Made by a program: the position numbers and the translations under genes. DNA of 64,000 bases from the NCBI RefSeq assembly GCF_900129505.1, contig NZ_LT670818.1:6047001-6111000 (forward strand). Reading direction: 5' to 3'. Positions 1 through 64,000 of the stretch are shown in pieces. Every line of letters starts with the position of its first letter. Positions within the stretch are counted from its first letter, which is position 1. Source of the DNA: Bradyrhizobium erythrophlei (GTDB lineage: Bacteria; Pseudomonadota; Alphaproteobacteria; Rhizobiales; Xanthobacteraceae). The notes under the pieces are model-generated. The model was not told where the DNA came from. It worked only from the letters and a program-made list of their open reading frames with translations, and ran no database searches.

Positions 1-664
1 GGATGATGCGCGGGTCGAACAGCGAGGCCGCCTTCATGGCGTCGCTGTAGCCCTGCAGGCGCCGCTGCACGCGGGGATCCATTTGCGCGCCGAGAAATCC
101 GACGCGCTGGAAACCCTGCGCAAGAAGGTGGGAAACCGCTGCAAATGCGGCATCATAGTGCGAAAAGCCAACCATCATGTCGACCGGGTCGGATCCGATC
201 TCCATGATCTGCGCGATCGGGCAATTCATGGCTTCCATGACCGCGCGGGATTCCGCGGTCTGGTCGATGCCGGTCACGATCAGCCCGGCCGGCTTCTGTG
301 CCTGGAACAGGCGCAGCAGCTTTTCCTCCTGCAGGATGCTGTAGCGCGTATTGGCAAGCTGAATGCTGTAGCGGCTTCCTTCCGAGGCGTCGTAGATGCC
401 GCGCAGCACGTCGGAAAACACATTGTTAGTCAGGGACGGGATCATGACGCCGATCACCTCGGTGCGCTGCGAGGCGAGCGCGCGCGCCGCCAGGTTCGGC
501 ACGTAGCCCAGCTCCTTGGCCGCGCTGGCGACCCGTTCCCGCTTGCTCAGGGACAGCGCTTCGGGCTTCCTGAAAAACCGCGATGCGGTGATCGGACTGA
601 CCCCGGCGAGCTTGGCAACCTCGGTGAGCCGGATTTCGCCGGACTTCGCTCGTTTCCTCTCCAT
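1..664 (-). CDS. LacI-family transcriptional regulator (C-terminus beyond window)
   Basis: About 221 codons are visible; the gene runs off the left edge. I translated it by hand from the ATG at 664-662. The N-terminus has a LacI-type helix-turn-helix (residues about 12-35, with EVAKLAGVS and TASRFF) followed by the hinge-helix motif NLAARALASQ. The periplasmic-binding-protein-like ligand domain then begins (VIGVMIPSLTNNVFSD). It resembles the GntR/gluconate branch of the family, by recognition only. It is divergent from the sugar ABC transporter starting at 847, and a LacI-type operator lies between them, so it probably represses that locus and perhaps itself. The effector is unknown. Family identity is certain; the target is inferred from position. 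Confidence 0.93.
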   Translation of the reverse strand, partial: MERKRAKSGEIRLTEVAKLAGVSPITASRFFRKPEALSLSKRERVASAAKELGYVPNLAARALASQRTEVIGVMIPSLTNNVFSDVLRGIYDASEGSRYSIQLANTRYSILQEEKLLRLFQAQKPAGLIVTGIDQTAESRAVMEAMNCPIAQIMEIGSDPVDMMVGFSHYDAAFAAVSHLLAQGFQRVGFLGAQMDPRVQRRLQGYSDAMKAASLFDPRII

Positions 665-705
665 GGAGCGCTCATATCACAGGAGTTCCCGAAGTTAAAC
701 GAAGA

Positions 706-733
706 TTGACAGCGCTACCAGTCGATTGCTAAT
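706..733 (+). promoter_or_regulatory. Predicted sigma70-type promoter of the sugar ABC operon
   Basis: A perfect -35 hexamer TTGACA (706-711) is followed, after a 16-bp spacer, by GCTAAT (728-733), which matches four of six -10 positions. It faces the ABC transporter genes from 847 onward and overlaps the LacI-type operator at 707-720. The leader to the first ATG would be about 105 nt. This is prediction from sequence only. Confidence 0.45.
707..720. promoter_or_regulatory. LacI-family operator
   Basis: TGACAGCGCTACCA fits the LacI-family consensus TGNNANCGNTNNCA at every fixed position and is centred on the palindrome AGCGCT. It lies between a LacI regulator gene (starting at 664, minus strand) and the ABC operon, and covers the predicted -35 box, where bound repressor would block polymerase. 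The consensus is established for the family; binding by this regulator is inferred. Confidence 0.7.
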
Positions 734-846
734 GGTCGTCGAATTGCGGACAATGGCAATCAAGTTCGACTTCCACATCGAAGTTGAAAAAAGCAGAGCA
801 GCGACGGCTTCGCCGTACGACGCCGGGAAACACGGAGAGGAAGTAT

Positions 847-1908
847 ATGGCGTCGGTGCAGATTAGCGACGTGCGGAAGTCGTTCGGGGGCTTTGAGGTC
901 CTGCACGGGGTGACTGTTCCAATCGAGGACGGCGCGTTTGTCGTGCTGGTCGGGCCTTCCGGCTGCGGCAAATCCACGCTCTTGCGCATGCTTGCCGGGC
1001 TGGAAAACATCACCTCCGGAACCATCTCGATCGGCAACCGCGTGGTGAACAACGTCCAGCCGAAAGAGCGGGACATCGCCATGGTGTTCCAGAATTATGC
1101 GCTCTATCCGCACATGACGGTCGCCGACAACATGGGATTTTCGCTGAAGCTGCGCGGCGCCAGCGCCGACGAAATCGGCAAGGGTGTCAAGCGCGCCGCG
1201 GAAATCCTGGATTTGACGCCGCTGCTCGATCGCTATCCGCGGCAATTGTCCGGCGGACAACGCCAGCGCGTCGCGATGGGGCGGGCGATCGTACGCGATC
1301 CGCAGGTCTTCCTGTTCGACGAACCGCTCTCCAACCTCGACGCCAAACTCCGCGTCGCGATGCGCACCGAAATCAAGGAACTGCACCAGCGGCTGAAGAC
1401 GACCACGGTCTATGTCACCCACGACCAGATCGAAGCCATGACCATGGCCGACAAGATCGTGGTGATGCATGACGGCATCGTCGAGCAGATGGGATCGCCG
1501 CTCGAACTCTATGACAAGCCGGACAACCAGTTCGTCGCCAGCTTCATCGGTTCGCCGGCGATGAATTTCCTCAAGGGCAAGGTCAAGGCGAACGGCAGCG
1601 CGAGCTTCGAAGGGCCAAACGGCCTGAAGCTGCCGCTGGCGTCAGCCCCCGCCAATTCCGACGGCCGCCCTGTGGTTTACGGTGTCAGGCCGGAGCATTT
1701 CACCATCGCGGATGATGGCGCCGAAGCGGAGATCGTGGTCGTGGAACCGACCGGATCGGAAACCCAGGTCTTCGCCAAACTCGGCGGCGAACAGGTCGTT
1801 GCCGTGTTCCGCGAGCGTCATCAATTCAATCCCGGCGACAAGATCCGGCTGAAGCCGGATCCGGGCGTCATTCATCTGTTCGACGAGGCGACGGGCAAGC
1901 GACTTTGA
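847..1908 (+). CDS. Sugar ABC transporter ATP-binding protein (UgpC/MalK type)
   Basis: This 353-residue ATPase energises import through the permeases encoded at 3433-5293. Walker A GPSGCGKST is at residues 36-44, the LSGGQ signature at 134-138, and Walker B FLFDEP at about 155-160, followed by the D-loop SNLDA. The C-terminal 110 residues form the TOBE/OB regulatory region typical of CUT1 ATPases. I chose the ATG at 847 because GGAGAGG lies just upstream and the protein then begins like its family; the frame is open upstream to 784. It is the first gene after the LacI operator, so the operon order is ATPase, binding protein, permease, permease. Substrate cannot be read from the ATPase. Confidence 0.96.
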   Translation: MASVQISDVRKSFGGFEVLHGVTVPIEDGAFVVLVGPSGCGKSTLLRMLAGLENITSGTISIGNRVVNNVQPKERDIAMVFQNYALYPHMTVADNMGFSLKLRGASADEIGKGVKRAAEILDLTPLLDRYPRQLSGGQRQRVAMGRAIVRDPQVFLFDEPLSNLDAKLRVAMRTEIKELHQRLKTTTVYVTHDQIEAMTMADKIVVMHDGIVEQMGSPLELYDKPDNQFVASFIGSPAMNFLKGKVKANGSASFEGPNGLKLPLASAPANSDGRPVVYGVRPEHFTIADDGAEAEIVVVEPTGSETQVFAKLGGEQVVAVFRERHQFNPGDKIRLKPDPGVIHLFDEATGKRL

Positions 1909-1977
1909 ACTATCGATGAGGCAATTGGTCGATCAAAGAGCCAATAAAACAGCAATAAAACAGGGAGACGACTTCAG

Positions 1978-3303
1978 ATGAGTCATTTTACAACCGACCG
2001 GCGCTCGCTGCTCAAGGGTGGTGCGACCATGCTGGCCGCCGCGGCAACCATGTCGAGCGACCAGTTGCTGGGCTATGCCAAGGCCTGGGCGCAGACCGCG
2101 CAATGGAAGCCGGAGGCCGGCGCCAAGATCAATTTGCTGCGCTGGAAGCGCTTCGTCGAATCCGAGGACGTCGCCTTCATGAAGATCGTCGATGCCTTCC
2201 AGAAGGCTACCGGCGTGACGATCAACGTGTCCAACGAATCCTATGACGATATCCAGCCCAAGGCGTCGGTTGCAGCCAACACCGGGCAGGGCCTCGACAT
2301 GGTCTGGGGCCTCTACACGCTGCCTTTCCTGTTCCCGAACAAGTGCACCGACATGACCGACGTCGCTGACTATCTCGGCAAGAAGTCCGGCGGCTGGTTC
2401 CCGTCGGGCGAAGCCTACGGCAAGCTGGACGGCAAGTGGATCGGCATTCCCGTGGCGGCCACGGGCGGGCTCGTGAACTATCGCATCTCCGCGATGGAGA
2501 AAGCCGGCTTCAAGGAATTTCCGAAGGATCTCGCCGGCTTCTCCGAACTCGTGAAGGCCATGAACAAGAACGGCACGCCCGGCGGCATGGCGCTCGGACA
2601 CGCCTCGGGCGACGCCAACGGTTGGACGCATTGGGCCTTGTGGGCCCATGGCGGCAACCTGATCGACAAGGACAACAAGGTCGTCATCAACTCGCCGGAG
2701 ACGGCGAAGGCGCTCGAATACGTCAAGGGTCTCTACGACAATTTCGTGCCCGGTACGGCATCCTGGAACGACAGTTCCAACAACAAGGCTTTCCTGGCGG
2801 GCCAGCTTTTCCTCACGGTGAACGGCATTTCGATCTACGTCACGGCGAAGAAAGAAAATCCGCAGATCGCCGAAGACATGAACCACGCCCATCTGCCGGC
2901 CGGCCTGGACGGAAAGACCCGGGAAATGCATCTCGGCTTCCCGATTCTGGTCTACAACTTCACCAAATATCCGCAGGCCTGCAAGGCGTTCACGGCCTTC
3001 CTGCTCGAGCCTGAGCAGTTCAATCCGTGGATCGAGGCGGCGCAGGGTTACCTGTCGCACTTCCTTAAGGCGTATGATGCCAATCCGATCTGGACGGCTG
3101 ACCCCAAGAACACGCCCTACCGCGAGGTGGCCGCAACGGCGACGACCCCGGCCGGCGTCGGCAAGCTGGGCGAGAATGCCGCGGCCGCGATCGCCGACTT
3201 CGTGCTGGTCGACATGTTCGCGAACTACTGCACCGGACGCGAGGACGTGAAAACCGCGATGGCTTCGGCGGAGCGTTCCGCCAAGCGCATCTTCCGGGCC
3301 TGA
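1978..3303 (+). CDS. ABC transporter extracellular solute-binding protein (family 1)
   Basis: A 441-residue periplasmic sugar-binding protein of the COG1653 type. The N-terminus is a Tat signal: DRRSLLKGG, then an Ala-rich hydrophobic stretch, with probable cleavage near AWA-QT (about residue 39). Export as a folded protein is therefore likely. The mature part has the usual solute-binding features (an early LRWKRFVESED segment and DMVWGLYTLPF). GGGAGACG precedes the ATG. It lies 69 bp after the ATPase gene; two strong hairpins directly after its stop separate it from the permease genes, an arrangement that often raises binding-protein expression over the membrane subunits. The ligand is unknown, probably a sugar or sugar acid given the downstream enzymes. 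Confidence 0.94.
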   Translation: MSHFTTDRRSLLKGGATMLAAAATMSSDQLLGYAKAWAQTAQWKPEAGAKINLLRWKRFVESEDVAFMKIVDAFQKATGVTINVSNESYDDIQPKASVAANTGQGLDMVWGLYTLPFLFPNKCTDMTDVADYLGKKSGGWFPSGEAYGKLDGKWIGIPVAATGGLVNYRISAMEKAGFKEFPKDLAGFSELVKAMNKNGTPGGMALGHASGDANGWTHWALWAHGGNLIDKDNKVVINSPETAKALEYVKGLYDNFVPGTASWNDSSNNKAFLAGQLFLTVNGISIYVTAKKENPQIAEDMNHAHLPAGLDGKTREMHLGFPILVYNFTKYPQACKAFTAFLLEPEQFNPWIEAAQGYLSHFLKAYDANPIWTADPKNTPYREVAATATTPAGVGKLGENAAAAIADFVLVDMFANYCTGREDVKTAMASAERSAKRIFRA

Positions 3304-3307
3304 ACTG

Positions 3308-3369
3308 CCGGCGCGGTTCGCCGCGCCGGATCGTTTCCTGATGACGCTCGGCGCCGGGCAAGCCGAGCG
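3308..3369 (+). terminator. Two intercistronic hairpins after the binding-protein gene
   Basis: Hairpin one is a perfect 9-bp stem closed by a TTCG tetraloop (3308-3316 / 3321-3329), starting 5 nt after the stop codon. Hairpin two pairs CGCTCGGC (3345-3352) with GCCGAGCG (3362-3369); the outer ATGACGC (3341) and GCGTCAT (ending 3380) can extend it. No U-tract follows, so attenuation or 3'-end stabilisation of the upstream message is likelier than full termination. A tandem repeat of about 11 bp (ATCTGAAATAC twice) follows at about 3380-3401. Confidence 0.65.
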
Positions 3370-3432
3370 CCGGGCGTCATCTGAAATACATCTGAAATAC
3401 CTGGAGCCCAGCGCCTTGGAGTTGAGAGCGGA

Positions 3433-4392
3433 ATGAGTACCGTCCAGACATCGATGCCGGTGCCCGCAGCGGGGGCTGATGCGCCGTCGCTTTGGATGCG
3501 GTTGCGGACCAACCGTAACTGGATGGCGCTGTGGTTCATGCTGCCTGCGGCGGCGTTCCTGATCCTGTTCCTGGCCTATCCGCTGTTCCTCGGCGTCTGG
3601 ATGAGCTTTACCGACGAGCGCATCGGCCGTACCGGTGTTTTCATCGGCCTCGAGAACTACCAGTGGCTGTGGGATGATTCCATCTTCTGGCTCTCGGTGT
3701 TCAACACGCTGCTCTATACGATCGTTGCGAGCGCCATCAAATTCGCGGTCGGTCTCTATCTCGCGCTGCTGTTGAACCAGCACATGCCGTTCAAGGCGCT
3801 GATCCGCTCCATCGTCCTGATCCCCTTCATCGTGCCGACCGTGCTGTCGGCGATCGCGTTCTGGTGGATCTACGATTCGCAATTCTCGATCATTTCATGG
3901 TCGCTGATCAGGCTCGGCCTGATCGATCACAACATCAATTTCCTCGGCGACACCAACTGGGCGCGCGGCAGTGTGATCTTCGCCAATATCTGGCGCGGCG
4001 TGCCGTTCGTCGCGATCACGCTATTGGCGGGTCTGCAGACGGTATCGCCCTCGCTCTACGAGGCGGCGACGCTGGATGGTGCCACCAGCTGGCAGCGCTT
4101 CCGGTTCATCACCTATCCGCTGCTGACGCCGATCATCGCCGTGGTCATGACCTTTTCCGTGCTGTTCACGTTCACGGACTTCCAGCTGATCTGGGCGCTG
4201 ACGCGCGGTGGCCCGGTGAATGCCACCCATCTGATGGCGACGCTGAGCTATCAGCGCGGCATCATCAGCGGAAGGCTCGGCGAGGGCGCCGCGATCGCGA
4301 CCGCGATGATCCCGTTCCTGGCGGCGGCGATCGCGATTTCCTGGTTCGGCATGCAGCGCCGCAAGTGGCAGCAAGGATCGAACAATGACTGA
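3433..4392 (+). CDS. Sugar ABC transporter permease (MalF/UgpA type)
   Basis: A 319-residue inner-membrane permease with about six hydrophobic helices; the first is WFMLPAAAFLILFLAYPLF near residue 36. The ATPase-coupling EAA loop is visible as LYEAATLDGATSWQRF, with the G at its expected distance. It pairs with the next permease and the ATPase at 847. The stop overlaps the start of the next gene by 8 nt, implying translational coupling. The product belongs to the CUT1 carbohydrate uptake family; the substrate is not evident. Confidence 0.95.
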   Translation: MSTVQTSMPVPAAGADAPSLWMRLRTNRNWMALWFMLPAAAFLILFLAYPLFLGVWMSFTDERIGRTGVFIGLENYQWLWDDSIFWLSVFNTLLYTIVASAIKFAVGLYLALLLNQHMPFKALIRSIVLIPFIVPTVLSAIAFWWIYDSQFSIISWSLIRLGLIDHNINFLGDTNWARGSVIFANIWRGVPFVAITLLAGLQTVSPSLYEAATLDGATSWQRFRFITYPLLTPIIAVVMTFSVLFTFTDFQLIWALTRGGPVNATHLMATLSYQRGIISGRLGEGAAIATAMIPFLAAAIAISWFGMQRRKWQQGSNND

Positions 4393-5293
4393 TTCAGCAT
4401 TGCCGTCGAAAGTGCCGACTTCCGCCCGCAGCGACGAGAGCGAGGGCATGAGTTACCTGGAGTCGCTGCCGCGCCGGCTGGTGACGCTCTATCTGCCGCT
4501 GTTCGTGATCCTGATCGTGCTGCTGTTTCCATTCTACTGGATGGCGCTGACGTCGATCAAGCCGGACGAACAGCTGATCGACATGGACAAGTTCAACCCG
4601 TTCTGGGTGATCCATCCGACCTTCAAGCACATCAGCAAGCTGCTGTTCGAGACGCAGTATCCGCGCTGGCTCTGGAACACGATGTACGTGGCGGTCGGCG
4701 CCACCGCGCTGTCGATCTTTGCCAGCGTGCTGGCGGCCTATGCGATCGTGCGGCTGAGGTTCAAGGGCGCCGAGGCCGTCGGCGTACTGATCTTCTTCGC
4801 CTATCTGGTGCCGCCGTCGATCCTGTTCATTCCGCTGGCCTCCGTCATCCAGGCCTACGGCCTGTTCGACTCGCCGCTGTCGCTTATCCTCGTCTATCCC
4901 ACGCTGCTGATCCCGTTCTCGACCTGGCTCCTGATGGGATATTTCAAGACCATTCCCTATGAGCTGGAGGAATGCGCATTGATCGACGGCGCGACGCGCT
5001 GGCAGATTCTCGTCAAGATCATCCTGCCGCTGGCGATCCCCGGGCTGATCTCGGCCTTCATCTTCTCCTTCACGCTGTGCTGGAACGAATTCATCTATGC
5101 GCTGACCTTCCTGCAGTCGACCCCGAACAAGACGGTGCCGGTCGCGATCGTCAACGAGTTCGTCGACGGCGACATCTACAAATGGGGGTCGCTGATGGCC
5201 GGCGCGCTGGTCGGTTCGCTGCCGCTGGTCATTCTCTACGCGTTCTTCGTCGAGCACTACGTGTCGGCGATGACGGGGGCTGTGAAAGAGTAG
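4385..5293 (+). CDS. Sugar ABC transporter permease (MalG/UgpE type)
   Basis: The 302-residue partner permease. A cytosolic N-terminus of about 35 residues precedes the first helix (LPLFVILIVLLFPFYWMAL). The coupling loop reads LEECALIDGATRWQI, the EAA motif of the MalG branch. The start overlaps the upstream permease by 8 nt. It closes the transporter part of the operon; a hairpin-rich repeat (5358-5468) then separates it from the catabolic enzyme genes, which may be co-transcribed or served by their own promoter. Confidence 0.95.
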   Translation: MTDSALPSKVPTSARSDESEGMSYLESLPRRLVTLYLPLFVILIVLLFPFYWMALTSIKPDEQLIDMDKFNPFWVIHPTFKHISKLLFETQYPRWLWNTMYVAVGATALSIFASVLAAYAIVRLRFKGAEAVGVLIFFAYLVPPSILFIPLASVIQAYGLFDSPLSLILVYPTLLIPFSTWLLMGYFKTIPYELEECALIDGATRWQILVKIILPLAIPGLISAFIFSFTLCWNEFIYALTFLQSTPNKTVPVAIVNEFVDGDIYKWGSLMAGALVGSLPLVILYAFFVEHYVSAMTGAVKE

Positions 5294-5357
5294 CCCTGTC
5301 GGGGCCTCGTGCACCGCACCGACGAATTAATCGGTTCGAGGATCCGCACTCTCAAGT

Positions 5358-5468
5358 CTCATCCCCGGGGAGCGCGCACTTGGCGCGCGTCTCGAAGGAT
5401 GGCAGCTTGCACCGTCTGTAGGCGGTCCTTCGAGACGCATCGCTTTCGCGATGCTCCCTGGGGATGAG
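5358..5468. repeat. Dispersed intergenic inverted repeat (CTCATCCCC family)
   Basis: CTCATCCCC at the left end pairs with GGGGATGAG at the right end, and GTCTCGAAGGAT (about 5389-5400) pairs with TCCTTCGAGACG. The whole element can fold into one long imperfect hairpin. It lies between the permease and the dehydrogenase gene. The CTCATCC...TCGAAGGATG sequence type is abundant in Bradyrhizobium intergenic DNA (recognition only). It could act as a transcription or mRNA-stability boundary in the operon. Confidence 0.7.
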
Positions 5469-5496
5469 GTAAATAAGAACAACAAGGAGTTGGGTC

Positions 5497-6483
5497 TTGC
5501 ATATTCTGGTACTGGGCGCCGCCGGCATGGTCGGCCGCAAACTCACTGAACGGCTGTTGCGCGACGGGCGTCTTGGCAAGAGCGACATTACCCGCATGAC
5601 GCTGCAGGACGTGGTGGCGCCGGCGCAGCCCGCCAATTCAGGTTTTCCGGTCGACACCGTGACCTGCGATTTTGCAGTTGCCGGCGCCGCCGAAAAGCTG
5701 GTGGCCGACCGTCCTGACGTGATTTTCCACCTCGCGGCGATCGTGTCCGGCGAGGCCGAGCTCGATTTCGACAAGGGCTATCGCATCAACCTCGACGGCA
5801 CGCGGATGCTGCTGGATGCGATCCGGCTGATCGGAAACGGCTACAAGCCCCGCGTGGTGTTCACGTCGTCGATCGCGGTGTTCGGCGCGCCGTTCCCGGA
5901 CAAGATCGGCGACGAGTTCTTCAACACCCCGCTGTTGAGCTACGGCACCCAGAAGGCGATCGACGAACTGCTGCTGGCCGATTACACCCGCCGCGGCTTC
6001 ATGGACGGCATCGGCATCCGCCTGCCGACCATCTGCATCCGTCCGGGCCTGCCGAACAAGGCCGCGTCCGGCTTCTTTTCCAACATCCTGCGTGAGCCGC
6101 TCGCGGGTAAGGAGGCGATCCTGCCGGTCTCCGAGGACGTCCGCCACTGGCATGCCACGCCGCGCTCGGCCGTTGGTTTCCTGTTGCATGCCGCGACACT
6201 GGACTCAGGCGTCGTCGGCCCGCGCCGCAATCTCACCATGCCCGGCCTGTCCGCGACCGTCGGCGAACAGATCGCCGCGCTGAAGCGGGTGGCGGGCGAT
6301 AAGGTCGCTGCCCGCATCAAGCGCGAGCCGGATCCGTTCATTGTCGGCATCGTCGGCGGCTGGCCGCGTGATTTCGAGCCGAAACGGGCGCTGCAACTCG
6401 GCTTCACCACGGCCGAAAAGACCTTCGACGACATCATCCGGATTCACGTCGAGGACGAACTTGGCGGCAAGTTCGTGGCCTGA
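5497..6483 (+). CDS. NAD-dependent epimerase/dehydratase-type SDR, DenD-like
   Basis: A 328-residue extended SDR. The Rossmann glycine motif GAAGMVG is at residues 7-13 and the catalytic YGTQK (Tyr-x3-Lys) is present. The sequence is most like D-erythronate 4-dehydrogenase (DenD), which oxidises a sugar acid with NAD, by recognition. The start is TTG at 5497: AAGGAG lies at 5484-5489 with good spacing and the protein begins directly with the beta-strand MHILVLGAA. It precedes a KDG kinase and a KDPG aldolase by only 16 bp, so it probably oxidises the imported sugar or sugar acid. Exact substrate is uncertain. Confidence 0.85.
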   Translation: MHILVLGAAGMVGRKLTERLLRDGRLGKSDITRMTLQDVVAPAQPANSGFPVDTVTCDFAVAGAAEKLVADRPDVIFHLAAIVSGEAELDFDKGYRINLDGTRMLLDAIRLIGNGYKPRVVFTSSIAVFGAPFPDKIGDEFFNTPLLSYGTQKAIDELLLADYTRRGFMDGIGIRLPTICIRPGLPNKAASGFFSNILREPLAGKEAILPVSEDVRHWHATPRSAVGFLLHAATLDSGVVGPRRNLTMPGLSATVGEQIAALKRVAGDKVAARIKREPDPFIVGIVGGWPRDFEPKRALQLGFTTAEKTFDDIIRIHVEDELGGKFVA

Positions 6484-6499
6484 GCCCGGGGATGCAGCC

Positions 6500-7444
6500 A
6501 TGACCAAGGTGGCCTGCATCGGCGAGTGCATGATCGAACTGAAGCAGGCCGAACGCGGCCTGTATTCGCGCGGCTTTGGCGGCGATACCCTGAATACAGC
6601 CGTCTATCTCGCCCGCCTTGGCGCCGCGGTCGACTACATCACCGCGCTCGGGGACGATACCCTGAGCGACGAGATGATCGCGGGCTGGACCGGGGAGGGT
6701 GTCGGAACCAGCCGGGTCGCGCGGTTGAAAGGCAAATTGCCCGGCCTCTACATGATCCAGACTGATGAATTCGGCGACCGCCGGTTCTTCCATTGGCGGG
6801 AAAGCGCGGCCGCGCGCAGCCTGATGGATTTACCCGAGACCGACGAGATCCTGGATTCGCTCGCGACCTATGACATCGTCTATCTCTCGGCCATCTCGCT
6901 GTCGATCTATAGCACCCAGGGGCGGACCAAATTGCTGGGCGCACTCCACCACGCGCGAAAGCTTGGCGCCCGCATCGCCTTCGACACCAACTTCCGCGCA
7001 CGTGGCTGGCCCGATCCCGACATTGCGCGCGCCGTCTTTGACGAAGCGTTTGCGGCATCGGATATTGTGCTGGCCTCGACGGAGGATCTGCTGCCGCTTT
7101 ATCCCGACGAAAGCGACGAGCAATTGATGGCACGCATACCCTGCAACGAGGTTGTCCTGAAACTGCTCCGGCCTGGGAGCCTGGTGCGGTTTGAAGGGGT
7201 TTCGCGGGCGGTGAACGCGGAGCCCGCGATACGGCCCGTTGTCGACACCACCGCGGCCGGCGACAGTTTTTCGGCCGCCTACATCGCCGCCCGCCTGGCG
7301 GGCGCGGGGCCAGTCGAAGCCGCGCAGGCGGGACATCGCCTTGGCGGCGTCGTGGTGGGCTATCCCGGCGCCATCATCCCGCGCTCGGCCATGCCGGCAA
7401 ATATGTTGCCCGATCCTCAATCCTCTCGGAAAGCCTCGCGATGA
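6500..7444 (+). CDS. 2-keto-3-deoxygluconate kinase (PfkB family)
   Basis: A 314-residue ribokinase-like sugar kinase, predicted to phosphorylate 2-keto-3-deoxygluconate to KDPG with ATP. The N-terminal GGDTLNTAVYLARLG substrate motif is near residue 29, and the PfkB signature 2 with the catalytic Asp, DTTAAGDSFSAAY, is near residue 250. The DTNFRARGW segment is typical of KdgK. The ATG at 6500 follows GGGGATGCAGCC; the frame stays open upstream inside the previous gene, so start choice rests on protein alignment from memory. The gene overlaps the aldolase by 4 nt (ATGA). Other PfkB substrates cannot be excluded, but the adjacent aldolase makes KDG the best choice. Confidence 0.88.
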   Translation: MTKVACIGECMIELKQAERGLYSRGFGGDTLNTAVYLARLGAAVDYITALGDDTLSDEMIAGWTGEGVGTSRVARLKGKLPGLYMIQTDEFGDRRFFHWRESAAARSLMDLPETDEILDSLATYDIVYLSAISLSIYSTQGRTKLLGALHHARKLGARIAFDTNFRARGWPDPDIARAVFDEAFAASDIVLASTEDLLPLYPDESDEQLMARIPCNEVVLKLLRPGSLVRFEGVSRAVNAEPAIRPVVDTTAAGDSFSAAYIAARLAGAGPVEAAQAGHRLGGVVVGYPGAIIPRSAMPANMLPDPQSSRKASR

Positions 7445-8085
7445 CGGCGAAACAGGAAACACTCGCTGCGCTGTTCGGGCCGGCCCAAGTCATCCCCGTC
7501 CTGACCATCGAACGGCTCGAGGACGCGGTACCGCTCGCCAAGGCGCTCGTTGCCGGAGGCGTGCGCGTGCTGGAAGTCACGTTGCGTACGCCGGTTGCGA
7601 TTCCGGCCGCAAAGGCCATCATGGCCGGCGTGCCCGAGGCGATCGTCGGAATCGGCACGATCCTGAATGCGGGCAATCTGGCGCGCGCGGAGGCGATCGG
7701 CGTCAAATTCGGCATCAGTCCGGGCGCAACGCCTGAGTTGCTGAAGGCCGCCGCCGCGAGCGGGTTGCCGTTCGCGCCGGGGATCGCGACGGCCTCCGAA
7801 CTGATGCAGGCGCTCGCTCATGGCTTCAACCTCGTCAAGTTCTTCCCGGCCGAGCAATCCGGCGGTATCAACGCCCTTCGCGCGCTGGCGGGTCCGTTTC
7901 CGGATGCCCGGTTCTGCCCGACCGGGGGGATTGGCGAAGCCAACGCCAAGGGGTGGCTGAGCGAGCCGAACGTGGTGGCGGTGGGCGGATCCTGGCTGTG
8001 TCCGGCGGCGGAAATCCGCTCAGGCAACTGGGCCGGCATAACTGCCATTTGCCAGCGGACGATGAAATCGCTGAAACCGGCGTGA
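7441..8085 (+). CDS. eda: 2-dehydro-3-deoxy-phosphogluconate (KDPG) aldolase
   Basis: A 214-residue class I aldolase that cleaves KDPG to pyruvate and glyceraldehyde 3-phosphate; the family often also acts on 4-hydroxy-2-oxoglutarate. Conserved features are the Glu-containing strand EVTLRTP, the GIGTILN loop and the Schiff-base lysine in NLVKFFPAE. Length is normal for Eda. The ATGA overlap with the kinase implies coupled translation, and together they convert a 2-keto-3-deoxy sugar acid to central metabolites. It ends the LacI-controlled locus. Confidence 0.93.
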   Translation: MTAKQETLAALFGPAQVIPVLTIERLEDAVPLAKALVAGGVRVLEVTLRTPVAIPAAKAIMAGVPEAIVGIGTILNAGNLARAEAIGVKFGISPGATPELLKAAAASGLPFAPGIATASELMQALAHGFNLVKFFPAEQSGGINALRALAGPFPDARFCPTGGIGEANAKGWLSEPNVVAVGGSWLCPAAEIRSGNWAGITAICQRTMKSLKPA

Positions 8086-8139
8086 ATTCCTCCAGCCAAT
8101 AGACTAGATATCGATCAGAGCCAGACAGGGAGAGCCGCC

Positions 8140-9309
8140 ATGACAGCCAGCATCGTCGGATGGGCGCATACACCATTCGGCAAACTCGATATCGAAACCG
8201 TGGAAAGCCTGGTCGTCAAGGTCGCCAACGAGGCGCTCGCCGACGCCGGCATTTCCGCGGGCGATGTCGACGAGATCGTGCTCGGGCATTTCAATGCCGG
8301 CTTCTCGCCGCAGGATTTTACGGCCTCCCTGGTGCTGCAGGCCGATCCGGCGTTGCGGTTCAAGCCGGCCACAAGGGTCGAGAATGCCTGCGCCACCGGC
8401 TCGGCGGCCGTGCATCAGGGCATCCGCGCCATTGCCGCCGGTGCCGCAAAAATCGTCCTGGTGGTTGGCGTCGAGCAGATGACGCGGACTCCTGGCCCCG
8501 AGATTGGCAAGAATTTGTTGAAGGCGTCCTATCTGCCGGAGGACGGCGACACCCCCGGCGGCTTTGCCGGCGTGTTCGGCAAGATCGCGCAGGCCTATTT
8601 CCAGAAATATGGCGACCAGTCCGATGCGCTGGCGATGATCGCCGCCAAGAACCACAAGAACGGCGTCGCCAATCCCTACGCGCAGATGCGCAAGGATTAT
8701 GGTTATGAATTCTGCCGCTCCGAGAGCGAGAAGAACCCATTCGTGGCGGGCCCGCTGAAGCGCACGGACTGCTCACTGGTCTCCGATGGCGCAGCCGCGC
8801 TGGTCCTGACCGATGCCGAAACGGCAAAGACCATGGGCAAGGCGGTTAATATCCGCGCCACCGCCCATGCCCAGGATTTCCTGCCGATGTCCAAGCGCGA
8901 CATCCTGCAGTTCGAAGGCTGCACCGTGGCCTGGCAGCGCGCGCTGCAGTCGGCCGGTGTTACGCTCTCCGACCTGTCCTTTGTCGAAACCCATGACTGC
9001 TTCACCGTCGCCGAACTGATCGAATACGAGGCGATGGGCCTGACGCCGCGCGGGCAGGGCGCGCGCGCGATTCTGGAAGGCTGGACCCAGAAGGACGGCA
9101 GGCTGCCGATCAATCCCTCCGGCGGATTGAAGGCGAAGGGCCACCCGATCGGCGCCACCGGCGTGTCCATGCATGTGATGACCGCGATGCAGCTCTTGAA
9201 CCAGGCCCCCGAGGGCATGCAGATCAAGGACGCGAAACTCGCGGGCATCTTCAACATGGGCGGCGCGGCGGTCGCCAATTACGTCTCGCTGCTGGAGCCG
9301 GCGAAGTAA
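8140..9309 (+). CDS. Thiolase-family protein (SCP-x type acetyl-CoA acetyltransferase)
   Basis: A 389-residue thiolase of the SCP2/lipid-transfer type. The nucleophile Cys84 lies in ENACATGSAA, the second catalytic region is ETHDCF, and the C-terminal glycine-rich motif GGLKAKGHPIGATG carries the catalytic His. All residues for acyl-CoA thiolysis or condensation are present. CAGGGAGAG precedes the ATG. It heads a same-strand run with a CoA-transferase, an acyl-CoA dehydrogenase, a cysteine-less thiolase and a DUF35 protein, so it probably performs the thiolytic step of an unknown acyl-CoA degradation. Substrate chain unknown. Confidence 0.92.
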   Translation: MTASIVGWAHTPFGKLDIETVESLVVKVANEALADAGISAGDVDEIVLGHFNAGFSPQDFTASLVLQADPALRFKPATRVENACATGSAAVHQGIRAIAAGAAKIVLVVGVEQMTRTPGPEIGKNLLKASYLPEDGDTPGGFAGVFGKIAQAYFQKYGDQSDALAMIAAKNHKNGVANPYAQMRKDYGYEFCRSESEKNPFVAGPLKRTDCSLVSDGAAALVLTDAETAKTMGKAVNIRATAHAQDFLPMSKRDILQFEGCTVAWQRALQSAGVTLSDLSFVETHDCFTVAELIEYEAMGLTPRGQGARAILEGWTQKDGRLPINPSGGLKAKGHPIGATGVSMHVMTAMQLLNQAPEGMQIKDAKLAGIFNMGGAAVANYVSLLEPAK

Positions 9310-9329
9310 GCGGCGTTACTGTTAGGAAC

Positions 9330-9504
9330 CGTCATGCCCTGCCACCGGGTCTCGCCTTCGGCGAGCGCGATGACAGGCTCCAGCGGGGCATCCAGTATGC
9401 CGCGCTCTTTGAGATTACGCTGCGACGCCCCGGAATACTGGATCGTCCGCCGGAGCCTGTCGTCCGGCCGGCCAAAGGCCGGACCGGATGGCGGACGATG
9501 ACGG
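9330..9504. repeat. Dispersed intergenic repeat (CACCGGGTCTCGCC family); fills the 353-bp gap
   Basis: The stretch CACCGGGTCTCGCCTTCGGC to GCGGGGCATCCAGTA recurs, reverse-complemented, at 22673-22810, and the CCAGTA/ATACTGGATC flanks recur at 40695-40800. Internal inverted repeats (GCCTTCGGC; GGCCAAAGGCC) would form a multi-branched hairpin. It occupies most of the gap before the CoA-transferase gene; no coding potential is seen here. Confidence 0.7.
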
Positions 9505-9662
9505 CTGATGTTGGGGCGATATCCCGGACGATGCCAAGCGGCCCTCCCGCGCATACGCCCATACGCCTGGCGCCCTTGATCTTGGCTCTGGCCTGCCGTT
9601 ACTAGTTCCGAGAACAGGTTGCGAACCAGCGCGCCATCGATCGCCGGGAGCGAAACTTAGCC

Positions 9663-10874
9663 ATGGGACCACTAGAGGGCATCAAGGTCGTCGACATGAC
9701 GACCGTGCTGATGGGGCCCTATGCCACCCAGATGCTCGGCGACTACGGCGCCGACATCATCAAGATCGAGTCGCTCGAGGGCGACGTCACCCGCCTGATC
9801 GGCCCCACGCGCCATCCCGGCATGGGCCCGGTATTCCTCAACACCAACCGCAGCAAACGCTCGATCTGCCTCGATTTGAAAAAGCCGGCCGGGCGCGAGG
9901 CGGTATTGCGGCTGATCGCCTCGGCTGACGTGCTGGTCTACAACGTGCGGCCGCAGGCGATGGCGCGGCTGCAGCTCGGTTACGACGTGGTCGCAAAAAT
10001 CAATCCGCGGCTGATCTATGCCGGCGTGTTCGGTTTCGGCCGGGACGGCCCTTACGCCGCAAAACCCGCCTATGACGATCTGATCCAGGGCGCGACCGCG
10101 TTGCCGGCGCTGATGGCGCAGACCAGCGACGGCATTCCGCGCTATGTCCCGAACGCGCTGGTCGATCGCATCGTCGGCCTCACGGCGGTCGGCGCGATCT
10201 GCGCCAGCCTGGTGCATCGCGACCGCACCGGGCGCGGCCAGCGCCTGGATATTCCGATGTTCGAGACCATGGCCGGCTTTGTCATGGGCGACCACATGGG
10301 CGGACTGACCTACGAGCCGCCGCTCGACAAGGGCGGCTATGCGCGGCATTTGTCACGCGACCGGCGGCCCTACAAGACATCCGACGGCTATATTTGCGTG
10401 ATCGTCTACAACGACAAGCAGTGGGAAAATTTCTTCGAGGCCACCGGCCGTGACGACCTGCGCCGCGATCCCCGGTTTGCGACCTTTGCCGGGCGCGCCG
10501 TCAATATCGACATGGTCTACGCGGAACTGGCTCGCAACTTCGAGACGCGTACCACCGCCGAGTGGACCGAACTGCTCGACAACGCCGACGTGCCCGTAAT
10601 GCCGATGCACGATCTCGAAAGCATGCTGCAGGACCCGCATCTGGTCGCGACCGATTACTTTCCGGTGGTCGATCATCCGACCGAAGGCAGGATCCGCAAT
10701 ATGAAGGTGTCCGCGACCTGGTCGGAGACCACGGCGGGGCCGTCGCGGCTGGCGCCGCGCCTCAACGAGCACGGCGCGGAAATTCTGCGCGAGGCGGGAT
10801 TTTCCGCTGACGAGATCGCGACACTGGTGCGCGACGGCGTCACCCGGGCGGCGCCTGACAGCAAGAGGGATTGA
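9663..10874 (+). CDS. CoA-transferase family III (CaiB/BaiF)
   Basis: A 403-residue family III CoA-transferase, which moves CoA between carboxylic acids through an aspartyl-CoA intermediate. The catalytic Asp is probably D168 in PNALVDRIVG; the N-terminal VVDMTTVLMGPYATQMLGDYGADIIKI-type segment is characteristic (its DYGADIIKIE part is at about residues 27-36). Length is standard. The stop overlaps the region just before the acyl-CoA dehydrogenase start (5 bp gap), so the two are probably co-transcribed and act sequentially: activation, then desaturation. Confidence 0.93.
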   Translation: MGPLEGIKVVDMTTVLMGPYATQMLGDYGADIIKIESLEGDVTRLIGPTRHPGMGPVFLNTNRSKRSICLDLKKPAGREAVLRLIASADVLVYNVRPQAMARLQLGYDVVAKINPRLIYAGVFGFGRDGPYAAKPAYDDLIQGATALPALMAQTSDGIPRYVPNALVDRIVGLTAVGAICASLVHRDRTGRGQRLDIPMFETMAGFVMGDHMGGLTYEPPLDKGGYARHLSRDRRPYKTSDGYICVIVYNDKQWENFFEATGRDDLRRDPRFATFAGRAVNIDMVYAELARNFETRTTAEWTELLDNADVPVMPMHDLESMLQDPHLVATDYFPVVDHPTEGRIRNMKVSATWSETTAGPSRLAPRLNEHGAEILREAGFSADEIATLVRDGVTRAAPDSKRD

Positions 10875-10879
10875 GCCCC

Positions 10880-12046
10880 ATGGATTTTGCGCTTTCAGCC
10901 AATCAGGAGTCGATCCGCGACGCGATCGGGAAAATCTGTTCGCGCTTTGACGATGCCTACTGGTTGAAGAAGGACAAGGAGGGCGGCTACCCCGCCGACT
11001 TCCACCGCGCGCTGGCCGATGCCGGCTGGCTCGGCATCTGCATCCCCGAGGAATTCGGCGGTTCTGGTTTGGGCATCACGGACGCCGCGATCATGATGCG
11101 GACCATCGCGGAATCCGGCGCCGGCATGTCCGGCGCCTCCGCCGTGCATATGAATGTGTTCGGACTCAATCCCGTGGTCGTGTTCGGCACCAAGGAACAG
11201 TGCCGGCGCATGCTGCCGCCGATCATTTCCGGCGCGGACAAATCCTGCTTCGCCGTCACCGAGCCGAATACCGGGCTCAACACCACCCAGTTGAAAACCC
11301 GCGCGGTGCGCAACGGCGACAAATATATCGTCAACGGCCAGAAGGTCTGGATTTCCACCGCCCAGGTCGCCAACAAGATCCTGCTGCTGGCACGCACCAC
11401 GCCGCTGGAAGAGGTGAAGACCGCGACCCAGGGCCTGAGCCTGTTCTATACCGACTTCGACAAGAAGCGCGTCGCGGTGCATGAGATCGAGAAGATGGGC
11501 CGCAAGCCCGTCGACTCCAACGAATTGTTCTTCGAGAATTTTGAAATCCCCGTCGAGGATCGCCTCGGGGAAGAGGGGCGCGGTTTCGAATACATCCTGC
11601 ACGGCATGAATCCGGAGCGGATTCTGATCGCGGCGGAAGCGATCGGGCTCGGCAAGATCGCGCTGTCGCGCGCTTCGGCTTACGCGAAGGGCCGCATCGT
11701 CTTCAACCGCCCGATCGGCATGAACCAGGGCATTCAGCATCCGCTGGCGAAGAACTGGATGGAACTGGAAGCGGCCTGGCTGATGGTGCTGTCGGCGGGG
11801 TGGCAATACGATCAGGGCCTGCCCTGCGGGCCCGCCGCCAACGCGGCGAAATATCTGGCCGCGGAAGCGGGTTTTCACGCCTGCGAGCAGGCGGTGATGA
11901 CCCATGGCGGGTTCGGCTACGCCAAGGAATATCATGTCGAGCGATATTTGCGGGAATCCCTGATCCCCCGCATCGCCCCGATCAGCCCGCAGCTTATTCT
12001 CAGTTTCATTGCCGAGAAGGTGCTGGGCCTGCCGAAGTCGTATTGA
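10880..12046 (+). CDS. Acyl-CoA dehydrogenase, variant without the usual C-terminal catalytic Glu
   Basis: A 388-residue FAD-dependent acyl-CoA dehydrogenase. Features include the N-terminal helical domain, FAVTEPNTG (flavin and substrate loop) near residue 130 and the C-terminal RAS-AKGR region. The usual EGTxEI motif is replaced by RIAPISPQLI, so the common catalytic Glu is absent. A Glu is present in MNPERILIA, the position used by isovaleryl-CoA and long-chain acyl-CoA dehydrogenases. The ATG at 10880 is preferred over a TTG at 10871 that overlaps the previous stop. It lies directly behind the CoA-transferase gene. Substrate is unknown, possibly branched. Confidence 0.92.
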   Translation: MDFALSANQESIRDAIGKICSRFDDAYWLKKDKEGGYPADFHRALADAGWLGICIPEEFGGSGLGITDAAIMMRTIAESGAGMSGASAVHMNVFGLNPVVVFGTKEQCRRMLPPIISGADKSCFAVTEPNTGLNTTQLKTRAVRNGDKYIVNGQKVWISTAQVANKILLLARTTPLEEVKTATQGLSLFYTDFDKKRVAVHEIEKMGRKPVDSNELFFENFEIPVEDRLGEEGRGFEYILHGMNPERILIAAEAIGLGKIALSRASAYAKGRIVFNRPIGMNQGIQHPLAKNWMELEAAWLMVLSAGWQYDQGLPCGPAANAAKYLAAEAGFHACEQAVMTHGGFGYAKEYHVERYLRESLIPRIAPISPQLILSFIAEKVLGLPKSY

Positions 12047-12081
12047 GGGTTTGGCGATGACGGAGGTCGTCACTTTCAATG

Positions 12082-12186
12082 CCGTCATTCCGGGGCGCTG
12101 CGTAGCAGCGAGCCACGATGTGCAATTGCACATCGGGGAATCTCGAGATTCCGGGTCTGGTCCTTCGGACCATCCCGGAATGACGG
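12082..12186. repeat. Dispersed intergenic repeat (CCGTCATTCCGGG family), copy 1
   Basis: Terminal inverted repeats CCGTCATTCCGGG / CCCGGAATGACGG enclose smaller hairpins (GCTGCGTAGCAGC, TGTGCAATTGCACA, TCTCGAGA, GGTCCTTCGGACC). Related copies are at 32480-32595 and, in opposite orientation, at 60010-60093. It lies between two same-strand genes (acyl-CoA dehydrogenase and thiolase-like), so it is carried on the message if the run is one operon. Confidence 0.8.
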
Positions 12187-12208
12187 AATCCAACGAAGTC
12201 GTATTGCC

Positions 12209-13345
12209 ATGAGCTTCATCACCGGCGTCGGCCTCACGTCCTACGGCAAGCATGAGGGCTCATCCTCGCTCGATCTCATGAGCAAGGCCGCCGAGTTCGC
12301 GATAGCGGATGCCGGACTCAAGCGCGCCGATATTGATGGCGTGCTCTGCGGCTATTCGACGGTTTCGCCGCACATCATGCTGGCCACCGTGTTCGCCGAG
12401 CATTTTGGCATTCGCCCTTCCTACGCCCATGCCGTGCAGGTCGGCGGCGCCACGGGTCTCGCCATGACCATGCTGGCGCATCATCTGGTCGAGGCAGGCG
12501 TGGCCCGGCACGTGCTTGTCGTGGCGGGCGAGAACCGGCTGACCGGACAAAGCCGCGATGCCTCGATCCTGGCGCTGGCGCAGGTCGGCCATCCCGACTA
12601 CGAGGTGCCGCTGGGGCCGACGATCCCGGCCTATTACGGTCTGGTCGCCTCGCGCTACATGCATGAATACGGCGTCACGCAGGAAGATCTCGCTGAATTC
12701 GCGGTGCTGATGCGAAGCCATGCGTTTAGTCATCCCGGCGCGCAGTTTCGCGACCCGATCACGGTCGCCGACGTCATGGCGTCGAAGCCGGTGGCGCTGC
12801 CGTTAAAACTTCTGGACTGCTGTCCGGTGTCGGACGGCGGTGCCGCGTTTGTCATCAGCCGCGAACGGACCGGCGCGACCGGCGTGCGCGTCCGCGGTTG
12901 CGCGCAGGCGCACACCCACCAGCATGTCACGGCGGCACCTGCCTTGAGTGAGCTCGGCGCCGAGATCGCCATTGCGCGGGCGAAGCAGGCGGCCGGCGTT
13001 GCGATCTCGGACGTACGCTACGCCGCGGTCTATGACAGCTTTACCATCACGCTGGCGATGTTGCTGGAAGACCTCGGCCTGGCCGGGCGCGGCGAGGCGG
13101 CCGCGCGGGTGCGCGCTGGATATTTCGGCCGCGATGGCGAGATGCCGCTCAATACCCATGGCGGCCTGTTGAGCTACGGCCATTGCGGCGTCGGCGGCGC
13201 CATGGCGCATCTGGTCGAAACCCATCTGCAGATGACCGGACGGGCTGGAAGTCGCCAGGTGCGCGACGCCTCGATCGCGCTGCTGCATGGCGACGGCGGC
13301 GTGTTGTCGTCGCATGTCAGCATGTTTTGGGAGCGGGTGCGATGA
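12209..13345 (+). CDS. Thiolase-like protein lacking the catalytic Cys (possible DUF35-dependent aldolase)
   Basis: A 378-residue thiolase-fold protein. At the nucleophile site the sequence is HAVQVGGATG, so Gly replaces the Cys of the paralogue at 8140. The HDCF motif has become YDSF. The C-terminal glycine loop keeps a His (GGLLSYGHCGVGG). True thiolase chemistry is therefore unlikely. The gene overlaps the following DUF35 gene by 4 nt. Cys-less thiolase-like proteins that bind a DUF35 partner include the steroid side-chain retro-aldolases (Ltp2 with ChsH2), where a Tyr replaces the His; the same change is seen here. Function as an acyl-CoA aldolase is inferred; a structural or binding role is the alternative. 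Confidence 0.85.
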   Translation: MSFITGVGLTSYGKHEGSSSLDLMSKAAEFAIADAGLKRADIDGVLCGYSTVSPHIMLATVFAEHFGIRPSYAHAVQVGGATGLAMTMLAHHLVEAGVARHVLVVAGENRLTGQSRDASILALAQVGHPDYEVPLGPTIPAYYGLVASRYMHEYGVTQEDLAEFAVLMRSHAFSHPGAQFRDPITVADVMASKPVALPLKLLDCCPVSDGGAAFVISRERTGATGVRVRGCAQAHTHQHVTAAPALSELGAEIAIARAKQAAGVAISDVRYAAVYDSFTITLAMLLEDLGLAGRGEAAARVRAGYFGRDGEMPLNTHGGLLSYGHCGVGGAMAHLVETHLQMTGRAGSRQVRDASIALLHGDGGVLSSHVSMFWERVR

Positions 13346-13704
13346 GCGAAAGCAAGCAGACGCCAGCGGACTGGACCACGGGCGCGGAAGCGATCGTCTA
13401 TCAAGCCTGCGAGCCTTGCGGAAATATGCAATATTTCCGCCGCAGCTTCTGCTCTGCCTGCGGCGCGCCGGACCCGGTCGAGAAGCGCGCTAGCGGGGAG
13501 GGCACGGTCTACGCGACCTCGCTGGTCTGCCGCGCCGCCACGCCGGAAACCCGCGCGCATATTCCCTACAATATCGTTCTGGTCGACACGTCGGAAGGCT
13601 TTCGCATGATGGCCCATGGCGACCACGATCTTGCGATCGGCGACAAGGTGACCGCGCGGTTCGTGCCGTTCGCCGGACGCCTCGTTCCCTATTTCGCGAG
13701 ATGA
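13342..13704 (+). CDS. DUF35 (zinc ribbon plus OB-fold) acyl-CoA-associated protein
   Basis: A 120-residue protein with the DUF35 layout. A rubredoxin-like zinc ribbon has four cysteines in two CxxC pairs (CEPC at about residues 30-33 and CSAC at about 43-46). An OB-fold follows, from GTVYATSLV to the C-terminus (VTARFVPF). The start at 13342 overlaps the thiolase-like stop (ATGA), though the frame is open upstream. Such proteins form complexes with thiolase-like or HMG-CoA-synthase-like partners and shuttle or hold acyl-CoA. The tight coupling implies an obligate complex with the upstream product. Confidence 0.9.
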   Translation: MSESKQTPADWTTGAEAIVYQACEPCGNMQYFRRSFCSACGAPDPVEKRASGEGTVYATSLVCRAATPETRAHIPYNIVLVDTSEGFRMMAHGDHDLAIGDKVTARFVPFAGRLVPYFAR

Positions 13705-13863
13705 TGGCGCAAGGCGCCGTCCGCCAGAAAGCGCCGGGGTGGGGTGATACACAAACCTGCCCTTCACCCCACCCCGTCTCGGGTCACGCTATGCGTGATG
13801 CGCCGCGACCCGAGAACGTCAGCCGCTCGTCTTGCCGCGCCGGGGCAGGGTGACGAGCGGGCT

Positions 13864-13965
13864 TTATCGTGCGTAGAATACGAAGCTGGCGATGACCAGC
13901 ATGGCCGTCACCGCCAGCAACTGCGCAAGTGCTTCCGAGGCCGCCCTCTTGCTGGCCACCTTCAT
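13864..13965 (-). CDS. Small single-span membrane protein (33 residues)
   Basis: The open frame from ATG 13965 to TAA 13864 encodes 33 residues. A basic N-terminus (MKVASKRAAS) is followed by one hydrophobic helix (about residues 13-31, with LLAVTAMLVIASFVFY) and a terminal AR. A good Shine-Dalgarno, GGGAGG, lies 5-6 nt upstream of the ATG. It stands alone in a 600-bp gap. The topology rule predicts N-in/C-out. I do not recognise a characterised family; the RBS and hydrophobic pattern are the evidence that it is translated. Confidence 0.6.
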   Translation of the reverse strand: MKVASKRAASEALAQLLAVTAMLVIASFVFYAR

Positions 13966-14303
13966 GCCGACCTCCCTAGACTTGGGCATGACTCATCGCT
14001 GCGCGAAGGCGCGCATCGACGGTCAGAATTTTTACTCGGAACACCCCACGACGATATTCGCTTTGATGAGTCCCCACTCGGCGAATGTCGATGGTCTCAA
14101 GGTCGGCCAGTAATGCGGCGGCATTTTGGCTCGGTTGCAGCCGGTTTGTGCGCGCCGGGTGGAATTTTAAAGTGCGTCCCGCAAGGCGCGCTCGCAGACC
14201 GGGAATGCCGCGCGGTTGCCCGGGCTCGGGTGGGCGGATACTGTTGCCGACGAAACCTGCCGCTTGTTGAAGCAGCCCGCCATAAAAACCGCTGGGGAGA
14301 ACC
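13966..14303. other. Intergenic, no gene seen
   Basis: This 338-bp stretch lies upstream of both the small membrane protein (minus) and the CMD-family gene (plus), so it should hold two divergent promoters. I see no convincing reading frame, RNA gene or repeat copy in it. Confidence 0.5.
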
Positions 14304-14828
14304 ATGGCCCGTATCGACTATTGCGATACTTCGAAATCCAACGAACGCACCCGTGAAATCCTCGGCAAGAACCGCAACGCCAACATCTTCCGCATGATGG
14401 CGCATTCGCCGAGCTATTTCGAACAATATTGCCGGCTCGGCGGCGCGATCCGCCACAAGGGCGAACTCGATCCGGTGGTGCGTGAACTGGCGATCACGCG
14501 CACGGGGATCCTGTGCGAAGCGCCTTACGAGGTGGTCGCGCACAAGCGCATCGGCAAGAATGTCGGCGTCACCGACGAGCAGAACGACGCGCTGCAGGAC
14601 TGGAAGTCCGCGACCTGCTTCAGCGAAACCCAGCGCGCCGCGCTCGCCTTCGCCGACGAGATCGTCACGCTGCGCCGTCCGACCGACGCGACCTTCGACG
14701 CGATTGCGTCCAGGCTGACGCCGGCCGCGCTGGTCGAGCTGCAGCTCTCGGTCGGCTTCTACATCATGACCTCGAAATTTCTGGAAACCTTTGCGATCGA
14801 CATGCAGCCGGTGTCGGAAGTGGTTTGA
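14304..14828 (+). CDS. Carboxymuconolactone decarboxylase (CMD/AhpD-like) family protein
   Basis: A 174-residue all-helical CMD-domain protein. The conserved ELAITRTGILCEAPYEVVAH segment contains a single Cys and the family His; the AhpD CxxC pair is absent, so disulfide reductase activity is unlikely. The C-terminal half (AALAFADEIVTLRRP) is the second half of the domain. GGGGAGAACC precedes the ATG. Family members range from gamma-carboxymuconolactone decarboxylase to uncharacterised stress proteins. Neighbouring acyl-CoA genes suggest a role in catabolism, but no specific reaction can be assigned. Confidence 0.88.
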   Translation: MARIDYCDTSKSNERTREILGKNRNANIFRMMAHSPSYFEQYCRLGGAIRHKGELDPVVRELAITRTGILCEAPYEVVAHKRIGKNVGVTDEQNDALQDWKSATCFSETQRAALAFADEIVTLRRPTDATFDAIASRLTPAALVELQLSVGFYIMTSKFLETFAIDMQPVSEVV

Positions 14829-14838
14829 ACGGGCGGCG

Positions 14839-16680
14839 TTAAGGCGCCGTCAGCAAATCCACCTTGGTGTTGGCCACGATCAGCCGTTCGGCCAGCAGCT
14901 GCGCCAGGTTGCGCATGATGCGCTCGCCGACGCGCGGGTGTTTTTCGCGGTAGCGCTCGAACGCGTCGAGCGGGATTTCCAGCGCGGTGGCGGACATGTC
15001 GGCGAGCACGTCGGCGGTGCGGTAGGTTTCCAATAGCGCCATTTCGCCGAACGCCGTTCCGGCCGTCAGGGTCGCCAGCCGCACGCCGTCGGGCAGGCTG
15101 ACATGGACCACCCCGCTGACGAGGAAAAACAGCGATGTCGAGGGATCGCCGGCGGCAACGATCCGCTCGCCCGAGCGATAGCTTCGCATCGCGCCGAGAG
15201 CTGCGATCTCTTCGATTTCGCTGGCCGAAAGCCCCGCCAGCAGCGGCTGTTCAGAAAGCCCGGTGGTCTCGTGGAAGTCGATCGCGCCGCCATGGCGGTA
15301 GACCACCTGGTCTTCGGCCCATTCGATCGCGGTGTCGAGCAGATAGAAGTCGCGCAAATTGGTGAGGCCTTTTGCCTGTTCCTTGATCAGTTTCCAATCT
15401 GCGGAAGAACGCCGGACGCCGGACAGAATCACCGTGACGTTGAACGCCGCCAATTCCTGGAATTCCTCGGCGAGGAGCCGGACGCCGGCGCGCGTCATCG
15501 CCGCGACGCGGCGCAGGTCGAAGATGACAAATTGCGGGCGCGGCTTGGCCGCGAGCTGCCGGGAGATGTAATCGACATTGGAGAAGGTCAGCGGGCCCAC
15601 CAGCTCGATGATGCGCACGGCCTGATGGTGGGTGGCGAGAATGTGCCGCTCATGCGGCCGGCGGCTGCGCCGCGACGGGCTCTTTCCGATATTGTAGTCG
15701 GCGATGATGCTGTTGCGCGCATCGTCGCTGCGGTTGAGCATGTGCAGATCGTAATGCGCCGACAGCGCCTCGCAAACCCCGATGCCGCGCACGCTGTTGC
15801 CGTGGCTGTCGAGCTTCGGCGAGTAGCTGCCGAGCCCGAGCCGCGCCGGCAGCGCCGCCAGAATGCCGCCGCCGACGCCGCTCTTAGCGGGAATGCCGAC
15901 GCGATAGATCCATTCGCCGGCGTAGTCGTACATGCCCGACGAGGTCATCACCGACAGCGTCCGCGAGATCGCGTAGGGGGTCATCACCTGCTCGCCGGTG
16001 ACAGGATTTTTTCCGCGATTGGCCAGCGTCGCGGCCATCACGGCGATGTCGCGCGCGGTCACCAGGATGGCGCATTGCCGGAAATACACCTCCAGCACTT
16101 TGCTGACGTCCTCTTTGAGGACGCTGTTGGTGCGCAGGAGATAGCCGATGGCGCGGTTGCGGTCGCCGGTCGTGCTCTCGGAAGTAAAGACCGCCTCATC
16201 GACCCCGAGTTCGCGCCCGGCGAAGCGGCCGAGTGCTGAGCGGATATATTCGAAGGCGCCGTCGCCCTTGGCTTCGCGGATCAGCCCGGAGCAGGTGATC
16301 GCGCCGGCGTTGACCATCGGATTGAACGGATGATTGTCGGCATTGAGCCGGATCGAGTTGAAGGGATCGCCCGACGGTTCGACGCCGATCGCGTTTTCCA
16401 CCCGTGCCGCCCCCAGCGTGTCCAGCGCCAGCGCGAACACGAACGGCTTCGACATCGACTGAATCGTGAAGGGGATCCGGCTGTCGCCGACCTCGTAGAC
16501 ATGCCCGTCGAGGGTGGCGAGGCTGATGCCGAAATGATCGGGGTCGGCCTTGCCGAGTTCGGGGATATAGTCGGCGACGTTGCCGCCGGTCTCCGCCGCA
16601 AAATCCGCGTGACAGGCGTCGAGGAACCGCAGCAAGGGCGGTTTCAGGGCGGCCCAGTCCTTTGCGCGCAAATGATTCAT
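14839..16680 (-). CDS. glsA: Glutaminase fused to STAS and cyclic-nucleotide-binding domains
   Basis: A 613-residue fusion. Residues 1-310 are a serine-dependent glutaminase (L-glutamine to glutamate plus ammonia) with the beta-lactamase-like SMSK motif (S75, K78), NPMVNAGAI and the C-terminal KSGVGGGI loop. Residues about 350-460 resemble a STAS domain (IIELVGPLTFSNVDYISR, FVIFDLRRV). Residues about 480-600 are a cNMP-binding domain with the phosphate-binding cassette FGEMALL followed by YRTAD. The longer open frame starts at 16920, but the family N-terminus and spacing favour the ATG at 16680. No DNA-binding helix-turn-helix is evident after the cNMP domain. Control of activity by a nucleotide and by protein partners is inferred. 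Confidence 0.93.
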   Translation of the reverse strand: MNHLRAKDWAALKPPLLRFLDACHADFAAETGGNVADYIPELGKADPDHFGISLATLDGHVYEVGDSRIPFTIQSMSKPFVFALALDTLGAARVENAIGVEPSGDPFNSIRLNADNHPFNPMVNAGAITCSGLIREAKGDGAFEYIRSALGRFAGRELGVDEAVFTSESTTGDRNRAIGYLLRTNSVLKEDVSKVLEVYFRQCAILVTARDIAVMAATLANRGKNPVTGEQVMTPYAISRTLSVMTSSGMYDYAGEWIYRVGIPAKSGVGGGILAALPARLGLGSYSPKLDSHGNSVRGIGVCEALSAHYDLHMLNRSDDARNSIIADYNIGKSPSRRSRRPHERHILATHHQAVRIIELVGPLTFSNVDYISRQLAAKPRPQFVIFDLRRVAAMTRAGVRLLAEEFQELAAFNVTVILSGVRRSSADWKLIKEQAKGLTNLRDFYLLDTAIEWAEDQVVYRHGGAIDFHETTGLSEQPLLAGLSASEIEEIAALGAMRSYRSGERIVAAGDPSTSLFFLVSGVVHVSLPDGVRLATLTAGTAFGEMALLETYRTADVLADMSATALEIPLDAFERYREKHPRVGERIMRNLAQLLAERLIVANTKVDLLTAP

Positions 16681-16762
16681 GTGAGTCCTGCCGTGCGAAA
16701 ATTGTTCGCGCGATCCGACATTACGTTGCATCGGCGCAAGCTGAAACCGGCCTGGTGGCCTT

Positions 16763-16806
16763 TTATCAGGCAGGCTTATCAGGAAGGCTTGACTTGTCAG
16801 GAAGGC
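16763..16806. repeat. Tandem direct repeats upstream of the glutaminase gene
   Basis: Two adjacent 13-bp units, TTATCAGGCAGGC (16763-16775) and TTATCAGGAAGGC (16776-16788), are followed by a related TTGTCAGGAAGGC ending at 16806. They lie 83-126 bp upstream of the minus-strand glutaminase start, inside its presumed promoter and downstream of the biotinyl-protein gene. They could be repeated binding sites or simple slippage products. Confidence 0.6.
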
Positions 16807-16825
16807 TTGGCGCCGGAACGGCGCA

Positions 16826-17047
16826 TCAGGTTTCGATGATCGCGACGAGTTGCCCTTCGGCGACGACGTCGTCGATGCTGACGAGGATCGATTTGAGGGT
16901 TCCGGCAGCGGGAGCGGCAACCGGGATTTCCATCTTCATCGCTTCGACGAAAGCGATGTCGTCGCCATCGCCAATGTGACCGCCGACTTCGGCGGGAAGC
17001 GCGCAGACGCGACCGGCTACCTCGGTCACTACCTTGATATCTGGCAT
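16826..17047 (-). CDS. Stand-alone biotinyl (BCCP-like) carrier protein
   Basis: A 73-residue biotinyl domain and nothing else. The biotinylation motif EAMKME places the acceptor at K38; the flanking VAGRVCALPAEVG and AAGTLKSILV strands complete the hammerhead fold. The ATG at 17047 (with CGGAGTG upstream) is preferred; an in-frame extension to 17101 lacks family similarity. It is divergent from the IclR gene and, beyond it, an acyl-CoA carboxyltransferase, so it probably carries carboxybiotin for that enzyme. No biotin carboxylase gene is in the window. A lipoyl domain is unlikely because of the AMKM core. Confidence 0.92.
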   Translation of the reverse strand: MPDIKVVTEVAGRVCALPAEVGGHIGDGDDIAFVEAMKMEIPVAAPAAGTLKSILVSIDDVVAEGQLVAIIET

Positions 17048-17210
17048 ACCACACTCCGGGGACAGCCGCCGCGCGCACTGCGATCGAGATGCGCGCATCA
17101 TGAAGGGCGGACGCCCTCGGCTTTTTGTTGTGAGCGCAGATTGCCTGAGGTAGCTTGTTCTGCAAGTGGAATTTTATTCCGCACAGCGAAATTAGTGGGC
17201 AGGAAACCGC

Positions 17211-18188
17211 ATGGGACGACGCTCGGAGCGCCTTAGCCGGCAGGGAATGCTCGCCAGCGATCTTGCAGGCGAGGGGGACGTCATCCAGGTGGTGTCGCGC
17301 GCCTTCGACGTGTTGCGCTGCTTCGAGAGCCACGAGGCGCGGCTCGGCAATCTCGAGATTTCCAATCGCTGCGGCCTGCCACGCTCGACGGTGTCGCGCC
17401 TGACGCACACGCTGACGCGGATGGGCCAGCTCGTTTATCTGCCGCGCGACCAGAAATACCGCATCGGCCCGAGCGCGGTGGCGATGAGCACCTCGATGAT
17501 GCGGGGCCTGCAACTGCGCAATTTGATCCGGCTGCGATTGCAGGACGTCGCCGAGCAATTGCCGGGAACCGTGGGCTTCGTGATTCCCGACCGCTTCCAG
17601 CTCGTCTATCTCGAGTTTGCCCGCGCCGCCAACGCGCTCGGCCTGCATGAAAGCACCGGCAGCCGTATCGCGATGGCGAGCACCGCCGCCGGTCACGCCT
17701 ATACCGCAGCCCTCGACGAGGAGGTCGGCGACGCCCTGCTGGCGGAAATGGGTCGCGAAATCCCCGAGGCCGCCAAGCTGCTGCGGCCCCGCTTTGAGGC
17801 CAACCGCCGCTTCCTGCGCGAGCACGGCTATGTCGTCGCCTGCGGCCTGTGGAGCCCGCATATCAACGGCCTCGCGGTGCCGCTGTGGTCGCCGCAATAT
17901 CAGACCTTCGTGGTGGTCACGATCGGCCTGTTGTCGGCGATGTATGACGAAAAGCGGCTGCACAAGGAAGTCGCGCCGCAGATGCGTGAACTGGCCGGCG
18001 CGGTCGGTGGCCTGCTCGAGGGCGCCGACGGAGAGCTGTTCGGCAATCGGCTGGAGCGCAAGACGCTTCCGGTGCCGCCCCATAACAACAATAAAATCAT
18101 CAAGCCGGAGGATACGAATGAGCTGGAAGCCGGAACTCGACGATCTCGCTCGGCGCGAAGCCTTCGCGCGCGAGATGGGAGGCGTTGA
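17211..18188 (+). CDS. IclR-family transcriptional regulator with extended C-terminus
   Basis: A 325-residue regulator. The N-terminal winged helix-turn-helix covers about residues 25-85 (VSRAFDVLRCFESHE, CGLPRSTVSRLTHTL), followed by the IclR effector domain (ASTAAGHAYTAAL). IclR proteins are usually 250-290 residues; here the last 40 or so residues are low-complexity and basic (HNNNKII..., RRSRSARSLRARDGRR) and overlap the next gene by 71 nt in another frame, so the tail may be a recent extension. Its position between the biotinyl-protein and carboxyltransferase genes suggests it controls both. Confidence 0.93.
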   Translation: MGRRSERLSRQGMLASDLAGEGDVIQVVSRAFDVLRCFESHEARLGNLEISNRCGLPRSTVSRLTHTLTRMGQLVYLPRDQKYRIGPSAVAMSTSMMRGLQLRNLIRLRLQDVAEQLPGTVGFVIPDRFQLVYLEFARAANALGLHESTGSRIAMASTAAGHAYTAALDEEVGDALLAEMGREIPEAAKLLRPRFEANRRFLREHGYVVACGLWSPHINGLAVPLWSPQYQTFVVVTIGLLSAMYDEKRLHKEVAPQMRELAGAVGGLLEGADGELFGNRLERKTLPVPPHNNNKIIKPEDTNELEAGTRRSRSARSLRARDGRR

Positions 18189-19677
18189 CAAGGTCAAGCG
18201 GCAGCGCGACCAGGGCCGGCTCACCGTTCGCGATCGCATCGACGGCCTGGTCGATCCGAAAAGCTTCCATGAGATCGGCGCGATTTCCGGCACGGCCGAA
18301 TATGACGCGCAGGGCGAACTGAAGAACCTGACGCCGGCGAATTGCGTGTTCGGCCGCGGCAGGATCGACGGCCGCACCGTGGTCGTAGTCGGCGACGATT
18401 TTACCGTCCGCGGCGGCTCGGCGGACGCGTCGATTTCGGCCAAGCCCCTGATGGCCGAGGAGATGGCGCACGACTTCCGGCTGCCGATCATCCGGATGAT
18501 CGAAGGCTCCGGCGGCGGCGGTTCGGTGAAAACCATCGAAACCAAGGGTGCGGCCAATCTGCCGGGCGGCGTCGGCGGCACGCGCTGGTACTGGTACACG
18601 ATCGCGAACCTGGCGCGCGTGCCGGTGGTGGGCCTCGGGCTGGGTTCGGTCGCAGGGTTGGGCGCGGCGCGGCTTGCCGCCAGCCATTATTCGGTGATGA
18701 CCAAGAACTCCGCGATGTTCGTCGCGGGACCGCCTGTCGTCAAACGACTCGGCCAGGATCTCACCAAGCAGGAACTCGGCGGCGCCGATATCCAGACCCG
18801 CGCCGGGGGCGTCGACGATGCCGTCGACACCGAGGAGGAGGCTTTCGAGCGCGCCCGGCGTTTTCTGTCCTATCTGCCGTCGTCGGTCTACGGGCTGCCG
18901 CCGACGGTGGCCTGCGACGACGATCCGGAACGCGCGGAGGAATCGCTGATGAAGGCGGTGCCGCGCAACCGCCGCCAGGTCTACAAGATGCGGCCGGTCA
19001 TCAACGCGGTGGTCGACAAGGGCTCGTTCTTCGAGATGGCCGCGAATTTCGGCCGCCCGGTCATCACCGGCTTCGCTCGGCTGGAAGGCCGTGCGGTGCT
19101 GGTGCTGGCCAGCGATCCCTTCCATTACGGCGGGTCGTGGACGGCGGAGGCCTGCCAGAAGGTGGTGCGGTTCGTCGATCTCGCCGAGACCTTCCACCTT
19201 CCGGTGGTCTATCTGATGGACTGCCCGGGCTTCATGATCGGGCTCGAGGCCGAGAAGTCGGCGACCATCCGCCACGGCGTGCGCGCCATGGCCGCGGTCA
19301 ACCAGTCCACCGTACCCTGGTGCACGATCATCATACGCAACGCCTTCGGTGTCGCCGGCGTCGTGCACCAGCCCTCGAACCGTTTTTCCATGCGTTACGC
19401 CTGGCCGTCGGCCTATTGGGGCTCGCTGCCGCTGGAGGGCGGCATCGAGGCCGCCTACCGCGCCGACATCGACGCTTCGGACGATCCGCAGGCCAAGCTG
19501 AAGGAGATCGAGGACCGCCTCAACAAATTGCGCTCGCCGTTCCGCTCGGCTGAAAAATTCTGGGTCGAGGAGATCATCGACCCGCGCAAGACCCGTTCAT
19601 TGCTGTGCGAATTCGCCCGGCTCGCCGAGCCGCTGCGCACGCCGGGCCCGCCGTTCAACATGGCGACGAGGCCGTGA
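18118..19677 (+). CDS. Acyl-CoA carboxylase carboxyltransferase subunit (PccB/MmdA-like)
   Basis: A 519-residue carboxyltransferase of the propionyl-CoA/methylcrotonyl-CoA carboxylase beta family. It moves CO2 between carboxybiotin and an acyl-CoA. The N- and C-terminal crotonase-like halves are visible, with EGSGGGG and GGVGGTRW near residues 130-160 and the second acyl-CoA site around LVLASDPFHYGGSW and DCPGFMIG. The ATG at 18118 has GGAGG upstream and starts the family-like MSWKPELDDLA; the upstream frame is shadow of IclR. It overlaps the IclR gene by 71 nt. With the nearby BCCP but no biotin carboxylase, it may use a biotin carboxylase encoded elsewhere or act as a decarboxylase/transcarboxylase. 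Confidence 0.92.
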   Translation: MSWKPELDDLARREAFAREMGGVDKVKRQRDQGRLTVRDRIDGLVDPKSFHEIGAISGTAEYDAQGELKNLTPANCVFGRGRIDGRTVVVVGDDFTVRGGSADASISAKPLMAEEMAHDFRLPIIRMIEGSGGGGSVKTIETKGAANLPGGVGGTRWYWYTIANLARVPVVGLGLGSVAGLGAARLAASHYSVMTKNSAMFVAGPPVVKRLGQDLTKQELGGADIQTRAGGVDDAVDTEEEAFERARRFLSYLPSSVYGLPPTVACDDDPERAEESLMKAVPRNRRQVYKMRPVINAVVDKGSFFEMAANFGRPVITGFARLEGRAVLVLASDPFHYGGSWTAEACQKVVRFVDLAETFHLPVVYLMDCPGFMIGLEAEKSATIRHGVRAMAAVNQSTVPWCTIIIRNAFGVAGVVHQPSNRFSMRYAWPSAYWGSLPLEGGIEAAYRADIDASDDPQAKLKEIEDRLNKLRSPFRSAEKFWVEEIIDPRKTRSLLCEFARLAEPLRTPGPPFNMATRP

Positions 19678-19683
19678 GAGGAG

Positions 19684-19748
19684 GCGAATGGCGAGTGGCG
19701 AATAGCGAATGGTAAGTAAGACCTTTCTATTCGCCACTCGCCATTCGC
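19684..19748. terminator. Perfect 22-bp inverted repeat between convergent genes
   Basis: The left arm at 19684-19705 (begins GCGAATGGCGAGTGG) and the right arm at 19727-19748 are perfect reverse complements, separated by 21 nt. The arms are themselves built of GCGAATR/GCGAGTG heptad-like units that continue to about 19763. Location between the stop at 19677 (plus) and the stop at 19768 (minus) suits a bidirectional terminator, though no T-tract is present. It may instead be a mobile repeat of simple-sequence origin. Confidence 0.65.
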
Positions 19749-19767
19749 TACTCACTACTCGCCACCT

Positions 19768-21051
19768 TCACGCCGCCACCGGCTTCGGCACCCGCGCGAT
19801 CATGAGCACGATCAACGCCGCGACGATGCACAGCGCGCCGGCCGCGAAGAACGCCGGCAGGTAACTCAACAGCATCGTGCGCGAAAGCCCGGCGCCGAAC
19901 GCCGCGGTTGCGGCCCCCAGTTGATGGCCAGCAAAAATCCAACCGAACACCAGATTGGCGCGCTCCGGCCCGAACCGCTGCGCGGTCAGCCGCACCGTCG
20001 GCGGTACCGTGGCAATCCAGTCCAGCCCGTAGAACATCGCAAACAGCGACAGGCCATAGAACGAGAAATCGGTGAACGGCAGAAACAGCAGCGAAAGACC
20101 GCGCAGACCGTAATACCAGAACAAGAGATAGCGGTTGTCATAACGATCCGACAGCCAGCCCGAAACGATCGTGCCGAAGAAATCGAACACGCCCATGGCC
20201 GCGAGCAGGCTCGCGGCCTGCACCTGCGGAATCCCGAAATCGAGGCACATCGGAATCAGATGCACCTGGACCAGGCCGTTGGTCGAGGCGCCGCAGATGA
20301 AGAAGGTCGCGAACAGGATCCAGAACACCCGGGTCCTGGCGGCATCGCGCAACGTGCCGAGCGCGGCGGCCATGATCGGCGCGGTGTTCGGCGGCGGCGG
20401 CGGCAAGGGTTGCGTGCCCTCGTCGCCGAACGGCCGCAAGCCGACATCACCGGGACGATCGCGCATCACCATCAGTACCGCGAACGCGGCAACGCCGAGC
20501 ATCACGCACATCAGCGCCAGCGCCACCCGCCAGCCCATATGATCGGTGAGGCTGGCCAGCAGCGGCAGGAATACCAATTGCCCGGTCGCCGCACTGGCGG
20601 TGAGAATACCGATCACCAGGCCGCGCCGGGCCGCGAACCAGCGGGCGGCGACGGTCGCGCCCAGCACCAGCGCGGTCATGCCGGTGCCGACGCCGACCAC
20701 GACGCCCCACAGCAGCATCAATTGCCAGACCTGGGTCATTGCCAGCGAGATCACCAGCGCCGACACCACCGTCAGCAGCGCCGCCAGCGTTACGTTGCGC
20801 AGGCCGTAGCGGTTGAGCAGGGCTGCTGCGAACGGCGCCATCAGCCCGAACAGCACGAAACGAATCGACAGCGCCGAGGAAATCTGCGCGGTGCTCCAGC
20901 CGAATTCCTTTTGCAGCGGCACGATGAACACGCCGGGTGCGCCGACCGCGCCGGCACTGATAAGCGCGGTGAGAAAGGTTACGGCGACCATCACCCAGCC
21001 GTAATGGATATTGCGGCGGGCGAGGGCGGCTGACAGCCAGTTCGAGATCAT
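19768..21051 (-). CDS. MFS transporter (monocarboxylate/oxalate-formate type)
   Basis: A 427-residue major facilitator with about 12 hydrophobic segments. The N-terminal part is YGWVMVAVTFLTALISAGA, and the first-half cytosolic loop contains an RYGLR motif. A poly-Pro stretch in the central loop (PLPPPPPNTAP, near residue 215) separates the two halves. The ARRNIHYGWVM opening and WSTAQISSALSIRF are typical of the MCT/OFA-like branch that takes carboxylates. It is convergent with the carboxyltransferase gene, so the substrate may be a carboxylic acid used by this region; this is inference. Confidence 0.9.
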   Translation of the reverse strand: MISNWLSAALARRNIHYGWVMVAVTFLTALISAGAVGAPGVFIVPLQKEFGWSTAQISSALSIRFVLFGLMAPFAAALLNRYGLRNVTLAALLTVVSALVISLAMTQVWQLMLLWGVVVGVGTGMTALVLGATVAARWFAARRGLVIGILTASAATGQLVFLPLLASLTDHMGWRVALALMCVMLGVAAFAVLMVMRDRPGDVGLRPFGDEGTQPLPPPPPNTAPIMAAALGTLRDAARTRVFWILFATFFICGASTNGLVQVHLIPMCLDFGIPQVQAASLLAAMGVFDFFGTIVSGWLSDRYDNRYLLFWYYGLRGLSLLFLPFTDFSFYGLSLFAMFYGLDWIATVPPTVRLTAQRFGPERANLVFGWIFAGHQLGAATAAFGAGLSRTMLLSYLPAFFAAGALCIVAALIVLMIARVPKPVAA

Positions 21052-21336
21052 GAAGGTTCCTTGCCGGAATTCTGGAATACGATGAGGTGTGATGAGGTGT
21101 GATGAGTCGAAGTTTGTTTGATCGTGACGATTCTGCTGATCGGAGCCTTGTCAGAAATGCCGTATTTCCCTCAATTCAGGACATAACATAGTTTTCTTAT
21201 CAGCGATTGTTTCCGGCCGCCGCAATCACCTTGCGAACCCAATGAATGAGCGTTTCACCGCCCGTCGCCTATCCAGTTCGCGACAAGGCTATCCCGGGCG
21301 CGATAGAATTCATGGCCGGCGATGCGCCTGATGGCG
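21052..21336. other. Intergenic with a 10-bp tandem repeat
   Basis: The only structure seen is GATGAGGTGT repeated twice plus GATGAG (21081-21106), about 30 bp upstream of the minus-strand MFS start, likely within its leader or promoter. The rest of the 285 bp separates the end of the thiolase gene (at 21337) from the MFS gene and shows no reading frame with an RBS. Confidence 0.5.
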
Positions 21337-22533
21337 TCAGTGTACGATGCGCTCGATCGCAATCGCGGTGGCTTCGCCGCCGCCGATGCAGAGTGCTGCG
21401 ACGCCGCGTTTGAGGTTGTGCGCCTCCAGTGCATGCAGCAGCGTCACGATCAGGCGGGCGCCGGTGGCGCCGATGGGATGGCCGAGCGCGCAGGCGCCGC
21501 CGTTGATGTTCAGCTTGTCGCGGGGAATCCCGAGATCGCGCTGCGCGGCCATCGCCACCACCGCAAAGGCCTCGTTGATCTCGAACAGGTCGACATCGCC
21601 GACGCTCCAGCCGACCTTTTCGAGCAGCTTGCGGATCGCCGGGATCGGCGCGGTGGTAAACCATTGCGGTTCCTGGCTGTGGGTGGCGTGGCCCTTGATT
21701 TCGGCGAGCATCGGCAGGCCGTCGCGATCGGCCAGCGACCGCTTGGCCAGGATCAGCGCCGCGGCGCCGTCGGCGTTGGCCGAGGAGGCGGCCGGCGTGA
21801 TGGTGCCGTTGGCGCGAAACGCCGGCTTCAGCCCGGGAATCTTGGCCGGGTCGACCTTCAGCGGATGTTCGTCATTGGCAATTTGGCGCGGGCCCGCTTT
21901 TTCCTTCACGGTGATCGGTACAATCTCAGCCTTGAATGCGCCGCCTTCCACCGCCTTGCGGGCGCGTGTCAGCGTCTCCATCGCGTAGGCGTCCTGGGAG
22001 GCGCGGGTGAACTGGTAGGCCTCCGCGGTGGCTTCGCCGAAATCGCCCATCGAGCGGCCGGTCTCATAGGCGTCTTCGAGCCCGTCCATGAACATGTGGT
22101 CGATGATGCGGTCGTGACCGGCGCGGTAGCCACCGCGCGCCTTCGCCAGCAGGTACGGCGCATTGGTCATGCTCTCCATGCCGCCGGACAGTACGATCTC
22201 GGCGGAGCCGGCGTTGATGATGTCATGCGCCAGCATGGTAGCTTTCATGCCGGAGCCGCAGACCTTGTTGACGGTGGTGGCGCCGGTCGCGTCGGGTAGT
22301 TTGGCGCCGCGCGCGGCCTGCCGCGCCGGGGCCTGGCCTTGTCCGGCGGGCAGCACGCAGCCCATGAAGACCTCGTCGATCCGCTCCGGCGCCAGTTTGG
22401 CCCGCTCGACGGCGGCGCCGATCACATGGGAACCGAGCTGATGGCCGGAAAACGGCGATAGCTCGCCCATGAACCGGCCGAGCGGCGTGCGAGCGGCGGA
22501 AACGATGACGACGGGATCGGGAGTAGCGGCCAT
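21337..22533 (-). CDS. Acetyl-CoA C-acyltransferase (thiolase II family)
   Basis: A 398-residue biosynthetic/degradative thiolase. The active-site Cys lies in NKVCGSGMKA (about residue 90), the His in CALGHPIGATGAR and the second Cys in LCIGGGEATA near the C-terminus; all three are needed for thiolysis or acetoacetyl-CoA formation. Length and motifs match AtoB/PhaA/FadA-like enzymes. It precedes an enoyl-CoA hydratase gene on the same strand (the repeat at 22673-22810 lies between), so beta-oxidation-type metabolism is likely. Chain-length preference cannot be read. Confidence 0.93.
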   Translation of the reverse strand: MAATPDPVVIVSAARTPLGRFMGELSPFSGHQLGSHVIGAAVERAKLAPERIDEVFMGCVLPAGQGQAPARQAARGAKLPDATGATTVNKVCGSGMKATMLAHDIINAGSAEIVLSGGMESMTNAPYLLAKARGGYRAGHDRIIDHMFMDGLEDAYETGRSMGDFGEATAEAYQFTRASQDAYAMETLTRARKAVEGGAFKAEIVPITVKEKAGPRQIANDEHPLKVDPAKIPGLKPAFRANGTITPAASSANADGAAALILAKRSLADRDGLPMLAEIKGHATHSQEPQWFTTAPIPAIRKLLEKVGWSVGDVDLFEINEAFAVVAMAAQRDLGIPRDKLNINGGACALGHPIGATGARLIVTLLHALEAHNLKRGVAALCIGGGEATAIAIERIVH

Positions 22534-22672
22534 GGCGGGTTCCTCGAATTGATCGGATGCGTTCTATTACATGATGTTAATCATATGATGCGCCGCGAAA
22601 ATTGCAACGGAGGAGAGGGGGATAATTGTCGTAATGGCCGGCTCCGTGTTGAACGGGGTTCAATCGGTATAA

Positions 22673-22810
22673 CCGTCATCATCCGCGAACGCGGATGATC
22701 CAGTAAACGCAACCGTCCCGATTCCCGCAAACGTCACGGCGTACTGGATGCCCCGCTGGAGCCTGTCATCGGGCTCGCCGAAGGCGAGACCCGGTGGCGG
22801 AGCATGACGG
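22673..22810. repeat. Dispersed intergenic repeat (CACCGGGTCTCGCC family), reverse copy
   Basis: TACTGGATGCCCCGCTGGAG to GGCGAGACCCGGTGG is the reverse complement of the core at 9330-9504. Both ends carry CCGTCAT/ATGACGG. An internal palindrome ATCCGCGAACGCGGAT is unique to this copy, and a similar hairpin is seen at 40695. It lies between the enoyl-CoA hydratase and thiolase genes. Confidence 0.75.
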
Positions 22811-22827
22811 GTTTATCCATCCAAACA

Positions 22828-23598
22828 TTACCGCTTCCGATCGACAAATGCCTGCATCAGCCGCTGCGGCTCGCCGGTCAGATAGGATTGCCCGAACACG
22901 GATATCGAGAGGTTGACGGATTCCTTCAGCGGCAGTTCCTCCCATTGCCGCAGCAGGTCTTTTTGCGCGCGCAAGGCTTCCGGCGCGCATTCCAGCAGCG
23001 CGGACACCGTTTTCTCGACCGCGGCATCGAGCCCGCCTTCCGGGGCAACGACGTCGATCAGTCCCCACGCCAGCGCGGTGGGGGCGTCGATATTCTCGGC
23101 CGTCATCAACAGCCAGCGGGCGCGGCCCCAGCCGATCAGCCGCGGCAACAGGGCTGCGTGAATCACGGAGGGAATTCCGACCCTGACCTCCGGCATGCCG
23201 AATTTGGCGTCGTGGGCGGCGATGCGGAAATCGCACGCGGCGGCGAATTCGAGGCCGCCGCCGAGGCACCAGCCCGGCATCCGCGCGATCACCGGCGCCG
23301 GAAACGCCCGCACCGTCTCGCAGAGATCGCGCAGGCCCGTAATGAATTTCTCCGCCGAAGCCTGATCGAGGGTGGCCATTTCCTTGATATCGGCGCCGCC
23401 GATCATGCTCTTTTCGCCCTGGCCCGCGATCACCAGCACGCGGATGTGCCGTTCCGCCGCCAGCACTTCCAGCCCCTGGCGCACGCCGTTGATCACGGCC
23501 GATCCCAGGATATTGAGCGAACCGGCATTCGAGATCGTCAGGCGCACGACGCCGCGCGCGTCACGGTCGACGCCGCAATGGGGATTGAGCATTTGCAT
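22828..23598 (-). CDS. Enoyl-CoA hydratase/isomerase family protein
   Basis: A 256-residue crotonase-fold protein. The oxyanion-hole segments are visible as MIGGADIKEM (residues about 64-73) and GWCLGGGLEFA (about 108-118). One catalytic Glu position (MPEVRVGIPS) is kept. It would hydrate a trans-2-enoyl-CoA or perform a related crotonase reaction. The initiating ATG faces the divergent TetR gene with 218 bp between. Same strand as the thiolase at 21337, giving a probable hydratase-thiolase pair. Confidence 0.9.
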   Translation of the reverse strand: MQMLNPHCGVDRDARGVVRLTISNAGSLNILGSAVINGVRQGLEVLAAERHIRVLVIAGQGEKSMIGGADIKEMATLDQASAEKFITGLRDLCETVRAFPAPVIARMPGWCLGGGLEFAAACDFRIAAHDAKFGMPEVRVGIPSVIHAALLPRLIGWGRARWLLMTAENIDAPTALAWGLIDVVAPEGGLDAAVEKTVSALLECAPEALRAQKDLLRQWEELPLKESVNLSISVFGQSYLTGEPQRLMQAFVDRKR

Positions 23599-23816
23599 GG
23601 ACGGTCTCGGCTGTTGCGAATGGATGTCGAATTCGGGCAGGGGTATTCCCGGTCAAATTGGCGGGATGTCAAGCAGGCGTGAACCGGTTTGCCGCCATCG
23701 CCGGGCGGCCGTTGGTTAACCGCGCCGCAATGTCAGGCGGCAGACTTGCAGATTGCTGCAGCTTTTCCCGGCAAGTTCAGCTATTATATGACTTCAAACA
23801 TCCAATGGGACTGCGA

Positions 23817-24455
23817 ATGCGTTACTCCAGGGAACACAAGCTCGAAACCCACGCCAGGATCGTGAAGCGCGCCTCGGTGCGGCTGCGCGAAAAGGGCGCG
23901 CACGGGATCGGGGTCGCCGACCTGATGAAGGACGCAGGGCTGACCCATGGCGGGTTCTATGCCCATTTCGATTCCCGGGAAGCGCTGGTGATCGAGGCCT
24001 TTGCCTATGCGATGGATCGCTCGATCGAGCGTTGGCGCAAGCTCGCCGAACAGACGCCCCCGGACAAGCGGCTGGCGACGATCGTGGATTCCTATCTGAC
24101 CACCGTGCATCGCGACGATCCCGGCCATGGCTGCGCCGTTCCGACGCTGGGCGCAGAAATCGCCCGCGAAAGCCTGAAAACCCGCAAGGCTTTCGCCGCC
24201 AAGCTGGAACAGATGACCGACATCCTCGCCGAGCAGATTCCGGCCCTGCCGCGCAAGACCGCGCGCAGGCAGGCGATGGCGACGCTGGCGACCATGATGG
24301 GTACCCTGGTGCTGGCCCGCATCGCTGGTAATGGCGAGTTTTCCGACGAGATTCTCGCCGCCGGGCGCGAGGCCGTGCTCGATCGCGCCGCACCGGCGAA
24401 ACGTGCGCCGAAGAAATCCGTCGCCAAAAAGGCCGCCGCGCCGGCCCGGGCATGA
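23817..24455 (+). CDS. TetR-family regulator with histone H1-like C-terminal tail
   Basis: A 212-residue TetR protein. The helix-turn-helix is at about residues 10-55 (IGVADLMKDAGLTHGGFYAHF). The ligand domain has a Cys/His-containing HRDDPGHGCAVPTL. The last 20 or so residues are Lys/Ala/Pro-rich (KRAPKKSVAKKAAAPARA), resembling histone H1-type tails. Two in-frame ATGs exist (23805 and 23817); I favour 23817 because relatives begin MRYS. It lies between the divergent enoyl-CoA hydratase and the downstream valine operon and probably represses one or both. Confidence 0.9.
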   Translation: MRYSREHKLETHARIVKRASVRLREKGAHGIGVADLMKDAGLTHGGFYAHFDSREALVIEAFAYAMDRSIERWRKLAEQTPPDKRLATIVDSYLTTVHRDDPGHGCAVPTLGAEIARESLKTRKAFAAKLEQMTDILAEQIPALPRKTARRQAMATLATMMGTLVLARIAGNGEFSDEILAAGREAVLDRAAPAKRAPKKSVAKKAAAPARA

Positions 24456-24496
24456 GGGAGGGCGTACGTCGTCCCATGCGACATTGGTCGTAAGGG

Positions 24497-24527
24497 TGCG
24501 AAAACGGGGGTAGCCCGCATTTTCGCA
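24497..24527. promoter_or_regulatory. Hairpin or operator-like inverted repeat upstream of mmsA
   Basis: TGCGAAAA (24497-24504) and TTTTCGCA (24520-24527) are perfect inverted repeats around GGG...CCC. It lies 41 bp after the TetR stop and 85 bp before the mmsA start. It could terminate the TetR transcript (no T-run follows the stem) or be an operator for the valine operon. Confidence 0.4.
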
Positions 24528-24612
24528 AATCCGCCGCGCGTCGAGACCCTTTCCAAACGCCTCAAAGACTGCAAGATGCCGCCAAAACCCGCACCCGGTC
24601 TTGGAGGAACGC

Positions 24613-26109
24613 ATGCGTATAATCGGACATTTTATCGGCGGCCGTGAGGTCAAGGGCACTTCCGGGCGCTTCGCGGACGTCTTCGAGCCGATGACCGGCG
24701 ACGTCCAGGCCCAGGTGGCGCTGGCGACCAAGGCCGAACTTCGCGCCGCGGTCGAGAACGCCAGGGCCGCGCAACCGGAATGGGGCGCCACCAATCCGCA
24801 GCGCCGCGCCCGCGTGATGATGAAGTTCCTCGAACTGGCGCGGCGCGACTACGATAAGCTCGCCGAGCTTCTGGCCCGCGAGCACGGCAAGACCGTTCCC
24901 GACGCCAAGGGCGACATCCAGCGCGGGCTCGAGGTGGTCGAATTCGCCTGCGGCATTCCGCATCTGATGAAGGGCGAATATACCGAGGGAGCCGGTCCCG
25001 GCATCGACATCTATTCGATGCGGCAGCCGCTGGGAGTGGTTGCCGGCATCACGCCGTTCAATTTCCCGGCCATGATCCCGATGTGGAAGTTCGCGCCCGC
25101 GATCGCCTGCGGCAACGCGTTCGTGTTGAAACCGTCGGAGCGCGATCCCGGCGTGCCGATGGCGCTGGCCGCGCTGATGATCGAGGCGGGATTGCCACCA
25201 GGCATCCTCAACGTCGTCAACGGCGACAAGGAAGCGGTCGACGCCATCCTCGACGATCCCGACATCAAGGCCGTCGGCTTCGTCGGCTCCTCGCCGATCG
25301 CGCAATATATCTATGAGCGCGCGGCTGCCACCGGCAAACGCGCGCAGTGTTTCGGCGGCGCCAAGAACCACGCCATCGTGATGCCGGACGCCGACATGGA
25401 CCAGACCGTCGATGCGCTGATCGGCGCGGGCTACGGTTCGGCCGGCGAGCGCTGCATGGCGATCTCGGTCGCCGTCCCCGTCGGCAAGACCACCGCCGAC
25501 CGGCTGATAGAAAAGCTGATCCCGCGGGTCGAGGCGCTCAAGATCGGCACCTCAATCGACCCGTCGGCGGATTACGGTCCGCTGGTGACGAAGGACGCGC
25601 TCAACCGCGTCAGGAACTATGTCGAGATCGGCATCAAGGAAGGGGCAAAACTCGCGGTCGACGGCCGCAGCTTCAAGATGCAGGGCTACGAAAATGGCTT
25701 CTACATGGGCGGCTGCCTGTTCGACAACGTCACCAAGGACATGCGGATCTACAAGGAAGAGATCTTTGGGCCCGTGCTGTCGGTGGTGCGCGCCCACGAC
25801 TACAATGAGGCTCTCGCTCTGCCGTCCGACCACGACTACGGCAACGGCGTTGCGATCTTCACCCGCGACGGCGACGCCGCGCGCGATTTCGCGGCCAAGG
25901 TCAATGTCGGCATGGTCGGCATCAACGTGCCGATCCCGGTGCCGATCGCCTACTACACCTTCGGCGGCTGGAAGAAGTCCGGTTTCGGCGACCTCAACCA
26001 GCATGGGCCGGATTCGATCCGCTTCTACACCAAGACCAAGACGGTGACGGCGCGCTGGCCCTCCGGCGTCAAGGAAGGCGCGGAGTTCTCGATTCCGACG
26101 ATGAATTGA
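24613..26109 (+). CDS. mmsA: Methylmalonate-semialdehyde dehydrogenase (CoA-acylating)
   Basis: A 498-residue aldehyde dehydrogenase that turns (methyl)malonate semialdehyde plus CoA and NAD into propionyl-CoA or acetyl-CoA, the last step of valine degradation. Diagnostic features are [16 protein letters not shown], the [14 protein letters not shown] motif and the nucleophilic Cys in [15 protein letters not shown]. The ATG at 24613 has GGAGGA at 24603-24608; a TTG at 24601 is the alternative. It starts a run in which all four distal valine enzymes follow in order, which strongly supports the assignment. Confidence 0.96.
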
Positions 26110-26123
26110 TCGCGCCGGGTCAG

Positions 26124-27269
26124 ATGCACTTCGCTCTCAATGAGGACCAGATTGCGGTTCGCGAGATGGCGCGGGAGTTTGCCGCGGAAAAGATCGCGCC
26201 GCATGCGGTCCGCTGGGACGAGGAGAAGCATTTCCCGGTCGACGTGATGCGCGAGGCGGCCAGGCTCGGCATCGGCGGCATCTATATACGTGACGATGTC
26301 GGCGGCTCGGCCTTAAGCCGGTTCGATGCCGCGCTGATCTTCGAGGCGCTGGCGCAGGGTTGTCCGACGGTGTCGGCCTTCATCTCGATCCACAACATGG
26401 CCTCGTGGATGATCGACGCCTTCGGCAACGACACCCAGCGTCAGAAATGGCTGCCGAAACTCTGCACCATGGAACTGTTCGCAAGCTATTGCCTGACCGA
26501 GCCCGGCTCCGGATCGGACGCCGCGGCGTTGCGCACCCGCGCGGTGCGCGACGGCGACCATTATGTGCTCAACGGCCAGAAGCAATTCATTTCCGGCGCC
26601 GGCGGCAGCGATCTCTACGTGGTGATGGTGCGCACCGGCGGCGACGGGCCCGGCGGTATTTCCACGCTCGTCGTCGATGGCGAGACGTCGGGGGTCTCGT
26701 TCGGCGCCAATGAGCGCAAGATGGGTTGGAACGCGCAGCCGACCCGTGCGGTGATTTTCGAGAACGCGCGCGTGCCCGTCGCCAACCGGCTCGGCGAGGA
26801 GGGCATCGGCTTCAAGATCGCGATGGCAGGCCTCGACGGCGGCCGCATCAATATCGCGGCCTGTTCGCTCGGCGGTGCACAATCCGCGCTCGACAAGTCG
26901 CTGGCCTACATGAAGGAGCGCAAGGCGTTCGGAAAGCGTCTCGACGAATTCCAGGCGCTGCAGTTCCGCCTTGCCGACATGGCGACCGAGCTCGAAGCGG
27001 CGCGAACCTTCGTATGGCGCGCCGCCGCCGCGCTCGACCGTAAGGATCCGGATGCCACCATGCTGTGCGCGATGGCAAAGCGTTTCGGCACCGATGTCGG
27101 ATTCGAGGTCGCCAACCAGGCGCTGCAGCTGCATGGCGGCTACGGCTACCTCAGCGAATACGGCATCGAAAAGATCGTGCGCGATCTGCGCGTGCACCAG
27201 ATCCTCGAAGGCACCAACGAGATCATGCGCCTGATTGTCTCGCGGAAACTGATCGAGGGCGCGCGATGA
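26124..27269 (+). CDS. Isobutyryl-CoA dehydrogenase-like acyl-CoA dehydrogenase
   Basis: A 381-residue acyl-CoA dehydrogenase. The FAD/substrate loop [13 protein letters not shown] is near residue 130 and the catalytic Glu is in [10 protein letters not shown] near the C-terminus. The sequence resembles ACAD8 (isobutyryl-CoA to methacrylyl-CoA), and its place between mmsA and 3-hydroxyisobutyryl-CoA hydrolase fits valine catabolism. I start it at ATG 26124 (MHFALNEDQ), since an upstream TTG overlaps the mmsA stop. The stop overlaps the next start by 4 nt. Confidence 0.93.
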
Positions 27270-28357
27270 CCGCCCAGGCAGCCGGCGTGGCGGCCGAACC
27301 CGATTTGATCGTACGCCGCGAAGGCGCCGTCGGAATTATCCGGCTCAACCGGCCGAAGACGATCAACGCCATGACCTTCGAGATGTCGGTCGGCATCGAC
27401 AAGGCCCTGGACCAGTTCGAGGTGGATCCGGCGATTGCACTGGTATTGCTGGAGGGCGCCGGAGAACGCGGATTGTGCGCGGGTGGGGACATCCGCGGGC
27501 TGTACGAAAGCTCGCGCGCCGGCGGCGACCTCGGCAAGCGGTTCTGGCGCCAGGAATACATCATGAATGCGCGTATCGCGCATTTTCCGAAGCCGTATGT
27601 TGCCTTCATGGACGGGCTGGTGATGGGCGGCGGTGTCGGGCTGTCCGCGCACGGTAGTCATCGCGTCGTGACCGAAAAGACAAAACTGGCGATGCCCGAA
27701 GTCGGCCTCGGTTTCTTTCCCGATGTCGGCGGCACCTTTCTGTTGTCGCGCTCGCCGGGCGAGATCGGCACCTATTTTGGGCTCACCGGGCAGACCATGA
27801 ACGGCCCGGACGCGATCTATGCCAAATTCGCCGATGCGGTCGTACCATCAGGCAAACTTGCCGCGCTGCGCGAGACGCTGGTCAACCTTCGCGTCGGCGC
27901 GCGCGCCGCCGAGGTGAAAGCCGCGATCGACGGTTTCGCGACCGGCGAGACCGAGGGGCCCGTCGCCGCGCAGCTGGCGACAATCGACCGTTGGTTTGCC
28001 CATGACCGGATGGAAGATATCGTTGCCGACCTCGAGCGGGACGGATCGGATCTCGCGCAATCGACGCTGAAGGCGTTGAACGAGAAATCGCCGCGCGGCA
28101 TGGTGGTCGCATTAAAGCTGCTGCGGCTGGCGCGGCCATCGTCCTCGCTGGAACAATGCCTGGTGCGGGAGTATCGCGCCGCGCTGGAAGTATTCCGCAG
28201 CGACGATTTCCGCGAGGGCGTGAGGGCGGCCGTGATCGACAAGGACCGCAATCCGCGCTGGTCGCCGGCGCGGATCGAGGACGTGACACCGGAGATGGTC
28301 GCGCCTTACCTTGCCGAGATCGGCGCCGATGAACTGGTGTTCGACACAACACAATAG
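27266..28357 (+). CDS. 3-hydroxyisobutyryl-CoA hydrolase (crotonase family)
   Basis: A 363-residue crotonase-family protein, longer than a hydratase and typical of [34 protein letters not shown] and [19 protein letters not shown] hold the oxyanion hole and catalytic acidic residues. It cleaves 3-hydroxyisobutyryl-CoA to the free acid, avoiding reactive methacrylyl-CoA build-up. The start at 27266 overlaps the previous stop (ATGA). An enoyl-CoA hydratase for the preceding hydration step is not in this run; the gene at 22828 could serve. Confidence 0.93.
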
Positions 28358-28382
28358 AAACGGCTGAGTGGAGGGAATTGGC

Positions 28383-29270
28383 ATGGCAAGCATCGCATTC
28401 ATCGGCCTCGGCAATATGGGCGGGCCCATGGCGGCCAATCTGGTCAAGGCCGGCCACAAGGTGATCGCATTCGATCTGGTGGCGACTTCACGCGATCAGG
28501 CCAAAGCCGACGGCGCCGGGATCGCCGACAGCGCGGTCGGCTCGGTGAAAGGCGCCGATATCGTCATCACCATGCTGCCCGCGGGCAGGCATGTGCTGTC
28601 GGTGTGGACCGACGTCATTCCCTCGATGAAGAAGGGTGCCTTGATCATCGATTGCTCCACCATCGACGTCGAGAGCGCCAAACAGGCCCACGCGCTGGCG
28701 GCGAAGCACAACGCGCTCTCGGTCGACGCGCCGGTGTCCGGCGGCACCGGCGGCGCCAAGGGCGCGACGCTCACTTTCATGTGCGGCGGCGAGGACAATG
28801 CGTTCGCGGCGGCAAAGCTGGTGCTGGAGAACATGGGCAAGAAGATCGTGCATTGCGGCGGCGCCGGCGCGGGACAGGCGGCCAAGATCTGCAACAACAT
28901 GATCCTCGGCATTTCCATGATCGCGGTCGGCGAAGCCTTTGCGCTTGCCGAAAAACTGGGACTGTCGCACCAGGCGCTGTTCGACGTCGCCTCGACCTCC
29001 TCTGGGCAATGCTGGTCGCTGACCACCTATTGTCCGGTGCCGGGCCCGGTGCCGACCTCGCCGGCCAATAACGGTTACAAGCCGGGTTTTGCGTCGGCGC
29101 TGATGGTGAAGGATCTCACGCTGGCGCAGGATGCGGCCAATGCGGCTGGGGCGGCGACCCCGCTCGGCAAGCACGCGCAGGAGATCTACAAGGCGTTCGA
29201 CGCCGCCGGCAATGGCGGCGTGGATTTTTCGGGGATCATCCAGCATGTGCGGGGGTTGGCGGGAAAATAG
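28383..29270 (+). CDS. mmsB: 3-hydroxyisobutyrate dehydrogenase
   Basis: A 295-residue beta-hydroxyacid dehydrogenase that oxidises 3-hydroxyisobutyrate to methylmalonate semialdehyde with NAD. Motifs are the N-terminal GLGNMGGPMAANLVKAGH (residues about 7-24), the substrate loop DAPVSGGTGGA and the catalytic Lys in GQAAKICNNM. GGAGGGA precedes the ATG at 28383; a GTG at 28368 is the alternative. With mmsA it closes the valine set. Length and motifs are standard. Confidence 0.96.
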   Translation: MASIAFIGLGNMGGPMAANLVKAGHKVIAFDLVATSRDQAKADGAGIADSAVGSVKGADIVITMLPAGRHVLSVWTDVIPSMKKGALIIDCSTIDVESAKQAHALAAKHNALSVDAPVSGGTGGAKGATLTFMCGGEDNAFAAAKLVLENMGKKIVHCGGAGAGQAAKICNNMILGISMIAVGEAFALAEKLGLSHQALFDVASTSSGQCWSLTTYCPVPGPVPTSPANNGYKPGFASALMVKDLTLAQDAANAAGAATPLGKHAQEIYKAFDAAGNGGVDFSGIIQHVRGLAGK

Positions 29271-29281
29271 CGGGAGAGCCG

Positions 29282-31021
29282 ATGACCACATTCCAGGAAG
29301 CGCGCGCGTTCCTCCTCAAGCATCGCACCGACTACGATGCCGCAGTTAACGGATTCCGCTGGCCGGATCCCGTGCCGTTCAACTGGGCGCTGGACTGGTT
29401 CGACGCGGAGCTGGCGCGCAATGCCGACAGCAAGGACCGTCCCGCCCTGTGGATCGTCGATGCCGGCAGCAGCAAGGAAACAAAACTCTCGTTCACGGCG
29501 CTGTCACGCCGTTCCAACCAGGTCGCAAATTTCCTGCGCGCGCAGGGACTGAAGCGCGGCGATCATCTGTTGCTGCTGCTCGGCAACGTCGTACCGCTGT
29601 GGGAGACCATGCTGGCGGCGATGAAGCTCGGCGTGGTGGTGATCCCCGCCACCACGCTGCTGACGCCGGACGAACTGCGCGACCGGCTCGATCGCGGTCG
29701 CGCCAAAGTGGTGGTGGCGTCGCAGGATCAGGTGACAAAATTCGCTGGCCTCGGCGGCGACCAGCTCATCCGCATCGTCGTCAACGCGCCGTCGAGGCAG
29801 GACGGCTGGCTGGCTTTTGAGCAGGCGGCGGAGTTTCCCGAGAGTTTTGCGCCGGATGGGCCGACAAAAGCCGAAGATCCGATGCTGCTGTATTTCACCT
29901 CGGGCACGACCGCAAAGCCAAAGCTGGTGCGGCATAGCCAGCGCAGCTATCCCGTCGGCGGGCTGTCGACGATGTACTGGCTCGGCTTGCAGCCGGGCGA
30001 TGTCCACCTGAACATTTCCTCGCCGGGCTGGGCCAAGCACGCCTGGAGCTGCTTCTTCGCGCCCTGGAATGCCGGGGCCACCGTGTTCGTGCTCAATCAG
30101 CCGCGCTTCGACGCCAAGGGATTGCTCGCGACCATCGGCCGCTGCGGCGTCACCACACTGTGTGCGCCGCCGACGGTGTGGCGGCTGTTCATCCAGGAGA
30201 AGCTCGCGACCTTCAAGGTCAGCTTGCGCGAGGTCTGCGGCGCCGGCGAGCCGCTCAATCCCGAAGTGATCGACCAGGTGCGCGCGGCCTGGGGGCTGAC
30301 CATCCGCGACGGCTACGGCCAGACCGAAACCACCGCACTCGCCGGCAATTCGCCGGGGCAGAAGGTGAAAGTCGGATCGATGGGCCGGCCGCTGCCGGGC
30401 TATCGCGTAGAGATCACCGACATCGACGGGCATATTGCCAACGAGGGCGAGGTCACGCTGGTGCTCGGCGCCGACCGCCCCGCCGGCCTGATGCAGGGCT
30501 ATCAGGGCGACGACGGAAAACTCAGCGGCGCGGACGGCGCGCTGTATCGCAGCGGCGACGTGGTGTTTTCCGACGAGGATGGCTATTTGACCTTCGTCGG
30601 CCGTTCCGACGACGTCTTTAAATCGTCCGACTACCGGATCAGCCCGTTCGAACTCGAGAGCATTCTGCTGGAGCACGAACAGGTCGCGGAGGCCGCCGTC
30701 GTGCCCAGTCCCGATCCGATCCGCCTTGCCATCCCGAAAGCCTATGTGCTGCTGGTCGCGGGCGCGGAGCGCTCATCCGAGACCGCGCTGTCGATCTTCA
30801 GGCATCTGCACACGCGCCTCGCGCCGTTCAAGCGCATCCGGAAGATCGAACTGGTGACGGAATTGCCGAAGACGATTTCCGGAAAGATCCGCCGCGTGCA
30901 GTTGCGCCGGCTGGAACACGACAATGATCGCGAAGATTCGCTTCGGGGTGCGGAATTTCGCGAAGAGGATTTCCCGGAGCTGCAAAAGATGCGGCATGCG
31001 GGTTCGACGGAGAATGGTTGA
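29282..31021 (+). CDS. Acyl-CoA synthetase (AMP-forming, medium-chain ACSM-like)
   Basis: A 579-residue adenylate-forming ligase. The P-loop motif YFTSGTTAKPKLVRH is at about residue 205, the A5 motif DGYGQTETT is near 340, the A7 region YRSGDVVFSDEDGY is near 425 and the catalytic Lys is in TISGKIRRVQLR near 540. The sequence resembles ACSM/benzoate-type CoA ligases acting on short to medium or aromatic acids. It follows mmsB by 11 bp and is followed immediately by a MaoC gene, so it is part of the same transcript. Substrate is unknown. Confidence 0.94.
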   Translation: MTTFQEARAFLLKHRTDYDAAVNGFRWPDPVPFNWALDWFDAELARNADSKDRPALWIVDAGSSKETKLSFTALSRRSNQVANFLRAQGLKRGDHLLLLLGNVVPLWETMLAAMKLGVVVIPATTLLTPDELRDRLDRGRAKVVVASQDQVTKFAGLGGDQLIRIVVNAPSRQDGWLAFEQAAEFPESFAPDGPTKAEDPMLLYFTSGTTAKPKLVRHSQRSYPVGGLSTMYWLGLQPGDVHLNISSPGWAKHAWSCFFAPWNAGATVFVLNQPRFDAKGLLATIGRCGVTTLCAPPTVWRLFIQEKLATFKVSLREVCGAGEPLNPEVIDQVRAAWGLTIRDGYGQTETTALAGNSPGQKVKVGSMGRPLPGYRVEITDIDGHIANEGEVTLVLGADRPAGLMQGYQGDDGKLSGADGALYRSGDVVFSDEDGYLTFVGRSDDVFKSSDYRISPFELESILLEHEQVAEAAVVPSPDPIRLAIPKAYVLLVAGAERSSETALSIFRHLHTRLAPFKRIRKIELVTELPKTISGKIRRVQLRRLEHDNDREDSLRGAEFREEDFPELQKMRHAGSTENG

Positions 31022-31501
31022 ATGAATGAAGTCTGGAAGAAGCCGCCGGTCTCGCTGGAGACATACCAGGGGATGGTCGGCAAGGAAATCGGTGTGTCCT
31101 CATGGCACCTGATCGATCAGAAGCGGATCAACCTTTATGCCGACGTGATCGAGGATCACCAGTTCATCCATGTCGATCCCGAGCGGGCCAAGCGCGAGAC
31201 TTCATTTGGAACGACCGTGGCGCACGGCTTTCTGACGATGTCGCTGATGAGCATCATGTCGTATGAGGTGATGCCGGTGATCGAGGGCACCACGATGGGC
31301 GTCAATTACGGCTTCGACAAGCTGCGCTTCATCTCGCCGGTGCGTTCGGGCAAGCGCGTCCGCGGCCGCTTTACGCTGGCGGAGGCGAAATTGCGCAAGC
31401 CGGCCGAACTGCTATCGCGCACCAGCGTGACCGTGGAAATCGAGGGCGAGGAAAAGCCCGCTTTGGTCGCCGACTGGATCGGTTTGATTTATTTTGCTTA
31501 A
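31022..31501 (+). CDS. MaoC-family acyl-CoA hydratase
   Basis: A 159-residue single hotdog of the R-hydratase type. The catalytic Asp/His segment is in DVIEDHQFIHVDPERA and VAHGFLTMSL forms the substrate loop. It would add water to an enoyl-CoA. The start directly abuts the stop of the acyl-CoA synthetase (no intervening base). Together with the next SDR it gives a hydratase-dehydrogenase pair like the multifunctional HSD17B4 system split into separate proteins. Confidence 0.92.
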   Translation: MNEVWKKPPVSLETYQGMVGKEIGVSSWHLIDQKRINLYADVIEDHQFIHVDPERAKRETSFGTTVAHGFLTMSLMSIMSYEVMPVIEGTTMGVNYGFDKLRFISPVRSGKRVRGRFTLAEAKLRKPAELLSRTSVTVEIEGEEKPALVADWIGLIYFA

Positions 31502-31559
31502 ACGTCATCCGTCATTGCCGAACCAGGCATGACGCAAGAAAAATCTGGGAACCGCAATC

Positions 31560-32477
31560 ATGACAATCAGGTTTGACGGACGCGTCGCGATCGTGACCGG
31601 CGCAGGCAATGGTCTTGGACGCGCGCATGCGCTGGGTTTGGCGAGCCGCGGCGCCAAGGTCGTGGTCAACGATTTCGGCGGCGCCCGCGACGGCACCGGC
31701 GGATCGCTGACCCCGGCGGAAGCCGTGGTCGAGGAGATCCGGAAAGCCGGCGGAGTGGCGATGGCCGACGGCGCCGATGTCTCGAATTTCGAGCAGGTCA
31801 CGGCGATGGTCGCGCGCGCCACCAAGGAGTGGGGCAGCGTCGACCTGCTCTGCGCCAATGCCGGCATCCTGCGCGACAAGTCGTTCGGCAAGATGGAAGC
31901 CGCCGACTTCTCCAAGGTGCTGGACGTGCATCTCACCGGCACCTTCTATTGCTGCAAGGCGGTGTGGGACGGCATGCGCGAGCGCAATTACGGTCGCATC
32001 GTTCTCACCACGTCCGCGTCGGGCCTGTTCGGCAATTTTGGCCAGGCCAATTACGGCGCGGCCAAGACCGGCATGGTCGGTCTGATGAACGTGCTGGCCG
32101 AGGAAGGCCGCAAGAACGACATCCGCGTCAACACGATCTCGCCGACCGCGGCGACGCGCATGACCGAGGAATTGCTGCCGCCGCAGGCGCTGGCCCTGAT
32201 GAAGCCGGACGCGATTACGCCGGCGGTGCTGTATCTGCTGGCCGAGGATTCGCCGACCCGCACCATCATGGGCGCGGGTGCCGGCTCCTTCGCGCTGATC
32301 AAGATACTGGAAAGCGAGGGCATCAATTTGCCCGAAGCCGACTGGACCCCTGACGCGGTCGCAGCCCACTTCGCCGAGATCAGCGACATGTCGAAGGCGA
32401 AAGCGCTGCAGGGCGCGTTCGAGCAGACGCAAAAATATGTCGGCCAGGCAGCGGCGCGGGCGGGGGTCAAGCCGTAA
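31560..32477 (+). CDS. SDR family 3-hydroxyacyl-CoA dehydrogenase-like protein
   Basis: A 305-residue classical SDR resembling the dehydrogenase part of peroxisomal multifunctional enzyme type 2. The cofactor motif is TGAGNGLG (about residues 14-21), NAG occurs in LCANAGILRD, and the catalytic Ser and YGAAK (Tyr-x3-Lys) are present. The insert NDFGGARDGTGG is characteristic of that branch. It sits behind a MaoC hydratase gene and probably oxidises a 3-hydroxyacyl-CoA. It is the last gene of the run beginning at mmsA; a CCGTCATTCCGGG repeat follows. Confidence 0.92.
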   Translation: MTIRFDGRVAIVTGAGNGLGRAHALGLASRGAKVVVNDFGGARDGTGGSLTPAEAVVEEIRKAGGVAMADGADVSNFEQVTAMVARATKEWGSVDLLCANAGILRDKSFGKMEAADFSKVLDVHLTGTFYCCKAVWDGMRERNYGRIVLTTSASGLFGNFGQANYGAAKTGMVGLMNVLAEEGRKNDIRVNTISPTAATRMTEELLPPQALALMKPDAITPAVLYLLAEDSPTRTIMGAGAGSFALIKILESEGINLPEADWTPDAVAAHFAEISDMSKAKALQGAFEQTQKYVGQAAARAGVKP

Positions 32478-32479
32478 TC

Positions 32480-32595
32480 CCGTCATTCCGGGGCGATGCG
32501 AAGCATCGAACTCCGATGTGCAATTGCACATCAGAGAATCTCGAGCAACAACGTCTGGATTCCGGGTTCGCGCTGACGCGCGCCCCGGAATGACG
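32480..32595. repeat. Dispersed intergenic repeat (CCGTCATTCCGGG family), copy 2
   Basis: CCGTCATTCCGG at the left and CCCCGGAATGACG at the right enclose GATGCGAAGCATC, TGTGCAATTGCACA and TCTCGAG, the same inner modules as copy 1 at 12082. It starts 3 bp after the SDR stop and may serve as a transcript boundary. Confidence 0.8.
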
Positions 32596-32607
32596 TAAAC
32601 CGCCCCA

Positions 32608-33852
32608 ATGCCGCAATCACAAACCCAAATCGCCGTCATCGGCGCCGGCCCTGCCGGGCTGATGGCGGCCGAGGTGCTGGCGCAAGGCGGGGCGGCTGTC
32701 ACGGTCTATGACGGCATGCCCTCGGCGGGGCGCAAATTCCTGATGGCCGGGCGCGGCGGGCTCAATTTGACCCACAGCGAGACGCTGCCTTCATTCCTCA
32801 CCCGCTACGGCAAGGCGGCGCCGCAACTCACTGCTGCAATTGAAGCATTTCCGCCGGAGCGCTTGCGCGCCTGGAGCGAGGCGCTGGGCCAGCCGACCTT
32901 TGTCGGCTCCTCGGGCCGGGTGTTTCCGCAGGCGTTCAAGGCCTCGCCATTGCTGCGCGCGTGGCTGCGGCGGCTCGACGCCATGGGCGTGCAATTCAAA
33001 TTGCGCCATCACTGGACCGGCTGGGACGAGAGCGGACAGTTGCGGTTTCAGACTCCCGACGGCGCAATTGCGATCGAGGCCCGCGCGACCATGCTGGCTC
33101 TCGGCGGTGCGAGCTGGCCACGGCTCGGCTCCGACGCGGCATGGGTGGAGATGCTCGCGGCCAAGGGTGTGGCGATTTCGCCGTTAAAACCCGCCAATTG
33201 CGGGTTCACGGTGGCCTGGTCGGACATCTTCCGCGACCGATTTGAGGGCCAGCCGCTGAAAAGCGTGGCGCTGTCGTTCGGTCCGCGCACCGTGCGCGGC
33301 GAGGCGATCGTTACCCGCACCGGCATCGAGGGCGGCGCGATCTACGCGCTGTCGGCCGATCTGCGTGACGTCATCCTGGGCTCGGGACAGGCGACGCTCC
33401 ACATCGCCTTGCGGCCGGATCTGGAAACCGACGCGTTGATCAAGCGGCTGTCGGCGCCAAAGGCAAAACAGTCCTTTTCAAATTGGCTGCGCAAGGCCGC
33501 GCAGCTTTCGCCCGTCGGCATCGGGCTGTTGCAGGAGGCGGCGGTCGCCTCGGGTTCGTCCTTATCGTCGCTGCCGCCGGAAAACCTCGCTGGGTTGATC
33601 AACGCCGTACCGGTCCAGCTCAATGGTGTCGCGCCCATCGCGCGGGCGATCTCGACCGCGGGCGGAATTGCGTTCGACGAACTCGATCCGGGTTTCATGC
33701 TGCGCCGCTTGCCCAGCACCTTCGCCGCCGGCGAAATGCTCGACTGGGAAGCGCCGACCGGCGGCTACCTGCTGCAGGCGTCGTTTGCCACGGGGGCGGC
33801 GGCGGGGAAGGGGGCGTTGAAATGGCTGGAGAGCCAGGCCTCGGGCTCGTGA
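32608..33852 (+). CDS. NAD(P)/FAD-dependent oxidoreductase, HI0933/BaiN-like flavoprotein
   Basis: A 414-residue flavoprotein. The N-terminal dinucleotide motif is VIGAGPAGLMAAE (residues about 9-21), followed by the GRKFLMAGRGGLNLTH segment characteristic of the HI0933 family; the TIGR03862-type subgroup fits by recognition. The C-terminal FAD-closing region contains TGGYLLQASFATG. No catalytic function is established for most members; the human gut BaiN enzyme reduces steroid intermediates. The gene stands alone between a repeat and a methyltransferase. Confidence 0.88.
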   Translation: MPQSQTQIAVIGAGPAGLMAAEVLAQGGAAVTVYDGMPSAGRKFLMAGRGGLNLTHSETLPSFLTRYGKAAPQLTAAIEAFPPERLRAWSEALGQPTFVGSSGRVFPQAFKASPLLRAWLRRLDAMGVQFKLRHHWTGWDESGQLRFQTPDGAIAIEARATMLALGGASWPRLGSDAAWVEMLAAKGVAISPLKPANCGFTVAWSDIFRDRFEGQPLKSVALSFGPRTVRGEAIVTRTGIEGGAIYALSADLRDVILGSGQATLHIALRPDLETDALIKRLSAPKAKQSFSNWLRKAAQLSPVGIGLLQEAAVASGSSLSSLPPENLAGLINAVPVQLNGVAPIARAISTAGGIAFDELDPGFMLRRLPSTFAAGEMLDWEAPTGGYLLQASFATGAAAGKGALKWLESQASGS

Positions 33853-33932
33853 CACCCGCTTCGAAGGTGCCGTGGGACACCAAAAATGCTAGCAAGCGCC
33901 AGCGCACACGCTGCACGCCAGGGGTTATCCAG

Positions 33933-34772
33933 ATGGATCAAGGCAACGCGATCAAGAAGGACGTTCAGGAATTCTACGACAATGTCGGATGGGACAAATC
34001 CGATGACGGCTTTTCGGACGCCTCGATTTACGAGGATTTGCGGCCGGTCGCCGCCGAATATATCCATCGATGCCATCAGCGCGTGAAACAGCACCTGCCC
34101 GACAGCGGGCGCTATCTGCTCGATGTCGCCTCCGGCCCGGTTCAATATGACGATTACGTCGCCTATTCCGCGGGCTACGAGCGGCGGGTCTGCGCGGACA
34201 TCTCCCTTCGGGCGCTTGTGGAAGCTCGCAGGAGGCTCGGCGACAAGGGGTTGTACGTCGTGGCGGATATCGCGAATTTGCCGTTCGCCGACAATAGCTT
34301 TGACGGCGTTGTTTCCCTGCATACGATCTATCACGTCCCGGCCGCGGAACAGGAAAAGGCGTTCAACGAGATCCACCGGGTTCTTGCTGCGGAGCGGCCC
34401 GCCGTCGTGGTTTACTCATGGGGCGCGCGGTCGCCCCTTATGCTGTTGTCGCTGATGCCGTTTCAGGTTTGGAACTGGCTCAGCCGCCGTATGCGCGCGC
34501 GGACGGTTTCGCAGGGGAGATCTGACAGCCCGGCGCTCTATGGACATCACTACGGCTATTCGTGGTTTGCCAATCGCAAATGGCCCTTCAAGTACGAGTT
34601 GTATAGCTGGCGCAGCGTCAGTCCGGATTTCACCAAGATCTACGCCAGGCGCTGGCTGTTCGGACGGTCCCTTCTGAGTTTACTGTTTGCGATGGAAAAT
34701 GCGTGGCCTCGCTTCTTCGGCAGGTTCGGTCAATATCCGATGATCGTCTTTAGAAAAGATCCGCCGGCCTAG
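33933..34772 (+). CDS. SAM-dependent methyltransferase (class I)
   Basis: A 279-residue Rossmann-fold methyltransferase. Motif I is LLDVASGPVQYDDY (about residues 51-64), the acidic end of strand 2 is CADIS, and motif IV is GVVSLHTIYHVP. The C-terminal part (WNWLSRRMRAR, FGQYPMIVFRKD) is variable and likely determines the acceptor, which is unknown. I start at ATG 33933 since the upstream frame is a shadow of the previous gene. G+C is lower than that of its neighbours, hinting at transfer. Confidence 0.85.
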   Translation: MDQGNAIKKDVQEFYDNVGWDKSDDGFSDASIYEDLRPVAAEYIHRCHQRVKQHLPDSGRYLLDVASGPVQYDDYVAYSAGYERRVCADISLRALVEARRRLGDKGLYVVADIANLPFADNSFDGVVSLHTIYHVPAAEQEKAFNEIHRVLAAERPAVVVYSWGARSPLMLLSLMPFQVWNWLSRRMRARTVSQGRSDSPALYGHHYGYSWFANRKWPFKYELYSWRSVSPDFTKIYARRWLFGRSLLSLLFAMENAWPRFFGRFGQYPMIVFRKDPPA

Positions 34773-34818
34773 GCGGCGGTGTTTCTTCAGCAACCCCCAT
34801 GCTCGTTCCAGAGCAGAC

Positions 34819-34839
34819 TCGTCGGTCTGTGACCGACGA
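34819..34839. terminator. Hairpin between convergent genes
   Basis: TCGTCGGTC (34819-34827), loop TGT, GACCGACGA (34831-34839) form a perfect 9-bp stem. It lies 46 bp after the methyltransferase stop and 106 bp before the end of the convergent pseudogene. No T-run follows on the plus strand, so terminator strength is uncertain. Confidence 0.45.
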
Positions 34840-34945
34840 TCTTGCCTTGGCAGAGCTTTGCTCGATGCCCGCTGCGCCCAGGTAGCGACCGAATTCTGCG
34901 GCGCAATGAAATGACGCTATGCGCCATGAGCGGAAGCGAGCACGC

Positions 34946-35940
34946 TCATTCGAATACCTCGTCGGCGCGGGCCAGCAACGTAGGCGGCACGGTGAGGCCC
35001 AGTTCCTTTGCTGTCTTTAGATTGATCGACAGCGGGAATTTAGTCGGGAACTCGATTGGCAGGTCACCGGGGACGGCACCGTGCAGTATTTTGTCCACAA
35101 AATACGCGGAACGATGATAGCACCAGCGCAAATCGACCCCATAGCTGATCAATCCGCCTGCGATCACATGCTCACGATATCCGTAAACCGTTGGCAGCCG
35201 CATCGCTAAGGCCGCTACGGCAATTTGTGGGCTGTTGACAATGAGCATGCTGGTCTGCAGCACGATCACCACATCGACGCGTTGTTTGCCAGTTCCCGCA
35301 ATGCGCCTTCTATATCTTCCGGCCGGTTCGCATCCGCCCCCACGATCTTTAGACCGACGGCTCGACCTGCAACCTCAAGTTCAGGGACCTGGGGGGCTCC
35401 CTTTGGGTCCTTCGAATTTGTAAGCAGCCCGATAGTGCTCGCACCCGGCACTATTTCTCGTGCGACTTCGATCTGTTTCGCAGGCAATCCCGCAACATAG
35501 GGTTCTATTCCGGTGACGTTGCCTCCTGGTCGCGCCTCGCTCGCTATCAGGCCAAGGCTAACGGCGTCGGCGAGAGCCGGGCAGACAATCGGGATCGTTG
35601 AGGTCGCCTTCCTCGCGGCAACCGCCTCCACGGTGGCAAACGCATATATGACGTCGGGCTTTAGCTGAACGATTTCTTCTGCAATTATCGGCAATCGATC
35701 CCAATCACCGCCAGCGCTGCGAGCCTGTATGTCGAGATCGCGGTCCAAGACGTAGCCCAGGTCCTGTAGACCCTGCCGGAAAAGGTTGCCGAACGATTGG
35801 CCTATTTTCGACGGGCCAAGGAAGATCGGAATGCCAATGATCGGACGCTTGGGCGATGTTCCGGCACGCACCGAGCCGGGCCCAATCACTTGTGTCGCCG
35901 CCGCGCCGCCGAGAATTGTGATGAAATCCCGCCGCCTCAT
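34946..35940 (-). pseudogene. ABC transporter substrate-binding protein (PF04392-type), frameshifted
   Basis: The N-terminal part (ATG 35940; an in-frame ATG also at 35952) reads MRRRDFITILGGAAATQV, a Tat-type signal common to this Bradyrhizobium family. Its frame stops just after NNASMW near 35266. The C-terminal part continues in another frame from about 35272 (VIVLQTSMLIVNSP...) to 34946. Inserting one base near 35271 would give NNAVDVVIVLQTS and restore one protein of about 330 residues, the family's normal length. The break therefore looks like a single-base deletion in an otherwise intact gene. Sequencing error cannot be excluded. Confidence 0.8.
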
Positions 35941-36131
35941 GCTGTCCCCCATGGAAGCTTGCCGCGTGCAATAGCCAAAGCGTAGCACTTTGCGACTGGC
36001 TAGCGAGGAACAAATGGCACCAACCAGCCTCCGACGCGATGTCTCAGTTTGGTTATTCCCGACCGGGTCGAGCCGGCAGGCAGTCTGCCCAATTCCGCTA
36101 TGCCGCCATACTCGGAAACAACTTCACGGCA

Positions 36132-37214
36132 TCAACGCAGTTTCCCCCGTGCCGCGACCTTCAGCGTGCCGATGATCTCGTCGCCGCGCACCATCACCAC
36201 CTCATCCATCATGTTGACGACGACGCAGACATGGTTCGGGACGATCCGCACCACGTCGCCGACATCGGGGCGGGTGTTGCTGCGGGCGAGATCGAGGAAG
36301 CCGTGCTCCTCGGCAAAGCGCGCAATTCTTGCCTCGGGATGTTCCAGGATCAGCCCATGGCCGTCGAGGCCGCCGCCGGTATCCGAGGTCAGCGTCTTCG
36401 AGCCGGCGTCGAGAATGCCGCGGTCGGGGCCGGCGCGGCTCACCACGGTCGAATAGATGTTCAGCGCGCAATCGTCCCAGCTCGCGACGCCGGCCGCGAC
36501 CTGCATGCGGTCGTTGTAGATATAGGTGCCGGGCCGGTGCTCGGTGGCGCCCTTGAGTTTCCCGACGTTCTTCAGGTTCGGCGTGCCGCCGGTGGAGACC
36601 ATCGCGGCGTCCAGCCCGAGCACGCGCACGCCGGCCAACGCCTCATCATAAAACTTTTGCGCCTCGGCCCAGCCACTCTCGGTCGGATAGAGCATAAAAC
36701 CCGTAAAGGTCAGCCCCTTCGACGCGGCGATCTCGCGCGCCAGCGCAATGGCCTCAGCGGGCGTTTCGACTCCCGCGCGCTTGCGCCCGGTATCGCATTC
36801 GACCACGACCGACAGCGGTCGGCCGGAGATCGCCGCCGCTTGCGGCAGGCCCGCGACGACGGTCGAATTGTCGGCGGCGACAGTCATGTTGGCTTTTGTC
36901 TGTAGCGCGCCGAGTCGCGCCATCTTCTCTTCACCGATCAGATTGTAGCTGATCAGGATGTCGTCGATCCCTGCCTCCGCCATCACCTCGGCCTCGCCGA
37001 GCTTCTGGCAGGTGATGCCGTGGGCGCCGGCCTCGATCTGCAGCTTTGCCAGCATCGGGCTCTTGTGGGTCTTGATATGCGGCCGGTTGGCGACGCCGGC
37101 GGCGTCGCAGGCGGCCTGGATCCGCGCGATATTGCGTTCGACGCGGTCCATGTCGATGACGGCGCAGGGCGTGCCATATTCGCGGGCGATCCTGGCGGCA
37201 AGGGGTGTGGTCAT
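36132..37214 (-). CDS. DSD1-family PLP enzyme (D-threonine aldolase-like)
   Basis: A 360-residue fold-type III PLP enzyme with an alanine racemase-like N-terminal barrel. The PLP lysine is probably in RPHIKTHK (about residues 44-51). The C-terminal domain ends with the metal-binding His-x-Cys of PNHVCVVVNM. Family members cleave D-threonine to glycine and acetaldehyde, or dehydrate D-serine, with a divalent metal. The ATG at 37214 starts MTTPLAARIA; an in-frame extension upstream is repeat DNA. It stands alone between a pseudogene and the ABC-F gene; which D-amino acid it uses is unclear. Confidence 0.88.
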   Translation of the reverse strand: MTTPLAARIAREYGTPCAVIDMDRVERNIARIQAACDAAGVANRPHIKTHKSPMLAKLQIEAGAHGITCQKLGEAEVMAEAGIDDILISYNLIGEEKMARLGALQTKANMTVAADNSTVVAGLPQAAAISGRPLSVVVECDTGRKRAGVETPAEAIALAREIAASKGLTFTGFMLYPTESGWAEAQKFYDEALAGVRVLGLDAAMVSTGGTPNLKNVGKLKGATEHRPGTYIYNDRMQVAAGVASWDDCALNIYSTVVSRAGPDRGILDAGSKTLTSDTGGGLDGHGLILEHPEARIARFAEEHGFLDLARSNTRPDVGDVVRIVPNHVCVVVNMMDEVVMVRGDEIIGTLKVAARGKLR

Positions 37215-37239
37215 TAATTCACTCCGGTTCAGCGTCGTC

Positions 37240-37357
37240 GTCATTGCGAGGAGCGAAGCGACGAAGCAATCCAGCTTTGCAGCCGGTATCGCTATGGATT
37301 GCTTCGCGGAGCCTGTCATCGGGCGCGCATTCGCGCGACCCTTTGGCTCGCAATGAC
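37240..37357. repeat. Dispersed palindromic repeat (GTCATTGCGAG family), copy 1
   Basis: GTCATTGCGAG (left) and CTCGCAATGAC (right) are perfect inverted ends. Inner GCGAAGCAATCC pairs with GGATTGCTTCGC. A second copy is at 51703-51784. This type resembles the RPE/REP-like elements common in Rhizobiales. It lies between two minus-strand genes. Confidence 0.85.
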
Positions 37358-37370
37358 GGCAATAAAAGCC

Positions 37371-39182
37371 TCAAGCCTGTTCGATCTCTTCGCGCAGCAC
37401 CTCGAGCTCCAGCCATCTGTCTTCTGCCTGCTGCAATTCCTTCTGCGCTTTGGTAAGCGCATCTGAGGCCTGGTTGAATTTCTTGCGATCCTTCTGGAAC
37501 AGATCGGGGTCGTCAAGATACCGCTGCTGCTTTGCGATTTCGGCCTGCAATTTGGCCATGGTCTTGGGCAGGGTTTCCAGCGCGTGCTTGTCGTTGAAAT
37601 TGAGCTTGCGCTTCGGTGCGCCCGAAGCGGTGCTGCCCTTCGGCTCCTTTGCGGTTTCGACCGAGGCGGTTTTCACCGCCTCGCGCTTCAAGTCGGCGCC
37701 GCGCTGCGCCAGCATGTCGGTATAGCCGCCGGCATATTCGATCCAGCGGCCATTGCCTTCAGGGGCGATCACCGAGGTCACCACGCGATCGAGGAAATCG
37801 CGGTCGTGGCTGATCAGCATCACCGTGCCCTCGTAGTCGCCGAGCATCTCTTCCAGCACGTCGAGGGTTTCCAGATCGAGATCGTTGGTCGGCTCGTCCA
37901 GCACCAGCAGATTGGAGGGCTTTGCCAGCGCGCGCGCCAGCATCAGCCGGCCGCGCTCGCCGCCTGACAGCACTTCCAGCGGCGTGCGCATCTGCTCCTG
38001 CGCAAACAGAAAATCCTTCATGTAGCTGACCACGTGCTTCGGCTTGCCGCCGACCATCACATGGTCGCCGCGGCCGCCGGTGAGGGCTTCGGCCAGCGTC
38101 GATTTGGGATCGAGGCTTTCGCGATGCTGGTCCAGCGTCGCCATCTCGATATTGGCGCCGAAGCGGATCATGCCGCTGTCCGGAGGGCTGGCGCCGGTCA
38201 GCATCTCGATCAGCGTGGTCTTGCCGGCGCCGTTCGGACCGACGATGCCGATGCGGTCGCCGCGCTGGACGCGGATCGAGAAGTCGTCGACGATATTGCG
38301 GTCGCCATAGGTCCGGCTGATGTTCTTGGCCTCGATGACCAGCTTGCCGGATTTGTCCGCTTCGGCGGCGGCGAGATTGGCATTCCCCGCGGCGCCGCGA
38401 TAGTCGCGCCGCTGCTCGCGCAAGGTGTAGAGATTGCCGAGCCGTTTGACATTGCGCTTGCGGCGGCCCGAAACCCCGTAGCGCAGCCAGTGCTCCTCAT
38501 TGACGATTCTGCGGTCGAGCTTGTGCTGGTCGCGCTCTTCCTCCGCCAGCACCTCGTCGCGCCAGGCCTCGAACGCGCTGAAGCCGCGGTCGATCTGCCT
38601 GATCTGGCCGCGATCGAGCCAGGCGGTGGAGCGCGACAAATTTGAAAGGAACCGGCGGTCGTGGCTGATGATGACGAGCGCGCAGCGGCGGCTTGCGAGT
38701 TCGCTTTCCAGCCATTCGATGGTGGTGAGATCGAGATGGTTGGTGGGCTCGTCCAGAAGCAGGATATCGGGCGAGGGCGCCAGCACATACGCCAGCGCGG
38801 TGCGGCGGGCCTCGCCGCCGGACAAATGCGCGGGGTCCTCGTCGCCGTGCAGCCCGAGTTGCTCGAGCAGATAGCGGGCCTGGTAGTGGTCGTCGCCGGG
38901 GCCGAGGCCGGATTCGACATAGGCCAGCGTGGTGGCGAAGCCCGCGAAATCCGGCTCCTGCGGCAGATAGCGGATGGTCGCGCCCGGCTGCACGAAGCGG
39001 CTGCCGCTGTCGGGCTGGACCAGGCCGGCCGCGATTTTCAGCAGCGTCGATTTGCCGGAGCCGTTGCGCCCGATCAGGCAGACGCGCTCGCTTGAGGAAA
39101 CCGACAGCTCGACTCCTGACAACAGCGGCGTGCCGCCAAAGGTCAGCTTGATGTCTTTCAACTGGATCAGTGGAGGCGCCAT
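37371..39182 (-). CDS. ABC-F family ATPase (Uup-like)
   Basis: A 603-residue soluble protein with two ABC domains and no membrane segments. Walker A motifs are GRNGSGKST (near residue 38) and GPNGAGKTT (near 315); signatures are LSGGEARRT and LSGGERGRL; Walker B motifs are LLLDEPTNHLD and LVLDEPTNDLD. The C-terminal 80 residues form a charged coiled coil (AKLQAEIAKQQRYLD...), as in Uup. ABC-F proteins act on ribosomes; Uup is also tied to replication or transposon precise excision in E. coli. The gene is followed by the YaiI-type gene on the same strand (upstream side). Confidence 0.95.
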   Translation of the reverse strand: MAPPLIQLKDIKLTFGGTPLLSGVELSVSSSERVCLIGRNGSGKSTLLKIAAGLVQPDSGSRFVQPGATIRYLPQEPDFAGFATTLAYVESGLGPGDDHYQARYLLEQLGLHGDEDPAHLSGGEARRTALAYVLAPSPDILLLDEPTNHLDLTTIEWLESELASRRCALVIISHDRRFLSNLSRSTAWLDRGQIRQIDRGFSAFEAWRDEVLAEEERDQHKLDRRIVNEEHWLRYGVSGRRKRNVKRLGNLYTLREQRRDYRGAAGNANLAAAEADKSGKLVIEAKNISRTYGDRNIVDDFSIRVQRGDRIGIVGPNGAGKTTLIEMLTGASPPDSGMIRFGANIEMATLDQHRESLDPKSTLAEALTGGRGDHVMVGGKPKHVVSYMKDFLFAQEQMRTPLEVLSGGERGRLMLARALAKPSNLLVLDEPTNDLDLETLDVLEEMLGDYEGTVMLISHDRDFLDRVVTSVIAPEGNGRWIEYAGGYTDMLAQRGADLKREAVKTASVETAKEPKGSTASGAPKRKLNFNDKHALETLPKTMAKLQAEIAKQQRYLDDPDLFQKDRKKFNQASDALTKAQKELQQAEDRWLELEVLREEIEQA

Positions 39183-39192
39183 GTTTCTCTGT

Positions 39193-39684
39193 TCAATTCT
39201 GGTTTTGCGCGGATTGATCCGCGCGCTGGCGCTGGATGCGGCGGATGGTCTGGTCGAGCGCCGACAGGAAGGCCGAGCGGTCGCGCGGCGAGTAGGATTT
39301 GGGACCGCCGGTGACTTCGCCGGAGGAGCGTAGATCGGTCATGAGATTGCGGACCGCAAGGGTCATCCCGATCGATTGTTCCGTGAACGGCTTGCCGTTC
39401 GGGGCGATCACCTCGGCGCCGGATTTCACACAGCGGCTCGCCAAGGGGATATCGGAAGTGATGACGATATCGCCCTTGCCGGCGCGTTCGGCGATCCAGT
39501 CGTCGGCGGCATCCATCCCGGAACCGGCGGCGACGCGCTCGATCAGCGGATCCTGCGGCACCCGGATGAAGTTGCCCGCGACCACGCTGACGGGTAGCCC
39601 ATGGCGCGCGGCGACGCGGTAGATCTCGTCTTTGACCGGGCAGGCGTCGGCGTCGACATAGATGCGGATGGCGTTCAAATTCAT
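39193..39684 (-). CDS. YaiI/YqxD family protein (DUF188)
   Basis: A 163-residue DUF188 protein. The hallmark N-terminal [18 protein letters not shown] and the central [14 protein letters not shown] with GKPFT are present. The fold is PIN-like with conserved acidic residues, so a nuclease role is possible but unproven. It starts 10 bp upstream of the ABC-F gene on the same strand, so the two are probably co-transcribed. Confidence 0.93.
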
Positions 39685-39859
39685 ATCATCGGTTGAGATC
39701 GGGACCGGGGCACGGGAGGTGCGTTCCCCGAATGCGCGTGGTACCCCAACGGAAGCCGAATTGCGAGCAAAACACCTGACGGAACATGCTTGCCACGGGT
39801 GTTGGTTCGCGTACCATTAAAGCCGCCAAAGGCGACAAAAATCAGGGAAAACCGGGGAT

Positions 39860-40660
39860 ATGACCAGCCGGCTCGAAACCTACCGCGTCGAGGCCTACAA
39901 CACGGCAAAACTCTCCGAAAACAAGATGCATGACGACACTGTGGCCAAGCGCTTTGGCTTCAGCGGCGGGCTGGTGCCGGGCGTCGACGTCATGGCCTAC
40001 ATGATGCACCAGCCGGTCGCAAAATGGGGCCGAGCGTTCCTGGAGCGCGGCCTGATCGAGGCGCGGTTCGTCAAACCGGTCTATGACGGCGAGATCGCCG
40101 AAATCAGGGCTGAGAAAAGCGACGGCGTGCTCACCATCGAGGTCGAAAGCCGCGGCCAGCTCTGCGCCATCGGCACCGCGTCGCTTCCCGCATCGGTGCC
40201 GCCGGTCACGTTAACGGATTTCTCGGCAGTCGCCGCGGTCGCCGAGCGCAAGCCGGTCAGTGCTGCGTCCTATGAGCTCGGCCAATGGCTCGGCACGGTG
40301 CCGCGCATTTGGGCCGGCGAGGCCGCGCTGGAATATCTGGCCGACGTGCGCGAGCGCGATCCGATCTATTTGGCCGAAGGACTAGGCCACCCCGGCGTGA
40401 TCCAGCGGGTCATGAACAAGGTGCTGGTCGACAACGCCATCCTCGGTCCCTGGATTCACGTCGGCAGCCGGATGCAGCTTCTGTCCGCCGGCAACGCCGG
40501 CGACGCGATCACGGCGCGGGCGAAAGTCACCGGCAATTACGAGAAGAAGGGCCACCGCTTCGTCGAACTCGACGCACTCGTCGTCGCCAACGGCACCACC
40601 CCGCTGGCGCATTGCCAGCACATCGCGATCTACCAGCCGCGCGAGCAGGCGGCGGCGTAG
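39860..40660 (+). CDS. Double-hotdog (MaoC-like) hypothetical protein
   Basis: A 266-residue protein. The first half (to about residue 100) resembles a MaoC-type hotdog: GFSGGLVPGVDVMAYMMH takes the place of the usual substrate loop. The second half (VGSRMQLLSAGNAGDAITARAKV to ALVVANGTTPLAHCQH) resembles another hotdog of the acyl-CoA-binding type. The classical hydratase Asp/His pair is not clear, so catalysis is uncertain. It is transcribed away from the YaiI gene with 175 bp between them. I do not recognise a characterised homologue. Confidence 0.75.
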   Translation: MTSRLETYRVEAYNTAKLSENKMHDDTVAKRFGFSGGLVPGVDVMAYMMHQPVAKWGRAFLERGLIEARFVKPVYDGEIAEIRAEKSDGVLTIEVESRGQLCAIGTASLPASVPPVTLTDFSAVAAVAERKPVSAASYELGQWLGTVPRIWAGEAALEYLADVRERDPIYLAEGLGHPGVIQRVMNKVLVDNAILGPWIHVGSRMQLLSAGNAGDAITARAKVTGNYEKKGHRFVELDALVVANGTTPLAHCQHIAIYQPREQAAA

Positions 40661-40694
40661 CTGCAGAGGCGGAGCGCAGTGCGCTTTGCCCACA

Positions 40695-40800
40695 GCTGTC
40701 ATCCTCCGCGAAAGCGGAGGATCCAGTACGCCGCGGCTTCACGGCTCAATCACAACTGCCTCTGGAATACTGGATCGCCCGCCTTCGCGGGCGACGACAG
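40695..40800. repeat. Dispersed intergenic repeat (CACCGGGTCTCGCC-related family), third copy
   Basis: CTGTCATCCTCCGCGAAAGC and the closing GGGCGACGACAG frame the element. GGATCCAGTA and ATACTGGATC match the inner blocks of the copies at 9330 and 22673, while the outer hairpin (TCCTCCGC GAAA GCGGAGGA) is a variant. It follows the double-hotdog gene. Confidence 0.65.
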
Positions 40801-40830
40801 TTGTGTGTGGTGGGCGACTCTATTTTTCGA

Positions 40831-40916
40831 CGTCATGGCCGGGCTTGTCCCGGCCATCCGCGCCTTTACCCAAAAAAGAAAGACGTGGATGCTCGGCACA
40901 AGGTTGGGCATGACGG
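40831..40916. repeat. Dispersed intergenic repeat (CGTCATGGCCGGG family)
   Basis: CGTCATGGCCGGGCTTGTCC begins a hairpin (GGCCGGGCTTGTCCCGGCC) and the element ends in GGCATGACGG. A shorter related copy in reverse orientation is at 60101-60143. Together with the preceding repeat it fills the 286-bp gap before the CoxL-type gene; no reading frame is seen. Confidence 0.6.
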
Positions 40917-40946
40917 CATTGAATACGGCGGTGCGAACTCAGCCGC

Positions 40947-43319
40947 TCACGCCGCCTTCGTCTTCGCGTCCTCGATCGCGCGCCAGACGCGCTCCGGCGT
41001 CAGCGGCATGTCGATCTCTTTGATGCCGTATTCGGACAGCGCGTCGAGCACCGCGTTGACGATGCAGACGAGGCTGCCGGCGCAGCCGGCTTCGCCGCAG
41101 CCCTTGGTGCCCAGCGGATTGGATTTGGCGGGCGAGGGGTGATCGCCGGTTTCCATCAGCGGAATGTCGCCTGCGCGCGGCATCGCATAGTCCATGAACG
41201 AGCCGGTGATCGGCTGGCCGCTTGTGTCATAGCTGACTTCCTCCATCAGCGCCTGGCCGATGCCTTGCGCGACGCCGCCATGCAACTGGCCGGCGACGAT
41301 CATCGGGTTGACGATGGTGCCGAAATCGCTGATGCCAGTGTAGCGCACGATCCGCGTCACGCCGGTCTCGGGATCGATCTCGACCTCGGCGACATGGCAG
41401 CCATTGGGGAAGGTCGACGGCGTGTCCTTGGTGGCGTGGTCGACGTCGAGCGATGACGGAACGCCTTCGGGCACCTTGCCCTCGCGTAGCCGCTGCGCCA
41501 GTTCCATGATGCCGATATTGCGGTCGGTGCCGGCGATGGTGAAACGGCCATTGGCGAATTCGATATCGCCCTCGGCCGCCTCCATCAGATGCGCCGCGGC
41601 CTTCTTGCCGTTTTCGATGACGAGCGCCGAGGATTCGACGATCGCCTGACCGGTCGCGGTGATCGAGCGCGAGCCGCCGGTGCCGTTGCCGAACCGCACG
41701 AGATCGCTGTCGCCCTGTTCGAGCGTGATCTTCTCGAAGGGCACGCCGAGCTCTGCGGAAAGCACCTGCGCGAACGGCGTGGCGTGGCCCTGGCCGTAGT
41801 CGAGCGTGCCCGTGGTCAATTTCACCGACCCATCCGGCTCGAAGGTGATCTTGCCGAGTTCGCCGCTCGGGGGTGCGGTGACCTCGAGATAGCAGCCGAC
41901 CGCGATGCCGCGCAGCTTGCCGTTCCTCTTGCTCTCTTTCTTGCGTTTCGCAAAATTGGCGTGATCGGACATCTCCAGCGCCTTGCTGAAGACGCCCTGG
42001 AAATCGCCGCTGTCATAGGTGACGCCGGACGCGGCAGCGTACGGCAGTTGCGCCGGCTTGATGAAATTGCGCTTGCGCAAGGTCAGCGGGTTGATGCCCA
42101 TCTCGTCGGCGGCGCGATCGATCAGCCGCTCCATGTAATAATTGGCTTCGGGACGGCCGGCGCCGCGATAGGCGCCCATCAGCGTGGTATTGGTCAGCAC
42201 CGTCTTGATGTCGACGCTGAGCAGCGGCGTGCGGTAGACGCTGGCGAGGTTCTTGCCGGTGTTGAGCGACAGCGGGCCCGGCGACACGCCGGTGATGTAG
42301 GCGCCGAGATTGCCGTAGCCCTTGAGGCGCACGGCCAGGAATTTGCCCTCAGCATCGAGCGCGAGCTCGGCATGCATGGTCTGCGCACGGCCCTGGCTGT
42401 CGGACAGGAAACTGGTCGAGCGTTCATCGGTCCACTTCACCGGACGGCCCAGCGCCTTCGCGGCATGCGCAATGCAGGTGTATTCGGGGTAGTTCATGTT
42501 CTTCATGCCGAAGGAGCCGCCGACATTGGCGGTCAGGATTCGCACCTTGTCGTTCGGCACGTTCAGGATCTTCGCGAAGGTAACCTTGTTGCCGGAAACG
42601 CCCTGGGTCGGAACCTGCAGCGTGAAGCGCTCGCTGGTCTTGTCGTAGGACGCGAGCGCCACGCGCGGCTCCATCGACACCACGGCGACGCGGGTGTTGA
42701 CGATATCGACTTTGGTGACGTGCGCGGCGCTGGCGAAGGCGGCGTCGATCTTGGCGGTGTCGCCATAGTGATAATCGAGCGCGACGTTGTTGGGGATGTG
42801 GTCGTAGAGTTGCGGCGCGCCGGGTTGAGCCGCTTCCTCGGCATTGGTGACGGCGGGGAGCGGCTCGATATCGAGTTCGACGGCTTCGGCCGCGTCGCGC
42901 GCCTGCGCTAGCGTTTCGGCGACCGCGAAGGCCACGGGATCGCCGACAAAGCGCACTTTGTCGGTCATCAGCGCCATGCGGTTGGTCTGGATCAGCGGCG
43001 AGCCGTCCCGGTTCTTGAGCGGCAGGCCGCAGGTGAAGGGGTTGTAGCCGGCATCGGCAAGGTCCTTGCCGGTCCAGACGCCGAGCACGCCGGGCATGGT
43101 CCTGGCCGTCGCGGTGTCGATGCCGCGGATGATGCCGTGGGCGTGGCTGGAACGCACGATCCAGGCATAGGCCTGTCCGGGAAGGTTGAAATCGTCGGTG
43201 TATTTGCCCTTGCCACGCACCAGGGTGTCGTCTTCCTTGCGCCGGACCGGCTGGCCGACCCCGTATTTTTGCAGTGCGATAGCGTTTTCCAGAGAGGAAG
43301 GTGACGTATGATCTTGCAT
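40947..43319 (-). CDS. Molybdopterin-binding subunit, xanthine/CO dehydrogenase family (CoxL form II)
   Basis: A 790-residue large subunit of a molybdenum hydroxylase. The active-site loop reads [10 protein letters not shown], the form II type (form I CO dehydrogenases have AYxCSFR), so true CO oxidation is unlikely. The catalytic Glu is in GCGEAG near the C-terminus, and GGSFGMKN is a molybdopterin contact. The ATG at 43319 begins MQDHTSPSS; the open frame extends to 44327 but that part is antisense to ppx. No FeS or FAD subunit gene is adjacent, so it must pair with subunits encoded elsewhere or be an orphan. Substrate unknown, possibly an aldehyde or aromatic. Confidence 0.93.
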
Positions 43320-43514
43320 TGAAATGTCCCTGAAATGCCCGTTTTCGCGCGATTTTGGCGGCTTGGCCTGAGATAACGCACCGATGTCCCGGCGACAACG
43401 CCTGATTGGGCATAGTCCTATGTGAGAGCTGTTGCGCAACCGCTTGGCGCTGCTAAAGTTTCCGTGAACGGAAATTCCTCGTCGGCCCCTTGCGGCCACG
43501 GAAAGACATTTTGA

Positions 43515-44615
43515 ATGAATGATGACACGCGGCTCCACGACGGCCCTGCGCCGCGTGGAGAAGTCGGCCGGGGGCCGCCGCGTAGCGGCGACGATCACGT
43601 GCCCGGCGGCGGCCTGCCCGGCGCGGTCCTTTCGCCGGCCGCGGCAAGCGGCGTCTATGCTGCGCTCGACCTCGGCACCAATAATTGCCGGCTCTTGATC
43701 GCCTGTCCGTCCGGCGACAGCTTCCGCGTGGTCGATTCCTTCTCCCGGATCATCCGGCTCGGGGAGGGGATCTCGACGACCGGCAGCATCAGCGATGCCG
43801 CGATCGACCGCGCCATCGCGGCGCTGAGCATCTGCCGCGACAAGATCCAGTCCAAGAAGGCAAAACGGCTGCGGCTGATCGCGACCGAAGCCTGCCGCGC
43901 CGCCTCCAACGCCGACAATTTTCGCGACCGGGTTGCGGCCGAAACCGGCATCGAGCTCGAGGTGATCGACCGCGAGACCGAAGCAGCCCTTGCCGTGATC
44001 GGCTGCTCGCCGCTGCTCGACCCGAAGGGGCGGGGCGCCATCCTGTTCGACATCGGCGGCGGCTCGACCGAACTGGTCCGGATCGAGCGTGATCCCGACG
44101 AGCCGGACGCCTTGCCGCGTATCAAGGCGTGGATGTCGATCCCGCTCGGCGTCGTCACGCTGGCCGAACATTTCGGCGGCAAGGACGTCACCGGGCAATC
44201 CTATGCGCGGATGGTCGAGGAGGTCGCCCAGCACGTTACGCCGTTCGCGGCCGAGCACGGCGCTGACCTCACCGACATGCACCTGCTCGGCACCTCCGGC
44301 ACGGTGACAACGCTGGCCGGCGTGCATCTCAATCTGGTGCGCTACGATCGCCGCCGGATCGACGGGGTCTGGCTGAGCGATGCCGACATCACCGAGGTGA
44401 TCGCGCGCCTGCTCGCCATGAGCTACCAGGAGCGCGCCGGCAACAATTGCATCAGCATCGAGCGCGCCGACCTGGTGCTGGCGGGCTGCGCCATCCTCGA
44501 TGCCATCCGCAACGCCTTTCCGCTGCCTCGGTTGCGTGTCGCCGACCGCGGCCTGCGCGAGGGCATGCTGGTGGAGATGATGCGCGAGGACGGCGCGATC
44601 GGCGGATGCCGGTAG
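43515..44615 (+). CDS. Ppx/GppA phosphatase family protein
   Basis: A 366-residue exopolyphosphatase/guanosine pentaphosphatase family protein. Its ASKHA phosphate-binding loop is AALDLGTNNCRLLIA at about residues 48-62 and the second loop is FDIGGGSTELV. The catalytic Glu is in the TEACRAA region. It is the shorter alphaproteobacterial form without the HD-like C-terminal domain. The first 45 residues are Gly/Pro/Arg-rich and may be disordered; a later start (in-frame) would remove them. It precedes rlmE on the same strand, a common alphaproteobacterial pairing. Confidence 0.93.
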   Translation: MNDDTRLHDGPAPRGEVGRGPPRSGDDHVPGGGLPGAVLSPAAASGVYAALDLGTNNCRLLIACPSGDSFRVVDSFSRIIRLGEGISTTGSISDAAIDRAIAALSICRDKIQSKKAKRLRLIATEACRAASNADNFRDRVAAETGIELEVIDRETEAALAVIGCSPLLDPKGRGAILFDIGGGSTELVRIERDPDEPDALPRIKAWMSIPLGVVTLAEHFGGKDVTGQSYARMVEEVAQHVTPFAAEHGADLTDMHLLGTSGTVTTLAGVHLNLVRYDRRRIDGVWLSDADITEVIARLLAMSYQERAGNNCISIERADLVLAGCAILDAIRNAFPLPRLRVADRGLREGMLVEMMREDGAIGGCR

Positions 44616-44769
44616 GCGCGGCGATTGCCGATGTGTTAGGAGATCGTCTCTTTAGTTAAATCGGTGCATCCCCGAATTCGGTCACCTCGCCCCGCGCAAG
44701 AGCGGGGAGAGGGAGCAGTGATCGACCGCTGCTACACCTGAACCTGGTCTCAAGAGCAAGCAAACCGAT

Positions 44770-45477
44770 ATGGCGAAAGATACCACGGGGCGGCTGCACG
44801 TCACGGTCAAGACCGGCGGCAAGCGCAAGCTGTCCTCGAAACTGTGGCTGGAGCGCCAGCTCAACGATCCCTATGTGGCGCAGGCCAAACGCGAGGGATA
44901 TCGCTCGCGCGCGGCCTACAAGCTGATCGAGATCGACGACAAGTACCATTTCCTCAAACCAGGCCTCACCGTGGTCGATCTCGGCGCGGCACCCGGCGGC
45001 TGGAGCCAGATCGCCGCCAAACGCATCGGCGCGGTCAACGGCAAGGGCAGGGTCATCGCGATCGATCTTCTGGAGATGCCGGAAATACCCGGCGTGAGCT
45101 TCGCGCAGCTCGATTTTCTTAGCGACGACGCGCCGGCAAAGTTGCTGGCGATGATCGGCGGCCGCGCCGATGCAGTGCTGTCCGACATGGCGCCCAACAC
45201 CACCGGCCACCGCAAGACCGACCAGTTGCGCATCCTGGGCCTGGTGGAAGGTGCCGCTGCGTTTGCCGCCGAGGTGCTCAATCCCGGCGGCACGTTTGTC
45301 GCGAAAGTGTTCCAGAGCGGCGCCGATGCCGAACTGGTGACGCAGCTCAAGCGCGATTTCGCCAGCGTGCGCCATGTCAAACCGGCCTCGAGCCGGCAGG
45401 ATTCCTCCGAACGCTACGTGCTGGCGACGGGATTTCGCGGCGACGGCAGCACGGCTCAGCGCGGCGCCTCCGCCTGA
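44770..45477 (+). CDS. rlmE: 23S rRNA (uridine 2'-O)-methyltransferase
   Basis: A 235-residue RrmJ/FtsJ enzyme that methylates U2552 of 23S rRNA in the A-loop. The catalytic K-D-K-E tetrad is visible in [28 protein letters not shown] and the Glu near the C-terminus (SSERYVLA); SAM motif I is [15 protein letters not shown]. The stop overlaps the convergent SDR gene by 22 nt. It lies 154 bp after ppx. Confidence 0.95.
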
Positions 45478-46304
45478 TTGTTCTGAACGGCCGACTGCAT
45501 CCGCGCCAGCCGTGCCAGGATGTCCGGATTGGACTGCGGGTGGGTGAGAATCAGGAAATCATCCTGTTCGATTCCCGCGATCACCCTGTCCGCCAGCTCC
45601 GTCGCCGGCATCGGCGCGACCATCCGAGCGACGAAGGCCGCCCTGAGCCGCTCGAGAACCTGAGGTGGGGTTTTCGACTCCGCCCGCAACTCGGCCGGAC
45701 GGTTTCGCTCCGACTCGAGAATTCGGGTCTGCACCACGCCGGGGCACACCACCGAAACCTTGATCGGAGAGTTCGCGGCCGCGAGTTCCCCCGCAAGGCT
45801 TTCGGACAGCGCCACCACCGCATGTTTCGAGGCGACGTAAGGCGCGAGGAACGGCGGCGAGGTCAACCCTGCCAGCGAAGCGACGTTGACGACGTGGCCT
45901 TGGCCGCGCGCCACCATCGCCGGCAGGAACGCCTGAAGCGTGTGGACCGCGCCGAACAGGTTGACGCCGAACGTCCAGGTCCAGTCCTTGGGATCGCTCA
46001 ACCAGATCGGACCGAGCGATCCGCCAACCCCGGCGTTGCTGACCAGCAGGTCGACATGCCGAAATCGATCGACGGCGGCCGCCGCCAGGCGCTGCACCGA
46101 GGAGGGATCCGTCACGTCGGTGGCGTGAGCCGCCACGCTATGGCCCGCCTGCGACAGCCGCTGTTGGGCGGCTTCCAGCGCGCCGATCTCGACATCCGCC
46201 AGCATGACGCTCAGACCGCGCTGGCACAGCGCCTGGGCGAGCGCGAAACCGATGCCGCTCGCGCCGCCCGTCACGACCGCGACCTGTCCATGAGCGAGTT
46301 TCAT
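45456..46304 (-). CDS. SDR-family oxidoreductase
   Basis: A 282-residue classical SDR. The cofactor motif is [13 protein letters not shown] (about residues 13-25), the NAG motif LVSNAGVGG, and the active site [11 protein letters not shown] (Tyr-x3-Lys). The substrate is unknown; the divergent TetR gene and operator imply induction by a hydrophobic or toxic compound. The ATG at 46304 is preceded by GGGAG; the longer frame to 46391 lies in the intergenic region. Tail-to-tail overlap of 22 nt with rlmE. Confidence 0.92.
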
Positions 46305-46435
46305 CGTAACTCCCTTGAATCTGATTGCGCCATGGTGCCGTTCGGGCCGCCGGCTCGATCGCACCGGGACAAAAAAGGCCCCGGGGCACACGTCGAATAC
46401 CTTTTCTTAACGCCTGCCGGGCGATCGTTCAAGAT

Positions 46436-46465
46436 TTACTTCTGTACAAAATTAGACTGATGTAA
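46436..46465. promoter_or_regulatory. Candidate TetR operator (inverted repeat)
   Basis: TTACTTCTGT (46436-46445), 10-nt spacer, ACTGATGTAA (46456-46465). The half-sites match at 8 of 10 positions as inverted repeats. The site ends 4 bp before the TetR start and lies between the divergent SDR and TetR genes, where autorepression is common. Binding is inferred. Confidence 0.5.
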
Positions 46466-46469
46466 AAAA

Positions 46470-47126
46470 ATGAAGCCGCCCAAACGAACCGACCGCTCCC
46501 GCTATCTGATCCTGGACGCCGCCGAGACCGCGTTCCGGGAAGCCTCTTTCGCCGACATCTCGGTGGACGAGATCGCGCAGCGCGCGGGGCTGACGCGCCA
46601 GACCGTCTACAACCTGTTCGCGTCGAAGGAAGAGATTGTCGGGCAGCTGATTTTCCGCGCCGAGGCCCGCCACGATGCAGGCTTGCGTTCCCGCATCGCG
46701 GCGGGCGAGGACGCCCTCGCGATTCTGGAGGATGCCCTGCTCGGAAGCGCGCGCTGGTGCCTGGCAAATCCGACCATCGCGCGGCTTGCCCTGACCGGAC
46801 CGGCGGCAAGAGCCTCGGCTGCGCCGCCGGCAGGCCGGGCCTCGTTTCAACTGCTGGTTCGGGATCTCCTGGCGCTGGGGCAGGGGCAGCACCTGATCCG
46901 GAAGGACGAGGATCCCAACATCATGGCGCTCGTCCTGCTCGGGACCTACGCCCAGGCGATCCTGCATGCGTTGCCGGACGGCATCTTTCACGAGAAGAAG
47001 CTGAAATATTTGCTGCGCCTGCTGGTCGAGGGGATCGGTGAAAAGTCGTCGAGGCGCAAATCCCGTCGCAAACCCGCGAAGAAGGTCAAAACGGCGAAGA
47101 AGGCCCGATCGAAGAAAACGTCCTGA
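46470..47126 (+). CDS. TetR/AcrR-family regulator with basic C-terminal tail
   Basis: A 218-residue regulator. The helix-turn-helix is at about residues 12-55 (ISVDEIAQRAGLTRQTVYNLF). The ligand domain follows, and the last 30 residues are almost entirely Lys/Arg/Ala/Ser (KSSRRKSRRKPAKKVKTAKK...), a histone H1-like tail rare in TetR proteins. The start is ATG 46470 immediately behind the candidate operator; a clear Shine-Dalgarno is lacking, so initiation may be leaderless or weak. It is divergent from the SDR gene, its probable target. Confidence 0.92.
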   Translation: MKPPKRTDRSRYLILDAAETAFREASFADISVDEIAQRAGLTRQTVYNLFASKEEIVGQLIFRAEARHDAGLRSRIAAGEDALAILEDALLGSARWCLANPTIARLALTGPAARASAAPPAGRASFQLLVRDLLALGQGQHLIRKDEDPNIMALVLLGTYAQAILHALPDGIFHEKKLKYLLRLLVEGIGEKSSRRKSRRKPAKKVKTAKKARSKKTS

Positions 47127-47291
47127 TCGAGAGGCAACGAAACAATTGCCGTCGCACGAAACCATTTTCCGCATCCGACGAAGGTTTCCGGAAACAGACG
47201 GCTGTTACCGGTAAATGGTGGACCGACCGGGTCCTGCCGATGTGGGATAGCCCGCGGCTTCTGTTTGCAACGTTGGACGCCAAGTGCTGCC

Positions 47292-47582
47292 ATGAAGGCA
47301 AAATCAAAATCAAGAATCGACGGATATGTCGGCGCTCGAATCCGCCAGAGCCGGGTCGCGCTCAATCTCAACCAGGAACAGCTTGCCAAAGCCCTGGGCA
47401 TCTCGTTTCAGCAGATTCAAAACTATGAAAAGGGCGCCAACGGCGTCAGCGCGGTGCGCCTGTTCGACATCTGCAAAATCCTGAACGTCTCATTGGCTTC
47501 GATGTTTCCGCAGGATCGTTCGGAGAGTTCGCCGCGTGCCTTGACTCACTTCCCCGCGGATAATCGGACGAACGCGGCCTGA
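47292..47582 (+). CDS. Small XRE-family (Cro/CI) DNA-binding protein
   Basis: A 96-residue helix-turn-helix protein. GARIRQSRVALNLNQEQLA, GISFQQIQNYEKG and RLFDICKILNVS are the standard Cro/CI core (about residues 12-70), leaving a short polar tail. The ATG at 47292 is preferred over an upstream TTG. This SinR-like type is common in alphaproteobacteria, often several copies per genome. It lies between a TetR gene and an MFS gene, with no evident partner. Confidence 0.88.
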   Translation: MKAKSKSRIDGYVGARIRQSRVALNLNQEQLAKALGISFQQIQNYEKGANGVSAVRLFDICKILNVSLASMFPQDRSESSPRALTHFPADNRTNAA

Positions 47583-47610
47583 CGAACACATGGATCGCCG
47601 ACGGCGCCGG

Positions 47611-49086
47611 TTACCCCAGCCGCTGGTCCCGCGCGTCCTGCGTACCTTCGCTGGCGGCCTTGACCGCGGCCTTGGCCGCGCCCTTGCGGCTTGAAATCTC
47701 GACCGCCTTGCGGCCGGAGATTTCGTGCCCGGCGTCATCGGGCATCTGCCAGAAGAACCAGGCCGACATCGCCGAGATGATGGAGACGACCAGGAACGCC
47801 GGCGCGAAAACCGAGGCGTCCAGCTCCTGCACGTGGCGCACCAGCATGGTTGATTCCACCGAGAAGGCGCCGACCGCGACGCCGGCGGAGATCGCCAGCT
47901 GCTGGTTGACGCTGACGAGCGTGGTGGCGCGGCTCATCTGGCCCGGCTCGACCTCGGCATAAGCGACGGTGTTGATCGCGGTGAACTGCAGCGAGCGGAA
48001 GAAACCGCCGACCACCAGGATGATCATGATCAGCAGCAGCGGCGTCGTCACCGTGAACAGCGCGCAAGCCGCGAGGAAGACCGAACTGACGACGGCGTTG
48101 ATGGTCATCATGTTGCGGAAGCCGAAGGTCCGGATGATGCGGGAGGCCAGCGTCTTCATGCCCATGGCGCCGACCGCGGAGGCAAATGTCACCAGCCCGG
48201 ACCGGAACGGCGATAGCCCGAACCCGACCTGCATCAACAGCGGCAACAGGAACGGCAGCGCGCCGATGCCGAGGCGGAACATAAAGCCGCCGATGATGCT
48301 GGCGCGCATCGTCGCCAGCCGCAGCAGCGAAAAATCCAGCACCGGCGAAGCGGTTCGCCTGGCGTGGATGACATAGAGCGTCATCGAGATGATGCCGATC
48401 GCGATCAGCGCGACCACGATGGTCCACGGCAATAGATTGAGACCGGCGACCGAAAGCCCGAAGGCGATCCCGCCGAGCCCGATGCCGGCCAGCACCAGCC
48501 CGTAGAGGTCGAAGCGCTCGGGATCGTCGCTGCGGATCGGGTCGATGTAGCGCATCGCCATGAAGATGCCGAGCAGGCCGATCGGAATGTTGATCAGGAA
48601 GATCCAGTGCCAGGAGAAATAGGTGGTGATGAAGCCGCCGAGCGGCGGGCCGATCACGGGCCCGACCAGCGCCGGCACCGTGACCCAGGCCATCGCATTG
48701 ACCAGCGCGCTCTTGTCGATCGAGCGCAGCAGCACCAGCCGCCCCACGGGCGTCATCATCGCGCCGCCCATGCCTTGCACGATGCGCGCGATCACGAAAT
48801 CGGTGACGGAGGAGGACAGCGCGCAGCCGATCGAGCCCACCATGAACACCGCGATCGCGATACTGAACACCATCCGCGCGCCGAAGCGGTCGGCGGTCCA
48901 GCCGCTCGCCGGAATGAATACCGCCAGCGACAGCAGATAGGAGGTGATGGCGAGCTTCAGCGTCAGCGGGTTGGTGCCGATATCGACGGCGATCGCCGGC
49001 AGCGAGGTCGCAATGACCGTCGAATCCATGTTCTCCATGAACAGGGCGGTAGCCACGATGAGCGGGATCAGGCGTTGTTTGTTCAT
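47611..49086 (-). CDS. MFS drug-efflux transporter (DHA2/EmrB-like)
   Basis: A 491-residue transporter with about 14 hydrophobic segments. The DHA2 motifs are LFMENMDSTVIATSLPAIA at the N-terminus and GWTADRFGARMVF in the first loop; the motif C region is VPALVGPVIGPPLGGFI. It exports drugs or toxic compounds by proton antiport. The C-terminus has a charged tail (SRKGAAKAAVKAASEG). No membrane-fusion partner gene is adjacent. A short palindrome about 50 bp upstream of its start could be an operator. Confidence 0.93.
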   Translation of the reverse strand: MNKQRLIPLIVATALFMENMDSTVIATSLPAIAVDIGTNPLTLKLAITSYLLSLAVFIPASGWTADRFGARMVFSIAIAVFMVGSIGCALSSSVTDFVIARIVQGMGGAMMTPVGRLVLLRSIDKSALVNAMAWVTVPALVGPVIGPPLGGFITTYFSWHWIFLINIPIGLLGIFMAMRYIDPIRSDDPERFDLYGLVLAGIGLGGIAFGLSVAGLNLLPWTIVVALIAIGIISMTLYVIHARRTASPVLDFSLLRLATMRASIIGGFMFRLGIGALPFLLPLLMQVGFGLSPFRSGLVTFASAVGAMGMKTLASRIIRTFGFRNMMTINAVVSSVFLAACALFTVTTPLLLIMIILVVGGFFRSLQFTAINTVAYAEVEPGQMSRATTLVSVNQQLAISAGVAVGAFSVESTMLVRHVQELDASVFAPAFLVVSIISAMSAWFFWQMPDDAGHEISGRKAVEISSRKGAAKAAVKAASEGTQDARDQRLG

Positions 49087-50909
<1,823 letters not shown>

Positions 50910-51054
50910 ACCCGACTGGCCTGAATTGCCCCCACAAGCCGGGAGAAACGGGGTACTGTCCGGGGATCGCTGAGCGGTCCCGGCAATCCCTGCGGTTGCC
51001 CCTTTGGGAACTCCGGGAATCCCTCAACAACGTTGAAAAGAGAAGTTGGTTTTT

Positions 51055-51678
51055 ATGGTCGATTGGTCGGACGACAGGATTGCCGCGCTTTCAGATGCGG
51101 ATTTGAAGAACCTTCTTGTCAATGCGGAGCGGAAATCCGCCGCCGCCGTCGTCGCGCTGTGCAAGGCCGAGATGGAAAAACGCGATGCCGCAAAGCCGCG
51201 CAAGACCGCGAAACCGCGCACCGAACTGAAGGAATTCGAGCACGATATGTCCGGACAGCTTGCCGCCGTCGGCAAGGAGATGGCGGCGAAATACGATCTG
51301 TCGGAAGAAACAGCGAAGGCGAAATCGGAAGGCGTCAAGGGATTTCGCTCGCACAAGCTTCTGGACGCCAAGGGCTACGCCAAACTCGGCGGCCATCAGC
51401 GCGACGGCACGGTCGCGGTCGATCGCTATATCTCCTACCGGCGCGGCAACGACATCGTCTCGCTCGGTGTCTGGCTGTTGAAGGACACGCCGCTCGAGGA
51501 TCATGAATTCCATGTCGGTGCACCGCCCGCGATGATCGAAGGCGGCAAGCCCTTTGCCGAAGTCCGCCCCGGCATCTCGGAAAAGGATGCGCAGGAGACG
51601 CGGCACCTTCGCGCCTTCAAGGACCTGCCCGCTGCTGCCGCCGCATTCGACGCAGCGTTGGCGAAAATCACGGCTTGA
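51055..51678 (+). CDS. Conserved-looking protein of unknown function
   Basis: A 207-residue soluble protein that I cannot assign to a family. The first 35 residues (DRIAALSDADLKNLLVNAER) look like a short helical, perhaps DNA- or RNA-associated, segment. A Lys/Pro-rich linker (RDAAKPRKTAKPR) follows, and the C-terminal half is mixed alpha/beta with VDRYISYRRGND. Its good codon use and clean reading frame support a real gene. I start at ATG 51055 rather than the TTG at 51046. It is 145 bp downstream of guaB. Confidence 0.75.
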   Translation: MVDWSDDRIAALSDADLKNLLVNAERKSAAAVVALCKAEMEKRDAAKPRKTAKPRTELKEFEHDMSGQLAAVGKEMAAKYDLSEETAKAKSEGVKGFRSHKLLDAKGYAKLGGHQRDGTVAVDRYISYRRGNDIVSLGVWLLKDTPLEDHEFHVGAPPAMIEGGKPFAEVRPGISEKDAQETRHLRAFKDLPAAAAAFDAALAKITA

Positions 51679-51702
51679 GATTTGCGCGCAGGAATCTAAA
51701 GC

Positions 51703-51784
51703 CGTCATTGCGAGCGAAGCGAAGCAATCCATCTTTGCTACAACAAGAATGGATTGCTTCGTCGCTTCGCTCCTCGCAATGACG
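51703..51784. repeat. Dispersed palindromic repeat (GTCATTGCGAG family), copy 2
   Basis: CGTCATTGCGAGCG at the left and CTCGCAATGACG at the right; the inner GAAGCAATCCAT pairs with ATGGATTGCTTC, so nearly the whole element forms one hairpin with a loop of about 16 nt. It matches copy 1 at 37240-37357 in its ends and inner blocks. It lies 24 bp after the preceding stop. Confidence 0.88.
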
Positions 51785-51809
51785 AAATCAAAAACAATCG
51801 GAGGAAACC

Positions 51810-52835
51810 ATGTCTCAGCCTGCAAAACGCGTCGTTCTCGTCTCTCGCCCCGTGGGTGAGCCCAAGGCCACCGACTTCCGCATCGAGGAATATGCGCCGC
51901 CGGTGCCGGGAGAGGGCCAGGTGCTGCTGCGCACCATCTGGCTGTCGCTTGACCCCTATATGCGCGGGCGCATGAGCGACGGTCCGTCCTACGCGGCGCC
52001 GGTGCCGATCGGCGGGGTGATGGAGGGTGGCACCGTCAGCGAGGTGATCGCCTCGAACAATCCCGATTTTGCCAAGGGCGACGTCGTGCTGTCGCGCGCC
52101 GGCTGGCAGACCCATGCGCTCTCCGACGGCAAGGGGCTGGCGAAAATCGATCCGAAGCTCGCGCCCATATCGACCGTGGTCGGCGTGCTCGGCATGCCCG
52201 GCATGACCGCCTATACCGGCCTGCTCGACATCGGCAAGCCGCAGGCCGGCGAGACCGTGGTGGTCGCCGCGGCGTCCGGCGCGGTCGGCTCGGCGGTCGG
52301 GCAGATCGCGAAAATCAAGGGTGCGCGGGCGGTAGGCATCGCCGGCGGCAAGGACAAATGCGATTACGTCAAAAAGGAACTCGGCTTCGACGAGTGCCTC
52401 GATCACCGCGATCCCAATCTGGCGGCAAAATTGAAGGAAGCCTGCCCGAAGGGCATCGACGTCTATTTCGAGAATGTCGGCGGTGCGGTGTTCGAGGCGG
52501 TGTTCCCGCTGCTCAACGCCTTCGCTCGCGTTCCCGTGTGCGGCCTGATCGCGCATTACAACGACACCGAGGCAACGGCGCCGAAATGGGCGTCGGCGAT
52601 GATGCGCAATGTGCTGACCAAACGCCTGACCATCCGCGGCTTCATCGTCAGCGATTTCGCCGCGCGTTATGGCGACTTCCTGCGCGATATGTCGGGGTGG
52701 GTGCGCGAGGGCAAGGTCAAGCACAAGGAGTTCGTCACCGAAGGGCTCGACAGCGCGCCCGCCGCGTTCATGGGGCTGTTGAAGGGCGCCAATTTCGGCA
52801 AGCAGCTGGTGCGGGTCGGACCGGACAGGACATAA
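51810..52835 (+). CDS. NADP-dependent MDR oxidoreductase (CurA/leukotriene B4 dehydrogenase-like)
   Basis: A 341-residue zinc-free medium-chain reductase. LDPYMRGRMSDG near residue 50, the cofactor motif AASGAVGSAVGQIAKIKGA (about 155-173) and DVYFENVGG are typical. It reduces alpha,beta-unsaturated ketones or aldehydes with NADPH. GGAGGAAACC precedes the ATG. It lies alone, after a repeat element. Specific substrate unknown. Confidence 0.93.
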   Translation: MSQPAKRVVLVSRPVGEPKATDFRIEEYAPPVPGEGQVLLRTIWLSLDPYMRGRMSDGPSYAAPVPIGGVMEGGTVSEVIASNNPDFAKGDVVLSRAGWQTHALSDGKGLAKIDPKLAPISTVVGVLGMPGMTAYTGLLDIGKPQAGETVVVAAASGAVGSAVGQIAKIKGARAVGIAGGKDKCDYVKKELGFDECLDHRDPNLAAKLKEACPKGIDVYFENVGGAVFEAVFPLLNAFARVPVCGLIAHYNDTEATAPKWASAMMRNVLTKRLTIRGFIVSDFAARYGDFLRDMSGWVREGKVKHKEFVTEGLDSAPAAFMGLLKGANFGKQLVRVGPDRT

Positions 52836-53008
52836 GTCAGCGAGAACCGGCGTCCGCTGGATACCCAAGCGGATGCCGGAACCCGCAATCGTTAGAATTC
52901 GACGCATCGCCTTGCGGGTGAGCTAACCAGTCTGCTTTACGTGACCGCAAGACTTGCCGCGTAGCAAGAAGGCAGAGGGATTAGCGCTCTCCTTGCGGGC
53001 TTGTAAAA

Positions 53009-53425
53009 ATGCGTATCATTGCAGCACTCGTTCTGTTCGCCGCCAGCGCCTCGTCGGCATCGGCGCAACAAAGTCCGGCACCGGCGCCGGCGCCCGCCGC
53101 ACCACAGATATCGTTTTCGATGGACCATGGACGCGCCGCCGACGCCGCGGCCGCGACGGCCGCCGCCAACGCCAAGGCGGCTGCAATCGCCGCCGGTGTC
53201 CAGCCCAGCCCGAGCCAACCCGCCAGCTTCAGCGTCAATGGCGACAACGTCATTGATGCCGCGCCGCCGCTGACGGCAGAGCAGCAAAAGGCCGATGAGG
53301 ATGGGCGCGCCGCCTGGCAGGCGCGCTGCCGTCCGGCCGTCGTCGTGGACCGCGACGGGATGCGGCGGACGAAATATGCCGAGCCCGATTGCGACCTCTC
53401 CCGCTTCAATACGGCCGGGCAATAG
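53009..53425 (+). CDS. Secreted or periplasmic hypothetical protein
   Basis: A 138-residue protein with a Sec signal peptide (MRIIAALVLFAASASSASA, cleavage after residue 19). The next 75 residues are Ala/Pro/Gln-rich and low-complexity. The C-terminal part has two Cys (CRPAVV and EPDCDLS), probably a periplasmic disulfide. I do not recognise a family. A disordered envelope protein is the best description. It faces the convergent phosphoesterase gene. Confidence 0.72.
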   Translation: MRIIAALVLFAASASSASAQQSPAPAPAPAAPQISFSMDHGRAADAAAATAAANAKAAAIAAGVQPSPSQPASFSVNGDNVIDAAPPLTAEQQKADEDGRAAWQARCRPAVVVDRDGMRRTKYAEPDCDLSRFNTAGQ

Positions 53426-53473
53426 GCGAGCAGTTTCCGTAGCCGCCACGCTGCCACCAAACAGGCCTTGTCC

Positions 53474-54307
53474 CTAGCTCGAAGCCGCCAGCAGGGAATC
53501 CAGATCGACATCGACCTGGCCCGGCGCCCGCAGGTGACGCACCTCGAAGCTGTTGGGCTGGAAGCGGTATTCGACGAGGCCAACCTCCTTGATTCCGATC
53601 ACTTCCTGCCGCTTGTCCGAGATGACAAAACCGGCCGAAGGCGCCCAGATCTGCCTGACGCGGGACCAGGTAAAATCCCGGCGCTGGTGAACATGGCCGC
53701 TGGCGACCAGCCGCAGGTCGACCGATCCCAGCATCTCCACCAGGCGGCTTCGCGCCGGCATCGGCACGTAGCGGATCGCGGAAGCCGCGAGTTCGGGATC
53801 GCCGGGTGCATTCACGAACAGCGGTTTGTGCAGGAACAGCGCCACTGGTCTGCCGTTCGTGCCCGCAAGTTGCGCGGCCAGCCAGTCGAATTGTTCGGCC
53901 TCGCTCGGAAGCCCCGTATTCATGACCAGCGAATTGAGGCCGATGAAGCACCAGCCGGCCGCCTCGAAGCGCCAGCGGTCCTCGCCGAAGGCCGCCATGA
54001 ACGTCTGCCGCCTTTGCTCGGTGGCAAGCTGCGGCGGCACCGGACCAAGCGACGTCGGGTTGTCGCCGATGTCGTGATTGCCCGGCAGACAGCGGCAGGG
54101 CACCGGCAGCGCCGCATGCAGCGATCTGGCAAATTCGAGATCGTCGGGGCTGGTTGGGGCGTCGAAGGCGAGATCGCCGCTGTTGATGACGAGATCGGGC
54201 CTCCTCGCGTCGATATGCTCGCTCAGGCGATGAAAATTGCCGGTCAGATCAGGCAGGCGGCGTGCCAAATGGGTGTCGGAGATTTGGGTGAGGCGAAATT
54301 CGGACAT
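53474..54307 (-). CDS. Metallophosphoesterase (CpdA-like)
   Basis: A 277-residue calcineurin-type phosphoesterase. The metal-binding motifs appear in order: ISDTHLA (residues about 8-14), NSGDLAFD, LPGNHDIGD, and GHVHQRRD. It resembles CpdA, the class III 3',5'-cyclic nucleotide phosphodiesterase. The cNMP-binding glutaminase at 14839 would be a possible, but remote, signalling partner. The start at 54307 gives MSEFRLTQIS. Confidence 0.9.
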   Translation of the reverse strand: MSEFRLTQISDTHLARRLPDLTGNFHRLSEHIDARRPDLVINSGDLAFDAPTSPDDLEFARSLHAALPVPCRCLPGNHDIGDNPTSLGPVPPQLATEQRRQTFMAAFGEDRWRFEAAGWCFIGLNSLVMNTGLPSEAEQFDWLAAQLAGTNGRPVALFLHKPLFVNAPGDPELAASAIRYVPMPARSRLVEMLGSVDLRLVASGHVHQRRDFTWSRVRQIWAPSAGFVISDKRQEVIGIKEVGLVEYRFQPNSFEVRHLRAPGQVDVDLDSLLAASS

Positions 54308-54429
54308 GCGATCCCTCCAGCCGGATCATCCCTTTACCTCTGAAACGTGACCCAAAAATCACAGCCGTTCCGAAACCGGTCTGGTCCGAACCCCGGGGTG
54401 CGTGACCGGGTCCGGACGCCATTGATTTG

Positions 54430-54684
54430 ATGGAGCAATTTCAGGGTGTGCCGATGTTTGAGTTCATTATTTTATGCGTATTCGCATTGGTCGTCGGTTA
54501 CTGGGCGACCCTCTGGCTGATGGGCCGCCGCGACGACGTGCTGCACGGGCATTTCGTCCAGACTGACGCGGGGGTGGAACCCCGGCCGGAACAATCGTCG
54601 GCAGGGGCAGCCGGCCGCGCCGACACGCTGCAAGCGCTTCTCACTTCCATCAAGCAGGACTTGAAGAACGCCGCCCGCTTATGA
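54430..54684 (+). CDS. Small membrane-anchored hypothetical protein
   Basis: Up to 84 residues. One transmembrane helix (FEFIILCVFALVVGYWATLWLM) is followed by a positively charged GRRDD and a soluble tail of about 45 residues. An in-frame ATG at 54454, directly before the helix, may be the real start; neither has a strong Shine-Dalgarno. I do not recognise a family. It lies upstream of the chemoreceptor gene, with 176 bp between. Confidence 0.6.
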   Translation: MEQFQGVPMFEFIILCVFALVVGYWATLWLMGRRDDVLHGHFVQTDAGVEPRPEQSSAGAAGRADTLQALLTSIKQDLKNAARL

Positions 54685-54765
54685 GCAGCGCCTGCTCTTT
54701 TGCGGCAGAGACGGCGCCGCTGGCGCAAACCGAACGCCCATGTCGCAATACGGGCCAGCAGATTC

Positions 54766-54780
54766 TTAACAGCTAATTTA
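54766..54780 (+). promoter_or_regulatory. CtrA-like box upstream of the chemoreceptor gene
   Basis: TTAACAGCTAATTTA fits TTAA-N7-TTAA, the alphaproteobacterial CtrA full site, with one mismatch. It lies 81 bp upstream of the chemoreceptor start, and CtrA commonly controls motility and chemotaxis genes in alphaproteobacteria. Prediction only. Confidence 0.35.
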
Positions 54781-54860
54781 TAGGTGTTTCCTAGCATCGT
54801 TTCACCGGTGCGCCGCGATTTTGCTGCGCCGCCCGAATCCGCGATCAAGGATGCCGCGAT

Positions 54861-56549
54861 ATGAAGTCTAGGATCACGATCTCACGCGCAATCTTCGCAT
54901 TCGGTATTCTTACGATCGCCGGTCTCGTTGCCGTCATCCTGGCCAGCAACTACGCGCTATCGCAACTCAAGGTCGGCGGCCCGCTTTACGAAAAGATCAA
55001 ACTCGGAAACGACCTTGTCGCCGACATTCTTCCTCCGCCCGAATACGTGATTGAAGCCTATCTGGAAGTGACGCTCGCGCTTCAGGATCCATCGTCCCTG
55101 GCGGCGCGCCGCGACCGGTTGGCGCAATTGAAGAAGGATTATGACGAACGTCGCGACTATTGGTCGAAGTCGGACCTCGATCCTGCGCTCAAGACCAAGC
55201 TTGTTGAAAAATCCCACGCTGAAGTTCAGCGCTTCTGGAATCTGACCGAACAATCATTCCTGCCTGCATTGGCCAGGTCCGATACCGCCGCGGTGGCGAA
55301 ATCATATGCTGACATCACAGCGGCCTACACGGCGCATCGAGCCGTGATCGACGAAATCGTCAAACAAACAAATGATGACAATTCTGCTGCCGAAGCCGAA
55401 GCCACCAGCCGGGTCAAATGGTTCACGGCCATCCTCTGGAGCATTTCCGCGTTGGTGTTTCTCGTCATCGGCGCTGGAATTGTCGGTTTCGCGAAAGGCG
55501 TCATTCAGCCGATCGTAGGGATGACCGACGTGATGCAGCGTCTCGCCGGTGGCGAACTGGAGAGCGAAATTCCCTCCCGGGGCCGCGGCGACGAGGTCGG
55601 GGCCATGGCTGGCGCCGTACAGATTTTCAAGGAAAATGCCTTGCGCGTTCGGGCCATGGAGGCCGCGGAAGCGGTTTCCGCGAAGCAGGCCGAGCAGGAT
55701 CGAAAAGCCACGATGCAGCGAGTGGCCGACGGCTTCGAGAAGGCGATTGGGCGGATCATCCGGACCGTCACATCCGCCTCCTCCGATATCGAAGCGGCAG
55801 CCGGGAGCCTGACCAGGACGGCGGAAACGACGCAGGGGTTGTCGGCGACGGTTGCGGCGGCATCGGAAGAGTCGTCGTCGAATGTGCAGTCGGCGGCCGC
55901 AGCATCGGAGGAAATGGCCTCTTCCGTCGGCGAAATCAGCCGGCAAGTTCAACAATCCCGCGGAATCGCGCAGGCCGCCGTGGAGCAGGCCGAGCGAACC
56001 AATGTCCGGATATCCGAGCTCTCCCAGTCGGCGAACCGCATCGGCGAAGTCATCAAGATGATAACGGCGGTTGCCGAGCAGACCAATCTGCTGGCTCTCA
56101 ACGCCACCATCGAGGCCGCCCGGGCGGGTGATGCCGGCCGCGGGTTCGCCGTCGTGGCATCCGAGGTCAAGGCGCTGTCGGCGCAAACCGCGAAGGCCAC
56201 CGAAGAGATCGCTGCCCAGGTCACCCAAATGCAGTCCGCTACCGAACATTCGGTATCCGCGATAAAGGAGATCGGGAGCACCATCGCTCAAATCTCCGAA
56301 ATTTCGACCGCGATCGCGGCCGCCGTCGAAGAGCAGGGGGCGGCGACACAGGAAATTGCCCGCAACGTGCAGCAGGCCGCGCGGGGCGCGACCCAGGTGG
56401 CCGGAAGCATCGTGGACGTCAATCGTGGCGCAGCAGATACGGGTTCGGCGGCCGAACGGGTTCATGGCCTCGCCGTGTCACTGCTCTCGGAAAGCAATCA
56501 TCTCAACACCGAGGTTGAAAGCTTCCTGCACACGGTTCGTGCCGCCTGA
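54861..56549 (+). CDS. Methyl-accepting chemotaxis protein
   Basis: A 562-residue chemoreceptor. TM1 is at about residues 8-30, the periplasmic ligand domain extends to about 185 and TM2 is at about 187-210, followed by HAMP (QPIVGMTDVMQRLAGGE) and the signalling domain. The highly conserved hairpin tip EQTNLLALNATIEAARAG is near residue 407. Two long helices with heptads of Ala, Glu and Ser flank it. No CheB/CheR tether pentapeptide is evident at the C-terminus. No che genes are in the window, so it is an orphan receptor; the ligand is unknown. Confidence 0.95.
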   Translation: MKSRITISRAIFAFGILTIAGLVAVILASNYALSQLKVGGPLYEKIKLGNDLVADILPPPEYVIEAYLEVTLALQDPSSLAARRDRLAQLKKDYDERRDYWSKSDLDPALKTKLVEKSHAEVQRFWNLTEQSFLPALARSDTAAVAKSYADITAAYTAHRAVIDEIVKQTNDDNSAAEAEATSRVKWFTAILWSISALVFLVIGAGIVGFAKGVIQPIVGMTDVMQRLAGGELESEIPSRGRGDEVGAMAGAVQIFKENALRVRAMEAAEAVSAKQAEQDRKATMQRVADGFEKAIGRIIRTVTSASSDIEAAAGSLTRTAETTQGLSATVAAASEESSSNVQSAAAASEEMASSVGEISRQVQQSRGIAQAAVEQAERTNVRISELSQSANRIGEVIKMITAVAEQTNLLALNATIEAARAGDAGRGFAVVASEVKALSAQTAKATEEIAAQVTQMQSATEHSVSAIKEIGSTIAQISEISTAIAAAVEEQGAATQEIARNVQQAARGATQVAGSIVDVNRGAADTGSAAERVHGLAVSLLSESNHLNTEVESFLHTVRAA

Positions 56550-56583
56550 CGCAAAGGGCACGGAAGCTGGCGACGGACGATCC

Positions 56584-57297
56584 CTACAGCACCCGGTAGC
56601 GGATCGCGAAGGCGTCGTGCTGCTGGCCGCGGGTTTCCTCGCCTGATGTCGGCGACGCCACGCGGTCGGCTAGATGCCACGGCCCGAACTGCTCGGACGG
56701 AGACGGGCTCGCCGGCAGCCGCAGCTTGAACTCGCATTGCGCCCGGCCGGGCAGGTTCAGGATCACGACGCGGTCGGTGGTGCGGTAGGCCAGCGGCACC
56801 GTCCCGCGGAGCAGGCTGGAGCCGTCGGCTTCGGCGGCGAGCGCGCCCTGCACCTGGGCCAGCGTCTGGTTGCGGTCGGTATGCAGTTCGACCTGGGTGT
56901 CGGCGATGGCGGGTACGGAAGCGTTCGGCAGCCGGATCTCGAATTCGACCGCGGGGCTGGTCGGGTTGATGCCGAGATAGGCCAGCGCGGCATGGCGCAT
57001 GTCGTAGACCACGAAGGTGACCAGGCTGAACACCGCGGCGGCGGCAACGCCGTGCCGCAGCACATCGCGGGCGCTGCGGTGGCGGCTGCGGAAAGACACG
57101 GTCAGGACGATGATCACCGCCAGCGCCATGGCGACGCCCGCGAGCCCCGACATCAGCATGCCGAGCACGCCGTCCGAGCTGTCGTCGGCGAACAGGCCGG
57201 TGGTGTCGGCGATGATCTTGAGGAACGAGGCCAGGGAATCGCCGGGGAGCGCGGCCGCATGGGCAGCACCTTTGAGGATCGGGGAGGTGATGTTCAT
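56584..57297 (-). CDS. Membrane-anchored hypothetical protein
   Basis: A 237-residue protein. Two hydrophobic helices (about residues 42-67, SGLAGVAMALAVIIVLTV, and about 83-97, AAAAVFSLVTFVVY) precede a soluble part likely to be periplasmic, about 130 residues with beta-rich pattern (VEFEIRLP, VELHTDRN, VILNLPG, CEFKLRLP). The repeated beta strands and single Cys suggest an Ig-like or FixH-like domain, but I do not recognise a family. It is transcribed opposite to the MAPEG gene with about 180 bp between. Confidence 0.72.
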   Translation of the reverse strand: MNITSPILKGAAHAAALPGDSLASFLKIIADTTGLFADDSSDGVLGMLMSGLAGVAMALAVIIVLTVSFRSRHRSARDVLRHGVAAAAVFSLVTFVVYDMRHAALAYLGINPTSPAVEFEIRLPNASVPAIADTQVELHTDRNQTLAQVQGALAAEADGSSLLRGTVPLAYRTTDRVVILNLPGRAQCEFKLRLPASPSPSEQFGPWHLADRVASPTSGEETRGQQHDAFAIRYRVL

Positions 57298-57477
57298 CGC
57301 AATTACAGGGTTCGCGGAGACGCTGATACCGGTTCGGGACTGAAAATCGCTGGAACTGTTGCGGGTTGGTCACGGCAACCGCGATTCTGGTTCAACGGGC
57401 AGGGCGCTGATTTATTGCGAGGACCGGGCGCGGTCGCTATAGCGGGGGCTTGGCGCTCAGCCGAGGGGGGAAATCCG

Positions 57478-57900
57478 ATGTCGCTTCAGATGGTTTTGCT
57501 GCCGGTTTTCGTGATGGTGGGGCTGACCTTCTTCCTGCTGCTCTGGATGGCCTCGGCGCGGGGGCAGGCGTTCAAGGCGCGGGCAACCAGCTACAAGGAC
57601 GTCGCGCTGGGCGAGGCCAAATGGCCGGCCAGGGCGGCCCAGGTCGGCGATTGCTTCAGCAACCAGTTCGAAATCCCGGTATTGTTCTACGTCCTGATCG
57701 CGCTGGCTTTGCCGCTGCGCCACGCCGATCTCTTTATCGTGTTGATGTCCTGGGTGTTCGTGGTCACCCGTTTCGCCCATGCCGGGATTTTCGTGACGTC
57801 GAACAACGTTCGGCAGCGCGGGCAGGCGTGGTTCGCCGGCGTGCTGGTGCTGCTGGCGATGTGGATCTACATCGCGCTGAAGATTCTGCTGCTGATCTAA
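57478..57900 (+). CDS. MAPEG-family membrane protein
   Basis: A 140-residue protein with four predicted helices (LPVFVMVGLTFFLLLWM, FEIPVLFYVLIALAL, LFIVLMSWVFVVTRF, WFAGVLVLLAMWIYIAL). The pattern and the conserved NQFEIPVLFY and SNNVRQRG match MAPEG proteins (membrane-associated eicosanoid and glutathione enzymes). Bacterial members are poorly characterised. The ATG at 57478 is chosen because it starts the first helix; upstream frame is antisense shadow. The next gene starts 19 bp downstream. Confidence 0.9.
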   Translation: MSLQMVLLPVFVMVGLTFFLLLWMASARGQAFKARATSYKDVALGEAKWPARAAQVGDCFSNQFEIPVLFYVLIALALPLRHADLFIVLMSWVFVVTRFAHAGIFVTSNNVRQRGQAWFAGVLVLLAMWIYIALKILLLI

Positions 57901-57919
57901 CCTCAATCGAAAGCTTCAT

Positions 57920-59224
57920 ATGACCCCCGCCGCGCGGCTGTCCGCCGCCATCGAACTGATCGACACCATCGACAAGGAGCGCGTTCCCGCGGCGAAGGCG
58001 CTGAAGGAATGGGGCACCGCGCACCGCTTTGCCGGCTCCGGCGACCGCGCCGCGATCTCCGGCCTGATCTGGGACGTGCTGCGCCGCCGCGCCTCGAGCG
58101 CCTGGCTGATGGATTCCGATACGCCGCGGGCGCGCCTGTTGGGCATGCTGAAGCTCGAGCGCGGGATGGATGCCGATGGCATCGCCGCTCTGTGCGACGG
58201 CGGCCGTTTCGCGCCGGAGCCGCTGAGCGACGCCGAGCGCGCCGCGCTGACCAGTCGGTCGCTGGCCGATGCGCCCGCGCCCACGGCCGGCGATTACCCG
58301 GAATGGCTCGACGGCTACCTCGAGCAGGTATTCGGCGATGACCGCGTCGCGGAGGCGGTCGCGATGGCCAGCCGTGCGCCGCTCGACCTGCGCGTCAACA
58401 CGCTCAAGGCCAAGCGCGAGAAGCTCCTGCACTCGCTGGCCCATCTCGGCGTAACCCCGACGCCGTGGTCGCCAATCGGCCTGCGCATCGAGCTCGGCGC
58501 CGATGCCCGCAATCCCGGCATCCATGCCGAGGAGGATTTTATCAAGGGCGCCGTCGAAGTGCAGGACGAGGGTTCGCAACTGGCGGCCCTGCTGTCGGGC
58601 GCAAAACCCGGCGAGCAGGTGATCGACCTCTGCGCCGGCGCCGGCGGCAAGACGCTGGCGCTGGCGGCGATGATGGGAGGCAAGGGAAGGCTGATCGCCA
58701 CCGATCACGACAAGCGCCAGCTCGCGCCGATCTACGAGCGGCTGTCCCGCGCCGGCGTCCATAACGCCGATATCCGCACCCCCAAGGGCGAGGGCGATAC
58801 GCTGGCCGATATCCGCGCCTCCGCCGATCTCGTGCTGATCGACGCGCCCTGCACCGGGACCGGCACCTGGCGGCGCAATCCCGACGCCAAATGGCGGATG
58901 CGCCCGGGCGCGCTCGAGGTGCGGCTGAAGGATCAGGCGACGGTGCTCGACCGCGCCGCCGCATTGACAAAACCGGGCGGCCGCATCGCCTACATCACTT
59001 GTTCTGTATTGCCGCCGGAAAACGGCGAGCAGATCCGAAGCTTTGTCGCCCGCCATCCGGAATTCGCCGTGGTGCCGCCTGAGCAGACCGTGACGGCGCT
59101 GTGGGACAGAGCGGAAGAATTTTCGGCGGCGACGCTGCAGTCGGCGGAAGGGCTGTTGATGACGCCACGCCGCACCGGGACGGACGGGTTTTTCGTGTCG
59201 ATCCTGCGACGGCAGGTGTCATAA
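57920..59224 (+). CDS. 16S rRNA m5C methyltransferase-like protein (RsmB/NOP2 family)
   Basis: A 434-residue SAM-dependent RNA cytosine-C5 methyltransferase. SAM motif I is VIDLCAGAGGKTLALA, the two catalytic cysteines lie in DAPCTGTGTWRRNPD and YITCSVLPPENGEQI. The N-terminal 150 residues carry an RNA-binding region related to the NusB-like domain of RsmB. The family includes RsmB and RsmF; assignment within it is approximate. It is probably co-transcribed with the MAPEG gene. Confidence 0.92.
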   Translation: MTPAARLSAAIELIDTIDKERVPAAKALKEWGTAHRFAGSGDRAAISGLIWDVLRRRASSAWLMDSDTPRARLLGMLKLERGMDADGIAALCDGGRFAPEPLSDAERAALTSRSLADAPAPTAGDYPEWLDGYLEQVFGDDRVAEAVAMASRAPLDLRVNTLKAKREKLLHSLAHLGVTPTPWSPIGLRIELGADARNPGIHAEEDFIKGAVEVQDEGSQLAALLSGAKPGEQVIDLCAGAGGKTLALAAMMGGKGRLIATDHDKRQLAPIYERLSRAGVHNADIRTPKGEGDTLADIRASADLVLIDAPCTGTGTWRRNPDAKWRMRPGALEVRLKDQATVLDRAAALTKPGGRIAYITCSVLPPENGEQIRSFVARHPEFAVVPPEQTVTALWDRAEEFSAATLQSAEGLLMTPRRTGTDGFFVSILRRQVS

Positions 59225-59274
59225 TAGTGAAGCCGATTCGAGCGCTGAATAGGCCGAATAAACCGGGGGGCAGC

Positions 59275-59979
59275 ATGAAGCGACACCAATGGATCGTCTG
59301 TTTGGGCGTTGCGGCAATGCTGCTCAGCCTCGTCAGCGGTTCGGCTTTGGCCGACGAGACCGTGACCATCGGCGGCTCTCGCGCCGTGCTGATAAAGCCC
59401 GCTTCACCACGAGCGAGCGTGATCCTGATGCCCGGCGGCAGCGGGGCGATCGCGGCGGGCGACCACGGCGATATCCACGGCCTCAACTTCAACCAGCTGG
59501 TTCGGACGCGAAACGCCTATGCGGCGCGCGGGCTGGCGGTACTGGTCCTCGATGCCGGTACGTCGCTTTCTGCCGCGGTTCAGTACATGGCCGCGATCAA
59601 GCGCCCGGTGACGGTGATCGCCACCAGCCGCGGCACGATCCGCGCCGCCGAGGGCATCGCAGGCGGGGCCCGGCCCGACGCGCTGGTGCTGACATCGGGA
59701 CTGCTCAGCCCCGAATCCGGCAGCGGCCAGAACGTGGAGTCGATTTTGGGCTCGCCGGCGGCGCTGCCGCGCACGCTGGTGATCCATCACCGCCAGGACG
59801 GCTGCAGGCTCACTCTGCCGGCCGGCGTCGATCCGTTCGTGAAGTGGTCCGCCGGCCGCGCGCGGGCGGTCTGGGTGAGTGGCGGGACCGATCAGGGCGA
59901 CGCTTGCGAGGCCGGCGCCCATCACGGGTTCAACGGCCAGGATGGCCAGGTCGTCGGGATCGCGGCGGGGTTCCGGTGA
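59275..59979 (+). CDS. Secreted alpha/beta-hydrolase-like protein
   Basis: A 234-residue exported protein. The Sec signal is at residues 1-26 (VCLGVAAMLLSLVSGSALA). The mature part has strands and turns of an alpha/beta hydrolase: VILMPGGSGAIAAGD (oxyanion region), TSRGTIRAA in the place of the nucleophile elbow (Ser in a GxS-like turn is not canonical), and LVIHHRQDGC. A C-terminal HHGF supplies a possible catalytic His. Activity is therefore uncertain. It lies 50 bp after the RsmB-type gene. Confidence 0.78.
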   Translation: MKRHQWIVCLGVAAMLLSLVSGSALADETVTIGGSRAVLIKPASPRASVILMPGGSGAIAAGDHGDIHGLNFNQLVRTRNAYAARGLAVLVLDAGTSLSAAVQYMAAIKRPVTVIATSRGTIRAAEGIAGGARPDALVLTSGLLSPESGSGQNVESILGSPAALPRTLVIHHRQDGCRLTLPAGVDPFVKWSAGRARAVWVSGGTDQGDACEAGAHHGFNGQDGQVVGIAAGFR

Positions 59980-60009
59980 GGTCGGGCGGCGCGCGGCGGC
60001 GAAGATACG

Positions 60010-60093
60010 CCGTCATTCCGGGATGGTCCGAAGGACCAGACCCGGAATCTCGAGATTCCGGGTTCGATGCTTCGCATCGCCCCGGAATGACGG
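60010..60093. repeat. Dispersed intergenic repeat (CCGTCATTCCGGG family), copy 3, inverted
   Basis: Same modules as copies 1 and 2 but in reverse order: the GGTCCGAAGGACC hairpin comes first, then TCTCGAGA, then GATGCTTCGCATC, closing with CCCCGGAATGACGG. It follows the hydrolase-like gene and precedes guaA. Confidence 0.82.
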
Positions 60094-60100
60094 CTTTGGT

Positions 60101-60143
60101 CCAAAAAGGGCGTGGATGGCCGGGACGAGCTCGGCCATGACGG
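60101..60143. repeat. Partial CGTCATGGCCGGG-family repeat
   Basis: AAAAAGGGCGTGGATGGCC to GGCCATGACGG is a shortened, reverse-oriented relative of the element at 40831-40916. It lies 47 bp upstream of the guaA start and probably belongs to its 5' leader. Confidence 0.5.
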
Positions 60144-60189
60144 TTCGGGAAGGGTTGCGACCCTGCCTCCCGTCGCGTATCTGCTTGCC

Positions 60190-61800
60190 ATGACAGCAGC
60201 ACAGCCAGCAGCAGAGTCGACGCCTTCAGTGGCCTCGGCGCATGACAAGATTCTGATCGTCGATTTCGGCAGTCAGGTCACGCAACTGATCGCGCGCCGG
60301 GTGCGCGAGGAGGGCGTCTACTCCGAAATCGTGCCGTTCCACAAGGCGGAAGCGGCGTTTCTGGCGATGAAGCCGAAGGCGGTGATCCTCTCGGGCGGAC
60401 CGGAATCGGTCCACGAGGAGGGCTCGCCGCGGGCGCCGCAAGCGATCTTCGATTCCGGCGTTCCCGTGCTCGGCATCTGCTATGGCCAGATGACCATGGC
60501 GGCGCAGCTTGGCGGCACCGTCGAGGGCGGCCACCACCGCGAGTTCGGCCGCGCCGATGTCGAGGTCAGGTCCGAAAGCTGCTTGTTCGATTCGACCTGG
60601 GGCGTCGGCGAAAAGCATCCGGTCTGGATGAGCCATGGCGACCGCATCACCCGGATGCCGCCGGGTTTTGTGGTGGCCGGCGTCTCGCCGAATGCACCGT
60701 TCGCCGTGATCCAGGACGAGAAGCGCAAATATTACGGCCTGATGTTCCACCCCGAGGTCGTGCACACGCCGGACGGCGCAAAGCTGATCCGCAATTTCGT
60801 CCGCAAGGTCGCCGGCCTCACCGGCGACTGGACCATGCGCGCCTTCCGCGAGGAGGCGATCGAGAAGATCCGCGCCCAAGTGGGCAAGGGCAAGGTGATC
60901 TGCGGCCTCTCCGGCGGCGTCGATTCCGCCGTAGCCGCAGTCCTGATCCACGAGGCGATCGGCGACCAACTCACCTGCGTGTTCGTCGATCACGGCATGC
61001 TGCGGCTCAACGAGGCCGAAACCGTGGTCGATTTGTTCCGGCATCACTACAACATCCCGCTGGTTCATGTGGACGCGTCGAAAGTATTCTTAAGCGAACT
61101 GGCCGGCGTCACCGACCCCGAACAAAAGCGCAAGACCATCGGACGCTTGTTCATCGACGTGTTCGACGCCGAAGCGAAGAAGATCGCAAATAAAGGTGAA
61201 GGATCGGCCGATTTCCTGGCGCAGGGCACGCTGTATCCTGACGTGATCGAGAGCGTCTCCTTCACCGGCGGCCCCTCGGTGACGATAAAGTCGCACCACA
61301 ATGTCGGCGGCCTTCCGGCGCGCATGAACATGAAACTGGTCGAGCCCCTGCGCGAGTTGTTCAAGGACGAAGTGCGCGTGCTGGGGCGCGAACTCGGCCT
61401 GCCCGAAATCTTCGTCGGCCGCCATCCGTTTCCGGGGCCGGGCCTCGCCATCCGCTGCCCCGGCGACATCACGCGCGAAAAACTCGACATCCTGCGCAAC
61501 GCCGATGCTGTTTATATCGACCAGATCCGCAAGGCCGGCCTCTACGACACCATCTGGCAGGCCTTTGCCGTGCTGCTGCCGGTCAAGACCGTGGGCGTGA
61601 TGGGCGACGGCCGGACCTACGAATACGTCGTCGGCCTGCGCGCGGTCACCTCGACCGACGGCATGACGGCGGACTTTTATCCGTTCGAGATGAAGTTTCT
61701 GGGCGAGACGGCGACGCGGATCATCAACGAGGTCAAGGGCGTGAACCGGGTGGTGTATGACGTGACGTCGAAGCCGCCGGGGACGATCGAGTGGGAGTAG
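60190..61800 (+). CDS. guaA: GMP synthase (glutamine-hydrolysing)
   Basis: A 536-residue enzyme converting XMP to GMP with glutamine-derived ammonia and ATP. The N-terminal class I amidotransferase has the nucleophile Cys in GICYGQM and the His/Glu pair in FHPEVVHT. The ATP pyrophosphatase P-loop is SGGVDSAV near residue 240, and the C-terminal dimerisation domain ends GTIEWE. The ATG at 60190 adds 20 residues before [10 protein letters not shown]; a downstream start is possible. With guaB at 49413 it completes GMP synthesis. Confidence 0.97.
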
Positions 61801-62060
61801 GGGGAGTACCGGGGTAGTATCGGATAGCAGAGGACACTCGAGCGAATCCTGGGCCATCGATAGCAGCCGATAGATTCTAGGCGACCCGCAGATCTGCCGC
61901 TCTGTCGGGCGTCTCCCCGCTCTTCGAACGGCGCCCATACGCCGTCAGGCCCACCCCAATCTTCGCGGCTTTGTGGCCTTCAAATATTCGGTCGCGCGCT
62001 GCTCGAAGAAGTTAGCGCGCGCGACCAGTTCTCGGCGTCGATCACACGGTCGTAGATCGA
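61801..62060. other. Gap after guaA with a possible gene remnant
   Basis: No complete gene is seen. On the minus strand about 30 codons (62040 to a TGA at 61945-61947) read RRRELVARANFFEQRATEYL with no start codon. It may be the C-terminal fragment of a deleted gene or chance. GATAGCAG occurs twice near 61823 and 61859. The 3' end of guaA is a known integration site for genomic islands, so this could be an island edge; no integrase is visible. Confidence 0.3.
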
Positions 62061-62663
62061 TTACTGCTCCTTCTTGAACAAATCCTGGAAGATGAGCTGG
62101 CCCCAAGTGCGGCCGCGTGCGTGCACCAGCGCGCCACCCTCGTTGAGCTTTCCCAGCTTGACGGGTGCGAACCCGAGTTGTTTGGCCAAGGCCGCCACGG
62201 GAGCGATCGCGTCCTCGTCGTCACCAGACAGAAAGACGACCCGGTGCCCGCCCTCGACGATCGGATCGGCAGCCAGGGTGGCCGCAACCAGGTGATTGAA
62301 ACCTTTCACGAGCTTGGCGCCGGTGAACGCCTTCGCGACGAAGGCGGAGGACGGGAGGCCGTCCAGCTCTTCAAGGAGAACTCCAAACGCGTTCGTCGCG
62401 TCGATGACTGTCTTGCCTTCCCAGCTCGGCAGGGCCTTCGCAACCTCGCGATACTCCCCGAACGGGACCGCCAAGATGATTGTGTCGGCCTCGAGTGCAT
62501 CCCGCAGCGACTTGGCGACGATCGTGGGTCCAATCGCCCGAGCCTGCGGCGCCAACGCCTCGGGCGGCCGGCGGCTCGCGACGGCCACCTTGATGTTCTT
62601 ACGGGCGAAGGCCCGGGCGAGAGCCTGGCCTACCGCACCGAATCCTACAATCGCATAGCTCAT
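62061..62663 (-). CDS. F420-dependent NADP reductase-like Rossmann protein
   Basis: A 200-residue NAD(P)-binding protein. The N-terminal nucleotide motif GFGAVGQALARAF is at residues about 7-19, followed by SRRPPEA (NADP-type positive residues). The C-terminal half has the VKGFNHLVA segment of the NADPH:F420 reductase family. Such organisms lack F420 biosynthesis as far as I know, so the partner is probably a quinone or other redox cofactor. It lies behind an SDR gene on the same strand (41 bp), both divergent from a LysR gene. Confidence 0.88.
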   Translation of the reverse strand: MSYAIVGFGAVGQALARAFARKNIKVAVASRRPPEALAPQARAIGPTIVAKSLRDALEADTIILAVPFGEYREVAKALPSWEGKTVIDATNAFGVLLEELDGLPSSAFVAKAFTGAKLVKGFNHLVAATLAADPIVEGGHRVVFLSGDDEDAIAPVAALAKQLGFAPVKLGKLNEGGALVHARGRTWGQLIFQDLFKKEQ

Positions 62664-62704
62664 AATACTTCTCCCATCCGCGTTGATATTGATTCCCCGG
62701 CCCT

Positions 62705-63439
62705 TCAGATGGCCGAGAAGCCGCCGTCGACAGACAACTCCACTCCATTCACGAAGCTCGAATCGTCTGAAGCAAGGAACAGTGCGACCGCCGCAATTTC
62801 CTCAGGACGACCCATCTTTCCCCGCGGGATCAGGGATTCGAACATCCGCTTCGCTTCCTCGGTGAGAACTTGGTCCTGCATCGGTGTGGCGATCGGCCCC
62901 GGGCTCAGCACGTTCACCCGGATATTCCTGCCTTTCAGTTCGTTGAGCCAGGTGCGTGCGAATGAGCGCAACGCCGCCTTGCTCGCCGCATACACGCCGT
63001 AACCAGGAAAACCTTTCACCGAAGCAACTGACCCGGTCATGAAGATCGATCCGCCATCGTTGAACAGCGGCAACGCCTTCTGAACCGCAAACAGCGTGCC
63101 GCGCGTATTCAGGCCGAAGGTCGCATCGAAATGTTGCTCGGTAATCTCGCCCAGTGGGACGGCTTCGCCCGTGCCGGCGCTCGCGTACAGGACGTCGATC
63201 CTGCCCTTTTCCCGCTTGACCGTGTCGAACAGGCGGTCGAGGTCGTCGAGATTGGCCGCGTCGCCGCGCACGCCGGTCACGTTCCGGCCAATCAGCTTGA
63301 CGGCCTCGTCGAGCGCCTCCTGCCTCCGGCCCGTGATGAAAACATAGGCGCCTTCTTCAACGAACCGCTTGGCGCTCGCCAGCGCCATACCGCTCGATCC
63401 ACCCGTGATGACTGCAACCTTACCCTCAAGCTTTCCCAT
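62705..63439 (-). CDS. SDR-family oxidoreductase
   Basis: A 244-residue classical SDR. The cofactor motif TGGSSGMALASAKRF lies at residues about 12-26; one glycine of the usual TGxxxGIG is replaced by Ala (GMA). NAG has become SAG (YASAGTGEAV). The catalytic YAASK and the Ser in MTGSVASVKG are kept, and the C-terminus SVDGGFSAI is normal. The altered cofactor motif still fits an active enzyme. The ATG at 63439 has AGGAGAAG upstream. Partner of the F420-reductase-like gene and probably under LysR control. Confidence 0.92.
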   Translation of the reverse strand: MGKLEGKVAVITGGSSGMALASAKRFVEEGAYVFITGRRQEALDEAVKLIGRNVTGVRGDAANLDDLDRLFDTVKREKGRIDVLYASAGTGEAVPLGEITEQHFDATFGLNTRGTLFAVQKALPLFNDGGSIFMTGSVASVKGFPGYGVYAASKAALRSFARTWLNELKGRNIRVNVLSPGPIATPMQDQVLTEEAKRMFESLIPRGKMGRPEEIAAVALFLASDDSSFVNGVELSVDGGFSAI

Positions 63440-63705
63440 GACTTCTCCTTTCGTGGTCGGGACAGCATCTGCCCCCGAGAACCTCGACATGGGTCTGCCG
63501 GCGTCAGGCGTTGAGTGCAGAAGCGCGCACATCGGTGGTGCAAAATCGATCCGGCTGGACGACTGACGCCAGCCGCGACGATCGGTGTCCGCCGTTCGGA
63601 ATTGGGCCGCGCTCGTCGACATAGGCTATGATGACCGCCCGTACTGCTGTACGACGCGTTAGATACGGGCTTTGGAAGGCGCACCGCGCGGTGCTAGATT
63701 GCACC

Positions 63706-64000
63706 ATGATCGAGTGGGACGACGTTCGCTACTTTCTTGCCGTCGCGCGTGGGGGCTCGGTCCGAGCCGCCGCCGAGCGCCTCGGGGTGAACCACACCAC
63801 AGTGCTGCGGCGCATTGCCCAACTGGAGGAGCGGCTGGGGGCGCAGATGTTCGAGAAGCTGCCCTCGGGCTACCGCCTGAGGGCTGCGGGCGAGGAGGTC
63901 CTCGAGTTCGCGGAGCAGATGGAGGCGTCGTCGAACCGGCTCGAGACGCGAATCTTCGGGCGCGACCACGGCGTACGCGGACTCCTGCGGGTGACACTGG
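63706..64000 (+). CDS. LysR-family transcriptional regulator (3' end beyond window)
   Basis: The first 98 codons are visible. The N-terminal winged helix-turn-helix is complete: MIEWDDVRYFLAVAR, VRAAAERLGVNHTTVLRRIA and LEERLGAQMF, followed by the linker helix and the start of the effector domain. LysR proteins usually control the divergently transcribed neighbour, here the SDR and F420-reductase-like pair, in response to a small molecule. The 266-bp divergent gap (63440-63705) should hold both promoters; I could not pick a confident T-N11-A box. Confidence 0.93.
   Translation, partial: MIEWDDVRYFLAVARGGSVRAAAERLGVNHTTVLRRIAQLEERLGAQMFEKLPSGYRLRAAGEEVLEFAEQMEASSNRLETRIFGRDHGVRGLLRVTL

What the first reader, a model, noticed from the sequence alone, without database searches (positions are those of the whole stretch)
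12209..13704. Cysteine-less thiolase fused by overlap to a DUF35 gene: candidate acyl-CoA retro-aldolase
Nucleophile Cys to Gly and HDCF to YDSF changes, with a 4-nt overlap with a DUF35 zinc-ribbon/OB gene (seen). In steroid degradation, Cys-less Ltp2-type proteins act with DUF35 ChsH2 as retro-aldolases using Tyr residues (established). Here the neighbours are a true thiolase, a CoA-transferase and an acyl-CoA dehydrogenase, with no steroid-ring genes in view, so the substrate is probably not a steroid. It may be an undescribed acyl-CoA route.
Basis: partly seen in the sequence, partly recalled or inferred. Interest (0 to 1): 0.7.

Follow-up and report, generated by a model that had tools for sequence, protein, structure and literature searches.

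The report
Cysteine-less thiolase with DUF35 partner
Most Bradyrhizobium genomes examined carry a thiolase-like enzyme that has lost its reactive cysteine and gained a conserved tyrosine; it is probably a carbon-carbon-cleaving aldolase of a lineage for which I found no published assay, working on CoA-activated acids that are probably not steroids.

Summary
Window 12209-13345 encodes a 378-aa thiolase-like protein (TLP) with Gly for the nucleophile Cys and YDSF for HDCF; it shares ATGA with a 120-aa zinc-ribbon/OB (DUF35) gene. It is no decaying gene: in 80 close named loci the key residues are invariant, DUF35 follows in 80, and dN/dS is about 0.07. In a motif-blind tree the TLP falls with the Cys-less YD proteins, including the characterised retro-aldolases Sal and Ltp2 (100/100 against Cys thiolases), but in its own clade (100/99). 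All 114 rows with Gly at the nucleophile site have Tyr for the motif His. The aldolase reading is therefore supported, with corrections: only one of the two Ltp2 tyrosines is kept; the Ltp2 acid Tyr344 position holds His325, as in thiolases, and Sal's essential motif Cys is Ser here. A non-steroid precedent exists (ibuprofen IpfDE). Partners suggest a carboxylate activated to its CoA ester (CoA-transferase in Bradyrhizobium, often an ADP-forming ligase elsewhere), then cleaved. Substrate and activity are untested. New variant of a known kind.

The parts
12209..13345 (+). Cys-less thiolase-like protein (TLP), 378 aa; proposed acyl-CoA retro-aldolase, catalytic candidates Tyr275, His325, Ser277
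13342..13704 (+). DUF35 zinc-ribbon/OB partner, 120 aa, C4 zinc motif, ATGA overlap with the TLP
9663..10874 (+). family III (CaiB/BaiF) CoA-transferase, proposed substrate activation; in 79 of 80 close named loci
10871..12046 (+). acyl-CoA dehydrogenase, in 33 of 80 close named loci; accessory
8140..9309 (+). true SCP2-type thiolase (VENACATG, HDCF, GHP), conserved neighbour in Bradyrhizobium and close kin
12070..12200 (+). dispersed palindromic repeat in the gap between the acyl-CoA dehydrogenase and TLP genes; not thought to be part of the function

Best explanation
The TLP-DUF35 pair is most likely a cofactor-free acyl-CoA retro-aldolase. A carboxylic acid is turned into its CoA ester by the adjoining CoA-transferase (in other genera often by an ADP-forming acyl-CoA synthetase or an AMP ligase). 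The beta-hydroxyacyl-CoA, imported as a hydroxy acid or made by dehydrogenation plus hydration, binds in the TLP with DUF35 shaping the substrate cleft, as in Sal. Tyr275 takes the proton from the beta-hydroxyl, the C-alpha/C-beta bond breaks, and the acyl-CoA enolate is protonated, probably by His325 (the thiolase His, in the place of the Ltp2 acid Tyr344), giving acetyl- or propionyl-CoA and an aldehyde or ketone. Shown here: residue pattern, conservation, tree position, gene partnerships. Inferred: reaction, direction, the roles of Tyr275, His325 and DUF35. Unknown: substrate.
For: Motif-blind careful tree of 47 rows picked from 123: Cys-less YD proteins including Sal and Ltp2 split from Cys thiolases with 100/100; TLP clade 100/99. 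Of 124 non-redundant rows, 114 have Gly at the nucleophile column and all 114 have Tyr at 275 (111 YD, 3 YA); of 9 Cys rows 8 have HD, 1 NE. The published bases Sal Tyr302 and Ltp2 Tyr294 align with Tyr275; Ltp2 Tyr344 and Sal Gln352 align with His325. Tyr275, Asp276, Ser277, His317, His325 invariant in 19 of 19 TLP-clade rows and 80 of 80 close loci. DUF35 within 1.5 kb in 18 of 18 TLP-clade and 105 of 107 Cys-less YD rows with a locus. A CoA-activating enzyme in 18 of 24 long TLP-clade loci outside Bradyrhizobium. Hydratase genes next to the pair in Azospirillum, Roseovarius and a Paracoccaceae.
Against: Neither characterised acid is kept: Sal C304S is inactive and this protein has Ser there. 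Only 4 of 18 TLP-clade rows have a hydratase within 1.5 kb and the genes read between 8140 and 13704 in the window include none, so the source of the beta-hydroxyl is not explained. 6 of 24 long loci show no CoA-activating enzyme by my profiles. DUF35 is not a mark of aldolases: it also stands by 2 of 2 Cys-type HDAF rows. Three Cys-less YAPC-type rows fall with the Cys thiolases in the quick tree, so loss of Cys alone does not place a protein. The structure model failed (mean pLDDT 44), so active-site geometry was not checked. My paper searches show no assay of the clade.
Confidence: 0.6

Rival explanations
1. Non-covalent C-C chemistry other than retro-aldol: decarboxylation of a malonyl- or beta-keto-type CoA ester, or aldol/Claisen condensation in the synthetic direction, with Tyr275/His325 handling an enolate.
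For: His325, which in thiolases and ketosynthases assists enolate chemistry (recalled), is kept here but lost in Sal and Ltp2. The Cys-less SLP of Trypanosoma brucei shows weak malonyl-CoA decarboxylation.
Against: Sal, also Cys-less, showed no malonyl-CoA decarboxylase activity. Neighbouring transporters and CoA-activating enzymes look catabolic.
Confidence: 0.18
2. The TLP is an inactive thiolase-fold scaffold that, with DUF35, organises the neighbouring true thiolase, in the style of the archaeal thiolase/HMG-CoA synthase/DUF35 complex.
For: True thiolase next to it in 79 of 80 close loci. DUF35 ties two thiolase-fold enzymes together in the archaeal complex.
Against: The pair occurs without that thiolase in the more distant loci compared. 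Active-site residues are invariant, not drifting as one expects of a dead subunit.
Confidence: 0.1
3. A steroid side-chain aldolase (Ltp2 or Sal ortholog).
For: Same group, same kind of DUF35 partner; OB_ChsH2_C match. One window protein (5497-6483) matches PF01073 3Beta_HSD over its cut-off.
Against: Outside both the Sal and the Ltp2 clades. The PF01073 protein is better explained as D-erythronate dehydrogenase. Sugar-acid, CoA-transferase and valine-type genes around. Several relatives sit with carboxylate-type transporters.
Confidence: 0.05
4. A thiolase that works without a Cys nucleophile.
For: Thiolase fold by sequence and retained His325.
Against: Both thiolase cysteines are gone and the motif His has become Tyr.
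Confidence: 0.03

Closest known systems
Sal (CtSal, PDB 9myr), bile-acid C5 side-chain aldolase with the DUF35 domain of Shy
   Same: Cys-less, Gly at the nucleophile site, YD motif, NTHGG-x-LS-x-G region, DUF35 partner; base Tyr302 = Tyr275
   Different: Sal needs Cys304 (YDCY) and has Gln352; here Ser277 and His325. Separate clade (Sal 94/93). The Shy DUF35 has a C3H1 zinc site; here C4.
Ltp2-ChsH2(DUF35) (TcLtp2, PDB 6ok1), steroid C3 side-chain aldolase
   Same: Cys-less, YD motif, NTHGG, C4-type DUF35 partner; base Tyr294 = Tyr275
   Different: Ltp2 acid Tyr344 is His325 here; YDHF is YDSF; separate clade.
PDB 4u4e, 'Thiolase', the best sequence match in the PDB (192.4 bits)
   Same: YDSF, Gly at the nucleophile site, LSYTHPG
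   Different: NTNGG not NTHGG; in another clade. No paper holding '4U4E' together with 'thiolase' or 'Sphaerobacter' was listed (the source organism is recalled).
IpfDE, ibuprofen retro-aldolase pair of sphingomonads (PMC9195938, passages)
   Same: A thiolase/acyl-transferase gene (ipfD) plus ipfE credited with releasing propionyl-CoA from a non-steroid CoA ester
   Different: Aromatic dihydrodiol substrate made by a dioxygenase. Sequences were not compared here; that IpfE is of the DUF35 type is recalled.
BbsAB benzoylsuccinyl-CoA thiolase, archaeal thiolase/HMGS/DUF35, PhlACB
   Same: Thiolase fold plus DUF35 partner
   Different: Thiolase or acyltransferase chemistry. The archaeal thiolase row keeps the Cys; that BbsB and PhlC do is recalled.

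Membership tests
Cys-less thiolase-fold aldolases with DUF35 partner (broad group) | nucleophile Cys replaced by Gly | tested here: met
   Gly80; 80 of 80 close loci
Cys-less thiolase-fold aldolases with DUF35 partner (broad group) | Tyr in place of the His of HDCF | tested here: met
   Tyr275 aligned with Sal Tyr302 and Ltp2 Tyr294; Tyr in 114 of 114 Gly rows (111 YD, 3 YA), in 0 of 9 Cys rows; rows were collected by likeness to the TLP
Cys-less thiolase-fold aldolases with DUF35 partner (broad group) | falls with Sal and Ltp2, apart from Cys thiolases | tested here: met
   100/100, motif columns left out, 47 rows chosen from 123; 97 SH-aLRT in the 123-row quick tree, where 3 Cys-less YAPC rows and 1 Ser row lie on the thiolase side
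Cys-less thiolase-fold aldolases with DUF35 partner (broad group) | adjacent DUF35 | tested here: met
   not specific, since 2 of 2 Cys-type HDAF rows also have one
Cys-less thiolase-fold aldolases with DUF35 partner (broad group) | retro-aldol activity | not testable with these tools
   no assay
Ltp2 | catalytic pair Tyr294 + Tyr344 | tested here: not met
   first kept (Tyr275); second is His325
Ltp2 | inside the Ltp2 clade | tested here: not met
Sal | catalytic pair Tyr302 + Cys304 (YDCY) | tested here: not met
   Tyr kept, Cys is Ser277; C304S has no detectable activity in Sal
Sal | inside the Sal clade | tested here: not met
SCP2-type thiolase | two catalytic cysteines (CATG, HDCF) | tested here: not met
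   Gly80 and Ser277
PF01796/PF12172 (DUF35, ChsH2-type) | zinc ribbon plus OB fold | tested here: met
   OB_ChsH2_C 41.4 bits over 27.1; zf-ChsH2 22.8 just under 23.2 but C4 ligands intact
IpfDE | sequence kinship to IpfD | not tested
   no IpfD sequence was in hand

The most novel reading that the evidence does not exclude
A third catalytic solution (Tyr-His, no cysteine, no metal) within the Cys-less thiolase group forms a portable 'activate-and-cleave' module: a CoA-activating enzyme plus TLP-DUF35 turns an imported hydroxycarboxylate into acetyl- or propionyl-CoA and a carbonyl compound, a metal-free counterpart of the HMG-CoA and citramalyl-CoA lyases, widespread in Bradyrhizobium and carried on plasmids in other genera.
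Probability: 0.3. Interest if true: 0.7.

Novelty: new variant of a known kind. Interest (0 to 1): 0.5.

Why it matters
Sal and Ltp2 show two residue solutions for turning a thiolase fold into an aldolase, both for steroids. This lineage keeps the thiolase His that both lost and lacks the residue that serves as acid in each, so it tests directly how the fold does aldol chemistry. It is widespread in a large genus of soil and legume symbionts. Its plasmid relatives are annotated 'thiolase family protein', 'thiolase' or 'hypothetical protein', and the thiolase names are probably wrong as to activity. A substrate would open a carboxylate route and a possible biocatalyst.

Tried and rejected
A 'migrating cysteine' idea (motif Cys lost, Cys326 next to His325 taking over) was rejected: several TLP-clade members have Ser at 326 and Ser at 277, so no Cys at either place. 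A complex with the true thiolase as the core function was set aside: the thiolase is absent from the distant loci compared. The acyl-CoA dehydrogenase as a fixed pathway member was set aside: 33 of 80. Remnants of the CoA ligases of sister genera were sought in the first 26 kb of the window at E 1e-3 and not found. The structure prediction from a shallow alignment of close kin failed (mean pLDDT 44) and was not used or searched. A THL profile hits all 24 loci, I think because it finds the TLP itself, and is ignored. Paper searches that might have shown a described member of this clade listed steroid, ibuprofen, structural and unrelated papers; I judged most of them by listing only, and most subscription papers are not held.

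Limits of the counts: homologs were collected by likeness to the TLP, from the window's class and from plasmids, so Cys thiolases are under-sampled (9 Cys rows). 171 homologs plus 7 reference and window rows were cut to 124 at 85% identity; matches under about 250 residues were dropped; one row (NEAF type) was left out of the trees, and the 47-row tree leaves out, by my choice, 76 of 123 rows, among them the YAPC and Ser-HDAF types and row L276, which has the TLP motif letters but falls elsewhere. The Fisher tests treat related rows as independent; in the Cys/Tyr test the NEAF row was left out and the Ser row counted with the HD side. The ligase profile was seeded with five TLP-clade loci: 10 of 18 against 4 of 89 with them (p 9e-7), 5 of 13 against 4 of 89 without (p 0.0015); 2 of 3 YAPC rows, outside these 107, also have the ligase. 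My DUF35 profile missed the DUF35 gene near the Ser-type paralog that one search finds. DUF35 adjacency is 105 of 107 within 1.5 kb on either strand, 90 of 107 on the same strand within about 600 nt. Partner tallies cover whole 17-20-kb loci, either strand, some of one genus, with profiles partly seeded from these loci and no background rate. Gene calls in far loci come from a simple script of mine.

Full report
WHAT IS THERE. The window is bases 6047001-6111000 of a 9.18-Mb one-contig genome; its nearest named relatives are Bradyrhizobium. Window 12209-13345 encodes a 378-aa thiolase-like protein (TLP) and 13342-13704 a 120-aa DUF35 protein; they share ATGA. The TLP has Gly80 where thiolases have the nucleophile Cys, YDSF (275-278) for HDCF, and NTHGG-LLSYGHCG for NPSGG-LKAKGHPIG. 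Upstream are a true SCP2-type thiolase (8140-9309), a family III CoA-transferase (9663-10874) and an acyl-CoA dehydrogenase (10871-12046). Before those lies a sugar-acid cluster (ABC transporter, D-erythronate dehydrogenase, sugar kinase, KDPG/KHG aldolase). Of 40 window ORFs given to Pfam the only steroid-named match is PF01073 on the erythronate dehydrogenase, a short-chain dehydrogenase; this does not exclude steroid genes.

IT IS A REAL, CONSTRAINED GENE PAIR. All 195 genomes of the genus that were searched (a sample) have a homolog at E <= 1e-30; by my count of the listing 179 have a best E of 1e-120 or better and 16 have only distant ones. A capped scan of named genomes kept its best 80 loci, 78 titled Bradyrhizobium and 2 Bradyrhizobiaceae. 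In these the TLP is followed by DUF35 in 80, with ATGA (75) or GTGA (5) at the junction; all 14 active-site positions examined are invariant, the DUF35 C4 zinc motif is present in 80 of 80, and median dN/dS against the window is 0.07 (39 values). In the own genome a family search finds five DUF35 genes, and by coordinates each lies beside a thiolase-fold gene.

WHERE IT BELONGS. I aligned 124 non-redundant homologs: window TLP and thiolase, five PDB rows, and rows from the window's class and from plasmids. Nucleophile and motif go together: 111 Gly with YD, 3 Gly with YA, 8 Cys with HD, 1 Ser with HD, 1 Cys with NE; no Gly with HD. Trees were built with the motif columns removed. The quick tree of 123 rows splits the 111 YD rows from 12 others (97, SH-aLRT only); the 12 are the HD rows and, against a simple rule, the three Cys-less YAPC rows. 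The careful tree of 47 rows that I picked, without YAPC and Ser types, separates Cys thiolases from Cys-less YD proteins with 100/100; within the latter the TLP clade (16 rows, 100/99), its YDCF sister clade (100/100), Sal (94/93) and Ltp2 (100/98) stand apart. One row, L276, carries the TLP motif letters but falls elsewhere. So the TLP belongs to the group that holds the known aldolases and to neither known family.

CATALYTIC RESIDUES. The Sal paper (PMC12329534; outline, sections 6, 9, 11 and 25 seen) gives Tyr302 and Cys304 for Sal and Tyr294 and Tyr344 for Ltp2; in Sal Y302F abolishes activity and C304A and C304S have none detectable. In my alignment Tyr275 is the shared Tyr; Ltp2 Tyr344, Sal Gln352 and His325 share a column, which agrees with the paper's Tyr344/Gln352 match. 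The TLP clade therefore keeps the base but neither published acid. In 19 of 19 TLP-clade rows Tyr275, Asp276, Ser277, Asn315, His317, His325 and His360 are invariant. Cys326 is not: some rows have Ser. My inference is Tyr275 as base and His325 as acid; His360 is a second candidate. Across the 111 YD rows position 325 is His 88, Gln 10, Tyr 9, Glu 4, and Gln goes with YDD in 7 of 7 such rows, so the acid may have been changed more than once.

GENE PARTNERS. DUF35 lies within 1.5 kb of 18 of 18 TLP-clade rows and 105 of 107 Cys-less YD rows with a locus (90 of 107 by the stricter count); it also stands by 2 of 2 Cys-type HDAF rows and none of 3 HDCF rows. An ADP-forming acyl-CoA synthetase lies within 1.5 kb in 10 of 18 TLP-clade rows against 4 of 89 other YD rows (p 9e-7; p 0.0015 with the five seed loci left out). 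In the 80 close loci the CoA-transferase takes that place: present in 79 and, in the 46 without the dehydrogenase, 3-197 bases before the TLP by alignment ends; the synthetase gave 1 and the AMP ligase 13 long hits in these loci. The sister-genus locus L098 has thiolase, AMP ligase, CoA-transferase, dehydrogenase, TLP, DUF35 and ADP-forming synthetase in a row. In 24 long TLP-clade loci outside Bradyrhizobium, some from one genus, my tally gives a CoA-activating enzyme in 18, a hydratase in 9 and a TctC- or Liv-type transporter in 10, anywhere in 17-20 kb and without a background rate. Eight annotated plasmid loci, of the TLP clade (6) and its sister clade (2), show similar groupings. This fits 'activate a carboxylate, then cleave it'; it does not name the substrate.

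KNOWN OR NEW. The chemistry has precedents: Sal, Ltp2, and ibuprofen IpfDE (PMC9195938, passages seen), described as a retro-aldolase giving propionyl-CoA. DUF35-thiolase gene association has been in print since 2010 (PMC2954200, passages seen). New here, as far as the listed searches reach, is a well-supported clade outside Sal and Ltp2 with a different residue set, widespread in Bradyrhizobium, with its own CoA-activation partners. I file it as a new variant of a known kind. The reaction itself remains inferred.

Noticed in passing
window 12070-12200: Dispersed palindromic repeat with several stems (fold z -6.45) sitting in the operon; a 27-base core occurs 29 times in the genome with up to 2 mismatches, its reversed control 0 times; a longer stricter pattern of its other half occurs once.
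   Followed up: partly
L005 / L089 (own genome, about 7337283-7337615): Another paralog has Ser in place of the nucleophile Cys (ASASG) with HDAF, near a DUF35 gene: a further odd thiolase in the same genome.
   Followed up: no
L004 / L088 (own genome, about 6861699-6862787): Cys-less paralog of a very different type (GNGMT, YAPC) with DUF35 and an ADP-forming acyl-CoA synthetase beside it; in the quick tree it groups with the Cys thiolases.
   Followed up: no
alignment, position 277 against 325: Rows with YDDF or YDDY have Gln at 325 (7 of 7), rows with YDAF His (30 of 30), YDHF Tyr (2 of 2): perhaps an active-site code across the Cys-less group; rows are related.
   Followed up: partly
window 10871-12046: The acyl-CoA dehydrogenase reads IAPIS where the usual YEG glutamate lies, and has Glu in NPERIL, as in isovaleryl-type enzymes (motif places and roles recalled).
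   Followed up: no
window 24601-31501: Valine-type degradation cluster: aldehyde dehydrogenase, acyl-CoA dehydrogenase, ECH_2 (hydroxyisobutyryl-CoA hydrolase-like), hydroxyisobutyrate-type dehydrogenase, AMP ligase, MaoC.
   Followed up: no
window 14839-16920: Glutaminase fused to STAS and cyclic-nucleotide-binding domains.
   Followed up: no
L195 and L196: AtuA-family gene with a small unnamed gene and tripartite tricarboxylate transporter parts near the TLP module in Methylobacterium and Comamonas plasmids.
   Followed up: no
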